This document shows positions 1 to 51,857 of a stretch of DNA of 51,857 nucleotides, in pieces. The position numbers and the translations under genes are program-made. The notes below the pieces were generated by a model. That model was not told the origin of the DNA and did not search any database. It was given only the letters and a program-made list of their open reading frames with translations. How positions within the stretch are numbered: the first letter of the stretch is position 1; the number at the start of each line of letters is the position of its first letter. The DNA is from Alkalinema sp. FACHB-956 (GTDB lineage: Bacteria > Cyanobacteriota > Cyanobacteriia > Leptolyngbyales > Leptolyngbyaceae), in NCBI RefSeq assembly GCF_014697025.1, contig NZ_JACJRC010000034.1:1-51857 (forward strand). Direction: 5' to 3'.

Positions 1-1
1 G

Positions 2-109
2 GGATGGTCTGGCTATCCCTCGCAGCGTCCCCCTGGTGTTGTGACGATCGTCAAGGGTCTACAACGGTTTGAAGGCATTTTCTTAGGTTGGAAAATGACT
101 TTCCCCTGA
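2..109 (+). CDS. Possible C-terminal end of a gene entering from the left edge
   Basis: An open frame runs from the window edge to TGA at 107-109 and encodes 35 residues ending in EGIFLGWKMTFP. The composition looks protein-like, and a hairpin at 235-277 could terminate it. There is too little sequence to name a family, and the frame may be open by chance. Confidence 0.25.
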   Translation, partial: GWSGYPSQRPPGVVTIVKGLQRFEGIFLGWKMTFP

Positions 110-151
110 CTTGTGTGTACACGGTAGCCCGTCCTGGGAGAGGGATTTAGG

Positions 152-190
152 GTATTGAGCTATGTATTGATAATAGTTACCAGAGTCATA
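152..190. repeat. Imperfect 39-bp direct repeat, copy 1
   Basis: The copy begins GTATTGAGCTATGTATTGAT. It matches 473-511 at 34 of 39 positions with no gaps. The two copies are about 320 bp apart and flank the hairpin and tandem repeat of this spacer. Confidence 0.6.
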
Positions 191-194
191 GACC

Positions 195-230
195 TCTGAC
201 AGACGGTAAGTATCTGACAGACGGTAAGTA
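195..230. repeat. Exact 18-bp tandem duplication
   Basis: The unit TCTGACAGACGGTAAGTA occurs at 195-212 and again at 213-230 without mismatch. It immediately precedes the hairpin at 235-277. Confidence 0.85.
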
Positions 231-234
231 ATAG

Positions 235-277
235 AGAACCCCACCCTCGGTAAAATACCTGCCTGGGGTGAGGTTCT
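235..277. terminator. Terminator-like hairpin
   Basis: AGAACCCCACCC (235-246) can pair with GGGTGAGGTTCT (266-277) with one mismatch across a 19-nt loop. It lies between a possible plus-strand gene ending at 109 and the minus-strand gene ending at 518. Only a short T-run follows, so termination activity is uncertain. Confidence 0.45.
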
Positions 278-472
278 TTATAGTTATGAGACTGTCAGAT
301 TATCTGAATTCGAGTTCTACTAGGGAGTTTAGAAGAATGGGCGATCGCGCATCGGGTTGAGTCAATTGATCAGATAGCAACGCTAGCAGCATTGAACTCT
401 CTCATTATTCCCCCAGCACTCAAATAGAATATAGCCAGAAGCGCTTGATTACTAAGCGGTTAGGCCATTGGA

Positions 473-511
473 GTATTGAGCTCTGTATTGACAACAGTTA
501 CCGGAGTAATA
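473..511. repeat. Imperfect 39-bp direct repeat, copy 2
   Basis: This is the second copy of the element at 152-190, beginning GTATTGAGCTCTGTATTGAC. It ends 6 bp before the stop codon of the glycosyltransferase at 518. Confidence 0.6.
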
Positions 512-517
512 ACTATC

Positions 518-1699
518 TCATGAATCTGTGATCGCCAGTTCATAGACCGATCGAATCCGTTGAGCAATCACAGGCCAAGTATAATTCGCAGCAACATAAT
601 CTCGGCAATGTTGCTGATTAGGCAGTTGACGAATGCCGGATAATACTTCTTGGATACCCTGCGCCAGATGTTGGCTGGAAGCACTTTCAAATAGGCAATC
701 CTGAGATAACGGGCTGAGGATTTCCGGAATAGAATCGACGGGAGTACCTAAAACAGGAGTTCCAGCAGCCAGCGATTCGATAATAATTAAACCAAATCCT
801 TCGTAGGCTACAGTGGGCACAACAGAGAAATTAGCAGCGCGATAGGCTACAGGTAAATCTTCATCTGGCATAAATCCTAATAATTGGACATGATCTTCAA
901 GATTGAGTTCTTGAATTTGTTTTTGTAGGGTATCTGCTAGATAGCCTTTACCTGCAATCATCAACAAGACATCGGGATAGGAATAACGAATTTTGTCAAT
1001 CGCTGCAATCAGATTTTCCAATCCCATTCGTTTGGCTAACCGTCGTACCGACAAGATAATGGGGCGATCCTGTGGCCAACCCAGTTGAGTTCGAGCTTGT
1101 TGCAGTGAAATATTGGGATTAAAATGCTGCATCTCAACACCAGGGGGAATGATGTGAATGCGCTCACGAGGAATATGATATTCCTGATGCAATATGTTCT
1201 GAAATGCTTGCGAAAGGACAATAAATTTTTGAGTTCGATTGTAGCAAACTTGTTCAAGCCCCTGTCGCAATCGAATTCCCATTGTTTTAGCCCCCCCATG
1301 TTCAACTAAGCTTTCGAGTGCCCAAGGGCCCTGGAAGTGAGTAACAAGGGGGCGATCGCCCAATATATCTAAAATTGGGAACGTATAGAGAGCAAAATGA
1401 GAAACCACAAGGGGATAGTCTTGATCTAATAGAATTCGTTTGGCAAGCAAGCGTTGCTTATACCAGCGCTGTAATAGAGAATCACTGGGAGGGGCAAAGC
1501 TACTGACTATCCGATTCGTATCTCGTTCAATGTTGGGAGATCCCACAACCAGTCCTCGGGCATTGATACCCGCTTGCGGCAAGTGTTGGATGCAGTCAAA
1601 GAATACCCGATTGAGTCCTCCCGCTCTTTCAGGAAACCACTCCATACCAATTTGGAGCGTATTGAGCGTGGATAAATTTGTAGAGTGTAGTAACTGCAT
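518..1699 (-). CDS. Glycosyltransferase family 4 (GT-B fold)
   Basis: The 393-residue protein has the two-domain GT-B layout. The N-terminal acceptor domain has the glycine-rich stretch PERAGGLNR near residue 24 and HFQGPW near 121. The C-terminal nucleotide-sugar domain starts at about 215 (ILSVRRLAKRMG) and carries the retaining EX7E signature at E300 and E308 (EGFGLIIIE). The family transfers a sugar from a nucleotide donor with retention, normally at the cytoplasmic face of the membrane. The ATG is preceded by AGAAGG. It is the last gene of the minus-strand polysaccharide cluster, 57 bp after asnB. Donor and acceptor cannot be read from sequence. Confidence 0.9.
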   Translation of the reverse strand: MQLLHSTNLSTLNTLQIGMEWFPERAGGLNRVFFDCIQHLPQAGINARGLVVGSPNIERDTNRIVSSFAPPSDSLLQRWYKQRLLAKRILLDQDYPLVVSHFALYTFPILDILGDRPLVTHFQGPWALESLVEHGGAKTMGIRLRQGLEQVCYNRTQKFIVLSQAFQNILHQEYHIPRERIHIIPPGVEMQHFNPNISLQQARTQLGWPQDRPIILSVRRLAKRMGLENLIAAIDKIRYSYPDVLLMIAGKGYLADTLQKQIQELNLEDHVQLLGFMPDEDLPVAYRAANFSVVPTVAYEGFGLIIIESLAAGTPVLGTPVDSIPEILSPLSQDCLFESASSQHLAQGIQEVLSGIRQLPNQQHCRDYVAANYTWPVIAQRIRSVYELAITDS

Positions 1700-1756
1700 T
1701 AAACTAAGCCTTCTAGTGAGTCAGCATTATTTTGAACAATAGCGCAACCGATGATC

Positions 1757-3667
1757 TTATATCTCAACCTGTAGGCTATCTTGATTGCTAAACGATCTAT
1801 CCAAGGTCATACCTGCCCAAATTTCCAAAACCAATAATGTCCAGAGTTGCTGACCCCAATCTACTTGACCAGAAAAATGTTCTTGCAACATCTGTTCAAT
1901 TGCAGTTGGCTCAAACCAGCCACGATCCTGAAAGGCAGAACTACGCAAAGTGACTTTCAAGTAGTTAGCAAGATGACCTGTAAGCCAAGCACTTGCAGGC
2001 ATAACAAATCCACGCTTACGGCGATAAATCACCTCTGCTGGAACATAGCGAGTTGCAAGGCGCTTCAGTAAATATTTAGTGGTAAATCCTTTGATCCGAA
2101 GATCGGTGGGAATGCGGGCAGAATATTCGATCAATGTTTTATCGAGCAATGGCGATCTCGCTTCCAGTGAAAACGCCATTGTTGAGACATCCATTTTAGT
2201 CAGCAGTTGATCAGGTAAGTAAGTGCTAAAGTCACCATATAAAGCGCGATCAACATCATCGGTTGCTCTAGCACGGTTCCAAACCTGGCTATAGAGTAAA
2301 TCAGGATGGTAATTGCCTAGCTGCTGACGAAATTCTGGGGTATAAATTTGATGACGATAGGAGCGAAAGGCACGATCGTAGATAAACGCTGCCTCAGCGG
2401 TAGTCTTTCCTGTTTGAGCTAGCATTCCTAGGTTTTTCAAAGATCCCTGTTGAATATCAGTGAATATTTGTCCTAAAGCGCTACGGAGTGCTGGGGGGAG
2501 AAAGCGACGATAGGACTCAGCAGCTCTTGCAATCACTGGACGGGAATATCCAGCAAAGACTTCATCTCCCCCATCCCCATTCAAAGCAACCGTAACATGC
2601 TCCCGTGCTGCTTTGGCAACATAGTAGGTGGGAACAATCGACACATCTGCTAGGGGCTGTCCATACTGCCCAATAATTTCAGGTAACTTGAACAGGAAAT
2701 CGGGCTGCAGGACATATTCATGCAAATTGACTTGATGCCCCAAATGTTGAGCTACTTTACGGGCATAGTTGCGCTCGTCAAATGCCTGATCCTCAAAACC
2801 GATGACCACGGCATCCACAGGTTCTTGTCTTTCCTGCGCCATCATGGCAACAACTAAACTGGAGTCTACCCCACCGGAGAGAAAGGCTCCTAGGGGGACA
2901 TCACTCATCAAGCGACGGCGTACAGCTTGACGAATCAAATGATCTAATTCTTCCAGGATTTCTGCTTCTGATTGCTTAGTTTTTTGGCTATAGTCCACAT
3001 CCCAGTAACGTTCAAGGGAGAGTTTCTGAGTAGGATAATGATACCTGAGGTAATGAGCTGGGGGAAGTTGATGAATCCCTTGAAAAATAGAATAGGGAGC
3101 AGGTACGGCTTGGTAGGTGAGGTAAGCATCCAGGGCGATCGGATTAACATTTGGAGTTTGGGGTAGAAGCGCGCGGAGAGAATTAAGGGTGGAGGCAAAA
3201 CTAAAGGTTCCATCTTCATAATGATAGAAGAAAGGCTTTTTACCAACGCGATCGCGGGCTCCATAGAGGGTTTGGGTGCGATTATCCCAGATAGCAATCG
3301 CAAACATGCCATCAATACGATCGAGCATCCGTTCCCATCCCCAAGCAAGGTAGCCATTCAGGATGACTTCAGTATCCGTACCGGAACGAAAGGGATAATC
3401 GGCTTTCAGCTGATTCCGTAATTCTTGGTAGTTATAGATTTCTCCATTAAAGACAAGCATGACTTGACCGTCAGAGCTGACCATGGGTTGATGCCCAGCG
3501 GGGCTGAGGTCGAGGATAGCAAGGCGACGAAACCCAAAGATGGCTTGCCCCATTTGGTGAAGCCCAGCGTCATCTGGTCCACGCTCCCACATGCGATCGC
3601 GGGCTACTTCTATTTGAGCAAGAGAAGTACGAGATGAAGTTCCAATCAGTCCGATAATTCCGCACAT
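1757..3667 (-). CDS. asnB: Asparagine synthetase B-type glutamine amidotransferase
   Basis: The 636-residue protein starts MCGIIGLIG, so Cys2 is exposed as the N-terminal Ntn nucleophile after Met removal. The glutaminase domain has RGPDDAG (29-35), FNGEIYNY (73-80) and SGTDTE (95-100). The synthetase domain has the ATP pyrophosphatase loop SGGVDSS (264-270) and NGDGGDEVFAGY near 365. Both active sites look intact and the length is normal for AsnB. The reaction is ATP-dependent amidation of a carboxylate using glutamine-derived ammonia. Because it lies between an acyltransferase and a glycosyltransferase gene, the substrate may be a uronic acid of the glycan rather than aspartate; that is inference. 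Confidence 0.92.
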   Translation of the reverse strand: MCGIIGLIGTSSRTSLAQIEVARDRMWERGPDDAGLHQMGQAIFGFRRLAILDLSPAGHQPMVSSDGQVMLVFNGEIYNYQELRNQLKADYPFRSGTDTEVILNGYLAWGWERMLDRIDGMFAIAIWDNRTQTLYGARDRVGKKPFFYHYEDGTFSFASTLNSLRALLPQTPNVNPIALDAYLTYQAVPAPYSIFQGIHQLPPAHYLRYHYPTQKLSLERYWDVDYSQKTKQSEAEILEELDHLIRQAVRRRLMSDVPLGAFLSGGVDSSLVVAMMAQERQEPVDAVVIGFEDQAFDERNYARKVAQHLGHQVNLHEYVLQPDFLFKLPEIIGQYGQPLADVSIVPTYYVAKAAREHVTVALNGDGGDEVFAGYSRPVIARAAESYRRFLPPALRSALGQIFTDIQQGSLKNLGMLAQTGKTTAEAAFIYDRAFRSYRHQIYTPEFRQQLGNYHPDLLYSQVWNRARATDDVDRALYGDFSTYLPDQLLTKMDVSTMAFSLEARSPLLDKTLIEYSARIPTDLRIKGFTTKYLLKRLATRYVPAEVIYRRKRGFVMPASAWLTGHLANYLKVTLRSSAFQDRGWFEPTAIEQMLQEHFSGQVDWGQQLWTLLVLEIWAGMTLDRSFSNQDSLQVEI

Positions 3668-3798
3668 AGATAATCCTAAAAAACTAATAGTGACTGTTAA
3701 AAGTTAAATATCTATCAGATATTTGGAGTGAGCCCTTAAACACGGATAGACGAAAGATGATTTCGAGGAAATTCTGCCAGCCCATTACATTTTGATGA

Positions 3799-4245
3799 TC
3801 ATCTCGCATCTTCGTGATTAATGGGTCGAGCAGGTATACCAACAACTGTGTGATTAGAAGCAACATCACGGGTTACAACCGCTCCAGCACCAATTACTGC
3901 TCCAGCACCGATTGTTAGTGTTTCATCCTCACGACTAATAATAGTTACATTCGCTCCAATAGTCACGTTATCTCCGACGATGATACGATAGGGAGATCCG
4001 ATCCAAGTAGAGGTGGCTAAAGTAACGTTATGAAAAATTTTGACACCTTTCCCAATAGTGACATTAGGATGAATCACTACTCCTAATCCAAAATGCTCTA
4101 AACAAATATCATTCTCTACTTCTGCCTCATAGGGGAGAATTGCATGAAAAGTCAGAAAGTTTATCCCCTTCAAGATCCTTGCAAGAATAGTCATCCTAGC
4201 ATGATAAGCTTGACGACTCAGTTTCCACAGCAGATTAGGATTCAT
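3799..4245 (-). CDS. Left-handed beta-helix (hexapeptide) acyltransferase, CysE/serine acetyltransferase-like
   Basis: The 148-residue protein has an N-terminal helical part (1-40) and then hexapeptide repeats of the [LIV]-G-x4 type: VIHPNVTIGKGVKI, IIVGDNVTIGANVTII and IGAGAVIGAGAVVTRDV. It ends with the usual VGIPARPI cap. The family forms trimers that transfer acetyl from acetyl-CoA to a hydroxyl or amine. It is shorter than biosynthetic serine acetyltransferases (about 250 residues) and lies in a polysaccharide cluster, so sugar O-acetylation is the more likely role. A cysteine-pathway role cannot be excluded. Confidence 0.8.
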   Translation of the reverse strand: MNPNLLWKLSRQAYHARMTILARILKGINFLTFHAILPYEAEVENDICLEHFGLGVVIHPNVTIGKGVKIFHNVTLATSTWIGSPYRIIVGDNVTIGANVTIISREDETLTIGAGAVIGAGAVVTRDVASNHTVVGIPARPINHEDAR

Positions 4246-4256
4246 AGCATTCTATT

Positions 4257-4669
4257 TTAGAAAGTAGATCTATAGACGCAAGACACACTCGATAGAAGAC
4301 GATTGAACTTTTCATGCACTACTGAAACAGTTCTATTATTTTGAGAATTGAAATAGTTATCAAGGTTGTATACTCCTCCTCTAGTTTCTTGCTCATCAAT
4401 CAAGATATAATATTCACTATTTACAAACACAGTAGGTAATCCATACACAGTAATCTGTACACAGCAAGTTTTTCTTCAAGAGATCGCTGTTGATTTAGAC
4501 AAAAATGGACTGCACCATATTCCGTAAGTAAGGTTTCATACTCACCTCCCCCAGAGACAACAGCAACCGTATGCCCTGCTTGAGCCTGTAAGCAAGCTAG
4601 ATCGACGGCAACGTTCACGATACCCTTACCAAGTCTCTGAACATGATTTAAAATATGAAGAATTCGCAT
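4257..4669 (-). pseudogene. Truncated and frameshifted GT4 glycosyltransferase remnant
   Basis: Translation from ATG at 4669 gives about 75 residues that read as the N-terminus of a GT4 enzyme: MRILHILNHVQRLGKGIVN, then AVVSGGGEYETLL. The frame stops at 4421 after MDYLLCL. Another frame continues from 4448 to 4257 and contains TVSVVHEKFNR, faintly like the VHNEFQR stretch near residue 120 of this family. The C-terminal donor-binding half is absent. The start keeps an AAGG ribosome binding site. The best reading is a decayed gene with an internal deletion; whether the second fragment belongs to it is uncertain. Confidence 0.7.
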
Positions 4670-4696
4670 CGTTTTGACCTTAAGTAGGGTGATTGA

Positions 4697-5638
4697 CTAC
4701 ACTCCCAACCAGTTCTTGAAAAGTCGTTTCCAACGCCCAAACTTAGCAATCAGGTAAAACATCAAAACAGGTTTTTGTAAGCCTAGTGAGAACCAGTCAT
4801 GCAGATTCCATTGATCTGACCGATTCTGAAACTCCATGGGCGTAAATGAAGCATTAGTCCAAGTCAATACTAGACCACGTTTCAGGAAAATAAACGGAGT
4901 AGCACCATGGTATTTGAGATTTGCCCCCAGATGAGTTGGCAGATTAGTAGTCACATCACCGAAGGCATCAGAGATTAAGGCAATCCCCCCAAAAGTCAAC
5001 ATGGCAGCTATATCCGCTACTGCTTTTAGCGGATTTGGCAAATGCTCAAGTACGTCAATAGAAATCACAACATCAAAAGAACCATCTAATAAATCATCAT
5101 AGTTACTGATAATATGGATGGATGAGTTGAGCAAACCATAGGCTTCAAAGCGTTTTGAAACAAACCGATAATTTTGGCTCCCTGGAAAGTCTAAATAGTA
5201 AACTGTAAAACCTGAATTGGCTAAGCAAATGGAATCATTACCTGAACCATCCCCTAGGATCAAAATCTTAAGTTGTTTCTGATCCTGACTGGTTTCCCTA
5301 GCATAATTCTGAATGCGGTCAATTAGGATATTAGTCAAGTTCTGTCGTCCCGATCTTGCCCAATAGACCATCGTCTCAAATATGAATGCATGACTATCTC
5401 GATAGAGATCTTCCATGGAACCGTCATAGTGATGAGGTGTAATGTGATACTTTTCCGCATCTTGACAGACATTCCATCCAATTGTTAAGGCTTCTTGCCA
5501 AACTCGCTGCTTCACCTCTTCTCGCTCTAGTTGAGTGAACTGAGTAATCTCATCTACAATGTCATCCATGCTAACTGGAATAGAGATTTTGACAAGGCTC
5601 GTGCTTACGTTAGTCATATTAATTACCACGTTAATCAT
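4697..5638 (-). CDS. Class I SAM-dependent methyltransferase
   Basis: The 313-residue protein has a helical N-terminal extension of about 120 residues and then a Rossmann methyltransferase core. Motif I is ILILGDGSGND (125-135), an acidic end of strand beta2 follows (YYLDF near 150), and FDVVISIDVLEHLPNP (188-203) is typical of methyltransf_11/23 enzymes. The substrate is unknown; by position it probably methylates a sugar or glycan intermediate of the cluster. Two starts are possible, ATG at 5638 or ATG at 5617. It lies 23 bp downstream of the O-antigen ligase-like gene, suggesting co-transcription. Confidence 0.8.
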   Translation of the reverse strand: MINVVINMTNVSTSLVKISIPVSMDDIVDEITQFTQLEREEVKQRVWQEALTIGWNVCQDAEKYHITPHHYDGSMEDLYRDSHAFIFETMVYWARSGRQNLTNILIDRIQNYARETSQDQKQLKILILGDGSGNDSICLANSGFTVYYLDFPGSQNYRFVSKRFEAYGLLNSSIHIISNYDDLLDGSFDVVISIDVLEHLPNPLKAVADIAAMLTFGGIALISDAFGDVTTNLPTHLGANLKYHGATPFIFLKRGLVLTWTNASFTPMEFQNRSDQWNLHDWFSLGLQKPVLMFYLIAKFGRWKRLFKNWLGV

Positions 5639-5661
5639 TAATATTCGAGATGATTCAAAAA

Positions 5662-7095
5662 CTATGGAGACGAATGGATGGAAGCCAATGGCACATCAGA
5701 GATAAGTTGCGCCGATCTCATTTTGGACTTGTAGTAATGCTCTCCAGCTAAAATGAGTCCTAGAAAACTCCATGCAGCGATGCCAGAGAGGCTCGTCAGT
5801 GTCGTAGTCACCCACATTTGCAGACAGCCAATGACACTGATAGCAAATCCTGTACTCAGAAAAGAATCGGCTACCCATCGCTGCTTAATTTTGGCAGCGC
5901 TCAACAAGGAAATTAGCAGGCCAATCAGATAAGGAATTGCACCAATCCACCCTAGACTCAGAAACAAGTCAATGAATCCACTATCCACAACTAGGGAAAT
6001 TATTTTCCCATTCTGCTCAATCCAAGAAGAACCGAGGCCATTGCCCACTGGATTCAGCAGGGCACTAAATAATCCAGTATCATAAATCTCCATCCGTCCA
6101 GTTAAACTATTATCTTGCGGATCGGTTAGGGTCTCAATGCGCGTGTTAATTGTCTCTGCAAAGGGATCCATAGTGACGAGCGGAATGGCACACATAATAA
6201 TGAGAACAATGGAGAAGAGCAATCTTGCTTGAAATTTTGGTTTGAGCGAAGTTACCAGCATCAGTAGACCTGCTCCCCAGCCCAACCATGCAGTTCGTAC
6301 CAGAGATAGCAAAATTGCAAGATAACCAACTCCACTGATAGGGATAGCGAAGGGTGAGGAACTAGTGAGCAAAAATAAAAGTCCAGCCATAATAAAGACA
6401 GCGAAAGCACCCGGTGAATGCATCGTACTCCAAATTCGCATCTTCAGTGGTTCGGGCAGCCCTGCACTGGAGAGCTGCGACTCCCTCAACCAAAGAGCAT
6501 CCCATTCTGGAGCAACTAAATATTGATAAACACCATACACGCCTGTAATCAGAACCCCCCAGAGAAACACTTGTCGAATCGTTTTTGAATACTCAGGATA
6601 GTATCGCCAGTTTTGCAGATAGTAGAGTGCAAAGACGATCGGTGAGAGCCAATCCAACATGGTGCGAAAGACCCCAAAGGGGGGATTGCGTAGTAAACCA
6701 ATTAACGTTGCATATAGAACGCCAGCTCCTGCTAGAAGTAAGGGTGTTGCTCCCATTCGGTTAAGCTTTGGGATGTTGGAGAGAATACTTAACAGTGGAA
6801 TGAAGGTGATGAGATAGGGAGCAATTAAAATAATTCGTTGGGGATCCCAGCCACTACGATAATCCACTAGACGGGCGAATAGAGGTGTGAGCATCCAAAC
6901 CCACCAAACAAAAGCTTGGTAGATCACTGGATATTTCTGGTAGAGAAAAAGTGCTACTGCAACTGTGAGCACTGGATAAAGAAGACGCGTGATTGATCCA
7001 ATACCAACGAAGCCACCCAGCAAGAAGAAAAGACCCCAAACCAAGAGGAGCAACCAGGCATCAGGCGGATTAGGGATGAAGGATATCTTTTTCAC
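5662..7095 (-). CDS. O-antigen ligase / Wzy-like polymerase membrane protein
   Basis: The 477-residue protein is mostly hydrophobic, with about ten membrane segments from residue 12 onward. A larger hydrophilic loop lies near 310-360 (TDPQDNSLTGRMEIYDTG...GNGLGSSW), as expected for the periplasmic loop of the Wzy_C/O-antigen ligase superfamily. The family joins lipid-linked glycan repeats into polymer or onto an acceptor on the outer face of the membrane. The start codon is GTG. Within this cluster it is the best candidate for polymerisation. Polymerase and ligase cannot be told apart from sequence alone. Confidence 0.75.
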   Translation of the reverse strand: MKKISFIPNPPDAWLLLLVWGLFFLLGGFVGIGSITRLLYPVLTVAVALFLYQKYPVIYQAFVWWVWMLTPLFARLVDYRSGWDPQRIILIAPYLITFIPLLSILSNIPKLNRMGATPLLLAGAGVLYATLIGLLRNPPFGVFRTMLDWLSPIVFALYYLQNWRYYPEYSKTIRQVFLWGVLITGVYGVYQYLVAPEWDALWLRESQLSSAGLPEPLKMRIWSTMHSPGAFAVFIMAGLLFLLTSSSPFAIPISGVGYLAILLSLVRTAWLGWGAGLLMLVTSLKPKFQARLLFSIVLIIMCAIPLVTMDPFAETINTRIETLTDPQDNSLTGRMEIYDTGLFSALLNPVGNGLGSSWIEQNGKIISLVVDSGFIDLFLSLGWIGAIPYLIGLLISLLSAAKIKQRWVADSFLSTGFAISVIGCLQMWVTTTLTSLSGIAAWSFLGLILAGEHYYKSKMRSAQLISDVPLASIHSSP

Positions 7096-7125
7096 GGTAG
7101 ATCATCTTTTCGCGGGTCAACTACT

Positions 7126-8124
7126 CTAGGCTCGTGCCAAAACTCCTTTTACTATTCCTTTCATCGTGAGGTTGATCCGGTGAATCTGGGAAAATAGTGG
7201 GCCCAAACCGAGTTGAATTGCTTGTAATCTTAGTCGCAGTTCTAAGCAATCTCCTAATTCCAGCAGGAGGCGAGTGAGTTCCGCTTTTTCTTGGGAGGTA
7301 AACCAGGGTTCATAACAGGATGCTGCATGATTTAGGGCTAGACTTCTGCGCGATCGCCAGATTGGTTGAGTGTTCCAGCCACGACGCTGAAAGGCAGGAA
7401 TCATAGTTTCTTCAAAGGTTCTGATCAGCCCGCGAATTTCTAATCCTTTGCGCCTAGGGCGAGTTCCTTGAGCATCTGTCCAAACTCGGTAGCAAGACAA
7501 AATTTTTGGGGAGTAGACATTTCCATAGCCTGCATCCGCGATTCTGACCGAGAGATCATAGTCTTCAGCGAAGTCAGGACGCCCCTCATAGAAATTAAGT
7601 TCTCGAAGAACAGGAGCACGAAACATACAGATATTAGCTGCCACTCGATAGCCAGTTACAGATGCTTTGAGTGCTGTATCGCCATCATGATATTCATGGG
7701 AGCGATGGACTCTCCGAATGCCTCGTTGGTTACCAAATTGGTCAATTTCCTGCACAGCAGCATGGGCATAACCAGCATCTGGATATTTTTCGAGGAGTGC
7801 CAGTAATGTGGTGACGTAGTCTGGCAAGAGTAAGTCATCGGAGTCTAGACGAATGATATAGTCGGTCTGGGGCTGACGCAAAAGCCAAGAGTTATTTCCT
7901 GCAATGCCTAGGTTTTTGGGTTGACGATAATAGTGAACTTGTTGATACTGTTGGCAGAGTTGGGCCATTACATCTTGAGTATCGTCAGTACTCGCATCGT
8001 CTGAAACCCAGACTTCTAGATTGGGATAGGTTTGCTGGCAAATGCTTTCAACTGCCAAGCGTAGGTATTGGGCTTGGTTATAGGTTGGGATACACACAGC
8101 AACGGTTGGGGGAGACGATTGCAT
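7126..8124 (-). CDS. Glycosyltransferase family 2 (GT-A fold)
   Basis: The protein of about 332 residues begins MQSSPPTVAVCIPTYNQAQY, the classical GT2 N-terminus, followed by VWVSDDASTDDTQ and the metal/UDP-binding acidic motif IRLDSDDLLLPDYV near residue 95. The frame stays open upstream to 8217, but ATG 8124 is preferred because the GT2 domain starts there and it leaves a 4-bp gap from the upstream gene instead of an 89-bp overlap. GT2 enzymes invert and use nucleotide-diphospho-sugars. The C-terminal 80 residues are helical and basic. Confidence 0.88.
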   Translation of the reverse strand: MQSSPPTVAVCIPTYNQAQYLRLAVESICQQTYPNLEVWVSDDASTDDTQDVMAQLCQQYQQVHYYRQPKNLGIAGNNSWLLRQPQTDYIIRLDSDDLLLPDYVTTLLALLEKYPDAGYAHAAVQEIDQFGNQRGIRRVHRSHEYHDGDTALKASVTGYRVAANICMFRAPVLRELNFYEGRPDFAEDYDLSVRIADAGYGNVYSPKILSCYRVWTDAQGTRPRRKGLEIRGLIRTFEETMIPAFQRRGWNTQPIWRSRRSLALNHAASCYEPWFTSQEKAELTRLLLELGDCLELRLRLQAIQLGLGPLFSQIHRINLTMKGIVKGVLARA

Positions 8125-8128
8125 GGTT

Positions 8129-9268
8129 CTACTCTCTCTGTAGCTTTTGCTGATGGATGAACTCAAATAAATCAACGTAGTGTTTTGCCATGGTTGACCA
8201 ACTGTATTGTTCGGCAATCTTGCGAGCAGTCTGCCCCATCTGATGTCTTAAATTGGATTGTGTCATCAGTTTGTGAGCAGCTTCCGCGATCGCCACCGAG
8301 TCTTCGGAATCAGGTAACACAATGCCACAATCGGGGTGAATAATTTCCGAGCCACCTGTCGTTTTTGCAGTAATCACAGGCAGACCGGATGCCATGGCTT
8401 CTAATACTACGAGTGTGCAGGCTTCATATCGGGATGGAAAGATGAAGAAATCAACGGCTCGCATGATGGCTGGCAGGTCGCGGCGGTATCCCAAAAAGTA
8501 GGTTCGATTGCTGACTCCCAAGTTGATCGCCATCTGTGGGAAAGGACTCTGCTCAGGATTGCCGACCACTGCCAGATGTAGCTCAGGAACCTGTTGAAGG
8601 GCTTTGAGAATGGTATCTAAATTTTTTCGGTTCGATCGAATATCGCCAGCGAAAAGCGCAAGGGGAACCGAATTGGGTAACTGCCATTGGCTGCGATCGG
8701 ACTGACCCGGATGAAATTCATCGAGGTCAACGCCATTAAAAATGACTTGAATCTGGGATGGGCTGATGCCAATTTCAGTGAGTTCCTGTCCCACTTTTTG
8801 AGAGACGGCCACAACAGTTCTTGCTTGACTGAGGATGGGATGCTCTAGGAGTGCATTAAATTTGCTGTATAACCATTGATAGCTGCCATACAGGTTGCGA
8901 TGAATTTGAGCGGGATGGACAGAGGATTGCAGCCAAGCACTATGGACAAAGTGAACTGCATTGACATCTGCCGGATAGGATGTAATGGTGCCGTTAATCT
9001 TAGTGACATCATAATGATGAGCATTCTGCTTCAGCCACTGGTGACTGTGATGCATGAAGGCGAGATTTTTGAATAACTCTGTTGGGAGACTTGCAACGGA
9101 AATCTTGATCCAATTGAGATTAGGGTGATCTTGTAGCTCAGGCGCGATGCTACTGGCTAGTAGAGTCAGTCGATGACCACGATGCAAGACCTCACGAGCC
9201 ACTTCGTAATTGACTCGTCCTTGCCCATCTCCTTTAGCGACTTTGTGAGTAACAATACAAGCTTTCAT
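8129..9268 (-). CDS. Glycosyltransferase family 4 (GT-B fold)
   Basis: The 379-residue protein starts MKACIVTHKVAKGDGQGRVN, a GT4 N-terminus with the glycine-rich acceptor-side loop. The donor domain has LFAGDIRSNRKNLDTIL near residue 208 and the signature EACTLVVLEAMASGLPVI near 283, where the first Glu and the Glu of LEAM form the EX7E motif. It lies 18 bp after one GT2 gene and 4 bp before another, so these three genes are probably one transcript. The transferred sugar is unknown. Confidence 0.88.
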   Translation of the reverse strand: MKACIVTHKVAKGDGQGRVNYEVAREVLHRGHRLTLLASSIAPELQDHPNLNWIKISVASLPTELFKNLAFMHHSHQWLKQNAHHYDVTKINGTITSYPADVNAVHFVHSAWLQSSVHPAQIHRNLYGSYQWLYSKFNALLEHPILSQARTVVAVSQKVGQELTEIGISPSQIQVIFNGVDLDEFHPGQSDRSQWQLPNSVPLALFAGDIRSNRKNLDTILKALQQVPELHLAVVGNPEQSPFPQMAINLGVSNRTYFLGYRRDLPAIMRAVDFFIFPSRYEACTLVVLEAMASGLPVITAKTTGGSEIIHPDCGIVLPDSEDSVAIAEAAHKLMTQSNLRHQMGQTARKIAEQYSWSTMAKHYVDLFEFIHQQKLQRE

Positions 9269-9286
9269 GGTGTCATAGGTCTCACG

Positions 9287-10219
9287 TTATGAGGGATGGG
9301 AGTTCATCCAGGTTTGCAACCCTTGCCAGCGACCCACTAGGCATGACCATCCTTTCTGGACGGCTAGCCAGCCTTCTTGAGGGAATAGTCGTAAGACTTG
9401 GATCAGACCAGGATTGGTTCTTGTTCCAATCAGATTTGACCAGATCAGGAAAATTAAACGACGTAAAGGAGAAAGATAGTCGAGCAAGGCTAACACTTCA
9501 TTATGGGATTGATTAATGGTAGCGATCGCATTGAAGCTACCGCGCTGATCATCATCAAACCGTTGAGCAGGGTAGTGGTTGACAGCAACGGCGGGATCGT
9601 AGATGAGTTTCCAGCATCGACGTTTGACTGAGAGACTGAACGCCAGATCGTTATGCACCTGTGCACCTTGTCCTTTCAGACGATCGTCAAACCGTAGTCC
9701 TTCGATCGCTTCCCGTCGATAGCTCATATTGGCACCTTTGAGGATGTCAACTTCGCGGGCCTCTCCAATTCCAATGTGATGATTGCCCACGACTCGCCCA
9801 AACCATTGAAGAATACCAACCTGATTTTCAGATCCCTCTAGGAGTCGATCGCCTAAATAAACCCAGTCCCGACCACCCACACCACCCACAGTTGAATCAG
9901 AGAGATAATGCCCTTTAATTTGCTCTAACCAAGTCGGTGCAGGAGCAGCATCATCATCAGTAATGGCAATTATATCGCCCCGTGCAACAGCCATCCCCCC
10001 ATTCAAGGCCGCTACTTGTCCCGGCAGCCACACATTAACCACTTGCAGAGGCAATGCCTCAGCGGTAAAACTCCGTAGAAATTCATGAGTTTCATCATCG
10101 GTATCACGCACCACAACTAAAACCTCATCAGCATGACAAGACTGCTGTTTGAGGGCTTCGAGGCAGCGCGCCAAATCTCGGCAACGTCGATAAGTTGGAA
10201 CCAGAACCGATACTTTCAT
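9287..10219 (-). CDS. Glycosyltransferase family 2
   Basis: The 310-residue protein begins MKVSVLVPTYRRCRDLARCL and has the acidic catalytic stretch IAITDDDAAPAPTWL near residue 90, so it is a GT2 enzyme. After the catalytic domain come ILKGANMSYRREA near 155 and a C-terminal part with a hydrophobic segment near 265. An in-frame ATG also occurs five codons upstream at 10234, but the ATG at 10219 overlaps the stop of a short upstream ORF as ATGA, a layout typical of translational coupling. No good ribosome binding site precedes either ATG, which fits coupling. Confidence 0.85.
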   Translation of the reverse strand: MKVSVLVPTYRRCRDLARCLEALKQQSCHADEVLVVVRDTDDETHEFLRSFTAEALPLQVVNVWLPGQVAALNGGMAVARGDIIAITDDDAAPAPTWLEQIKGHYLSDSTVGGVGGRDWVYLGDRLLEGSENQVGILQWFGRVVGNHHIGIGEAREVDILKGANMSYRREAIEGLRFDDRLKGQGAQVHNDLAFSLSVKRRCWKLIYDPAVAVNHYPAQRFDDDQRGSFNAIATINQSHNEVLALLDYLSPLRRLIFLIWSNLIGTRTNPGLIQVLRLFPQEGWLAVQKGWSCLVGRWQGLQTWMNSHPS

Positions 10220-10332
10220 AGTTGCATCCAACATAATTGTATCCAGAGTAAATCAAGGTTAAATCTCTGTTGATACAGCACTTTACTTGACTGATCGATA
10301 CAGCAGCTCACAGCAGACATGGCTTCAGACAT
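10216..10332 (-). CDS. Candidate 38-residue leader or small protein coupled to the GT2 gene
   Basis: ATG at 10332 is preceded by TAAGGAG about 11 nt upstream. It opens 38 codons beginning MSEAMSAVSCCIDQSSKVL and ending LLWIQLCWMQL. The TGA overlaps the ATG of the GT2 gene as ATGA. The product has four cysteines and three tryptophans or more hydrophobic residues near its C-terminus. No family is recognised. It may be a regulatory leader, a small membrane-active protein or a chance ORF; the ribosome binding site and overlap argue against chance. Confidence 0.4.
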   Translation of the reverse strand: MSEAMSAVSCCIDQSSKVLYQQRFNLDLLWIQLCWMQL

Positions 10333-10555
10333 TATTGTATTTGCTCCTTATCGTTACGCAATCTGCTGTAACCCTCTTCTATCAAACTGGGTTCAAATAT
10401 TGCGTTCCCGTAGGATGAAATGACGTAAAGTCGCCGAAAATCCACAAACTGACAAAAGAGAGGTAAGTAGCTAGGTGGAATAAATGTAGGATGTGTAAAG
10501 CCTGCGGCATCCCAGAAAAAACGCTAGCTGTAACGCATCAATAACTTAACACTTC
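10333..10555. other. Spacer upstream of the GT2 gene
   Basis: Apart from the candidate short ORF at 10216-10332, this roughly 320-bp gap between two GT2 genes shows no gene. It is AT-rich and could hold an internal promoter for the downstream half of the cluster. No sigma-70 boxes stand out clearly. Confidence 0.4.
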
Positions 10556-11509
10556 CTACCAACAGAAATTCAACATATTTTCGACAACAGGGAGTAAGTT
10601 ACCCGGCAGACAAAGCAACACAAAGTGGATAAATCCTTTGACTGACAAACGATTCTGTAACGTATAGTGATCAGACATATATATTGCTAAGGCTTGTTTT
10701 TTTCTGCCTTTTTTCAGCAACTTACTCACCGCTGGTGAAGCGTATTGTTGGAGCCTTTCTCTTCTCGAAGGTTCGATCGAGGCTGGCAAGTCAAGCTCTT
10801 TAACTAAGTTAAACGTAATATCACTATAGTTGTTATTTCTCAAAATTGAATTATCGGTCAACCGATATGCGGAAACATATTTGTCAATGAAATAGAAAGC
10901 TGACTGATTTTTGGCAATCCGTAGGCCAAAATCATAGTCACAAGCATCTCCAACTGTTGCACCATCACGGTAGCCGACTGCTCGTGCAACTTCCGTTAAA
11001 ATCATATAACCGTTATTTGGAAATTGACCCATCAGGGCTGACCACTGCGAGGATGACTGTAATCCGGCATACTTTTCGGATCGAAAATAATGACAATTCA
11101 GTTGGTTGGAATCTTTCTCCAGAATTTTACCATCCATGCTGGCCACAAACTGTTTACCAAAACAAGCGACTAAGTCAGGATGGTCATCCCAAACTTGGAT
11201 CAAAGTACTCACCGCATCTTCGAGCAACCAGTCATCATCATGAATTAAGACAAGCCGATCTCCTTGCGCTAAGTAGAAGAGTTGATTTACATTACCCGCT
11301 TGCCCCAGTGGTTGAGCATTACGATAGTACCGAATTCTATCCGATCGCTGCAACTGAACAATGGCCACCTCTGACAATTCATCCGGCGAATCATCAGAAA
11401 TAATAATTTCAATATTGTGATAGGTTTGATTCAAACAGGACTGAACCGCACAAAGCAGCAAATCAGGGCGTTTATAGGTCGGAATACAAATAGAAATCAG
11501 CGAATTCAT
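10556..11509 (-). CDS. Glycosyltransferase family 2
   Basis: The 317-residue protein starts MNSLISICIPTYKRPDLLLC. It has IEIIISDDSPDEL near residue 34 and the DXD-type motif VLIHDDDWLLEDAV near 91, the hallmarks of a GT-A GT2 enzyme. Its C-terminal third is helical and ends in a hydrophobic stretch (FIHFVLLCLPGNLLPVV), which may associate with the membrane. It is one of three consecutive GT2 enzymes in the cluster, each probably adding a different residue to the repeat unit. The sugar is not predictable. Confidence 0.87.
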   Translation of the reverse strand: MNSLISICIPTYKRPDLLLCAVQSCLNQTYHNIEIIISDDSPDELSEVAIVQLQRSDRIRYYRNAQPLGQAGNVNQLFYLAQGDRLVLIHDDDWLLEDAVSTLIQVWDDHPDLVACFGKQFVASMDGKILEKDSNQLNCHYFRSEKYAGLQSSSQWSALMGQFPNNGYMILTEVARAVGYRDGATVGDACDYDFGLRIAKNQSAFYFIDKYVSAYRLTDNSILRNNNYSDITFNLVKELDLPASIEPSRRERLQQYASPAVSKLLKKGRKKQALAIYMSDHYTLQNRLSVKGFIHFVLLCLPGNLLPVVENMLNFCW

Positions 11510-11614
11510 ACACCACCAAATGAGTAGGAATAGATAGGTGCAGTAAGCAGAGACAGGGTCAGAAAAATCAAGGGGATTAATCTGAGTCGATTATCTGGCA
11601 GCCAAACAGACAGA

Positions 11615-12691
11615 TTATTGAGTGGGGACAATCTCACTAGCAGGGTCTAAGATATTCACTGGCGGCCAATCTAAGCCATATTGTTCAATGAGTTGACCAG
11701 CCGATTGTGTAAGTTCGGCTTTATAGGAGACAGATCGTAGGCGTCTTAATAATTTCCGGAAAGGATAAGTGGAATCAGTGCGGCAGATCTCATAGATATT
11801 CACCGCACAATGAACTGGATCAGGCTTACTGAAAGCCAGTAACAACCTTTCATGAATATATTGATCGAGATTTTTCGACAACAGCTTCCGGAAATCGAGA
11901 GGTTTCGGAACCGATCTTATATTCATACTAGATTCTAAAGCAGCCAGATTTTTCTTGGCAATTTCGATATAGTTTATTGAGCCTTGGAGTCCATCAGCGA
12001 GAGCAGTAGCTTGTTCGGGATAGAGCCGCCAAGTCGCTAGAAGCTGAGGCAAATAAATCACATCGGAAAATAGCCCCAGACGCATTGACCAATCATAGTC
12101 ACCCACAGAGCCATATTGCGATGAAAAACCGCCCATTTTCGCAATCAGATTCCTTCTAAATACCAACGAAGTAATCGTCATATAAATAGTGCCATACATG
12201 TAATGCATGAATACTTCACACAATCCCGATCTGCGATGGGGAGATCGGTTCACTTCCGCATAGATCGGAAATCGGTTACATACATATTCATCTGGGTCGT
12301 ATAGCATATCACCCTCTTGATCAATCAATGCGTATTGAAAATGACAGATATCGACATCAGGATGCTGATCAAGCATATTCACCGTACTATCCACTAATGA
12401 CGGATAACAAATATCGTCACTCGTAAGGATATAGAAATATTCGGTATCGACATGCTCTAGGCTGTAGTTCCAATCTGCATACATGCCCTGCCCCAGACCC
12501 CGCTTGAGCAAGAATCGTGGATCATGGACAAATTGCTGCATATATTCCCAACTACCATCATCGGAGTTACCATCAATAAAAACACATTGCCAATCTTGAC
12601 AGGTTTGTGCCAACATACTTTCAATACAAGCGGGCAAATACTTGATCTTATTCCGGTTCGGGATACAGAACGTAAATTTTGGCTTGTTCAT
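11615..12691 (-). CDS. Glycosyltransferase family 2
   Basis: The 358-residue protein starts MNKPKFTFCIPNRNKIKYLP. It has WQCVFIDGNSDDGSWE near residue 35 and the acidic motif YILTSDDICYPSLV near 90. The NRN in place of the usual TYN after CIP is seen in GT2 subgroups that modify capsule or O-antigen. A 100-residue helical C-terminal extension follows the catalytic domain. The ribosome binding site before ATG is weak. It sits between the FkbM methyltransferase and another GT2 gene. Confidence 0.85.
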   Translation of the reverse strand: MNKPKFTFCIPNRNKIKYLPACIESMLAQTCQDWQCVFIDGNSDDGSWEYMQQFVHDPRFLLKRGLGQGMYADWNYSLEHVDTEYFYILTSDDICYPSLVDSTVNMLDQHPDVDICHFQYALIDQEGDMLYDPDEYVCNRFPIYAEVNRSPHRRSGLCEVFMHYMYGTIYMTITSLVFRRNLIAKMGGFSSQYGSVGDYDWSMRLGLFSDVIYLPQLLATWRLYPEQATALADGLQGSINYIEIAKKNLAALESSMNIRSVPKPLDFRKLLSKNLDQYIHERLLLAFSKPDPVHCAVNIYEICRTDSTYPFRKLLRRLRSVSYKAELTQSAGQLIEQYGLDWPPVNILDPASEIVPTQ

Positions 12692-12757
12692 GATGAAATC
12701 TAATCAGATAGAGGGATGAGTATGAATCGAAGAAACAAAAACGATCCTAGAGCAGAT

Positions 12758-13582
12758 TTAACATTTGGGAAGAACATTTTTAAGGAAATGGGCAGTACCA
12801 AAATTTTCAGAAAATATGTAGTCAGTTTTGCAGATAAAACCAAGGTGGTTTAATTTATCAAACAAGGCATCTTTTGATCCATTACGATGATGTTCCATCT
12901 GAATTTCCTGCACACTATTCAAATATTCAGGTGTCATGTTTTGAAACAAATCATGCTCCCCACCTTCAATATCAATTTTAAGTAGATCTATACGTCTATG
13001 CCCAAGTTTTTCTTCAACTATATCCAGTAAATCAGGAAATCTAATAGCAGATACAGTTTCTACACCAGTTGCATCTTCGGCTTCAACAAGATGACTCGTA
13101 GTACTTCCAAAACCGCCCGTCGCCATCGCACAGATAGCACGCCTAGAACTTATAGCTAGGGGAAGGGTTGTAATGCGCGAACTCAGCTGATTATTAACAA
13201 TATTTTCCTCAAGTTGTCTGAAAGTACTGGGAAATGGTTCAAGGCAGATAACTTTCACGTCAGGCTCATGCTGAGCCGCAAAAATAGCAAATGAACCGAT
13301 ATTGGCACCCAAATCTACGATAACTTTACAATCTTTCGGAATTTTGTACTCAAATTTGCAGAAAATCACCCAGACAGTCGTTACGTCATAGAAGTCTTTT
13401 AAACGAATGGTATATCCTTTCCGAGTCATCACATCAAAAGGATATTGATTGACTAATCCCAAAAAACGAAATAAAAACCCCCACCAGTTTTTGAGATTGT
13501 ACATGCACCACCAAGCTTCAGGAACTCGTTGCAGGTTGGAAGCAATTTTCGTGAATCTCGAAATCATCAAGCTGAAAGACAT
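12758..13582 (-). CDS. FkbM family SAM-dependent methyltransferase
   Basis: The product of about 274 residues has the FkbM core: motif I VIVDLGANIGSFAIFAA near residue 90, VICLEPFPSTFRQLEENI near 115, and the diagnostic DLLKIDIEGGEHDLF near 205. FkbM enzymes O-methylate sugars or polyketides and are common in glycan clusters. The frame opens at a TTG (13597), but ATG 13582 is preferred because TTTGAGGAA lies about 10 nt upstream. It probably methylates a sugar hydroxyl of the polymer, a modification that can also cap chains. The specificity is inference. Confidence 0.88.
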   Translation of the reverse strand: MSFSLMISRFTKIASNLQRVPEAWWCMYNLKNWWGFLFRFLGLVNQYPFDVMTRKGYTIRLKDFYDVTTVWVIFCKFEYKIPKDCKVIVDLGANIGSFAIFAAQHEPDVKVICLEPFPSTFRQLEENIVNNQLSSRITTLPLAISSRRAICAMATGGFGSTTSHLVEAEDATGVETVSAIRFPDLLDIVEEKLGHRRIDLLKIDIEGGEHDLFQNMTPEYLNSVQEIQMEHHRNGSKDALFDKLNHLGFICKTDYIFSENFGTAHFLKNVLPKC

Positions 13583-13709
13583 GGGTATATTCCTCAAAGA
13601 ATTGTGTTACAGGTATAACGAAATATGGAACAATAAGTACATTGTTACAACATATAACTCAATGCTAAAACCAATAAACTCGTTGTCATATAAGAAATTT
13701 ATGACATAC

Positions 13710-14963
13710 CTAGTAGGCAACCGATTCAACCACTTTCTGTAAAGCAGAAATCATTTGATCAGCAATCCAATCAACATTAAAACTCTGTTCTGCAACCTTA
13801 CGATTGTTAGCAATCACTTGATTACGATCACGATCAAGCTTCTCCAGTGCGGTAATCATGGCATCTTTCAACGCTTCTGGAGTATATTCCTCAAACAAGA
13901 TTCCTGACTCTCCAATGAAGTCCTTCGTCCCATTGGTTGAACCGAGAACCACGGGTAAACCGCAACAGAGAGCTTCTGCGATCGAAGAACCAAAGTTCTC
14001 GGCTTCACTAGGTTGAACCACAACGTCACATTCGTGAAGGAGTTGTGGAATTTCCGATCTCGGGACAAATGGAATGTACTCCATTTGTCCTTTTTGTAGC
14101 AGTGGCTCCATCAATTTGCGATATCCTGGTACATGACGAAATCCACCCACAACTTTCAAATGCACATCTTGCCGCTCCTGTAAGAGTAATTCATAAGCTG
14201 CAATCATCAAATCAAATCGCTTACGAGGATCGATTCGCCCTAACCACAGAAAAGTTTTCTTATCCGTATTGCTCTTTAGACTCACTTTCTGTGGTGGCTG
14301 AAAGAGTTCTAGATTTATAGGGTAGGGCAGTATTCGTAAACGCTCTGGAGCAACCCCATACTCAATCATACGATCACGTGACCAAGCACTTTCACAAATC
14401 AAGAGATCACTATTAGCTATTTCTCGACCAACTTTAGGAGCTTCCAATGTGTAGTGAACAGCCGCCTTTAGATAAAAACCTGAACCACCGTATTTAATGA
14501 TTTGCGATCGAAGTTTCTGAATATATTGCCATTCTGTTTGAGGTGTTCCCTGCAACCAACTGACGATCGGTAATCCCTTCACTTTAAATTTAGAATTAAC
14601 ACTTAGAAACAGCATCACATCATAATGCTGAGAATGATGTGATAAAATAATTTCTTCTTGCAAATATTTTTGATCTATCCGACTATCAAGGAAAACATGA
14701 ACAGCAGGCCACAAATACGATTTATAAATCTCCTTTAAAAAGGTTGGAAGACAACTATAGATAGAACTTCCAACCACTCCCTTCGGTAGTTCAATGAACT
14801 TGAAATTAGAATAATCTAATAACTCATGAGGCTTATTAAAGCCATCCCAACCAAAAAAATCAATCTCAAGTCCCCGCTTCAACAGCTCTTCCAAAATCAG
14901 AAAGTTAGCACCAGCAACACTTCCCGTATTCTTATACACATAACCGTAACAAGCAATTTTCAT
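13710..14963 (-). CDS. Glycosyltransferase family 4 (GT-B fold)
   Basis: The 417-residue protein starts MKIACYGYVYKNTGSVAGAN, a GT4 N-terminal acceptor domain. The donor domain has FLWLGRIDPRKRFDLMI near residue 235 and the signature EAENFGSSIAEALCCGLPVV near 320 with both glutamates. A ribosome binding site, GGGAGTAGAAGG, precedes the ATG. It is the first catalytically complete glycosyltransferase after the flippase in transcription order. Its length is normal for the family. Confidence 0.88.
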   Translation of the reverse strand: MKIACYGYVYKNTGSVAGANFLILEELLKRGLEIDFFGWDGFNKPHELLDYSNFKFIELPKGVVGSSIYSCLPTFLKEIYKSYLWPAVHVFLDSRIDQKYLQEEIILSHHSQHYDVMLFLSVNSKFKVKGLPIVSWLQGTPQTEWQYIQKLRSQIIKYGGSGFYLKAAVHYTLEAPKVGREIANSDLLICESAWSRDRMIEYGVAPERLRILPYPINLELFQPPQKVSLKSNTDKKTFLWLGRIDPRKRFDLMIAAYELLLQERQDVHLKVVGGFRHVPGYRKLMEPLLQKGQMEYIPFVPRSEIPQLLHECDVVVQPSEAENFGSSIAEALCCGLPVVLGSTNGTKDFIGESGILFEEYTPEALKDAMITALEKLDRDRNQVIANNRKVAEQSFNVDWIADQMISALQKVVESVAY

Positions 14964-15030
14964 CCTTCTACTCCCTTACCAACCACGCAAAGATTAACTT
15001 CACCAAAATCTAGTCAACGCTGAAGACAGT

Positions 15031-16368
15031 TCACGATGAAGTGCCTGTCATTACCAAGTGATAAATCCGTACAAAGTCCGCTCTACCAGGAATTAAATTG
15101 GGAGATCTCGACTTTAGAACGATCGGATAACTGACCATCACTGCAACTAAACGAAAGACACCTGAGATCAGGAGCGCATAAACCACCCCATACACTCCAT
15201 AGGTTGGCACCCATAGAACAAACATCACAACATTTAGTCCTAGCCCTAACGCTTGTAAAAGTGTTGCCATTTCCGGGCGATCCAGTGCCATGAAAGGCTG
15301 CATCAAAATCTGTGTTGTTCCTAGCAAAATAGTGTAACCAACCAGCAATCTAAAAATGGGTGCCGCCGCTACAAACTCATTCCCATACAGTAACTCTAGT
15401 ACCTGTGGCCCCAAGAGAACAACAGTTGCCCCCCCAACAATCGTCAGCACAAGCGTCACACGTGCTGTTTTTGCTGTCATCTCTACCACCTCATTCACAG
15501 GTCGTGCAGAAGCTTTAGGAAATAGAATACTTCCAGCAGAGATCTGTAGCATAGCAATCACACTCGCTAAGTTTAACGCTGCATTATAAATTCCAACTTC
15601 ATAAGCCGCTAAAACCCCTACGATAAAAATCTGATCAATTTTGCTAGCTAGAGTCCCCAGTAAATCTAATCCATAGGATCTCAGACCATACCTAAAAAGA
15701 TTTCTAAAAGATGCAGATAACCTGATAAATTTTGGCTGAATCTGTCTGCAAGCATGAACCAAAACCCATAGAACTAATATCACCTTAGGAATTATTCCAG
15801 CAATGATAAAATTAACAGGATTAATTATATTAAATTGAATCAAAATCCATAATGTAATTAGCGATAGCAGCGGAGAAGTAATATATCGAATTTGATTAGC
15901 AAAACCAAACTGCTCCTCAGCTTCCAAGGCAGCACAGGCTATCCCGTGGAGCATATCGAGCACCGCAGTTAATACAAACCATCGTGCAACTTGAATTACA
16001 ATTTCAGGGCTTTTCGCTAGCCAGACTGGAATACAGAAAAAACCAACGATCGATGCAGCAGTTCCCAGTAAAGAGCCTAGTATTAAAGCAGTACCAAATA
16101 ACTCGGATTTTTGTTCAGGATACCGCTTGAAATTATAAATCAAAGAATTGGTTAACCCTAAGGTTGCCATAAAAGCTAACAATTGCGGCCAAAGACTCAT
16201 AGCTGCTAGCTCACCTCGCCCTTCAGGACCTAGATATCGTGCAGTAATCATTCCTGTTACGATCGTTAAAGCCATGAAGATAAAGCGAGCCAAAAAGGTT
16301 TGAGCAATTGTAGATGCACCATCTTTGCCCTGTAGAATCCAACGAATTTTAGCGTGAATCAATTTCAC
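15031..16368 (-). CDS. Wzx-type oligosaccharide flippase (polysaccharide biosynthesis protein)
   Basis: This is a membrane protein of about 445 residues with roughly 12-14 hydrophobic segments. The first segment has the pattern LARFIFMALTIVTGMITARYLGPEGRGELA, which is typical of the RfbX/MviN-MATE polysaccharide flippase family; GPEGRGE is a hallmark. Such proteins move undecaprenyl-linked oligosaccharides across the inner membrane. The frame is open to a TTG at 16425 without a ribosome binding site. GTG 16368 is chosen because AGAGG lies about 9 nt upstream. It points to a Wzx/Wzy-dependent route for this cluster. Confidence 0.85.
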   Translation of the reverse strand: MKLIHAKIRWILQGKDGASTIAQTFLARFIFMALTIVTGMITARYLGPEGRGELAAMSLWPQLLAFMATLGLTNSLIYNFKRYPEQKSELFGTALILGSLLGTAASIVGFFCIPVWLAKSPEIVIQVARWFVLTAVLDMLHGIACAALEAEEQFGFANQIRYITSPLLSLITLWILIQFNIINPVNFIIAGIIPKVILVLWVLVHACRQIQPKFIRLSASFRNLFRYGLRSYGLDLLGTLASKIDQIFIVGVLAAYEVGIYNAALNLASVIAMLQISAGSILFPKASARPVNEVVEMTAKTARVTLVLTIVGGATVVLLGPQVLELLYGNEFVAAAPIFRLLVGYTILLGTTQILMQPFMALDRPEMATLLQALGLGLNVVMFVLWVPTYGVYGVVYALLISGVFRLVAVMVSYPIVLKSRSPNLIPGRADFVRIYHLVMTGTSS

Positions 16369-16513
16369 TGACCTTGACCTCTGGCTTGTTTCCGTAATTC
16401 TTAGTGGACTCCATAACCTTGGCAAACTGATTACTTATTAATAGTAAAATCGCTAAAACAACCCCTAAATAAAGGTTTCAAGGATCTTAGGACTTATCAA
16501 CCGACCGCTCTAA

Positions 16514-17137
16514 TCAACCTTGAGTTGAGATCGGATTAGACTTTTCCACACTCTCAAAATATGCAGCCGGTAGACTCACTCGTCCACGCAATTCATTCAG
16601 CCACACCAACAACTGCTGGCGCAAACCCACTCTTTGAATTAACCCACATAGTCCACTTGCTTTCAAAATGCGACCATCATAATTCACATAAAATTGCAGA
16701 GACTCACCCATCGCAGCAGATTGTTGGGAGGCTCGAAACAGGTAAGCAGCAATAATCAATAAACTATTTACACTAAACCGAACCATTTTCCCGAGCAGCG
16801 TATAGGAAACCTTTTGAGCAACCAATCCACAACTCTTCCCCGGCTTTAAATTGACATAAATCGGCTTACCCGCACGGTGAGCGACTTCCGCCCAGAATTG
16901 CAAGGCCGCCACACCCAGCTTGACATCTACCAATACCAACTTCACCGGCGACTTTCTCACCCGCTCCACTAGCCACTCCATCGGCACCGTCTCCGGAACC
17001 ACGATCGCACTACGAGACGGCGCACGGCGCACAACCAACTTCTTCTGCCGCCACACCAGCGCATACCCTGCCATCGTTGCAGCCGAATTGATAGAAGGAA
17101 CAGACGTTGAAAAGACAGGAGATTTTGTGTACATCAT
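16514..17137 (-). CDS. HepC-like sugar transferase relative, catalytic domain degenerate
   Basis: In this 207-residue protein the stretch from LVWRQKKLVVR (residue 27) through LVDVKLGVAALQFWAEVA (near 73) to GKPIYVNL (near 95) resembles, from memory, the N-terminal domain of cyanobacterial HepC-type sugar transferases. A hydrophobic segment near 125 and a shortened tail, DGRILKASGLCGLIQRVGLRQQLLVWLNELRGRVSL, follow. In active PF02397 enzymes the equivalent tail reads as KFRSM, then [23 protein letters not shown]. Here the acidic DELPQ and the GPRP motif are missing. It is probably a non-catalytic homologue; alternatively it is simply an unknown protein. It heads the polysaccharide cluster. 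Confidence 0.5.
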   Translation of the reverse strand: MMYTKSPVFSTSVPSINSAATMAGYALVWRQKKLVVRRAPSRSAIVVPETVPMEWLVERVRKSPVKLVLVDVKLGVAALQFWAEVAHRAGKPIYVNLKPGKSCGLVAQKVSYTLLGKMVRFSVNSLLIIAAYLFRASQQSAAMGESLQFYVNYDGRILKASGLCGLIQRVGLRQQLLVWLNELRGRVSLPAAYFESVEKSNPISTQG

Positions 17138-17247
17138 TGTGAACCAACACCGAATGTGAAAGGGCGTAAAACCAAATTTAAGGAAACGTATTTATAACCG
17201 AAACTTACATCCTTTGTCCGCTGTCGGAATTGAGACGAACTCGCTGA

Positions 17248-17400
17248 TTAGCTTTTGCAGGCTCCTTCCAGAAAATCCTGAGAGTTCATCAGAACTTTGT
17301 AAACTTCTCCATCCACCTTTACAAAAACCCGATCGAGCCTGAGCCAAAACCATGGGTTTTACTTAAACTCAAACTGGAATTCTTCATAATTCTTATTCAT
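17248..17400 (-). pseudogene. Short ORF with strong ribosome binding site and an in-frame TAA at codon 14
   Basis: ATG at 17400 is preceded by GGAAAGGAGAAATAACAGCT, an excellent ribosome binding site. It encodes MNKNYEEFQFEFK, then TAA. The same frame continues without another stop for 36 codons, including RVFVKVDGEVYKVLMNSQDF and ending EGACKS, then TAA at 17248-17250. The second half reads like genuine protein. It may be a 50-residue gene broken by a nonsense mutation, or a 13-residue peptide followed by remnant sequence. No family is recognised. Confidence 0.4.
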
Positions 17401-17854
17401 AGCTGTTATTTCTCCTTTCCAATCTGTATTACCCAATCCGGGAAAATACGGAACAATCTTGGAATTAGAAGAAATTAACTTGCTCAGAACACCCTATTCA
17501 GTCAGCCCTGACCTTCTGCAGAAGCGGGTTTCAGAAGTCTCAGTAGATTCACGGAGTCGCCATTCACCGACAGACTCATCGAGAGGTTGCATCTGGTCGC
17601 ATCTGGTCGTATCTGCACAGATCGATCGCGCAATACACCTACCGCCGTCAGGACTCGATCGGTCTCCCCATTGTTCCCGATCCCCCAAAAATTACAGCGA
17701 ACCTTGCTACCAACTTGGATCCCATCCCTGGCCAACCCTACAACCCCCTCCAACCCTCCTAATCTTCCCCCCTTCCCCAATAAGACCAATCGTCAAACAC
17801 AAGCGCATCCCCGCACTTCGGTAGAATGGGAAACGAAACTTGTTAAGTCTCGTT

Positions 17855-17870
17855 AAGAACCGGGGTTCTT
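17855..17870. promoter_or_regulatory. Hairpin immediately upstream of ccdA
   Basis: AAGAACC (17855-17861) and GGTTCTT (17864-17870) form an inverted repeat with a 2-nt centre. It ends 5 nt before the preferred ccdA ATG and occupies the place where a ribosome binding site would lie. It could be a translational or transcriptional control site. Confidence 0.35.
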
Positions 17871-17875
17871 CACCC

Positions 17876-18613
17876 ATGCTCGACGCCATCCAAACCCAGC
17901 TCTACAGCCTGAGCCAGACCGCCAACCAACTCGTGCTCAGCCAACTCACCCACCTGACGATCGTCAGTATCGCCATTATCTTCGGTGCCGGATTGCTCAC
18001 CAGCCTCACCCCCTGCACCCTATCCATGCTGCCCATCACCGTCGGCTACATCGGCAGCTACGAAGCCCAATCCCGCTGGCAAGGAGCCATTCAATCCGCC
18101 TGGTTTGCCCTCGGCCTTGCAACCACACTGACCGGGCTAGGGATTGTCGCCTCATTATTGGGCAGAGTCTATGGTCAGGTGGGACTGGGGTTACCGATCG
18201 TCGTGAGCCTTGTAGCAATCCTCATGGGCTTGAACCTCCTGGAAGTTCTCCCCCTCAGAATGCCCGCAGGTTTAGGACTGGACTGGATTTCCCAAGATTT
18301 ACCCACCGGCGTGCGATCGTACCTGATTGGGCTGACCTTTGGCCTAGTCGCCTCCCCTTGCAGCACCCCCGTCTTGGCCACCCTGCTAACCTGGCTAGCC
18401 AGCCACCAAGACCCCCTCCTAGGCGGAGCCTTGTTACTGGCCTACACCGCAGGTTACGTGGCCCCCTTGGTGATTGCCGGAACCTTCACCGCCGCCATTA
18501 AGAAAATCCTAGAAATTCGCCAGTGGTCTGCTTGGATCACACCGACCAGTGGCGTTCTGTTACTGGGATTTGGCATGTTTTCCCTCGTCTCCCGTTTACC
18601 GTGGCAGTTTTAA
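17876..18613 (+). CDS. ccdA: Cytochrome c biogenesis protein CcdA
   Basis: The 245-residue membrane protein has six hydrophobic segments. The two redox-active cysteines of the family sit in SLTPCTLSMLPI (near residue 44) and GLVASPCSTPVLATLL (near 157). CcdA passes reducing equivalents from the stromal side into the thylakoid lumen or periplasm to keep apocytochrome c cysteines reduced. The frame extends to a TTG at 17840, but ATG 17876 fits the family. It lies just upstream of ccsB, forming a system II cytochrome c maturation pair that would serve cytochrome f, c6 and c550. Confidence 0.9.
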   Translation: MLDAIQTQLYSLSQTANQLVLSQLTHLTIVSIAIIFGAGLLTSLTPCTLSMLPITVGYIGSYEAQSRWQGAIQSAWFALGLATTLTGLGIVASLLGRVYGQVGLGLPIVVSLVAILMGLNLLEVLPLRMPAGLGLDWISQDLPTGVRSYLIGLTFGLVASPCSTPVLATLLTWLASHQDPLLGGALLLAYTAGYVAPLVIAGTFTAAIKKILEIRQWSAWITPTSGVLLLGFGMFSLVSRLPWQF

Positions 18614-18775
18614 TCAAAAGCTACCGAGTAATCTGGTGACGAAACCGTTCGTTTTGTCATTGAAAAGCGTTATTTCCTCAAAGCTACTTCGCATTCCTGC
18701 CTTCATCACCAGTATTCCTACATTTATAGCAAATCCCAATTCCCATCCTATTAGCTGTTGATAATCCCTGCTGCC

Positions 18776-20161
18776 ATGTCGATCGCGCCTACCAATCCTC
18801 CCATGAATCCCTTTACCGTTGTTAAACGCTTTATCAATCGAGAGATTTTACCTGTTTTAGGCAAATTACAACTCGCGATCGTTTTACTGTTAGTCATTGC
18901 CCTCTTCAGCATTTTGGGCACCGTCATTGAGCAGGGCCAGTCCGTTGCCTTCTACCAAGCCAACTATCCCGAAAAGCCTGCCCTCTTTGGCTTCCTGACT
19001 TGGAAGGTTGTACTCATCGCCGGACTGGATCACGTCTATCGCACTTGGTGGTATCTGTCTCTGCTGGTTCTGTTTGGTGCAAGTTTGACAACTTGTACCT
19101 TTAAGCGTCAGTTACCTGCGCTGAAATGGTTCACCCGCACCCAAAAACTCTACAGCCAACCCCGCCAATTCCAGAAATTCGCCCTGAGTGCGGAACTTAC
19201 GCAACCCTCGATCGCCCCCCTCAAGTCGCTCCTGGAAAGTCGCAAATATACGATCGTACAAGAGGACAATCGACTCTATGCTCGCAAAGGTCTCATCGGT
19301 CGAGTCGGGCCGATTATTGTCCATGCCAGCATGTTGATTATTCTGCTCGGCGGGATCGTGGGAGCCATGACAGGCTTTGTCGCCCAGGAACTCATCCCCA
19401 GCGGCAATACCTTCAAGGTTCAAAACATTACCGATGCGGGGCCATGGTCTGGTTCCCAAATTCCCCAAGACTGGTCGGTCAAAGTCAATCGTTTCTGGAT
19501 TGATTACCTGCCCACGGGGGAAATTGATCAGTTTTACTCCGATTTATCGGTGCTGAACCAGGCAGGAGAAGAAGTTCAACGCAAAACCATCCATGTCAAT
19601 GAACCGCTGCGCTACCAAGGCGTAACGCTGTATCAGGCGGATTGGAATATTTCTGGGATTGCAGTCAAACTCAATAACAGTCCTGTTTTACAGTTTCCCA
19701 TGGGACAAATTAAAGTACCCACGGGCGGACGGCTATGGGGTTCCTTTGTCCCAATTAAGCCCGACTTGAGTGATGGCGTCTCCCTAATCGTCAAAGATAT
19801 GCAGGGCTTAGTCTTGGTCTATGGCATGGATGGCAAGTTGATTTCGACCGTGCGCAAAGGCATGGCCGTCGAAGTGAAAGGGATTAAATTGGCGATCGTC
19901 GATGTCACTGGCAGCACAGGGCTACAAATCAAGGCCGATCCGGGCATTCCGATCGTGTATTTGGGCTTCGGCTTAATGATGATTAGCGTCATTCTCAGTT
20001 ACGTTTCCCACTCCCAGGTTTGGGGGCTGTGGCAGGAAGGCAAGCTATATATCGGAGGAACGACCAACCGAGCTCAGGTTGCCTTTGAACAGGAGTTCCT
20101 AGGCATTCTTGAACAGTTGAGTGCAGCGGAAAAAGTGGAGACCCTAGCAGGAAAAAACTAG
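18776..20161 (+). CDS. ccsB: Cytochrome c biogenesis protein CcsB (Ccs1/ResB)
   Basis: The 461-residue protein has the ResB layout. An N-terminal hydrophobic segment ([23 protein letters not shown]) comes first, then a second and third membrane segment near residues 75 and 170, a large lumenal domain (about 195-400) and a C-terminal membrane segment ([19 protein letters not shown]). With CcsA it forms the heme-delivery and thioether-ligation complex of system II. A TTG start at 18758 is possible; ATG 18776 or ATG 18803 are better. It follows ccdA after 162 bp. CcsA is not in this window. Confidence 0.9.
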
Positions 20162-20199
20162 GGATCGCTGCAAGAGTAGGCGTCTGCACTGCGGCTATC

Positions 20200-22266
20200 C
20201 TAGGCCCGTTCTCCGAACAGGATGAAAGAACAAGGGGCTTCCTGCACCACTTGACTGGTAACATTACTCACTTCTAAGCCCGCCGAAGTGCGGTGACGAA
20301 TGGTATGGAGAACAATCAAATCGCAGGTTCGTGCTTCTTGAAGAATCGCAACTGCCACATTGTCGTGGGCCAGGGTTTTCACCTCAATGGTTGAGGCTGT
20401 TTGATCTCTAGCGACAAAATTCAATAGATGCCTCATAAATTGCTCCATTTGCATGGACGCAGTCCGGCGCGGAAAAATATGCAAGAGAATCACCTGTGCT
20501 TGATTGACATCCGCTAGCACTTGGGCAAAGCGGACTGTTCGCGCCGATTGCTCCGTCAAACCATCCACAGGCACCAAAATGCGGCGAACGGCGGCTGGAC
20601 TGATCCGTAACTTAGTCACTGCGACAGGACAGTGGGAAGACCAAAAAACTTTGTCAATCACCGAGCCAAACAACCGAGCCCGCAAGCCCGTTGTAGAACT
20701 CCAACCCATCACCACAAGGTTGGCTTGCACTTCCCGACTCGTGCGACTGATGCCCAGGGCAACTTCGTCATCAATCCGAATTTTGGTGGTGACAGGTACC
20801 CCGAAGTCCTCCCCGATCGCGATCGCCTGATCCAGTAATTGCTGCGTTTGGGTCAGGGTGGTTTCCAATTCCGGGGCATCCATGTGGATATGGGCCTTCG
20901 CGATCGCCAGTGTAACCACTTGACCAGCCTCATGACTCGATAAGAGAGCCGCCAATTCCAGTAAATTGCGTTGGGTTTGAGGGTTATAAATCGGAACTAG
21001 CACTTTGAAAGTGCGCTGGGTACGATCGCTGATATCACAGTATTGATCCTCCCACCAAATCGAAGGAGCACCATGAAGAGAATCACTGGAGGCAAGGGGC
21101 AGTTGATTCGCGAATTTAGCCGTTAGAATGGGGCCAAGAATTGAAGTGACAATCATTAACACGATCACACTGTTCAAAACGGTTTCAGGAATGAGGCGAT
21201 CGCCCGCAGGATTCAAGGATTGATAGGCAACCAACGTCGCCGCCAATGTCGCTGCAACCTGCGGCAAAGAAAGCGACCACATCGTCAGACCTTCATTCCG
21301 GCTATAGCCGTACCATAGCTTCGCCAACCAGGCCGCCACAAATTTACTACCAATCAATCCACCCACGATCGCGGCTGTCAGCCCCAGGGATCCGAGGGTT
21401 TTGAGAAAAGCTGGAATATCAATCAACAGACCCATATCCACAAAAAAACAGGGAATAAACAGCACGCTTCCCACAAATTCTATTTTTTCGCGAATGGGGC
21501 TGCGTCCCAGAACATCATTGACCGCAAGTCCCGCTAAAAAAGCACCAACAATTTTCTCAACACCAATCACCTGCGCCCCCACCGAGGCGATAAACAGGGC
21601 TAATAAAATAAATAGAAACTGTTTGCCTTCTTCATCCCCAGACCGTTGGAAAAAGGCTTTTCCAGCCCAATCCAGACCAAACAGAATCGCAACCGCGTAG
21701 ATCGCTAATCCCGCTAAAAGGGAAAACAAGCTCAAGGACGAAAATCCCCCCGCATGAATCCCGACGCAAATTGCCAACACGAGCAACGCACCGGTATCGG
21801 TAAAGATGGTAGCTCCGATCGTCACCGTCACGGCTTCGTTAGTGACCACCCCTAAACGGCTGACGATCGGGTAGGCCAGTAAAGTATGGGAGGCCAACAG
21901 TGACCCAATCAGGAAAGACGCATTCCAGCCAAAGTGAAACAATTGCCCAATCCCAATCCCAGTCACCAGCGGAACAATGAAGGTCAAAAAGCCAAAACCG
22001 ATCGAACGATCGCGAGTTTTACGAAACTGGACCAAGTCAATTTCCAAGCCCGCCACAAACATTAAATAAATTTTGCCAATGTCCGATAGGAGTTGAATGG
22101 TGTCCGACTCCGAATTGAGGAGCCGCAATCCGCTCTGCCCTAGGATCACACCAGCCACCAAAAGGCCCACCAAACCGGGTAGCCGTAGCCGCTCAAAAAC
22201 AGGCGGAATGATGAGGATTGCCGCAATTAGAATTGTAAAGGAAATAATTGGACTATCGAGTGGCAT
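20200..22266 (-). CDS. CPA2 cation:proton antiporter with two C-terminal Usp domains
   Basis: The 688-residue protein starts MPLDSPIISFTILIAAILII. Residues 1-390 form about 12 membrane segments of the Na+/H+ exchanger (KefB/NapA-like) family, including LAGVILGQSGL, FVAGLEIDL and the paired-acid region GAFLAGLAVNDVLG. Residues about 420-688 contain two universal stress protein domains (FKVLVPIYNPQ... and RILVPVDGLTEQS...). A KTN/RCK domain is absent. The upstream in-frame ATG at 22338 is rejected because GAGGGA precedes ATG 22266. The likely role is monovalent cation and pH homeostasis, with Usp domains sensing nucleotides. It ends 38 bp from the convergent ccsB. Confidence 0.87.
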   Translation of the reverse strand: MPLDSPIISFTILIAAILIIPPVFERLRLPGLVGLLVAGVILGQSGLRLLNSESDTIQLLSDIGKIYLMFVAGLEIDLVQFRKTRDRSIGFGFLTFIVPLVTGIGIGQLFHFGWNASFLIGSLLASHTLLAYPIVSRLGVVTNEAVTVTIGATIFTDTGALLVLAICVGIHAGGFSSLSLFSLLAGLAIYAVAILFGLDWAGKAFFQRSGDEEGKQFLFILLALFIASVGAQVIGVEKIVGAFLAGLAVNDVLGRSPIREKIEFVGSVLFIPCFFVDMGLLIDIPAFLKTLGSLGLTAAIVGGLIGSKFVAAWLAKLWYGYSRNEGLTMWSLSLPQVAATLAATLVAYQSLNPAGDRLIPETVLNSVIVLMIVTSILGPILTAKFANQLPLASSDSLHGAPSIWWEDQYCDISDRTQRTFKVLVPIYNPQTQRNLLELAALLSSHEAGQVVTLAIAKAHIHMDAPELETTLTQTQQLLDQAIAIGEDFGVPVTTKIRIDDEVALGISRTSREVQANLVVMGWSSTTGLRARLFGSVIDKVFWSSHCPVAVTKLRISPAAVRRILVPVDGLTEQSARTVRFAQVLADVNQAQVILLHIFPRRTASMQMEQFMRHLLNFVARDQTASTIEVKTLAHDNVAVAILQEARTCDLIVLHTIRHRTSAGLEVSNVTSQVVQEAPCSFILFGERA

Positions 22267-22748
22267 AGACCGTCCCTCGTGCAGATCAAACAGATCAAAG
22301 CTCCACCTTATTCCATGACCATTCCAACTGTGGAGCAATTTTAGAGAACGATATTGCCCCAGCGCCCAACCAATGGTCAGTCCCCAACCAATAGAAAATT
22401 ACAGGATGGAAAATTACAGGATAGAGTCTGCATTCAGAATAGAAAAAAAAGAAAAATCCTGGAAGCGAGTCCTCGGAAAATCTCTACAAAGAAAGACAAA
22501 GCCTGACAAGGCCCTATTCTTTAAGGAATAAGCTTTTAAGAATCAGCTTTTAAGGAATCAGCGGCTTCAGCCATCCGTCCGGCTTGAAGGCCATTGGATC
22601 CCATTCTATCCAGAATTGATTACACGGATTGCCAGTATTCAGACGTGGGAAAATGATGGTATCGATCGAGAACTTGAAATTGTCCGATACAGTGAATCTG
22701 CGGTAGATTGGGTAGTCTAAAGGGTAGCCGATCGAGTTAACAACCACC
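22267..22748. other. Spacer of 480 bp between divergent genes, with a possible gene remnant
   Basis: The spacer holds a short direct repeat (GAAAATTACAGGAT, twice, near 22395-22420) and a 14-bp-like repeat of AGCTTTTAAGRAATCAG near 22531-22562. It also holds a plus-strand open frame without a start codon. Promoters for both flanking genes should lie here. Confidence 0.4.
22532..22720 (+). pseudogene. Possible protein remnant without start codon
   Basis: A plus-strand frame runs between stops at 22529 and 22718-22720. It includes VRLEGHWIPFYPELITRIAS and WENDGIDRELEIVRYSES, which have normal protein composition. There is no ATG or GTG in the frame. It may be the 3' end of a decayed gene. No family is recognised, and a chance open frame is possible. 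Confidence 0.25.
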
Positions 22749-23618
22749 ATGAAGCAACGAGCGCTGTTTTTGGTCAATCGCCATGCTCGTCGAGGGCAAG
22801 AGAAGTTAGACTTGGCGATGAAGTCTTTGCGGGGTATGGGTTTTGACCTGGTCGAAGCATCGTTTAATCACCCAGAGGAGTTACCCCAGGTGATTGAGCA
22901 ATACCGCAATCAAGTCGATTTGGCCATTATTGGGGGCGGCGACGGGACCCTCAATGCAGCGGTGGAAGGACTCTTGCACACCCAGTTACCACTGGGTATT
23001 TTACCGTTAGGGACAGCCAATGATTTAGCGCGGACGTTGGGGATCCCCCCCACCATTCCAGATGCTTGCCGAGTCATCGCGGCGCGAAACGTGGAAAAAA
23101 TCGATTTGGGCTGGGTGAATGGTCAGTATTTTTTTAATGTTGCAAGCTTGGGCTTAAGCGTCCAAATTACGAAACGGCTATCCAAGGATGCAAAGCGGCG
23201 GTGGGGGGTCTTGGCCTATGCCGTGGCAGCGGTACAAACCCTATGGCAAAGTCGTCGGTTCGAGGCAGAAATTCGCTGCGGCGATCGGGTGGAGCAGGTG
23301 CGCAGCATTCAAATTGCGGTGGGCAATGGCATTTACTACGGTGGTGGACTGTCGGTCGCGGATGACGCTGCCATTACAGATCAGCGGCTAGATTTATACA
23401 GTGTAGAAATTGATCATTGGTGGCAGTTAGTGAAGTTATTACCTGCCCTGTATCGTGGAAAACACCACATGCTGCCCTTCGTACATTACCAGCAGGGTCA
23501 GGAGTTTTTTGTTACCACACGCAAACCCAAGTCAATCAATACGGACGGAGAAATTACAACCCAAACACCCGCCCACTTTAAGGTCATTCCCCAGGCTTTG
23601 TCGGTTCTGGTGCCGTAG
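22749..23618 (+). CDS. YegS/DgkA-like lipid kinase (diacylglycerol kinase catalytic domain)
   Basis: The 289-residue protein starts MKQRALFLVNRHARRGQEKL. It carries the nucleotide-binding GGGDGTLN at residues 62-69 and then PLGTANDLARTLGIP near 90, both signatures of the DAGK_cat/YegS family. A C-terminal beta-rich domain has INTDGE near 268. The reaction is ATP-dependent phosphorylation of a lipid hydroxyl at the membrane; whether the substrate is diacylglycerol or another lipid is unknown. Length is typical. A terminator hairpin follows at 23786. Confidence 0.88.
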   Translation: MKQRALFLVNRHARRGQEKLDLAMKSLRGMGFDLVEASFNHPEELPQVIEQYRNQVDLAIIGGGDGTLNAAVEGLLHTQLPLGILPLGTANDLARTLGIPPTIPDACRVIAARNVEKIDLGWVNGQYFFNVASLGLSVQITKRLSKDAKRRWGVLAYAVAAVQTLWQSRRFEAEIRCGDRVEQVRSIQIAVGNGIYYGGGLSVADDAAITDQRLDLYSVEIDHWWQLVKLLPALYRGKHHMLPFVHYQQGQEFFVTTRKPKSINTDGEITTQTPAHFKVIPQALSVLVP

Positions 23619-23785
23619 GTATTGAGCGCTGTAGAGATTGAGTACCGTAGGCGATCGGGAAGGGGAATTGCTCCCAGTGAAGTTTCAGCGGATTGCCCAA
23701 TGTTACTCATTCAATGACTAGATTGATAACTTTTACAGTCCCCTTTTCAATTGGTAAGCTTGATGGATATCAATTATTGATCAAC

Positions 23786-23837
23786 AAAAAACCATACCCC
23801 GCAGAATCGATTGCGCTCTGCCAAAGTATGGCTTTTT
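23786..23837. terminator. Bidirectional terminator between the lipid kinase gene and glmS
   Basis: An A-run plus CCATAC (23786-23797) pairs with GTATGG and a T-run (23826-23837), and an inner stem GCAGA/TCTGC extends it. T-rich flanks on both strands fit intrinsic termination of the two convergent genes. Confidence 0.7.
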
Positions 23838-23901
23838 GAGTGATTAATGAGTGATTAATGAGTGATTAGTAGCTTATGAGCAATAACGACCCATCGATCG
23901 C

Positions 23902-25794
23902 TTACTCAACCGTCACCGATTTTGCCAAGTTACGCGGTTGATCCACATCCAAGCCGCGTCGGGCTGCAATGTGATAGGACAACAACTGCAACGGAATCAC
24001 CGCCACGATCGGCGATAGAATTTCCTCCACATGGGGCACCGGAATCAGCGTATCAAAGGTTTCTGCGGCCTCCATTTCATCCATCGGCGTGACACCAATC
24101 AACCGAGCATCCCGCGCCCGCGCTTCCTGGGCATTGGACAGCACTTTTTCAAACACCGTTCCCGGCATCGCGATCGTCACCACCGGAACCTTCGCATCCA
24201 ACAGCGCGATCGGGCCATGCTTCATTTCCCCAGCGGGATAGCCTTCCGCGTGAATGTAGCTAATTTCCTTCAACTTCAGCGCCCCTTCCAGCGCGATCGG
24301 GAAATTAATCCCACGACCCAGGAAGATAAAGTCTTGGGTTTCGGCAAAATCGTGGGCTAGTTCCTCGATGTACCGTTCCTGACTTTCCAGCACACTTTCA
24401 ATTTGGGCCGGGAGCTGACGCAATCCCTCAATCAGTTTTTCAATCTGGTCGATCGCGATCGTTTGTCGCTGATAGGCCAAATCCAAGGCCAAGAAATAAA
24501 ACGCCATCAACTGCGCCACAAAGGTTTTAGTCGCTGCAACGCCAATTTCAATCCCGGCTTGGGTATCAATCACATGATCCACCATCTGACCCAGCGTACT
24601 TTCCGGGCGGTTGGTAATGCCCAACGATCGCGATTGGAATGCCGGATCCAGGGGCGATCGGCGGTTGCGTTCCATCTCCAAGGCCGCTAGAGTATCCGCC
24701 GTTTCTCCCGATTGGGTCACACCAACAATTAAGGTGTTGGGCGTCAGTGGGGGCGGAGAATAGCGAAACTCCGAGGCATACTGCACCGTTGTGGGAATAC
24801 CCGCCAATTGTTCCAGTAGATACTTACCCACGAGGCTGGCATGCCAACTGGTTCCGCAGGCAACAATTTGGATCTGCTGGAGATCTTGCGTCAAAGCCAC
24901 TGGCAAATTGAGTTGAATCGGTGACACTTGGGAAGATTGGATCCAGTCAGGCACCAAATAGGCTTCCAAGCAAGACCGTACCACCCCCGGTTGCTCATAG
25001 ATTTCCTTCAGCATGAAATGGCGGAACCCTTGTTTTTCCACCATGACTGGATTCCAGTTGAGGGTGCGGGGAGCCTTACGCAGACGGTGACCATCAAAGC
25101 TGTAGACCTCGACTCCCATGGGCGTCATGCGGGCAATTTCGCCATTTTCCAAGGGCAGCACTGCACGGGTATAGGGCACCAGCGCAGGCGTATCCGAAGC
25201 GCAGTAGAACTCACCCTGCCCAAAGCCAATCACGAGAGGAGCTTGCTGGCGAGCCACGATTAATTCATCGGGAAAATCCGCCGAAATGACCGCGATCGCG
25301 AAGGCTCCTTTCAGGTCATTCACCGCCAACCGCGCTGCTTCCATCAACCGGGACACGCCAGAAAAGTCCTCAGGGATCTGCTTCAGATACTCCGAAATCA
25401 GGTGGGGAATGGTTTCCGTATCGGTTTCCGATCGAAACACACAGCCCTTGGCCTTGAGGGCTTCCCGCAGCTCCACATAGTTTTCGATAATGCCATTTTG
25501 CACGACTGCCAATCGCCCTTCCGTATCGCGGTGGGGATGGGCATTGTGTTCCTCCGGCTTACCATGGGTGGCCCAGCGGGTATGGCCAATGCCGATGCGA
25601 GAGGGATTATCTTCGCTTTCCAGCTTTTCTTGGAGGTTATTCAGCTTACCTTTTGCCCGCACGCAATGGAGGTCGCCTTCTAGGATGGTTGCGATCCCCG
25701 CTGAGTCATAGCCACGATATTCCAGTTTCCTCAACCCTTCCAGCAGAATACTGCTCGCAGCCTGGGTTCCGATATAACCAACAATTCCGCACAT
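23902..25794 (-). CDS. glmS: Glutamine--fructose-6-phosphate aminotransferase (isomerizing)
   Basis: The 630-residue protein starts MCGIVGYIGT with Cys2 as N-terminal nucleophile. The glutaminase half has LEYRGYDSAGIA, GHTRWATHG and NGIIENY. The isomerase half has two SIS domains, including CGTSWHASLVGKYLLE near 315 and SQSGETADTLAAL near 362, and ends DQPRNLAKSVTVE as expected. The enzyme makes glucosamine-6-phosphate, the first step toward UDP-GlcNAc for peptidoglycan and surface glycans. The 650-bp upstream region contains a GA-rich minisatellite. No glmS ribozyme was recognised. Confidence 0.96.
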   Translation of the reverse strand: MCGIVGYIGTQAASSILLEGLRKLEYRGYDSAGIATILEGDLHCVRAKGKLNNLQEKLESEDNPSRIGIGHTRWATHGKPEEHNAHPHRDTEGRLAVVQNGIIENYVELREALKAKGCVFRSETDTETIPHLISEYLKQIPEDFSGVSRLMEAARLAVNDLKGAFAIAVISADFPDELIVARQQAPLVIGFGQGEFYCASDTPALVPYTRAVLPLENGEIARMTPMGVEVYSFDGHRLRKAPRTLNWNPVMVEKQGFRHFMLKEIYEQPGVVRSCLEAYLVPDWIQSSQVSPIQLNLPVALTQDLQQIQIVACGTSWHASLVGKYLLEQLAGIPTTVQYASEFRYSPPPLTPNTLIVGVTQSGETADTLAALEMERNRRSPLDPAFQSRSLGITNRPESTLGQMVDHVIDTQAGIEIGVAATKTFVAQLMAFYFLALDLAYQRQTIAIDQIEKLIEGLRQLPAQIESVLESQERYIEELAHDFAETQDFIFLGRGINFPIALEGALKLKEISYIHAEGYPAGEMKHGPIALLDAKVPVVTIAMPGTVFEKVLSNAQEARARDARLIGVTPMDEMEAAETFDTLIPVPHVEEILSPIVAVIPLQLLSYHIAARRGLDVDQPRNLAKSVTVE

Positions 25795-25923
25795 AGGTCG
25801 CTCCTATCTTGAGAGATTTCCTCACGCTGGGGTACTTCTTAGTCGTTCTGAGCCATTCCAGAATGAACTCAGGGAAGGGTCTAGGGGGAATCTCCCTCAC
25901 CAAAAGACCACAGCGGTGAATTA

Positions 25924-25980
25924 GAGAGTGTTTGAGAGGGTGTTTGAGAGTGTATGTGAGAGTATATGTGAGAGTCTGTT
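25924..25980. repeat. 12-bp GA/GT-rich minisatellite in the glmS leader
   Basis: Five degenerate units of consensus GAGAGTGTATGT follow each other: 25934-25945, 25946-25957 and 25958-25969 are full units, with partial units on either side. The strand transcribed with glmS is CT/AC-rich here. Copy number could vary between strains. Confidence 0.75.
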
Positions 25981-26300
25981 CCAGGAATTACCTGAGGTGA
26001 CCTGAGCAAACTCCAAGGCTGGAAGTCCAGATCGCTCGGCAAGGCAATCGCCCCAATGCACTGAGTTTTGTGCAGCAATTCCTTAAGGTTCCTGGTTCTT
26101 GTGGGCAGCCAGGGTTCACCAGTCGTGATCCTTCGTTTGAAAACTGGGGATCAAGTGCCAAAATTTTAGCGCTTTAAACCCTGTTTGAAAGTAAAGCTGG
26201 CATCACCTCAGGTCACAGTCATCTCATCAGTCATCTCTCACAGTCATCAGAATCACAGTTAGCCCGATCGTGGATTCCGATCGGGTATCTTGCATCGAGC

Positions 26301-26337
26301 CGCCCCCTGGGGATCAGGTCGCCCCCAGGGGATCAGG
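26301..26337. repeat. 18-bp near-exact direct repeat
   Basis: CGCCCCCTGGGGATCAGG and CGCCCCCAGGGGATCAGG differ at one position and are separated by one base. Each contains CCCC/GGGG and could fold. Confidence 0.65.
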
Positions 26338-26447
26338 GCATGAGACCACTGTTCCCTTCATGCAGCTTAGCCAACAGTAAACCCTAGAACAGGGCTCAGC
26401 TGTAGATATCCAGAGCAATCTCTAGCCTCGTAGATCTTTAGAAATCT

Positions 26448-27293
26448 CTAGAGTCCCGGAGCCATTTGTTGTAACGCCGAAAAATCCAATGCCGTCAGTG
26501 CAGAGTAGGCTTGGCCGATCGCCGTGGCCCCTCGGAGATAGCCTGTACTGGCACCGGGACAGATCCAAGCAAGGGTTTCTGGCGAGAATGCTTCGATCAA
26601 CGTTTGGATGTTGCGCAGTTGTCGGGGCCAGTGAAAAGTTTTAGAAGTTCGTAAGGGAACAGGTTTTTGCTGGCGATCGGGCAATAGATGCCGACCGGAG
26701 AAGAGAATGCCACCGCCCCCTGGGTGGTATAGACAAGTAGAACCGGGGGAATGGCCGGATGTCCAGATCGCCCGATCGCCGCTGGGTAACTCAAAGGTGT
26801 GCTGGAAGGCCGTCACGTTCACCTTGGGTAACAGATAGGCTTCCTGCTCTTGAACAATCACCTCACAGTGCAGCGCTTCCTGGAGTTCTCTCACCTTACC
26901 CATGGCTCCCCGATGGGTCAGAAACAGCCATCGCACCCCGCCCTGGGCCTGAAGAAAGTCCCGGGTCGCCCCATCCCAAGCGGGACTGTCAATCAAGAGG
27001 TTCCCCTGCGGATAGACCACAAGATAGGCCGTCCCACCCAAGGTGTCCCGGTTGGGCGCAAAGGCATAGATCGGGTACGGGAGAGCCTGGTCTGGCAGGA
27101 CAGGACGGGGCGCTTTGCCAGGGGGCGGGGGATTGGCCGGAGCGTTGGCCAAGGAATGGCTAGGGGGGTGAGACGCAGCAGAGGGGGGTTCCGAAATCAC
27201 GATCGCATCCGGGGGTGTAAGGTCATAGCTGATTGTGCCAGATCTAGGGTGTCGTGCGAGAAGAACGCTCGATCTAGCCCCTGGGTTGCCCAT
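26448..27293 (-). CDS. Metallo-beta-lactamase-fold protein with degenerate metal site
   Basis: The 281-residue protein has a Pro/Ala-rich N-terminal tail (about 1-75) and then an MBL core: TAYLVVYPQGNLLIDSPAW (88-106), WLFLTHRGAMGK (122-133), WTSGHSPGSTCLYHPG (177-192) and ILFSGRHLL (196-204). In active members the second motif is THxHxDH and the fourth ends in SGDH. Here the ligands at THRGAMGK and the Asp of SGDH (now Arg201) are changed, so binuclear zinc hydrolase activity is unlikely. Similar degenerate MBL proteins exist in cyanobacteria and plastids. The start is uncertain because no other Met precedes the core. Confidence 0.75.
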   Translation of the reverse strand: MGNPGARSSVLLARHPRSGTISYDLTPPDAIVISEPPSAASHPPSHSLANAPANPPPPGKAPRPVLPDQALPYPIYAFAPNRDTLGGTAYLVVYPQGNLLIDSPAWDGATRDFLQAQGGVRWLFLTHRGAMGKVRELQEALHCEVIVQEQEAYLLPKVNVTAFQHTFELPSGDRAIWTSGHSPGSTCLYHPGGGGILFSGRHLLPDRQQKPVPLRTSKTFHWPRQLRNIQTLIEAFSPETLAWICPGASTGYLRGATAIGQAYSALTALDFSALQQMAPGL

Positions 27294-27472
27294 TCCAGAT
27301 CATCGCAATCGCCTCAAAAGCTTCTCAGAGCAGCCCGTAAAAACAGTGATCCGGGTGATCCTGTCAGAATTGGGCAAAGATACACCGGAATCAAGTTCTA
27401 TAATTTGCTATGACCTATCTCCCGGTATCTTATGAAGTCCTCCATGGGACAGGTGCCCGCTGAACGAATTGC

Positions 27473-28957
27473 ATGATTTGGTTTTTTCTACTCTTGGGAT
27501 TTCTGGGGCTAGTCTCCTACTCCTTCATCGTGAAGCGAGTGACTAGCGTCACTCGGACACCTGCGTGGTTACTGTGGCTGGTGGTCATGACACCTGCCTT
27601 CAGCTTGATGGTGTGGACGGTTCTGTTTGGCAGAACCCCGATGCCGATCGGCTTGGCAATTGTGCTTTTTTTGGGCTGTTTTTTACTCTATCTCTACCTG
27701 ATTCAGCGAGGACGGATTACGCCTGACCCTCGCAGTGCAACCCAGGAAGGCGAGCCCGTGCAGTCCTCCGAACCCCCGATCGAATTGCCGACAGAACCTG
27801 TAATGACCCGCCCGATTAACAAAGAGGAGGAAGATCACCTCAAGTCTTGTTTCCCGTGGTCGGTCTATTACTTGCAAAATTTGGAGTATCGCCCTCAAGC
27901 GGTCATTTGTCGGGGACAGCTACGATCGAAGCCGGAGGTGGCCTATCAAACGATTCGGGAGAATATTGAGACCCATTTTGGTAAGCGATTTTATGTCGTG
28001 TTCCAGGAAGGGGGCGATCGCAAACCCTTTTTTGTGCTGGTGCCCAATCCCTTTGCCCAGTTGGACTTTTCACCCCGTGCCCTGCGACGACCTAGGGTGG
28101 CGGCCATTTTAGCGATCGTGACGGCCTTCACCACCACTTGGGCAGGGCAGCAGCTTTTGCAGCAGGTGGGGCTCCGGGGCAATCCGAGCTTTTGGGAAGG
28201 GGTGCCCTATGCGATCGCGTTAATGGGCTTTTTTGCGATTCGAGAAGGGGGGCATTACTGGACAACCCTGCGCTATGGCATTCCGGCGACATTGCCCTAT
28301 TTCATTCCCGTGTTACCGCTCCCCCAACTGCCGATCGGAACCGTAGGGGCGTTTTTACAAATTCGGTCTCCCATCCCCAACCGCAAAGCATTGTTTGATG
28401 TGGGGGTGTTTGGGGCGATGGTGGGGCTAGTCGTGGCGGTGATTTTGTTGGTGGTTGGATTAACGCAATCGCAAATTGTCAATGCAACGGAACATCCCAG
28501 TGTCTTTAAGTTTGAAGCATTGTTACCGCAGTATTCGCTGTTGTTAACCCTGGCCTGCAAGGCGGTGTTTGGCAATGCGCTGGCCGCTAAAAGTGCGATC
28601 GCGCTGCATCCGATCGCGGTGGCAGGCTGGTTAGGCATTTTGTTCACGGCATTTAATTTAATGCCGGTAGGCCAGTTGGACGGTGGCCGGATGGTTCATG
28701 CGGTGTATGGGCAACGGGCTGGGGCAATGATTGGTCAAGTGGCGCGCTTGTTGCTGCTGGTACTGGCATTAATGCAACCCCATTTGCTGTTATGGGCGGT
28801 GTTGTTGTTCCTATTACCGACGATCGATGAACCAGCCTTAAATGATGTAACAGAGTTAGACAGTTCTCGGGATATGATTGGCCTCATCGCGCTGTTTTTA
28901 CTGATTGTGATTATCCTGCCGACTCCCGGCGTTTTGCTCAATGCGTTAGGTATGTAG
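27473..28957 (+). CDS. Site-2 protease (M50/EGY-like) family protein lacking the first zinc histidine
   Basis: The 494-residue protein has two N-terminal hydrophobic segments, a soluble domain (about 110-200) and a membrane core. The equivalent of HExxH is REGGH at 257-261, then PYFIPVLPLPQLPIGTVGAF. The C-terminal ligand motif NLMPVGQLDGG (395-405) is intact. The fold and the LPYFIPV/GTxGAF stretch match cyanobacterial and plastid EGY proteins. Replacement of the first His by Arg, and of the usual AGP(L/A)AG by FGAMVG near 313, suggests no metalloprotease activity, as proposed for plant EGY3. A membrane chaperone or regulatory role is inference. Confidence 0.8.
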   Translation: MIWFFLLLGFLGLVSYSFIVKRVTSVTRTPAWLLWLVVMTPAFSLMVWTVLFGRTPMPIGLAIVLFLGCFLLYLYLIQRGRITPDPRSATQEGEPVQSSEPPIELPTEPVMTRPINKEEEDHLKSCFPWSVYYLQNLEYRPQAVICRGQLRSKPEVAYQTIRENIETHFGKRFYVVFQEGGDRKPFFVLVPNPFAQLDFSPRALRRPRVAAILAIVTAFTTTWAGQQLLQQVGLRGNPSFWEGVPYAIALMGFFAIREGGHYWTTLRYGIPATLPYFIPVLPLPQLPIGTVGAFLQIRSPIPNRKALFDVGVFGAMVGLVVAVILLVVGLTQSQIVNATEHPSVFKFEALLPQYSLLLTLACKAVFGNALAAKSAIALHPIAVAGWLGILFTAFNLMPVGQLDGGRMVHAVYGQRAGAMIGQVARLLLLVLALMQPHLLLWAVLLFLLPTIDEPALNDVTELDSSRDMIGLIALFLLIVIILPTPGVLLNALGM

Positions 28958-29119
28958 TTTTTAATTCTTTAAAAGCTGCATACCTTTTGATTTCTATGGC
29001 TTTCATTTCTAGCTTTTAACCGTGTACTTGTACGCAAGCAAAGTACACAGAGCGCAATCAGCATTGAAGGTTGACTTTAGATTGAATTGCAATCCTCAAA
29101 GAAAGTTAGGAGTCATCAT

Positions 29120-30439
29120 ATGGTAAAAGTCACGCAATTACACCGGGACTTGATGTCATTAACGCTGTATCGATCGACGTTGGAAGATCCGATCGCAGCA
29201 GCATTTGTCCATTTGTTGCGATCGATTCGTCAATCTGCAACCCAACCCTCCTGGGACGGGGAAGTACTGGTCTTGGAAGCCTATAGCGCATGGTTTCAGG
29301 CGATCGCGCCCCTATCCCTCAGTTGGGGAGGCTATGTTCGATGGTTAGTGCTAAAAGCAGATAATCCATTGACCCGCATGCTGCAAAAATACCCGATCGA
29401 GCAAATCAACCCAGCCGTGATCGAAGCTGCCCAGCGGGACTTAACCATATTGCAGGGATTAGCAGATCTCACTGGGGAAACGATCGGCGCAATGGTCAAC
29501 AGCATCGTCGCCAATATAGAACTTCCCGTTTGGATCAGCTTTGACAATCCAGCGATCGTGCCAAATCAGTCAGATCCCCCCGTAGAGTTATTATCTGAAA
29601 TATCAGACTGGTCAACGCAATTACAGGCATTGGGGGAATATTATCGACAACATGGAACAGGACTGTTTGCAACGTTTAAAGCCTTTACTTGGCGCAGTGG
29701 AGAACTCATCGGAATTCCCAATCCCGATCCCATTCAAACCCTCGATTTAATTGGTTACGAATGGCAGCGGGACGCATTATTGCAAAACACAGAGGCATTA
29801 CTAGCAGGGTATCCGGCGCTCCATGTGTTGCTCTACGGTAGTCGTGGATCGGGGAAGTCATCGCTGATTAAAAGCTTGCTGCAAACCTACGGCGATCGGG
29901 GATTGCGCTTAGTCGAAGTCACCAAAGCAGAACTCTTGTCCCTACCGCAAATCGTAGAACAGTTACGGGATGTCCCCCAGAAATTCATTATCTTTGTCGA
30001 TGATTTGTCCTTTGAAGAAGATGATGACGCCTACAAGGCGTTGAAGGTTGTCCTGGAAGGCAATGTGACGGCACGGGCACTGAATACCGTTGTCTATGCC
30101 ACATCGAATCGGCGACATTTGATTCGCGAATTTTACGGCGATCGGCCCCGCCCCAAGGATGCCGATGAAATTCACCAATGGGATACCGTACAGGAAAAAC
30201 TTTCGTTTAGCGATCGCTTTGGCCTGACGCTGACCTTTGAACCCGCAGATCAGACCACCTATTTAGCCATGGTGCAGCACTTGACCCAACGGGCAGGCAT
30301 CGAACTCCCGCAGGCAGAATTAGAGTTTCGGGCCTTGCAGTGGGCCACTCGGCATAATGGGCGATCGGGGCGATCGGCAAGGCAGTTTGTCGATTTTCTC
30401 ATTGCCGATTTAGCCCGATCTCCCTTACACACAACCTAA
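29120..30439 (+). CDS. DUF815-type AAA+ ATP-binding protein
   Basis: The 439-residue protein has a helical N-terminal half and a C-terminal ATPase. Walker A is YGSRGSGKSS (239-248), Walker B is KFIIFVDDLSFEE (288-300), and a sensor-like YATSNRRHLI follows, with RFGLTLTF and a lid domain ending RSARQFVDFLI. This is the layout of the DUF815 (YPO/All-type) ATPases of unknown function. ATG 29120 is chosen over an upstream TTG because TTAGGAG lies 8-12 nt before it. The gene appears monocistronic. A chaperone or remodelling activity is likely, but the target is unknown. Confidence 0.85.
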   Translation: MVKVTQLHRDLMSLTLYRSTLEDPIAAAFVHLLRSIRQSATQPSWDGEVLVLEAYSAWFQAIAPLSLSWGGYVRWLVLKADNPLTRMLQKYPIEQINPAVIEAAQRDLTILQGLADLTGETIGAMVNSIVANIELPVWISFDNPAIVPNQSDPPVELLSEISDWSTQLQALGEYYRQHGTGLFATFKAFTWRSGELIGIPNPDPIQTLDLIGYEWQRDALLQNTEALLAGYPALHVLLYGSRGSGKSSLIKSLLQTYGDRGLRLVEVTKAELLSLPQIVEQLRDVPQKFIIFVDDLSFEEDDDAYKALKVVLEGNVTARALNTVVYATSNRRHLIREFYGDRPRPKDADEIHQWDTVQEKLSFSDRFGLTLTFEPADQTTYLAMVQHLTQRAGIELPQAELEFRALQWATRHNGRSGRSARQFVDFLIADLARSPLHTT

Positions 30440-30546
30440 TTTTTGGGGATGATGCATAAGCCGATCGCGCCATCATCTATGCAGGGTGTAGGCTCAATCA
30501 AGATGACCTGCTTGTAATGTGATGTAGGATTTCGAGGAACTTGCCT

Positions 30547-31185
30547 ATGACGTTCCGGACATTATTACCATTGGCTAGTTGTTTAAACATCGGCATGATA
30601 ATCATGGCCCCCACTGTTGCCCTGGCAAATCCGGTCGTATCAGCTGATGCCCAACCATCCAATATTTTTCAACTAACCACGGCACAGCAGGCTGTACAAA
30701 AAATTCAAGCTTTGCCAGAGATTCAGGCTTGGCAGCAATATATTACCGAGAAATCTTTAGTGCTAGAGAACGGTAAGAACATCCGGCCAGTGTTGCGAGT
30801 TGAACCACGACCTGTCGAGGTTGCTGGGAAATCCTATTGGCTCGTCCATTTTCTAGAGAGCCATGCCATCCATGATCACCATTGGCAATCCTTTTGGGTC
30901 AGTCTGCATGACGAAGGAATTTTAGCCGATGATACTAGTGGGAAATATTTAGATCTGGATACTTGGCGTAAACAAACAAACCCAATGCGACGAATTCGCC
31001 AAACAGTGAAGTTGAAAGATGGCACGTATATTGGTCGTGGGCTGGATGATTACTTGGAAGTAGACGGCGATCGCTGTCGCTTGAATCTATCGGGTGCCGT
31101 TCATCCTTGGCGATCACCTTGCGATTTGATTCAAATTGATGCCGATCGGATCTACGATGGTTACCAATATTGGCATCGGCTATAG
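30547..31185 (+). CDS. Secreted protein of unknown function
   Basis: The 212-residue protein starts MTFRTLLPLASCLNIGMIIM, a signal peptide, with probable cleavage after APTVALA near residue 30. The mature part has no membrane segment and is rich in Trp, His and Asp (ESHAIHDHHWQSFWVSLHDEG). It ends in RCRLNLSGAVHPWRSPCDLIQIDADRIYDGYQYW, where two cysteines could form a disulfide. A TTG lies two codons upstream. No family is recognised. It sits alone between the DUF815 gene and the convergent patU. Confidence 0.65.
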   Translation: MTFRTLLPLASCLNIGMIIMAPTVALANPVVSADAQPSNIFQLTTAQQAVQKIQALPEIQAWQQYITEKSLVLENGKNIRPVLRVEPRPVEVAGKSYWLVHFLESHAIHDHHWQSFWVSLHDEGILADDTSGKYLDLDTWRKQTNPMRRIRQTVKLKDGTYIGRGLDDYLEVDGDRCRLNLSGAVHPWRSPCDLIQIDADRIYDGYQYWHRL

Positions 31186-31398
31186 AATTCATTGGAAATC
31201 TTTCACTAGCTCCAGTTCCAGGGGCGAATCCATCTGAGATCATGACGGGCAGCAGGATAGATACTGCGAGTCATCAGCGGCCAGCAGAACTCGCCCTAAG
31301 TATGGGAGTAAGCCTTGCAGCTTTCAACTGCGTAACTCTTATTTAAATTTTTGAATTACTCTCATTCTGTAATCATCGAATACATAGGCAATGCGGTA

Positions 31399-31442
31399 GT
31401 TAATCTAGTGATTAATCTGGTGATTAATCTGGTGGTTAATCT
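31399..31442. repeat. 13-bp tandem repeat, about 3.5 units
   Basis: Units of the type GTTAATCTAGTGA / TTAATCTGGTGA / TTAATCTGGTGG / TTAATCT follow one another with single-base differences. Confidence 0.65.
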
Positions 31443-31600
31443 AAAGCGAATCTAAAGTGAATCCAATTTTGGGATCTGAAGGTGATGCGTTGCCTAGACA
31501 TACTAAAAATCTAGGCAGGTAGAACCAGGCTTCTTTGACTAAACTGACGCTATTCCCCCAAAAGGGGTAGATTGAGTCCCTAGTTGTCTAAGCTAAATTA

Positions 31601-31651
31601 ATCTGCGTTCAGAAGTTATCTGCATTCAACAGTTATCTGCGTTCAACGGTG
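31601..31651. repeat. 17-bp tandem repeat, three units, downstream of patU
   Basis: ATCTGCGTTCAGAAGTT (31601-31617), ATCTGCATTCAACAGTT (31618-31634) and ATCTGCGTTCAACGGTG (31635-31651) differ at a few positions. The array ends 20 bp from the patU stop codon. Confidence 0.8.
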
Positions 31652-31671
31652 TATGGAAATCATCCAAACCA

Positions 31672-32637
31672 TTACGCTGGATCGATCGAAAACAGCAATA
31701 CGTCATCTTCACCCAAACGCACCTCTAACTGAGCCGACTGACCCGGCAACAAATCGTGTAATTCCACAATTACATTGCCTGCATCAGCCCGTTCTGCGAT
31801 CGATCTACCCTGTTCACCTTGTAGCGTCAAACTGCCCCCGCAGGGAAGCTGCCCTTGAATCCGTAGGGCCATTCCCCCATCCTGCGATCGATAATCGGTC
31901 TCCAGCGTCAATGCACCAATGTCCGTCACCCATTGATGAGACTGGATCTGATTCGGCACTACTGTCAAATTTAAAGCGTTCAAAATTTCCCGTGCTGCCA
32001 GCATAGACAGCAGCATTTGCTGCGGCGGTAACGCCGTGGTGTAGCTATCGGGCACATCATCGCCCAATTCTGCAAGGCGCTCCTGCAAACTGGCATAGCC
32101 AGACCGTGCGGGAGACACCATCACCACCCCCGCCAAGCGATTGAGTTCCAAAAACTCCCCTGGAAAGAGAGCTTCAACCGATTTCACTAACTTAGCGCCC
32201 TCCCGGAGCGACGCCTGCGTCAATTGCTGGCATTGCGCCAATAATTGACCTAATAATTCATCCGGCAACGCCACAGGCAACGCGAGCCGACGCAATTGGG
32301 CCAGCCATAGGGAATTGGGCTTCACCCCAGCCATCACCGTCTCGCCTAGAGAATCAGCCTGGTAATCCAGAATTTCATCTTCCCAGGGGAATAACGGCGG
32401 CTTCCGCTGAATTTCGGTCTGTAAGCGATGTTTTAACAACGCATAAAAACGGTCTTGCACAGCAGGTAAGTCTCCTGAGTTCAGTGGTAATTCCTCGTTT
32501 AATTGAGGGAGGAGGGCTTCGGCTTCAGATGACTTCATGGTCAAAAAACGCTCAATCTCATCCTCTGAAAGGGCAAGCTTAAGGTCTTGAACCAGTCGGA
32601 TAAAAGCGGCTTGATAGGCTTCTGAGTCGTAATCCAT
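31672..32637 (-). CDS. patU: PatU-like protein, partner of HetZ
   Basis: This 321-residue soluble protein follows hetZ by 12 bp on the same strand. It includes SGDLPAVQDRFYALLKHRLQ and then TEIQRKPPLFPWE near residue 55, which I recall from PatU proteins. The C-terminal half is a beta-rich domain (ALTLETDYRSQDGGMALRIQ, GGSLTLQGEQGRS). In Anabaena the hetZ-patU5-patU3 operon controls heterocyst differentiation and pattern, and PatU3 binds HetZ. In filamentous strains without heterocysts the pair persists with unclear function. The assignment rests on the neighbour and partial motif recall. Confidence 0.65.
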   Translation of the reverse strand: MDYDSEAYQAAFIRLVQDLKLALSEDEIERFLTMKSSEAEALLPQLNEELPLNSGDLPAVQDRFYALLKHRLQTEIQRKPPLFPWEDEILDYQADSLGETVMAGVKPNSLWLAQLRRLALPVALPDELLGQLLAQCQQLTQASLREGAKLVKSVEALFPGEFLELNRLAGVVMVSPARSGYASLQERLAELGDDVPDSYTTALPPQQMLLSMLAAREILNALNLTVVPNQIQSHQWVTDIGALTLETDYRSQDGGMALRIQGQLPCGGSLTLQGEQGRSIAERADAGNVIVELHDLLPGQSAQLEVRLGEDDVLLFSIDPA

Positions 32638-32649
32638 CCTGATACACCC

Positions 32650-33837
32650 TTATTCATCACTAGATAAACCCGCTCCGGATATTTGGGAATTTCGAATTTC
32701 CCAGGCAATTTCCAACAGTTTGAACCACTGTTTTTGCAACTGGTTGACCGTGCAGCCCACCGATCGGGCAATGTCTGCATCCGGGGTTTTTGACTTTTTC
32801 AGCTGGACAATCATTTGCTGCTGCTGGGTGAGCCCTCGATTAAAATCATCCCACTGCTTGAGGGAAAGACCCAAGTTGCGATCGAGGTCAATTTCCAGCC
32901 ACTGATGCACCAACTCCCAGCGGTGGGTAAAGGTAAAGCGCACCAAATGGTACTTAAACCGCTGCTGGAGATAATCCCGCTGACGGGGAGTCAGGCCCAA
33001 AATTTTCTCAATTTCATTGGCGGGCAAATCCTGAAGCCGCAGCACAAAGTAGTCCACACAATCCTTCTGGTTGCGCTCTTCCAGATAGTTGATCAGCTCC
33101 TGCACAACATTTTGGCGCAGGGTATCCTCCGCTGGTTCCGTCTCCTGGGCCACCATTTGTTCCCGCAGTTGCTGGATGGAAGCCATGTTCCAAGAGTCTT
33201 CCCCTTCTATGAGGGACCCTTCCGCGGCCCGCTCAATATCAACCAGTGCCTCATTGGGCTGCTGCTGCGAGAAAGTTTGTGCCCGTAGAATAATTAGCTG
33301 CTGGTTGCGCCGACCCGGTAACGGAATCCGCCGTTTGGCATAGCGCTCCGTAAACGCCATGTATTCCGCTAACTGCAAGACAGTCTGCGGCGAATAGTTA
33401 GTAGGCAATTGCATCTCCCGCCGGAAGGCATTCAGTGCCTCCATGTAAAAACTTTGTAAAAAGTCTTCAATCAGCGTCAGTCTTGCCTGGTAACTGTATT
33501 GGCTTTTAGAAGGAGTGATATATCGATACACCACAGCACTGAGCGTACTGTGTAAATCAACCCGACCCCGACGAGAGCCCAGCTTGTAATAGTGAAGGCA
33601 CTGCTGCAAGCGGTGGCGGGCTAAGGCCGTGGCCCATGCGATAATCTCCCCAGAGTCCTGGATGCGTTTGCTCTCCGAGCAGATCCGGGAAACCTCTTGG
33701 CTGAGGCGTTCGGCTACTTCTCGGCAAATGTGCTCAGAAGCTGTGGTAGCCTGTTTCAGTTCGCTTAGGATTAGCTGAAAAGTTGCATCCACGCTCTGGC
33801 AGATTTCCCCCGTGATGTCTAGTGTCTGGTATGTCAA
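32650..33837 (-). CDS. hetZ: HetZ family transcriptional regulator
   Basis: The 395-residue protein has the strongly conserved HetZ stretches: AWATALARHRLQQCLHYYKL near residue 70, GRVDLHSTLSAVVYRYI near 95, LTLIEDFLQSFYMEALNAFRR near 125, and RAQTFSQQQP near 190. A C-terminal sigma-region-4-like part reads IEKILGLTPRQRDYLQQRFKYHL near 285. HetZ is a DNA-binding regulator of heterocyst differentiation under HetR control in Anabaena and is conserved in filamentous cyanobacteria. The start ATG lies 108 bp from a divergent gene. No HetR-type inverted repeat (GGGN5CCC-like core) was found between them. Confidence 0.88.
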   Translation of the reverse strand: MTYQTLDITGEICQSVDATFQLILSELKQATTASEHICREVAERLSQEVSRICSESKRIQDSGEIIAWATALARHRLQQCLHYYKLGSRRGRVDLHSTLSAVVYRYITPSKSQYSYQARLTLIEDFLQSFYMEALNAFRREMQLPTNYSPQTVLQLAEYMAFTERYAKRRIPLPGRRNQQLIILRAQTFSQQQPNEALVDIERAAEGSLIEGEDSWNMASIQQLREQMVAQETEPAEDTLRQNVVQELINYLEERNQKDCVDYFVLRLQDLPANEIEKILGLTPRQRDYLQQRFKYHLVRFTFTHRWELVHQWLEIDLDRNLGLSLKQWDDFNRGLTQQQQMIVQLKKSKTPDADIARSVGCTVNQLQKQWFKLLEIAWEIRNSQISGAGLSSDE

Positions 33838-33945
33838 GCGACTACTCTCAATTCTGTCAAGATGGTCTTTACAGCGACTGCTTTAACTGTCGTCGATCTT
33901 GAGGTAGAAATCCCTGACTCGTAGTATCCAATAATTAAATGGTAG

Positions 33946-34452
33946 ATGATGAGTATAGAGCAACAAATTGATGCCCTAATTCAAGATGCTCCCAATGACG
34001 GGGAGATGCGACAACTTTTAAGACGGATCGGGCCAGTTTTGCAACGATTTGCAGGGAGGCTCCGACACCTTCACTACTATGTTGCCCAAACAGGCGATGC
34101 TGATCGCGGCAACTTGGCTTGGGTTAGGGTAACCCTTAACCATCGTACACAATCTAATGTAGAAAAAACGGTCATTTATGGATTTTCTGATCCTAAAGAT
34201 ATTAGGTCTGGAAGTCTCGCCCAGAATACGCCCCATTTAAGAGCGGGGAAAGTTCCAGTTATTGATCTCCTCTTTCAAGTTTGGGCACTTAACTTGTGTG
34301 ATAGCATTATTTTTCTTGAGACGCCAGGGAATTGCCAAAATGGCACAGAAATTTCACGATCGTCGATCGATGCTGCCATTCAACAACAGTTGCGCCAAGA
34401 CCTGCGCCAAGACCTGCGCCAAGACCTGCGTCCGCCGATCGACTATGCATAA
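33946..34452 (+). CDS. Conserved cyanobacterial protein of unknown function, divergent from hetZ
   Basis: The 168-residue protein starts MMSIEQQIDALIQDAPNDG, with either of two adjacent ATGs as start. It has VEKTVIYGFSDPKDIRSG near 75 and SIIFLETPGNCQNGTEISRS near 123. I recall these patterns from a widespread cyanobacterial unknown family. The C-terminus carries three copies of RQDL (RQDLRQDLRQDLR), encoded by an exact 12-bp tandem repeat around 34395-34430. There is no signal peptide or membrane segment. A strong terminator follows at 34552. Confidence 0.75.
   Translation: MMSIEQQIDALIQDAPNDGEMRQLLRRIGPVLQRFAGRLRHLHYYVAQTGDADRGNLAWVRVTLNHRTQSNVEKTVIYGFSDPKDIRSGSLAQNTPHLRAGKVPVIDLLFQVWALNLCDSIIFLETPGNCQNGTEISRSSIDAAIQQQLRQDLRQDLRQDLRPPIDYA
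34395..34430. repeat. 12-bp tandem repeat inside the coding sequence
   Basis: GCGCCAAGACCT repeats three times in frame, giving RQDL three times near the C-terminus of the 33946 gene. Copy-number change would keep the frame. Confidence 0.85.
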
Positions 34453-34551
34453 GGCCATCGTTTAGTCAGTTATAGATCCTACAAAAATTAAGTGAAGTTG
34501 GGATGCGGCGATCGCTGGAGCCCGCAAATTTTCTCCTACCATCCCCTACAA

Positions 34552-34592
34552 GGGAGCCAGAAGTGATGTCTTCTGGCTCCCATTTTTATTTT
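34552..34592 (+). terminator. Strong intrinsic terminator
   Basis: A perfect 12-bp stem, GGGAGCCAGAAG (34552-34563) with CTTCTGGCTCCC (34570-34581) and a 6-nt loop, is followed by ATTTTTATTTT. It terminates the gene ending at 34452. Confidence 0.9.
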
Positions 34593-34704
34593 CTTTTTGA
34601 CTCAAAATACTTCATGGCTCCGGGAGCCTTCTGGCAAACCCGAAGGGAGCGACCCACAGAAAACACCTGGGCACATTTTTTTAACACAATCTTTATGGTG
34701 TCGG

Positions 34705-34763
34705 GATTTATAGGGTCGAGCTTGATAGGGTCAAGATTTATGGGGTCGAGCTTGATATCGAGG
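34705..34763. repeat. 30-bp tandem repeat overlapping the 3' end of the GNAT gene
   Basis: GATTTATAGGGTCGAGCTTG (34705 onward) and GATTTATGGGGTCGAGCTTG (34735 onward) start two 30-bp units that differ at one position over the first 25. The stop codon of the acetyltransferase (34738-34740) lies in the second unit. Confidence 0.75.
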
Positions 34764-35217
34764 CCGCTGACGACAGCTGGCACAGCATAAATTGATGGGC
34801 AATCCCTAGGTAATAAATCACATCCCCTTGGGCTCGGAAATCAAAACGCTCATAAAAGGAAATCGTATCAGCTCTGGCCATGACCCGCACTTGGGAAAGG
34901 CCATCCAGTCTAGCCTGATCTAGCAATGCCTGAACCAAACGGGTGCCGACCCCTTGGCGTTGAAACTCGATCGACACTGCCACGTAGGACAGACTGCCCA
35001 AGGTAGGCGTGAGGTGGCAGAGCCGTGCTGAGCCGACGATCGCTTGGTTGCAAACAGCAATTAAGTGGTAGGCCGTTTGTTCCAGCGAATCTAACGGTTG
35101 ATTGGGTTGTAGCGAGCATTCCATCTTGAGAGGATGTCTCAGGACTGTCCAGCGCTGGGCATACATCGCCTCAAATTCCCGCAATGTACTGGCAGAACGG
35201 ATTTCAACGGGATACAT
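34738..35217 (-). CDS. GNAT family N-acetyltransferase
   Basis: The 159-residue protein (from ATG 35217) has the GNAT core: a beta4 stretch SLSYVAVSIEFQRQGVGTRLVQALLDQA with the acetyl-CoA pyrophosphate loop Q-R-Q-G-V-G-T near residue 85, then VRVMARADTISFYERFDF near 115. The family acetylates amines with acetyl-CoA; the substrate is unknown. The frame is open upstream to an ATG at 35268. The last dozen residues (LSSAASISSSTP) are encoded partly by tandem-repeat DNA and probably are not part of the fold. Confidence 0.85.
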   Translation of the reverse strand: MYPVEIRSASTLREFEAMYAQRWTVLRHPLKMECSLQPNQPLDSLEQTAYHLIAVCNQAIVGSARLCHLTPTLGSLSYVAVSIEFQRQGVGTRLVQALLDQARLDGLSQVRVMARADTISFYERFDFRAQGDVIYYLGIAHQFMLCQLSSAASISSSTP

Positions 35218-35616
35218 TCGCCATTCCCACAGACTGCCACAACATTGAAGTCCCCAAGCTGAAGTCATCTCTTTTTAAAAAAATTCTCAATAATGAGGCT
35301 ATAGTGCCTGGAAGAAAATGTCAAGATTGCGCATCAGAAAACCCTGATTCAACTGAGCTTCTGGCAAATTAATGGGCCAACCAGCACGGTTTATCTTCAT
35401 CTGTCTACTAGATAGTTGCCATAAAGTTTCAGTAATTCTATAGAGTTTTTATATCAATCAAAGTCTATTTATTTAATAGCTTTTAAATGATAATTTGCAG
35501 CAATGATTGTTTCAGCATAAATGACAGCTGAGGGGACAACGAGTCGAGATCCCCAACCGCCTTGAACGATCGCTGCAAGCTTTAAACTGAATCATCTAGG
35601 TTCCACCCCATTGTTC
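35218..35616. other. 400-bp AT-rich spacer between divergent genes
   Basis: No gene is supported. The stretch 35430-35520 is very AT-rich and would suit promoters for the divergent GNAT and MFS genes, but no operator-like inverted repeat stands out. Confidence 0.45.
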
Positions 35617-37029
35617 ATGCTAAAAATCCTTACCCTGTTGTTGACCAGCACCATGACCATCATGGCCGGTGCAGCGATTTCGCCAGCTTTGCCCAAAATT
35701 CAGGAGCATTTTGCCGAAATTTCTGACGCAGATTTTTGGGTCAAGTTATTGCTGGCCTTGCCTTCCCTATTTACCGCGATCGCCGGTGCGCCCGTCGGGA
35801 GTCTGATCGATCGCTATGGGCGACGACCTTTTATGGTGGGGGCGGTGTTGCTCTATGGCATTGCGGGCAGTGCGGGCCTGCTCCTGGAGAATTTAACTGG
35901 GCTGCTGCTGAGTCGCGCCTTCCTAGGGATTGCGGTTGCAGCAATTACGACCATTTCCGCAGCATTGATTGCGGACTATTACACCGGAGCCACTCGCGCC
36001 AAGGTCCTGGGCTGGCAATCGGCGGCCATGGGGTTAGGAGGAGTCGTTTTTGTTCTATTTGGTGGATTTTTGGCAGAATTCAACTGGCGGATGCCATTTT
36101 TGATTTATCTAGTCGCTTTTATTGCCCTACCGTTGGTGTGGCTAGCGTTACCGGAGCCAGTGCATCTAAAAACGCGATCGCGCCAAGGCCGACCCTTACC
36201 ACCAGATCCATTGCCTCGACCTAACCCGTTGCCGACCCAGAGTGCAGCAGCTAACTGGGAGGAGCCCCAAGGTTCCCGGCCAACCGTCTTTAATCGATCG
36301 GGACTCCCTCGATCGGTCCCCAATCGAGCCACCTTAACTAGATTAGGACTCCCTCGATCGATCACAACGGAAGTTGCCCCCGCCGATTTACAGCCCTCCC
36401 AGGAATCACGCACCACCACCACACCGTCCGCCAGCTTTTCCCTAACACCAGAACCAACAGGACTTTCAAGCAGCGTGATGGCCACGGTCTATGGTTTAAC
36501 GATTCTGACCATGGTGATGTTTTACATGGTGCCAGTGCAGTTACCGTTTTACCTGAAACAGTTGGCCCTAGGCAGCAGCCGAGAAGCGGGCATTGCGATC
36601 GCAATTTCCAGCGTAGCAACAGCCATTGCCGCCGTAGGGTATGGCAAACTGAATGCCAAGCTCAGCTTTAGCAAAGTCTTGATTCTCCTCTATGGCCTGA
36701 TGGGAGCGGGATACGGCATCATTGCCACCGCCCATAGCTACGGTGGAATTCTGGCAGGACTAGTCCTTTCCGGGTTGGGCGTGGGATTAGTGTTGCCCAA
36801 TATCAACGTCTGGCTCAATGAAAAAACGCCGATCGCCCGTCGAGGCAAAGTGCTGGGGGGATTAACCAGTTGTATCTTTTTGGGCCAATTTTGTTCGCCC
36901 ATTGCCTTGCAGCCGATCGTGCAAAACTTTGGCATTCAAACCGCCTACACGACGGCCTCCAGCATTCTCATCGTGCTAGCGATCGGCCTTGCGACCCTCA
37001 CTTGGAATCGTTGGATCGAATTAGACTGA
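35617..37029 (+). CDS. MFS transporter with an unusually long central loop
   Basis: The 470-residue protein has six membrane segments (about 3-180), including the motif A-like GSLIDRYGRRPFMVG (61-75), and six more from 288 onward. Between them residues about 181-287 form a hydrophilic loop rich in Pro, Arg, Ser and Thr, far longer than the usual cytoplasmic loop of about 30 residues. The loop carries SGLPRSVPNR and LGLPRSITTE, encoded by a 15-bp exact repeat. The family exports drugs or metabolites using the proton gradient; the substrate is unknown. ATG 35617 is preferred to the TTG two codons before. Confidence 0.87.
   Translation: MLKILTLLLTSTMTIMAGAAISPALPKIQEHFAEISDADFWVKLLLALPSLFTAIAGAPVGSLIDRYGRRPFMVGAVLLYGIAGSAGLLLENLTGLLLSRAFLGIAVAAITTISAALIADYYTGATRAKVLGWQSAAMGLGGVVFVLFGGFLAEFNWRMPFLIYLVAFIALPLVWLALPEPVHLKTRSRQGRPLPPDPLPRPNPLPTQSAAANWEEPQGSRPTVFNRSGLPRSVPNRATLTRLGLPRSITTEVAPADLQPSQESRTTTTPSASFSLTPEPTGLSSSVMATVYGLTILTMVMFYMVPVQLPFYLKQLALGSSREAGIAIAISSVATAIAAVGYGKLNAKLSFSKVLILLYGLMGAGYGIIATAHSYGGILAGLVLSGLGVGLVLPNINVWLNEKTPIARRGKVLGGLTSCIFLGQFCSPIALQPIVQNFGIQTAYTTASSILIVLAIGLATLTWNRWIELD
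36301..36360. repeat. 15-bp direct repeat in the MFS loop
   Basis: GGACTCCCTCGATCG occurs at 36301-36315 and 36346-36360, 45 bp apart and in the same reading frame. Confidence 0.85.
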
Positions 37030-37089
37030 CGCCCGTTGGATAAACCCTGGGGGATGGAGTGATGAGTGAAAAGCTTCCCGATCGCGCGT

Positions 37090-37353
37090 TCAATCATTGT
37101 CGCTGGGAACAAGATAAGCCACAAATCCATCCCGACTACGTTCAATTTTTATACTGGATCCGTCGTCGTGACGGATATAAGCCGTTTGGAGATCTTCTGA
37201 AGGGAGCGATCGTTCAAACAGCGTTTTCAACGTAATCACTTGAAAGGCCACCGTCGCATATTGACTCAGGTGACGTGAGGTCATGATCGGTAACCCCGAC
37301 GAATCAAATTGGCCAACACAAACTAGGGTGTTGTCTTGATCCATAAAGTCCAT
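37090..37353 (-). CDS. Small protein of unknown function
   Basis: The 87-residue protein starts MDFMDQDNTLVCVGQFDSSG and ends FVAYLVPSDND. It has no signal peptide or membrane segment, and mixed alpha/beta composition. An internal ATG at codon 4 is an alternative start. No family is recognised. It ends 61 bp from the convergent MFS gene, and its upstream region contains a 12-bp tandem repeat. Confidence 0.6.
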   Translation of the reverse strand: MDFMDQDNTLVCVGQFDSSGLPIMTSRHLSQYATVAFQVITLKTLFERSLPSEDLQTAYIRHDDGSSIKIERSRDGFVAYLVPSDND

Positions 37354-37423
37354 TGCATATCACCTGACATTTGCGTCATGAGAGGAATTGAGTGACCAAA
37401 ATTGATCCAGCTAGACCGATGAG

Positions 37424-37458
37424 TGGGTCAATGCATGGGTCAATGCATGGGTCAATCA
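37424..37458. repeat. 12-bp tandem repeat, three units
   Basis: TGGGTCAATGCA occurs at 37424-37435 and 37436-37447, then TGGGTCAATCA at 37448-37458. It lies about 70 bp upstream of the small gene at 37353. Confidence 0.85.
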
Positions 37459-37600
37459 GTGGGGCGATGGGTTGTTAAGAGCAATCCTTGAATGTTGAGT
37501 TGATCCTTTTGAGCTGATCCTAATGTGGATAGAATGCCCAAACTCCCGCGATCGTCCATCGTTCACTTTCAACCAAGCCCATCCTGTCCACCCTAGGACG

Positions 37601-38662
37601 CTAACGGAATGGCGGTGCGTACATCAAGCCACCCTGACTCCACAACTGATTTTGCCCCCGAGGCAGATTAAGGGGCGTTTTGCTGCCCAAATTACGATCG
37701 TAGATTTCCCCATAGTTACCAACATGGCGAATAATCCGCGCTGCGAAATCATTGGGTAATCCCAAGCCTTTGCCCAAATCTCCTTCAGTCCCCAAAAAGC
37801 GCTTCACCCGAGGATCTTCACTCTTCAGTTGCTGCGATACATTCTTGGAGGTAATGTCCAACTCTTCCGCTTCAATCAGTGCGTAAACCACCCATTTCAC
37901 CACATCCTGCCATTGGGAATCCCCATCCCTAACTGCCGGAGCCAACGGTTCCTTTGACAGCGCTTCTTCTAGAATGATGTGCTCCGTGGGATTGGGTAAT
38001 TTAGTCCGCCGGGAGACCAGTTGCGATCGATCGGCGGTGACCCCATCGCACCGTCCGCCCCCATAGGTACCGAATACCGTATTCACATCCTCAAACACGA
38101 TCGGCTTAAAGGGAATATTGCGCCGCCGCATTTGATCCGTCAGATTTTGCTCCGTCGTCGTGCCAATTTGAATGCAAATGGATTTATCTTTCAGATCCGC
38201 TAATTTGCGAATACCGCTCGACTTGCGCACCATAATGGCCTGACTGTCATAGAACACCACGGGGGCAAATTCCATGCCCACAGAAGTATCTCGACTCAGG
38301 CTCCAAGTGGTATTGCGGCTCAGGATATCCACCTCCCCGGTTTGGACTGCGGTGAAGCGTTCCTTCGCGTTCAGGTTGCGGAATTCGACCGCATTGGGAT
38401 TGTCAAACATGGCCGCCGCGATCGCGCGACAGATGTCCACATCTAACCCGCTATATTCGCCATCTTGGTTCACGAAGCTAAACCCGGGCAACTCGCCGCT
38501 CACCCCGCAGACCAACTCGCCCCGGCCCTGTACCACACTCAGCCGCGCACTCTGCGCTGATCCCGCCCCTGGAAGCGAGCCACCCGTATCAACCTCAGCA
38601 CCACATCCCGCTAAGGCCACTAGGACTCCGACACCGCTCAGCCACCAACGCCGCTTCCCCAT
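37601..38662 (-). CDS. Amino-acid ABC transporter substrate-binding lipoprotein
   Basis: The 353-residue protein starts MGKRRWWLSGVGVLVALAGC, a lipoprotein signal with lipobox LAGC and Cys20. The mature part is a type 2 periplasmic binding fold: RGELVCGVSGELPGFSFV, YSGLDVDICRAIAAAMF, ERFTAVQTGEVDILSRNTTW and ICIQIGTTTEQNL. This matches the AapJ/BztA/NatF group that captures general L-amino acids. Permease and ATPase genes are not adjacent. Its start lies 12 bp from the end of psb32, so the two genes are probably co-transcribed. Confidence 0.9.
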   Translation of the reverse strand: MGKRRWWLSGVGVLVALAGCGAEVDTGGSLPGAGSAQSARLSVVQGRGELVCGVSGELPGFSFVNQDGEYSGLDVDICRAIAAAMFDNPNAVEFRNLNAKERFTAVQTGEVDILSRNTTWSLSRDTSVGMEFAPVVFYDSQAIMVRKSSGIRKLADLKDKSICIQIGTTTEQNLTDQMRRRNIPFKPIVFEDVNTVFGTYGGGRCDGVTADRSQLVSRRTKLPNPTEHIILEEALSKEPLAPAVRDGDSQWQDVVKWVVYALIEAEELDITSKNVSQQLKSEDPRVKRFLGTEGDLGKGLGLPNDFAARIIRHVGNYGEIYDRNLGSKTPLNLPRGQNQLWSQGGLMYAPPFR

Positions 38663-38674
38663 GGATATTCCTCT

Positions 38675-39478
38675 CTAAGATTCTGGACTAGAGGGACGAC
38701 TGAGCACTGGAGTCAGATAGGCCACCAACGCCCCGATCGCAAATCCCGAAAAATTCCGCAGCAACGGCAACCAATCGGTTGTGCGGGTCACCACTGGGCC
38801 AATGCCAAAGGCGATAAACAAAATTCCCCACAGGGGTGAAAAAATGAGTGCCCATTGCCAAGCAAACACTTGCCCTTCCTTACGAGGCTGGGACGCAAAG
38901 CCAAAAATCACCCCTCCCACGATCGACGTCACCAGGGTGAGAATCCACTGCTCGCGGGGTAAACCGGGTACCACTTGACACCCCCCTTGGCGGAGGCAGG
39001 TTTCTAAGGTTTGAACGGTTTGCAGAATCGACTCATCTTCACCGTTATCCCGCACGAAGAACTGATTGCCAAACCGGGTTTGTAGCTCAATCCAAAAGGT
39101 CCGGGGCAGCAGGGAATAGAGCGCATCTCCGACACTGAAGTTGAGTAGATTGCCCCCACGGGGATCCGCCACCAGCATCACGCTCCTCTCATCCAGCCCC
39201 CAAAATTCCTTAACCGCCCGACCTGGGGTGCGATCGTACTGGGTCAGTACCCGGAGTTTCCAGCCTGTCTCCTGCTCAAAGTCCGCCAATTCCTGGGATA
39301 GCTTTGCCGCTTGCACCTCCGTCAGAGCTTTAGCCAGATCGATCACATTGGTGGGTTGATCCGGCAGTAATTCGGGATTGTTATAGGCTTGGGCAGCGGG
39401 GGCGATCGTCCAAACCCCTAGCGCCATTACACAAGCCACCAACACGCTAACCAGACGACGAACAGGCAAAAACTTCAT
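38675..39478 (-). CDS. psb32: TPM-domain protein, photosystem II repair protein Psb32
   Basis: The 267-residue protein starts MKFLPVRRLVSVLVACVMAL, with a signal peptide cleaved near AAQAYNN. The TPM domain follows: NVIDLAKALTEVQAAKLSQEL, WKLRVLTQYDRTPG, FWGLDERSVMLVADPRGGNLLNFSVG. Two C-terminal membrane segments lie near residues 190 and 215, and a third near 245. Psb32 protects photosystem II from photodamage and aids D1 turnover at the thylakoid. The frame extends to 39541, but ATG 39478 begins the signal peptide. It is transcribed ahead of the amino-acid-binding protein. Confidence 0.82.
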   Translation of the reverse strand: MKFLPVRRLVSVLVACVMALGVWTIAPAAQAYNNPELLPDQPTNVIDLAKALTEVQAAKLSQELADFEQETGWKLRVLTQYDRTPGRAVKEFWGLDERSVMLVADPRGGNLLNFSVGDALYSLLPRTFWIELQTRFGNQFFVRDNGEDESILQTVQTLETCLRQGGCQVVPGLPREQWILTLVTSIVGGVIFGFASQPRKEGQVFAWQWALIFSPLWGILFIAFGIGPVVTRTTDWLPLLRNFSGFAIGALVAYLTPVLSRPSSPES

Positions 39479-39677
39479 TGGCTCAGGCTGCAAATGTGGA
39501 ACAAGAGCAAGCAAACTTGTGAAGATCATGATACGGGACAACGTCTACATCCCAAAGGCATCATTTTCTTTACATTTGTTAACTCTACTCTCATCTTACG
39601 AGTGGGCGGCCATGGAAGCAAGGGTGCCCACCGGCCTCCCCCTGGGGACAGGTTGGGATTGGGAGGTAGGCCGTCAT

Positions 39678-40241
39678 CTAAAAATAGTCCTCTTCCAGGT
39701 CAGATTCCATGTCAGATCGATCGCCCTCGGTAAGCGCTGGGGGATTGGGCGATCGGAGGGGCCTACGGGAGGAAGCCTTGGACGATGGGGGCTGGGAGGC
39801 AGGCGGGGAAGCAGACGGGCTGGGCAGTGAACGTTCCGACTTCGTGGACTGGGCGGCGGTGCGGTCTGCATCTAAGCCTTCTGTCTCCGTCAGGGTTTGC
39901 CAAGCGGCTTTGACCCCCGCAAAGAGGCTAATGGTTGTCACTTGGGCTTTTTGCGCCTGTTCCTTAAGCCCCGTAATGCCTTCGTCTACCTGTTTAACAA
40001 CTTGGCTCGCATTCTGCACCCCTTCGCTCATGTCATCGGTCAAGTCACTAATTTCTAGGCCAGTCAACCGAATGGCCTCTAGGGTGGGCGGTAGCTCCCG
40101 ATTTAGAGTGTCGAACAGTTTTTCCGCACTGCGAGCCGCCCGCCCCAATTCTTGGATGGCCGGAACCGCGATCGCCAGCACGACAGCAATACTGACTGCC
40201 ACCAGCAGAATAGAAGCCCCTAGCCAAAAAATAGGATCCAT
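39678..40241 (-). CDS. DUF948 domain membrane protein
   Basis: The 187-residue protein has an N-terminal membrane segment (FWLGASILLVAVSIAVVLAI). An amphipathic coiled-coil region (AIQELGRAARSAEKLFDTLNR to VVKQVDEGITGLKEQ) follows, then a Pro/Ser-rich acidic tail from about 125. This is the DUF948 pattern. Function is unknown; in other bacteria DUF948 genes often sit next to YtxH genes, as here, 13 bp after the YtxH gene. The low-complexity tail has a near mirror open frame on the plus strand, which is only a shadow. Confidence 0.82.
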   Translation of the reverse strand: MDPIFWLGASILLVAVSIAVVLAIAVPAIQELGRAARSAEKLFDTLNRELPPTLEAIRLTGLEISDLTDDMSEGVQNASQVVKQVDEGITGLKEQAQKAQVTTISLFAGVKAAWQTLTETEGLDADRTAAQSTKSERSLPSPSASPPASQPPSSKASSRRPLRSPNPPALTEGDRSDMESDLEEDYF

Positions 40242-40254
40242 TACGTGAGCTCGC

Positions 40255-40623
40255 CTACTTAATCTCGCTGATATAGCGACGGGGAGGAACCGGGGAGGCT
40301 TCGGGTTCTGCCTCGTCTTCTGGATCGACCTGCAAATCTTCCCGAACCCGTTGGCTGGCTTCTACGCCAGCGGCGATCGCCACCCGCAGACGATTTAAGG
40401 TTTCGTCCCAATTTTTCAGGGCAGTTTCCGATAGGCGATCGGCTTGAATTTGTACCGTGGTGGATAAATCCTCAGCGAGTTCGGGGAGGGCATCCGCAGA
40501 CTTTTTCAGCAATTTGCGGGTTTCGCGTCCGGTGCGAGGGGCGGTGAGTAATCCCGCGATCGCCCCAGCCGCCGCGCCAATAAGCAATCCACTAATAAAA
40601 GCGCCTGAACGATTTCCTGCCAT
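40255..40623 (-). CDS. YtxH domain protein
   Basis: The 122-residue protein starts MAGNRSGAFISGLLIGAAAG and has the single glycine-rich membrane segment of YtxH (GLLIGAAAGAIAGLLTAPRTGRETRK). A helical amphipathic stretch follows to about 95, then an acidic tail. YtxH proteins are small envelope or stress proteins of unknown mechanism. It lies upstream of the DUF948 gene with 13 bp between them, so the two products may act together at the membrane. Confidence 0.85.
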   Translation of the reverse strand: MAGNRSGAFISGLLIGAAAGAIAGLLTAPRTGRETRKLLKKSADALPELAEDLSTTVQIQADRLSETALKNWDETLNRLRVAIAAGVEASQRVREDLQVDPEDEAEPEASPVPPRRYISEIK

Positions 40624-40760
40624 AGAACTTCTCTCGACAATCCCTTCAACACATCAACGACTGATGAGTACTGGTTAGTACTGATTAGTAACGAATTAAT
40701 TGATTTAGCAAAAACAAGTTATTGAAAGCACGATGGGTTGGTTAAGGGGGTGTTTATGAA

Positions 40761-41111
40761 TTAATGCTGCGAGAATTTTTGGGAACGGTGCAGCCGCTGA
40801 GAAACCTGCTGAGAAACCTTGAGTTGGCCTAAAAACAAGAGTTGCCCTAACCGTACGATCGACAGAGCTTTTTCTGCTTGCCGCAGATTAACTTCCAGTT
40901 GTCGATAGCGCTGGCGTAATTGTCTGGTACTGATTTGGCCTTGCAAGATCGCTTCTGGAGCATCCTGCAAAACTCGGTGGGTCGCTTGTTCCGCCGTATC
41001 CAATGCCGCAGTCGCTTGAATCAGCACCCGTCGAAACTGCCAAACACGCCATGCAATGTAAAAGCAGAAAGTTGCCAAGAACCCATTCAGGATCAGAATG
41101 ACAGTGAGCAT
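40761..41111 (-). CDS. Small membrane protein of unknown function
   Basis: The 116-residue protein starts MLTVILILNGFLATFCFYIA, a membrane segment. A long amphipathic helical region follows (VWQFRRVLIQATAALDTAEQA, ISTRQLRQRYRQLEVNLRQAEKALSIV), likely a coiled coil. It resembles the neighbouring YtxH and DUF948 proteins in layout and may belong with them. The frame is open upstream to 41144, but the membrane segment starts at ATG 41111. No family is recognised. Confidence 0.65.
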   Translation of the reverse strand: MLTVILILNGFLATFCFYIAWRVWQFRRVLIQATAALDTAEQATHRVLQDAPEAILQGQISTRQLRQRYRQLEVNLRQAEKALSIVRLGQLLFLGQLKVSQQVSQRLHRSQKFSQH

Positions 41112-41445
41112 AGGTTGCCTCGTGGGGATGCAAATGTGCTGCATCGATTCGGTGCATTCGGTGCATCAATCATACCGAGTATTTAGGGGCAGGATCAGCC
41201 GCTTTGCAACATTTCCGCCCGCCGCTCCGTAAACAGATGTTGCTCAACTGACCCCGTCCCAGAAAGGACTCGTTATCATGGGGAGCCTATGCCCGCGAGG
41301 CCCGATCGGAGGGAAATCCCGGAATGGGGGGTTCAGAGGTTGTTGATGCCCCCAACGGGGGTGGCTGATGGGCCTCGATAAAATCCACACCCACACTTTC
41401 CCCCTGACACATTGCCCCCTCACACAAGGTTCAGACAAGCTAGCT
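41112..41445. other. 334-bp spacer between divergent genes
   Basis: No gene is supported. A CCCCC/GGGGG hairpin (41349-41353 with 41357-41361) lies about 85 bp before the SLH-protein start, and TTCGGTGCA is repeated near 41145-41165. No clear promoter boxes were identified. Confidence 0.4.
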
Positions 41446-43707
41446 ATGGTGCAATCTTTCTCAGCGACACTCTACGTCAATCCCGCCACGGGGAATGACA
41501 GCAATCCTGGCTCCCAGGCTGCTCCATTCAAAACGATTACCGCTGCACTGCGACAGGCGAAGTCGGGCACGGGCATTCAACTCGCCCCCGGCACCTACAA
41601 TACGGCCAGTGGAGAAGTGTTTCCTCTGGTGGTGCCGACCGGCGTGGGAATCCTTGGAGATGAAGCCAGTAAAGGCAATGGGATCGTCGTGAATGGCGGT
41701 GGTAAGTACCTTAGCCCGACCTTCGCTGGCCAAAATGTTACGTTTAAATTGGATAGTAAAGCCCAATTACGCGGTATTACCGTCATTAATGGCGAAAGTC
41801 GGGGAACGGGCGCATGGGTAGAATCAACGGATCCAATAATTACTAACTGTACCTTTACCAATTGCAAACGAGAAGGCATTTTCACCACTGGCAGCGCCAA
41901 GGCGATCGTAACGGACTGTGTCTTTGTACAAAATGCAGCGAATGGAATTTCGATCGTGCGGGAATCCAAAGGGGAATTCCGGCGGAATGTCTGTCAAAAT
42001 ACGGGCTTTGGGATTGCGGTGGGGGATAGTGCAGCCCCCTTACTCGTGGAAAATAAAGCCTTTGAAAATCGATCGGGCGTTGTGATTTCCCGAGCTGCGC
42101 GTCCGGTACTACGCAACAATACGATCGAGCGTAATACCGAAAGTGGTTTAGTTGCCCTGGAAACCGCCTTCCCGGATTTGGGCAGCAGTCAGGAACCTGG
42201 CGGGAATTTGATGCGGGACAACGGTGAAGTAGATCTACAAAATGCTACGAATCCGCCAGTGACCTTTATTTCCGTGGGCAATCAACTCAATCCCGCCAAG
42301 GTACAAGGGCCGATCGATCTGCAAGCCAATGTAGTTCCGCCGTCCGTAACGCCGCCAGTCACACCCCCCGTTACTCCACCGGTGACGCCACCCGTCACTC
42401 CGCCCACGAATAACCCACCCACGAATAACCCGCCCACGAATAACCCGCCCACGAATAACCCGCCCACGAATAACCCGATCGTTGATCCACCTTTAGTCGA
42501 ACCGCCGGTCACGCCACCCGTCACACCGCCCGTCACGCCACCCACGGGACTCTCGGATATTCAAGGGCATTGGGCCCAGGCGTTTATTCAAGCGCTGGTC
42601 AGCCGGGGGTTTCTCAGCGGCTTTCCTGACGGGACCTTTAAACCTGAAGCACAACTGACCCGTGCCCAGTATGCAGCGGTACTAGCGAAAACCTTTGATT
42701 TGCCAGCGAAACGCAACGCCACAAAATTCTCCGATGTGCCAGCAAATTTCTGGGCAGCGGAAGCGATTGCCAAGGCAGATCGTATGGGCTTTATTGCCGG
42801 ATTCCCCGATGGCACGTTTCGACCGGGGTTGAACCTGACGCGGGTACAGGCGATCGTGGCACTGATCAACGGATTAGGGCTGACCGGGGGCCAAATTACG
42901 GCCTTGGGGGTTTACAACGATCGGGCTCAAATTCCCAGCTATGGCGTCAATGCAGTCACCACGGCCACCATTCGCCGGATGGTCGTCAACTATCCCGATG
43001 TCAAACAACTCAACCCCAACCGCGATATCACCCGCGCGGAAGTCTCTGCGCTGTTGTATCAAGCGTTAGTCTCGATTAACCGAGCTGAAGCGATTTCTTC
43101 GCAATACATTGTCAATCCAGATGCCACAACGATTCAATTTACCGATTTGAAGAATCACTGGTCTGAGAATTTTGTGTTGACGATGGCGCTACAGGACTAT
43201 ATGCGGGGCTTTGCCGATGGAACATTTAAGCCGGATGTTTCCATTACGCGGGCACAATTGGCGGCAGTGATTGCAAAAGCGTTCAATCCATCGCCCAAAC
43301 GAAATGCCGTGAATTTTAGTGACGTGCCGAGCGACTACTGGGCCAAACCCGCGATCGATCAAGCCTATCGTGGCGGGTTCCTGAATGCGGCAGCAGATGG
43401 CACCTTCAAGCCCAACCAAAACGTGACTCGCTTGCAACTCATCCAAGCCTTGGTCAGTGGATTGGGGCTGTCTGGTGGCAATTTGGCAGTGCTGAACAAT
43501 CTGAGCGATCGGGCGGCAATTCCAGCAGAAGTGCAGACGATCGTTGCAACGGCTATCCAGCAACGCCTGGTTGTCAGCTACCCCGACACCAAAAAGCTCA
43601 ATCCCAATCAGGATGCAACCCGTGGGGAACTGGCGGCCATGGTCTTGCAAGCGTTAGCCAAGGCAGGACGGGCTGTTGCGGTCAATTCGCCATACATCAT
43701 GGCCTAG
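41446..43707 (+). CDS. Beta-helix (DUF1565) protein with two SLH triplets
   Basis: The 753-residue protein starts MVQSFSATLYVNPATGNDSN. Residues 1-290 are a DUF1565/right-handed beta-helix (SQAAPFKTITAALRQA, ITNCTFTNCKREGIF, VTDCVFVQNAANGIS). A VTPP/TNNPP low-complexity linker follows (about 296-368). Six SLH repeats then occupy about 370-738 in two groups of three: ADGTF/PDGTF motifs in repeats 1, 2, 4 and 5, and YPDVKQLNPN / YPDTKKLNPN in repeats 3 and 6. SLH triplets bind cell-wall polymer. Neither this start nor the upstream frame to 41368 gives a signal peptide, which is odd for an SLH protein. Confidence 0.87.
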   Translation: MVQSFSATLYVNPATGNDSNPGSQAAPFKTITAALRQAKSGTGIQLAPGTYNTASGEVFPLVVPTGVGILGDEASKGNGIVVNGGGKYLSPTFAGQNVTFKLDSKAQLRGITVINGESRGTGAWVESTDPIITNCTFTNCKREGIFTTGSAKAIVTDCVFVQNAANGISIVRESKGEFRRNVCQNTGFGIAVGDSAAPLLVENKAFENRSGVVISRAARPVLRNNTIERNTESGLVALETAFPDLGSSQEPGGNLMRDNGEVDLQNATNPPVTFISVGNQLNPAKVQGPIDLQANVVPPSVTPPVTPPVTPPVTPPVTPPTNNPPTNNPPTNNPPTNNPPTNNPIVDPPLVEPPVTPPVTPPVTPPTGLSDIQGHWAQAFIQALVSRGFLSGFPDGTFKPEAQLTRAQYAAVLAKTFDLPAKRNATKFSDVPANFWAAEAIAKADRMGFIAGFPDGTFRPGLNLTRVQAIVALINGLGLTGGQITALGVYNDRAQIPSYGVNAVTTATIRRMVVNYPDVKQLNPNRDITRAEVSALLYQALVSINRAEAISSQYIVNPDATTIQFTDLKNHWSENFVLTMALQDYMRGFADGTFKPDVSITRAQLAAVIAKAFNPSPKRNAVNFSDVPSDYWAKPAIDQAYRGGFLNAAADGTFKPNQNVTRLQLIQALVSGLGLSGGNLAVLNNLSDRAAIPAEVQTIVATAIQQRLVVSYPDTKKLNPNQDATRGELAAMVLQALAKAGRAVAVNSPYIMA
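42401..42475. repeat. 15-bp tandem repeat coding for the TNNPP linker
   Basis: Five in-frame units of CGCCCACGAATAACC lie at 42401-42475; the second unit differs by one base. They are flanked by a GTCACGCCACCC-type repeat on both sides (about 42345-42400 and 42506-42545). It could be mistaken for a CRISPR array, but it is coding and has no spacers. Confidence 0.9.
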
Positions 43708-43737
43708 GGATTGGGAAGAGGAGAGCCGGATTGCCCA

Positions 43738-43764
43738 GGCCCTCTGCCCAGCTGGTAGAGGGCC
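43738..43764 (+). terminator. Hairpin after the SLH-protein gene
   Basis: GGCCCTCT (43738-43745) pairs perfectly with AGAGGGCC (43757-43764). No T-run follows, so it may be a weak terminator or an RNA-stabilising hairpin. A second hairpin, GTTGGCC/GGCCAAC, lies at 43831-43850. Confidence 0.45.
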
Positions 43765-43921
43765 GTAGGGCGAGGGCACAATGCTGGGATCTGAGTAGAA
43801 TTCTGGGATCTGACAGGTCATTGGAAGCCTGTTGGCCTTGCGGGGCCAACCCTTCCCCTCGGTAGCACTTGATGGGAAAATAGAGTTTGGCCGAATACAT
43901 TTTTTAAGAAGCGCAGGACTT

Positions 43922-44275
43922 ATGGCAGAGATTCAATTTTCCCGAGGTGTGACTGAGACGGTGATTCCCGATGTTCGCCTGACCCGCAGTCGGGATGGAT
44001 CGAAGGGAACGGCCAGCTTCTACTTCGAGAAGCCTGATGCGCTAATGAGCACCAGTATGGATTCCATCACAGGGATGTATCTACTGGACGAAGAAGGCGA
44101 AATTTGCTCCCGAGATGTCAAAGCTAAATTTATCAACGGCCAACCCGAAGCGCTAGAAGTGCTGTATATCATGCGGTCTCCTGAAGAATGGGATCGGTTT
44201 ATCCGGTTTATGGAGCGCTATGGTGAGCAGAACGGTCTGGTACAGCAGCGATCGAGCGATAACGAAGAAGCTTAA
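43922..44275 (+). CDS. psb28: Photosystem II assembly protein Psb28
   Basis: The 117-residue protein starts [20 protein letters not shown], continues [21 protein letters not shown], and includes [13 protein letters not shown] and [15 protein letters not shown]. These are the hallmarks of Psb28. The protein binds the stromal face of photosystem II assembly intermediates near CP47/cytochrome b559. The frame is open to 43832, but ATG 43922 matches the family N-terminus. Length is normal (about 110-120). It is followed by repeats and a palindromic hairpin before thrB. Confidence 0.95.
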
Positions 44276-44304
44276 GAGACTCAACTTGGGGACGCTCGTT
44301 TCTC

Positions 44305-44352
44305 TGAGATACTAACTTTCTTTGAGACGCTAACTTTTTGAGACGCTAACTT
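44305..44352. repeat. Tandem repeat of TGAGACGCTAACTTT type
   Basis: TGAGATACTAACTTTC, TTTGAGACGCTAACTTT and TTGAGACGCTAACTTA are three consecutive 16-17 bp units with few differences, between psb28 and thrB. Confidence 0.7.
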
Positions 44353-44368
44353 AAGGTGCAGAGGGGTG

Positions 44369-44386
44369 GGGCGCAAATTTGCGCCC
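44369..44386. terminator. Perfect 18-bp palindrome between psb28 and thrB
   Basis: GGGCGCAAATTTGCGCCC is an uninterrupted palindrome. As RNA it would form a GC-capped hairpin, and the following CTTCCTGCTGTTAT is pyrimidine-rich. It may be the psb28 terminator or a protein-binding site for thrB. Confidence 0.45.
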
Positions 44387-44499
44387 TTCCTGCTGTTATC
44401 CCATGGTGGGAAAAGAAATCCCACGGTTGGAAAAGAAGATATGTCCCTAGCCGATCGCAGGTTCGATCAAAGTCAGCAAATTTAGCGAGGAATGCCACT

Positions 44500-45414
44500 G
44501 TGTCTGTTCGTGTTCGGGTACCAGCAACAACGGCTAATATTGGCCCTGGGTTTGACTGTTTGGGGGCTGCACTAACGCTTTACAACGAATTTATTTTCTC
44601 TCCCCATCCCACCGGACAGACCTTGGAAATTACGGTAACGGGGGTGAATGCCGATCGGGTCGGAACCGATGGGGACAACATGGTGTACCAGGCGTTTCTC
44701 AAGGTGTTTGAACAGCTAGGCCAGCCCGTTCCACCGCTACGGTTGGAGATTGCCATGAATGTTCCCCTAGCACGGGGTTTGGGCAGTTCTGCCACGGCGA
44801 TCGTGGGCGGGTTAGTGGGTGCTAACGAGCTGGCTGGTAAACCGCTGTCTTCTGCGGAATTAGCCGCGATCGCGACGGACATTGAGGGCCACCCCGATAA
44901 TGTCGTCCCAGCGCTGTTGGGGGGCTGTCGGTTGGCGGCTTCTGGCGTGGTGCGGGATTGGGAGATTTGCCAATTGGCCTGGAATCCAGCGGTGGTACCC
45001 GTGGTGGCGATTCCCGCGTTTGAGCTATCCACCGAAGCGGCCCGGAAGGTGTTGCCCCAGGATTACAGCCGTGCCGATGCGGTGTTTAACATGGCCCATT
45101 TGGGCTTGTTGCTGCAAGGGTTAGCCACGGGAAATGGTGATTGGTTAAAGGCTGCGTTGCAAGATAAAATTCACCAACCCTACCGTAAATCCTTGATTCC
45201 AGGCTATGACGCGATCGAACAAGCGGCCCAGGCTGCCGGAGCCTATGGGGTCGTGATCAGCGGGGCAGGCCCGACGGTATTAGCACTGGCTCCCGAGGCG
45301 GTCGGGGAAACGGTCAAAACGGCTATGGAGCAAGCCTGGGCTAGCCAAGGAATGACCGCTCAGGCGATCGTTTTGGCGTTGGATACGCTGGGAACTGTTG
45401 TCAGCAACGATTGA
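44500..45414 (+). CDS. thrB: Homoserine kinase
   Basis: The 304-residue GHMP kinase starts [20 protein letters not shown] as GTG at 44500, with GCGAGG 9 nt upstream. This is preferred to a longer frame from 44356, which adds 48 non-homologous residues. The ATP-binding motif [17 protein letters not shown] is near residue 90, and [14 protein letters not shown] near 252 is the third GHMP motif. It phosphorylates homoserine with ATP, the committed step to threonine. Location is cytoplasmic. The neighbours are unrelated to threonine synthesis. Confidence 0.95.
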
Positions 45415-45604
45415 CGCAGAGGGTTCATGCAGACGGTGACAGAGGGTTGATGCTGCCGTAGCATTGATCAATCCATTGGCAATACCGTTGTTGCTGGGTT
45501 CGCGCAGTAGTACGAAGTCCATAGAAATTCGGGGATACAGCGACAGAAATCCAGAACAGGAATTAGATTGGAAGGGACATCGTGCATTGATTCAGCAAGT
45601 TTCT

Positions 45605-46096
45605 ATGAAATCCATCTTTTTGCCTGTTATCGTGGTTTCGCTCGTGGTTCTGTTGGGGTTGGGGTTGTTTACTCAACCTGCTTGGGCGGGCATTTTTTCG
45701 GGGCAACGTCCGAATACTCTAGGGGTCCAAGCGGGGCAATTAGCGCCCTGTCCCGCCTCCCCCAATTGTGTCAGTAGCCAGAGCGGGGATGGGAGTCACC
45801 GAATTGAACCCCTCCGTCCCAGTGGGTCGATCGAGGAAGCTTTTACCACCCTGAAACAAGTGGTGCAATCCCAGCCTCGTACAAAAGTTGTCTCGGCTTC
45901 GGAGGATTATCTCTATGTGGAGTTCACCAGCCGTTTGATGGGCTTTGTGGATGATGTGGAATTTTATGTCGATCGGGAGGCGGGGGTAATTCAGGTGCGA
46001 TCGGCGTCGCGGTTGGGTGAGTCTGATTTGGGCGTCAACCGCGATCGGATCGAAACTTTGCGGCAGGCGTTACAAAACCAAGGTTCCGTCGCGTAA
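45605..46096 (+). CDS. DUF1499 domain secreted protein
   Basis: The 163-residue protein starts MKSIFLPVIVVSLVVLLGLG, a signal peptide ending at QPAWA near residue 27. The DUF1499 domain has LAPCPASPNCVSSQSGDGSH near 47, YLYVEFTSRLMGFVDDVEFYVD near 108 and VRSASRLGESDLGVNRDRIE near 135. The family is widespread in cyanobacteria and plastids with no established function. The longer frame from 45464 lacks a signal peptide. A strong nested hairpin follows at 46105. Confidence 0.88.
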   Translation: MKSIFLPVIVVSLVVLLGLGLFTQPAWAGIFSGQRPNTLGVQAGQLAPCPASPNCVSSQSGDGSHRIEPLRPSGSIEEAFTTLKQVVQSQPRTKVVSASEDYLYVEFTSRLMGFVDDVEFYVDREAGVIQVRSASRLGESDLGVNRDRIETLRQALQNQGSVA

Positions 46097-46104
46097 TTGG
46101 CGTA

Positions 46105-46168
46105 AAAAGCCGGGGAGCTTGGCAAATTAGCCAAGCTCCCATGGGATTCACCCACAACCCCGGCTTTT
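46105..46168. terminator. Nested double-stem bidirectional terminator
   Basis: The outer stem AAAAGCCGGGG (46105-46115) pairs with CCCCGGCTTTT (46158-46168). The inner perfect stem GGGAGCTTGGC (46113-46123) pairs with GCCAAGCTCCC (46130-46140). It serves the convergent DUF1499 gene and gcvT. Confidence 0.85.
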
Positions 46169-46222
46169 GCGAACTTTGGGATAGATGCGATCGTGCTTGA
46201 GATTAGGCGCGATCTCACTCTA

Positions 46223-46260
46223 TTTACCGACTCGCTTTACCGACTCGCTTTACCGACTCG
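46223..46260. repeat. 13-bp tandem repeat overlapping the gcvT stop codon
   Basis: CTTTACCGACTCG occurs three times (46223-46234 as a partial unit, 46235-46247, 46248-46260). The gcvT stop codon (46250-46252 on the minus strand) lies in the third unit. Confidence 0.85.
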
Positions 46261-47344
46261 CTTTGTAAAAGGGCTTCTTCACGATCGTGGCAGGATAAGC
46301 CTTACCCCGAATACTGACCTCTACCGTATTGCCGATCGTTGCCAGTTCCGTCGGCACATAGCCCAAGGCCACCGGATAGCCCAAGGTGGGCGACAGCGTG
46401 CCACTGGTCACAATCCCCACCGTTTCCCCCGCATTGAGAATGGGATAGTCGTGGCGAGCAATATTGCGGCCTTCCAACTGCAACGCCATCAGCCGCTTTT
46501 TCACCCCCTCCGCCTTTTGTTGCTCCAACACCGATCGGCCAATAAATTCCCCCTTTCGATCCAAATGCACTAGCCAACCCAACCCCGCTTCTAATGGCGT
46601 CGTCTCATCATTAATATCCTGCCCATACAGGCACATCGCTGCTTCCAGCCGCAGGGTATCCCGCGCCCCCAATCCACAGGGCGTCACCCCTGCCGCCAAT
46701 AGTGCCTGCCATAGGGCTCGTCCCACCTCCGGCGCACTCATAACCTCAAAGCCATCTTCTCCGGTATAGCCCGTGCGTGCCACGAAAATGGGTTGTTCGT
46801 TAAAGCTAGCTTCCGTATGTTCAAAGGCTTTCAGGGATTCGATCGAACCTTGAACGAGCGCTTGCAGTTGACCAACGGCCTGTGGGCCTTGCACGGCAAT
46901 TAGCGTTTTATTTTGCGATCGATTTTCCAATTGCAATTGATTTAGATCAAGATTTGTCTGCATCCAATTCCAATCTTTTTGCATTGTCGCAGCATTGACG
47001 ATCGTAATCCAAGACTGTTCATTTCCTGTTCCGCCTTGATAATAAAAAATTAAATCGTCAATGATGCCTCCCTGGGAATTCAACAATACGGTGTACTGTG
47101 CCTGTCCCGGTTGCAACCGACTCAGATCCGAAGGCACCAATCTTTGAATTTGCTCCAGCACGTTGCCTTTCAGCGAAAAAGCACCCATATGGGAAATATC
47201 AAACATCCCCACAGCCGTTCTGACCGCTTGGTGTTCTTGGGTGATGCTACTGAACTGAACGGGCATTTCCCAGCCAGAAAAGCCGATCGTGCGGGCATTG
47301 CCCATCAGGTCAAACAGAGGAGTGCGTTGCAGGGTGTCAGTCAC
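46250..47344 (-). CDS. gcvT: Glycine cleavage system T protein (aminomethyltransferase)
   Basis: The 364-residue protein has GFSGWEMPVQFSSITQEHQAV near residue 18, VGMFDISHMGAFSLKG near 42, VARTGYTGEDGFEV near 180 and LGARDTLRLEAAMCLYGQDI near 220. These are the conserved GcvT folate-binding and aminomethyl-transfer motifs. It transfers the methylene group of the P/H-protein intermediate to tetrahydrofolate and is important for photorespiratory glycine. The other glycine cleavage genes are not in the window. Its last codons lie in a tandem repeat. No glycine riboswitch was recognised upstream. Confidence 0.95.
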   Translation of the reverse strand: MTDTLQRTPLFDLMGNARTIGFSGWEMPVQFSSITQEHQAVRTAVGMFDISHMGAFSLKGNVLEQIQRLVPSDLSRLQPGQAQYTVLLNSQGGIIDDLIFYYQGGTGNEQSWITIVNAATMQKDWNWMQTNLDLNQLQLENRSQNKTLIAVQGPQAVGQLQALVQGSIESLKAFEHTEASFNEQPIFVARTGYTGEDGFEVMSAPEVGRALWQALLAAGVTPCGLGARDTLRLEAAMCLYGQDINDETTPLEAGLGWLVHLDRKGEFIGRSVLEQQKAEGVKKRLMALQLEGRNIARHDYPILNAGETVGIVTSGTLSPTLGYPVALGYVPTELATIGNTVEVSIRGKAYPATIVKKPFYKASR

Positions 47345-47675
47345 GGGCGTTCGGAGAACTCAACAGCTTCTATTATCCCGCGATCGCTGGCTCGATCGGA
47401 CAAGGAAAATCCTAAGCATCCCAGATTGAAGAGGCTTTCATGGGATGACAATTCGATTGTGGGGAGTACTGAATTCGACGACATAAACGTATCCAGGAGC
47501 GATCGGACTTGAGGGACTCATTTGCTCTAGTTTCATTTTAACCCGAGATTTCAGGATGCTTTCCGAGCCACGACGAATTCCTGAGACTTCGAGACGAATT
47601 CCTGAGACTTCGAGACGTGCTTTGCGTTGAAAGACAGTTGCAGGATGTTCGATCGAACTAAACTAAAATTAGACA
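47345..47675. other. 331-bp spacer between minus-strand genes
   Basis: No gene is supported. It contains an exact 21-bp tandem duplication (47572-47613). It should carry the gcvT promoter and the end of the FHA-ABC transcript. Confidence 0.5.
47572..47613. repeat. Exact 21-bp tandem duplication
   Basis: A 21-bp unit beginning GACGAATTCCTGAGACTTCG is present at 47572-47592 and 47593-47613, and a partial third copy (GACG) follows. Confidence 0.9.
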
Positions 47676-50051
47676 TTAACAAATATCTTTACGCTTTTGG
47701 AAGAATCCTGCAAGACATAAACAGACCACAATATGAATGCATAATAATCCCCAGTTCAGTGAGAGATTTGACCAATTCGCATCATAAACAGCACTAGGTT
47801 CTAACGGTCGAGGTAACAAACTTCCATCTGGTAATTTCTTTTGCTCTGGAATTAGAGCATTAAGATTGATCAGTGTGCCATAAGCTCCCACGGACCAACG
47901 ACCCAACATAAACCAGCCTAAAATTTTAGCCGCTCCATCGGTTGCAAAGAGTACACCAGAAAAAATGATTTGAGGAATTAAAAGTAATGGCAATGCACTA
48001 TTGGCTTGAGCAGTACTTCTGACTAAGCTGGAAATTAGTAAGCCTAGACTATAACTGGCAATTAAAGTCAGAAAATTGGTGACGGTTAATCCAATAGGCC
48101 AAGAGATCATCTCAGAAGTGGGAGACTGAAATACTATCATTACGACGATCGACATCAAGAGTGACTGAACCATTGCAATAGCTGCAAGAACCAAGACCTT
48201 TGATCCCAAGTAAGCAGATAAGCTCAAATTGACCAATCGTTCTCGAATGTAGATCGGCGTTTCTTTGACAATTTCTTGTAATGCACCCGAGAGGCCAACC
48301 CATAAGGAAGCACAGGTAAAAACAAAGAGAATTTTGATCGCTAGAGGAGCCAAGGTTGAGTCGGGAACTTCTGGCTTTAAAAAGGCTGCGTTATTTTTGA
48401 CAGCAAAACTGATTAGACTAACCCCGATCGGAGCAGTGATAAGAGAAATGATGAGATTAGCCTGATCTCGAAGGACTAACTGCCAATAGCGTTGGGTTAG
48501 GAGTTTCGTTTGTTCAATAAACGAGGGTTTTGCTTGAGTTGGTACAACAAAACCTATGGGAGCATTCTGTTGAAGACTCAAGTGATTTCGAATATAACGA
48601 TCGTAGTAGCTGGATTGACTGTAGTAATTTGCACAGTTGATGATATCATCTTGGTTTTCGAGTTTTGTATAAATGTCAGCGAAGTCATCTTCATTGAAAA
48701 ATTCATGGGCTTCTTGAGGTGGACCGAAGAAACAGAGAAAGCCACCGCGTCCCATAAAGGCGACTCGATCACAGAGTGTGACATTGGCTGTTGCATGCGT
48801 GACAAGAATGATGGTGCGACCTTCATCGGCAAGTTTTCGCAGGAGTTGCATCATTTTTTTATCCAACCCCGGATCAAGTCCTGAGGTTGGTTCATCTAGG
48901 AAAAATAATTTTGGATCTGCAAGTAGTTCCACACCAATGCAAACACGCTTTCTTTGCCCACCGCTGAGGAGTTGAATTTTTGTATTTTGCTGAGCGGGTG
49001 TGAGTTCAATTTGCTCTAATGTTTTGGCTACAATTACATCAATATTGGCATCTGGAGGAAGTCGAAGTTTTGCTGCGTAGGTGAGGGCTTCGAGAGCGGT
49101 TAAATCACGGTGAATGATATCATCTTGAGGGACGTAGCCGATTTGAGTGCGGTAAATATTGAAGTTCGATCGCAAGTCACAGCCATTGATTAAAACCTGC
49201 CCAGAAGTTGTCGGTTCTAACCCAAACAAAGCTTTCATCAGGGTTGACTTGCCTGCACCACTCCCACCGACTAAAGCAACAAATTGTCCTGGCTCGATCG
49301 CGAGGGTGACATCATTTAAAATCAGTTTAGTATTCTTGGCTTCATCGAGGACTTGCCGTTTTAATGAATAGGCATCTAGGCGAATCTGGGTTCCTGAGTC
49401 TAGAATGCGGAGCTGATTGTTTTGAACCATTAAAGTAAATGGCCCAATATTCACGGTCATGTTGTCTTCGATTGCAATGGAACTCTCCACCCGGCGACTA
49501 TTTGCAAAGATACCATTGACACTTTTGTCACATAACACATATCCAGAGGCTCGCTTTTCTATGGTGGCATGGATACGAGAGATTGTCGGAGCATCAAGCA
49601 CTAGGTCACAGGTGGAATCTCGTCCGATCGTGATGACTGAGCTATTTAAAAGAATAGATCGTGGACTTAACGTCTTAAGCTGGGTTGAGGCGGAAGGATC
49701 ACAGTAAGAGAGGAGAATCATATTACGGGGATCTTGCCCGACTTTAAGTGTCGTGCCATTTTTCAATCTGAAGCTTTCGGATACGGTGATTCTTGTCTGA
49801 TTTATAAATAATCCGTTGGTGCTGGGTTTATTCCCATCGCCGTCCAAAATTTCATAGTTATCTCCGATTCTCTGCAAAATTGCATGACAGCCAGAAATCA
49901 CATCCCAGTCTGGCGGCACTACAAGGTCACAAAGCTGAGGATTACGCCCCAAAACATGACGATCTCTGGTGAGGTCAAAACGGCAAACTTGGCCTTGTTT
50001 TTTCAGTTCAAGGTAGGGCGCTTGTCCAATGAGGGTTTCAGGGTGTGTCAT
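47676..50051 (-). CDS. Double-FHA ABC transporter, ABCG/ABC-2 type half-transporter
   Basis: The 791-residue protein has two FHA domains: GRNPQLCDLVVPP (35-47) with S53/H56, and GRDSTCDLVLDAPTISRIH (143-161) with SVNG (177-180). The ATPase domain has Walker A GGSGAGKST (262-270), signature LSGGQRKR (362-369) and Walker B FFLDEP (383-388). The C-terminal membrane domain of about six segments starts near 545 (NLIISLITAPIGVSLISFAV). FHA domains bind phosphothreonine, so transport is probably controlled by a Ser/Thr kinase. The divergent gene at 50504 encodes one. The exported substrate is unknown. Confidence 0.92.
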   Translation of the reverse strand: MTHPETLIGQAPYLELKKQGQVCRFDLTRDRHVLGRNPQLCDLVVPPDWDVISGCHAILQRIGDNYEILDGDGNKPSTNGLFINQTRITVSESFRLKNGTTLKVGQDPRNMILLSYCDPSASTQLKTLSPRSILLNSSVITIGRDSTCDLVLDAPTISRIHATIEKRASGYVLCDKSVNGIFANSRRVESSIAIEDNMTVNIGPFTLMVQNNQLRILDSGTQIRLDAYSLKRQVLDEAKNTKLILNDVTLAIEPGQFVALVGGSGAGKSTLMKALFGLEPTTSGQVLINGCDLRSNFNIYRTQIGYVPQDDIIHRDLTALEALTYAAKLRLPPDANIDVIVAKTLEQIELTPAQQNTKIQLLSGGQRKRVCIGVELLADPKLFFLDEPTSGLDPGLDKKMMQLLRKLADEGRTIILVTHATANVTLCDRVAFMGRGGFLCFFGPPQEAHEFFNEDDFADIYTKLENQDDIINCANYYSQSSYYDRYIRNHLSLQQNAPIGFVVPTQAKPSFIEQTKLLTQRYWQLVLRDQANLIISLITAPIGVSLISFAVKNNAAFLKPEVPDSTLAPLAIKILFVFTCASLWVGLSGALQEIVKETPIYIRERLVNLSLSAYLGSKVLVLAAIAMVQSLLMSIVVMIVFQSPTSEMISWPIGLTVTNFLTLIASYSLGLLISSLVRSTAQANSALPLLLIPQIIFSGVLFATDGAAKILGWFMLGRWSVGAYGTLINLNALIPEQKKLPDGSLLPRPLEPSAVYDANWSNLSLNWGLLCIHIVVCLCLAGFFQKRKDIC

Positions 50052-50503
50052 GGGCAGTTTGGCAAAAGGAAATGACGATGGCCACTTTTACTTTAAGCGA
50101 AAAATCCACCGTCAAACCAGAGGAATAAAATCCCTAAAAGACTGTTGTACCAAAGCTTGTGACCACTGCTAACGGTAGACAAAACGATCCGGACTTTATT
50201 ATTCTTGTTTAACAAATTTTGTGGATTTTACTGTTGTTTTGTAATTTTTTCTTAAAGAAAGTCTATTCGTCAAGCCGAATTTAGTTTTTTCGGTAACTTG
50301 AAAGATGATTGTCACTCTAGTGTAGAGATTCTGAGGCTAGATGTGGGCTAACTAAGGTTTAAGACTTGAGGGGCAATATATTTTTCAGGAATGAGATTTC
50401 TTGCTGATGTAGTTCGGAAAGAAACTCAAACCAGGTTTGAGTTTCGAAATCTTCAACATAAAAGCACTTACAACGTATTGATAGGTGGATAGGGGCAATC
50501 GCG
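50052..50503. other. 452-bp divergent control region between the FHA transporter and kinase genes
   Basis: This AT-rich stretch should carry both promoters. It holds a 25-bp palindrome (50421-50445) and a 33-codon plus-strand ORF (50391-50492) that contains the palindrome and ends 11 bp before the kinase ATG. The ORF has no good ribosome binding site and is not called as a gene. Confidence 0.5.
50421..50445. promoter_or_regulatory. 25-bp palindrome upstream of the kinase gene
   Basis: GAAACTCAAACC (50421-50432) and GGTTTGAGTTTC (50434-50445) are perfect inverted halves around A50433. As DNA it looks like a dimer operator; as RNA it forms a 10-bp stem with a 5-nt loop. It is followed by CGAAAT and not by a T-run, so a terminator is unlikely. 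Confidence 0.5.
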
Positions 50504-51745
50504 ATGATGATGGATTTGGTGAGCAATCGCTATCGGGTGGTGCGTGAGCTGGGCAAGGGAGGTTTTGGAACAACTTCGTTGGTAGAGGATACGCAGCTTC
50601 CTTCGGGGCGGCGCTGTGTATTGAAGGAGTTGATGCCTGTAGAGAGTAGTCCTGAGATTTATGCGTTGGTACAGCAGCGGTTTGAGCGGGAAGCCGCGAT
50701 TTTGGAAGAGTTGGGCAATTTGACGCTTCAGATCCCGAGTCTTTATGCGTATTTTGCGGAGAATGGGAAGTTCTATTTGGTTCAGGAATATGTAGAGGGA
50801 GAGACAATCGCAGAGCGGGTGCAAACTCAGGGTGTGATGAGTGATGCGGCGGTGCGAGAGTGGCTGATGGGGTTGCTTCCGGTACTAGGGCTGGTGCATG
50901 AACGTAAAATTATTCATCGGGATATTAAGCCGGAAAATGTGATTTTGCGGCAGCGGGATCATAAACCTGTACTCATTGATTTTGGTGCGGTGCGGGAGAC
51001 GATGGGGACGTTGATCAATGCAAATGGTCAGAGTACTCAGTCGATTGTGATTGGAACGCCTGGGTTTATGGCGAGTGAGCAGGCAGCGGGTCGGCCAGTA
51101 TTTGCGAGTGATTTGTATAGTTTGGGTTTGACAGCAATTTATGCTTTAACGGGTAAGATACCGCAGGAACTGCCGACGGATCCGATGACAGGAAATATCC
51201 AATGGCGTCAGTTTGCGCCGACGGTGAGTGCGGGGTTAGCGACGGTGATTGATCGGGCGATTATGCCTGTAAGTCGCGATAGATATCAAACGTCAGGGCA
51301 AATGCAAAGTGAGTTGATGGGATCAAATGAATCAAATCCTATTCCAGGAACAGTTATTTCGATGACACCAGCAACTATCTCAAATCCTATGCCTGTAATG
51401 ACAGTACCTCCTGTCGAGCAATATCCTAATACTAATAATTCTAATTCTCAGCCTACTATTGTTGTAGCCCATCCTCTAAGTTCTTCGTCACAACCCATAC
51501 AACCGCAGAGCCCACACAGTATAGCTGTTACACCGAAACAAGGTCTGAGCGACTGGGCTAAAGCCATGATTATGGGTGGACTTATTGGGACATTCATATT
51601 AATTGCAATTGTTCTCACTCGTCCACAACAAACCACGCAGGCTTCGAATAACACTCCTACTACTGCAACTACACCTGCTGCTCCCTCCCCATCACCTTCT
51701 ACAGTACCATCGCCTGTTGCTACAGTTTCCGGCGTTGCTGAATAG
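50504..51745 (+). CDS. Membrane-anchored Ser/Thr protein kinase
   Basis: The 413-residue protein has a kinase domain at about 10-272: glycine-rich loop ELGKGGFGTTSLV (15-27), catalytic Lys41 (VLKEL), HRDIKPEN (138-145), DFG (159-161) and GTPGFMASEQ. A Pro/Ser/Thr-rich juxtamembrane stretch (about 275-345), one membrane segment (AMIMGGLIGTFILIAIVL, about 354-371) and a short Thr/Pro-rich outer tail follow. AGGGG lies 8 nt before the first of three adjacent ATGs. It is a PknB-like (Hanks type) kinase. The divergent double-FHA transporter is a probable phospho-target. Confidence 0.93.
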   Translation: MMMDLVSNRYRVVRELGKGGFGTTSLVEDTQLPSGRRCVLKELMPVESSPEIYALVQQRFEREAAILEELGNLTLQIPSLYAYFAENGKFYLVQEYVEGETIAERVQTQGVMSDAAVREWLMGLLPVLGLVHERKIIHRDIKPENVILRQRDHKPVLIDFGAVRETMGTLINANGQSTQSIVIGTPGFMASEQAAGRPVFASDLYSLGLTAIYALTGKIPQELPTDPMTGNIQWRQFAPTVSAGLATVIDRAIMPVSRDRYQTSGQMQSELMGSNESNPIPGTVISMTPATISNPMPVMTVPPVEQYPNTNNSNSQPTIVVAHPLSSSSQPIQPQSPHSIAVTPKQGLSDWAKAMIMGGLIGTFILIAIVLTRPQQTTQASNNTPTTATTPAAPSPSPSTVPSPVATVSGVAE

Positions 51746-51857
51746 GGATATGATTTACTGTGGGACGGGCACATCACCAAATTTGAGATAATGCAGTAGC
51801 AGGCGAATTGAGTGCTTCAGCATTTCTACAGATTTGGAATAACACAAGGTCTTACGA
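51746..51857. other. Right-edge spacer
   Basis: The last 112 bases contain no supported gene. The kinase tail ends at 51745, and nothing further is recognisable before the window stops. Confidence 0.5.

Follow-up and report, generated by a model that had tools for sequence, protein, structure and literature searches.

Divergent Ser/Thr kinase and double-FHA ABC exporter genes of cyanobacteria: a candidate phosphorylation-controlled export module

Among studied systems, the closest to the locus described here is the PknF-Rv1747 pair of Mycobacterium tuberculosis, encoded by a two-gene operon. In the available text of the reports, PknF phosphorylates Rv1747 in vitro and modulates it positively (PMC3908365), and the pair is linked to cell-wall components (PMC3908365; PMC5549992). 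The FHA domains of Rv1747 are connected by a disordered linker (figure legend in PMC9312465), and phosphorylation favours condensation of the FHA part, according to the available text of the same review (PMC9312465). The two FHA domains are N-terminal, and an ATPase and a membrane domain belong to the same chain. The linker between the FHA domains is of extended length and carries phospho-acceptors. Among bacterial Ser/Thr kinases, PknB and StkP are wall-sensing. The cyanobacterial Spk/Pkn kinases were treated as cbSTK families in a 2007 survey, in which extra domains are mostly C-terminal and the SH3b-bearing SpkD is listed (PMC2176072). In the available text of this survey no word starting with 'ABC' occurs, and none of the 12 places read, out of 19, describes exporter neighbours.

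The window, that is, the whole stretch of 51,857 nucleotides analysed here, comes from Alkalinema sp. FACHB-956. A preliminary description made from the sequence alone had reported a kinase gene and a double-FHA exporter gene lying divergently, 452 bp apart, and these coordinates and domains proved right. We give about an even chance to the view that this locus is a cyanobacterial export module under phosphorylation control, with a link to the cell envelope, working as proposed below. Its features are:

47676..50051, minus strand: double-FHA ABC exporter whose single chain includes both the ATPase and the membrane domain (open reading frame of 791 aa; architecture FHA-FHA-ABC-permease)
50016..50036, minus strand: N-terminal motif T6-LIGQAP, candidate phosphothreonine site preceding FHA1 (motif count in homologues)
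49737..49955, minus strand: FHA domain 1 (PF00498; R36, S53, H56, N79)
49443..49634, minus strand: FHA domain 2 (PF00498; R144, S158, H161, N179)
48885..49322, minus strand: ABC ATPase domain (ABC_tran, PF00005), residues 244-389
47910..48518, minus strand: ABC-2 type membrane domain (ABC2_membrane, PF01061), residues 512-714
50052..50503, no strand: intergenic region of 452 bp between the divergent genes, unconserved in the two nearest relatives
50504..51745, plus strand: Ser/Thr kinase open reading frame of 413 aa, truncated; native coding to 51730, remainder IS-encoded
50531..51199, plus strand: kinase catalytic domain (PF00069), residues 10-232
51350..51370, plus strand: motif at T283 (PGTVISMTP) in the juxtamembrane region, candidate site of autophosphorylation and FHA docking
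51455..51475, plus strand: motif at T318 (QPTIVVAHP) in the juxtamembrane region, candidate site of autophosphorylation and FHA docking
51563..51619, plus strand: transmembrane helix, residues about 354-372 (hydropathy)
51723..51730, no strand: 8-bp target site duplication CAGTTTCC, seen again on contig C22 after the far end of the IS
51731..51857, no strand: left end of an IS1-family element, cut off after 127 bp where the contig stops; contigs C25 and C47 also have these 127 bp at an end

The exporter reading frame is intact, and R, S, H and N, the phosphothreonine-binding residues of FHA domains, are all retained in both FHA1 and FHA2. Among the 60 homologues of the main group (13 of the 73 aligned exporters, distant or incomplete, were excluded from the motif and FHA counts) the four residues are complete in every FHA2. 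In FHA1, R is found in 60, S in 57, N in 59 and H in 27, with R and N kept in 59 of the 60. Gln replaces His at the SxxH position of FHA1 in 33 of these proteins; as a marker of kinase linkage the exchange was dropped, being unrelated to it. The earlier label of an ABCG-type transporter is approximate only: ABCG-like TIGR00955 is the best NCBIfam match but, at 211 bits, lies far under its cut-off of 736, and a sequence comparison with the PDB gave ABCA lipid transporters as its top matches.

The likeness to PknF-Rv1747 includes the single-chain architecture with N-terminal FHA domains and the neighbouring Ser/Thr kinase gene. The FHA region also matches Rv1747 chains 6cah and 6ccd, 6cah being third of 12 PDB matches (E 8.5e-6) behind kanadaptin and EmbR; the comparison covers this region. 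Unlike the operon of M. tuberculosis, the cyanobacterial pair is mostly divergent, the gene after the kinase is often of the D,D-peptidase type, and the extracytoplasmic domains of the kinases differ (SH3b, IMS, Peripla_BP). The candidate Thr of the window exporter, unlike in Rv1747, precedes FHA1, and only 34 residues separate its Pfam FHA matches. The other traits compared (architecture, FHA residues, adjoining kinase) are present, but the extended inter-FHA linker of the Rv1747 type is missing in the window exporter, and for this reason we do not class it as Rv1747-type; it may be regarded only as working like PknF-Rv1747. The divergent layout, the peptidase partner and the Thr motif are, to us, new relative to that kind of system.

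The kinase has the features of the Hanks type (PF00069, E 1.6e-30; VLK, HRDIKPEN and DFG in the translation). The best PDB sequence matches of its catalytic domain are bacterial kinases of the PknB and StkP type, and, unlike in PknB-type kinases, no PASTA match was found among the kinases scanned. It had been described as a membrane kinase with a juxtamembrane region rich in Ser and Thr, a natural docking site for FHA domains. The kinase domain and the helix are indeed present, in a reading frame that is truncated by an IS1-family insertion, and Ser and Thr make up 24% of the cytoplasmic linker (residues 268-353) vs 12% of the catalytic domain. The even richer stretch beyond the helix must, judging from topology, be extracytoplasmic and out of reach of cytoplasmic FHA domains.

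The 452-bp control region is not conserved. The same gap measures 172 and 200 bp in the two nearest relatives, and the 452-bp region has no significant similarity to their intergenic stretches (best 14 bp, E 0.12); at locus L052 the aligned stretch is 172 bp and the exporter reading frame is broken. Sigma-70-like promoter matches in 50000-50560 number three vs 1.2 (sd 1.1) in shuffles. With chance so close and the region unconserved, promoter sharing was dropped as evidence.

The preliminary description had made its proposal depend on conservation of the pair in relatives, and the pair is conserved. A kinase gene stands immediately upstream of the exporter in 19 of 73 cyanobacterial loci, as opposed to 10 of 524 control positions (Fisher p 3.7e-12). 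With one locus per genus the figures are 12/49 vs 8/353 (p 1.8e-7), and without the window, the G015 locus and L040 they are 16/70 vs 8/505 (p 1.5e-10). Divergent orientation is found for 17 of the 19 upstream kinases vs 20 of the 54 upstream genes that are not kinases, and divergent kinase-exporter loci are spread over 12 of the 49 genera and 7 of the 19 families. Flanks were taken from 74 loci (20 + 54), picked before the flanks were inspected. These are part of the places listed; others, among them many further members of genera g46 and g111, lie outside the sample. The table holds 75 loci (the 74 fetched minus L039, plus the window and L086), and L048 and L179 have no upstream gene in view, which gives 73. 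L086 (G015) came in through its kinase and was found to contain an exporter start, and at L040, one of the 19, the upstream kinase is a WD40 protein whose kinase domain is partial. Genes were called with a simple script for open reading frames, those under 100 aa being left out of the position counts unless they matched kinase or exporter, and a profile made from the kinases collected in this analysis served to identify kinases.

The divergent kinases fall at three places of the kinase tree, and the upstream position has switched occupant several times. The divergent state is clustered (9 changes vs 16.4 in shuffles), so the exporter loci are not all independent. At the same time, well-supported branches force at least seven gains or losses of this state, and the divergent pairing is therefore not a single inherited event.

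The gene following the kinase connects the locus with peptidoglycan. A relative of VanY (PF02557) or Beta-lactamase2 (PF13354) stands after the kinase in 10 of 18 divergent-kinase loci (BLAST; Pfam on several), and in 11 of 18 when the window is counted through contig C22, which ties the module to peptidoglycan. The C-terminal domains found in the kinases are SH3b, ARC6-like IMS, Peripla_BP_6 and PsbP/DcrB-like, or there is none.

Thr followed by aliphatic residues recurs in both partners. The motif T[VIL][VIL][SAV] occurs in 14 of 21 exporter-linked kinase linkers vs 0.95 expected, the Ser version in none of the 21 and the reversed motif in one (linkers of <25 or >220 residues, or lacking a helix of hydropathy 1.6, were excluded). 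In kinases without an adjoining exporter it occurs in 8 of 23 vs 1.36 expected. The related T[VILM][VILMF] is found in 41 of 60 exporter N-termini vs 10.3 expected from shuffles, and in the first 30 residues of 69 of 565 other reading frames. Exporters beside a divergent kinase carry it in 7 of 14 cases vs 27 of 37 for those with no kinase nearby. The motif is thus enriched in unlinked kinases as well and no commoner in kinase-linked exporters, so it is not private to the pair, and a private code of linked pairs was rejected. The Thr-aliphatic-aliphatic motifs are candidates for phosphosites and for docks of FHA domains, within linked pairs and outside them.

In the window the kinase gene is split. 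An IS1-family element has entered after 51730, duplicating 8 bp of its target, and the contig ends inside the element. The 413-aa reading frame closes with four IS-encoded residues (GVAE, then stop), which makes it a truncated gene. Contig C22 carries the remainder of the kinase, which includes the SH3b domain, together with vanY, a D,D-carboxypeptidase gene, and the far IS end was located there through a search for VanY; the genome has only two VanY matches. Target duplications of the IS1 family are typically 8-9 bp. The element, known from both ends without its middle, has the InsA zinc ribbon (N-terminal domain PF03811 at the C22 end, 27.7 bits vs a cut-off of 26.1), terminal inverted repeats that are near-identical, the right differing from the left, and the duplicated 8 bp. 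A 33-residue fragment from this other end had no Pfam match.

These observations allow several readings besides an export module. The genes might simply be adjacent by descent without a functional link, as the 54 of 73 loci with no kinase directly upstream and the partial clustering on the kinase tree would allow; the enrichment over control positions, which survives both the one-per-genus count and removal of the doubtful loci, and the repeated appearance or disappearance of divergence make this very improbable. It is rather doubtful that the FHA domains of the exporter read Thr phosphorylation by many kinases, the divergent kinase mainly regulating its own operon partner (the VanY or beta-lactamase-fold enzyme) and divergence reflecting shared regulation, not private recruitment. 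Such an arrangement would fit the motif in unlinked kinases and exporters, the 31 kinase matches above the Pfam cut-off in this genome, the kinase-VanY couples without an adjoining exporter in G031, G006, G033 and G029 and the kinase-Bla couple at another G015 kinase. Yet the enrichment is specific to a single side and a single orientation and is seen again with kinases from different clades, more than co-regulation with a random partner would lead one to expect.

The insertion raises another reading, quite possible although we lean against it: that in Alkalinema sp. FACHB-956 the element has inactivated the kinase, the exporter being unregulated or on its way to loss. By stripping the sensor from the kinase, the insertion would leave the exporter with an unregulated membrane kinase or with none. 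The genome has no close second copy of the kinase, the one further match with an E of 1e-60 or lower sharing 47% identity, and the exporter of relative G024 is in pieces. Against decay, the catalytic domain, the juxtamembrane motifs and the transmembrane helix all precede the insertion, the IS-encoded stop closes the frame after only four residues, the exporter frame is whole, and the insertion could be recent or polymorphic. For the earlier suggestion that the kinase directly recruits or gates the exporter, the outcome is mixed: the conserved pair, the kept FHA residues, the Thr motif in both partners and the precedent of PknF-Rv1747 favour it, while the many loci without an upstream kinase, the changes of occupant, the non-private motif and the split kinase weigh against it.

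The phosphorylation-controlled export module, in its unbroken form, would consist of the double-FHA exporter divergent from a one-helix kinase with an extracytoplasmic sensor (here SH3b), followed by vanY. The sensor would detect the state of the peptidoglycan or envelope, and the kinase would phosphorylate Thr motifs at two places, its own juxtamembrane linker on the cytoplasmic side and the N-terminal tail of the exporter. The FHA domains may then bind the resulting phosphothreonines, leading to docking on the kinase, clustering of exporters, or both, with altered activity; an envelope component is the most likely cargo. A bolder and rather unlikely extension holds that kinases with interchangeable sensors, each with a D,D-peptidase-type partner, write a common Thr-aliphatic-aliphatic-Ser/Ala/Val phospho-code on their linkers and a like site on the exporter tail, and that the exporter docks on the active kinase, coupling peptidoglycan trimming to envelope export in a widespread wall-status module. 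If the proposal is true, phospho-gated FHA exporters would extend from one pathogen-centred case to a wide group of photosynthetic bacteria, concrete candidate phosphosites and readers would be at hand, and cyanobacterial Ser/Thr kinases would be tied to peptidoglycan remodelling and envelope export.

Among the exporter neighbours no conserved biosynthetic gene hints at the cargo. A PP2C phosphatase beside the exporter, suspected from the sizes of reading frames, was not found among the 20 neighbours scanned. The recurrent neighbours are the kinase, VanY, Beta-lactamase2 and a nitrite/sulphite reductase-type cluster, the last supplying the divergent upstream gene in five of the 54 non-kinase loci (BLAST clustering; Pfam on one). 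The remaining BLAST clusters are mixed or small, and the small ones (two or three loci) fall mostly within related genomes.

The genome of Alkalinema sp. FACHB-956 (6.16 Mb in 59 contigs, of which C34, 51,857 bp, is the window) contains 13 FHA matches and 32 kinase matches, 31 of them above the Pfam cut-off. The preliminary description had assigned two FHA domains to an ABC exporter, and both were recovered together with the ATPase and membrane domains. The features considered here are the following:

47676-50051, minus strand: exporter ORF encoding a double-FHA protein with ABC ATPase and ABC-2 membrane domains; candidate motif site T6
50504-51745, plus strand: kinase ORF with a Hanks-type catalytic domain, then a linker of 86 residues, a single helix and a short tail; candidate motif sites T283 and T318
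51731-51857, at the contig end: left end of an IS1-family element

Just one other kinase in the genome matches the window kinase at E 1e-60 or better (47% identity). Two further pairs of adjacent FHA and kinase matches are found on other contigs (C3:53808-55756 and C39:23687-24847). In the window, a 779-aa ORF at 41368-43707 includes a run of repeats, PPVTPPVT and NNPPT, as read from the translation only.

A search at E 1e-120 recovered the exporter from 84/388 genomes of the class, and the divergent pair pointed out in the preliminary description turned out to be conserved. A kinase is the nearest upstream neighbour in 19 of the 73 loci where that neighbour is visible, 17 of these kinases being divergent, vs. 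10/524 at pooled control positions (Fisher p 3.7e-12); on the downstream side, a kinase is the nearest neighbour in 2/71 loci. The excess persists with one locus per genus (12/49 vs. 8/353, p 1.8e-7) and when the window, the relative G015 and L040, a WD40 protein with a partial kinase domain, are left out (16/70 vs. 8/505, p 1.5e-10). Divergent pairs are spread over 12/49 genera and 7/19 families. Within two genes upstream and one downstream, a kinase is near the exporter in 26/75 loci, including some on the same strand as the exporter (e.g., L047, L051, L159, and L175) or convergent with it (L151, L179). G015 and G024, the two exporter-bearing relatives closest to the window's genome (G024 belongs to the same family), also have the pair divergent; that of G015 was recovered across two contigs via the exporter N-terminus. 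Their kinases have a helix and tail unlike those of the window kinase, with no Pfam domain there. The G024 exporter gene (L052) is spread over several frames and looks broken.

Other genes also occupy the divergent position. In L167, L169, L172, L173, and L178 a protein of about 640 aa, from a single BLAST cluster, stands in the kinase's stead; in L173 it is of the nitrite/sulphite reductase type by Pfam. In L186 and L187, both of the same family, the gene in this position groups with kinases, the L186 product having Peripla_BP_6 and no kinase domain match; the next gene has no Pfam match in both and is vWA-like by eye.

The window kinase gene is cut by the element, which is assigned to the IS1 family because it encodes the InsA zinc ribbon (PF03811) and which accounts for the contig ending at this point. 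The final 127 bp of the window recur without mismatch at the ends of two other contigs, C25 and C47, and all three left ends found for the element lie at contig ends. Contig C22 starts with the opposite end of such an element, directly followed by the 8 bases CAGTTTCC, which also stand immediately before the element in the window. After these, C22 continues in frame as the relatives' kinases do, ending in an SH3b domain (PF08239), and a VanY D,D-carboxypeptidase gene follows. From the 8-bp duplication and the reading frame we infer that C34 and C22 were joined. The G031 kinase, 72% identical to the window kinase, shares this SH3b end and likewise precedes a VanY relative, so the gene order before insertion was most likely exporter, kinase-SH3b, vanY.

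A divergent kinase lies one or two genes upstream of the exporter in 18 loci; in 10 of these a VanY (5) or Beta-lactamase2 (5) relative comes after the kinase, the third gene having been scanned with Pfam in several; the window, via C22, adds one VanY case. Kinase-peptidase couples also occur with no adjoining exporter. The scanned kinases carry ARC6-like IMS, SH3_3, Peripla_BP_6 or PsbP/DcrB-like C-terminal domains; one has TIR plus AAA, and several have no such domain. The D,D-peptidase together with the SH3b sensors suggests peptidoglycan as the signal. A kinase-TIR-AAA fusion lies divergently beside the distant exporter relative L193.

When 76 kinase domains were placed in a tree, 15/18 divergent kinases fell into a single clade of 38 rows along with 21 unlinked kinases, and the other three divergent ones into two further places. 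Starred branches force at least seven changes of divergent state; the divergent label is nevertheless clustered (9 changes vs. 16.4 in shuffles). The several places and forced changes indicate that the kinase beside the exporter has been swapped repeatedly while the divergent layout kept returning.

FHA domains bind phosphothreonine. Ahead of FHA1, a Thr followed by two hydrophobic residues is present in 41/60 exporter homologues vs. 10.3 (sd 2.8) from shuffles, which overstate significance since the homologues are related; as residues 1-20 have a median identity to the window of 35%, this concern is limited, though still present. The motif occurs in at least half of the members in 28/40 genera, and in the first 30 residues of 69/565 other ORFs (12%). 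It is at least as common with no kinase nearby (27/37) as beside a divergent kinase (7/14). In the cytoplasmic linkers, T[VIL][VIL][SAV] is found in 14/21 linked (0.95 expected) and 8/23 unlinked kinases (1.36 expected). The version with Ser instead of Thr is found in 0/21 and 1/23, respectively, a preference that fits FHA domains. Upstream of the aligned FHA domain, distant exporter relatives of about 1000 aa (L191-L193) have PGT plus two aliphatic residues (PGTVV, PGTLV), close to PGTVIS of the window kinase.

No description of a cyanobacterial FHA exporter beside a kinase was found in the mostly open-access literature searched, which is no proof of absence, nor in the parts consulted of a cyanobacterial kinase survey (PMC2176072) and a review (PMC11863333). 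Mycobacterial Rv1747 has been tied to phosphatidyl-myo-inositol mannosides and to components of the cell wall (PMC5549992; PMC3908365). The exporter-kinase module may be regarded as a variant of the PknF-Rv1747 logic, from which it differs in its layout, in having a peptidase as partner and sensors that can be exchanged, and in a candidate shared motif.
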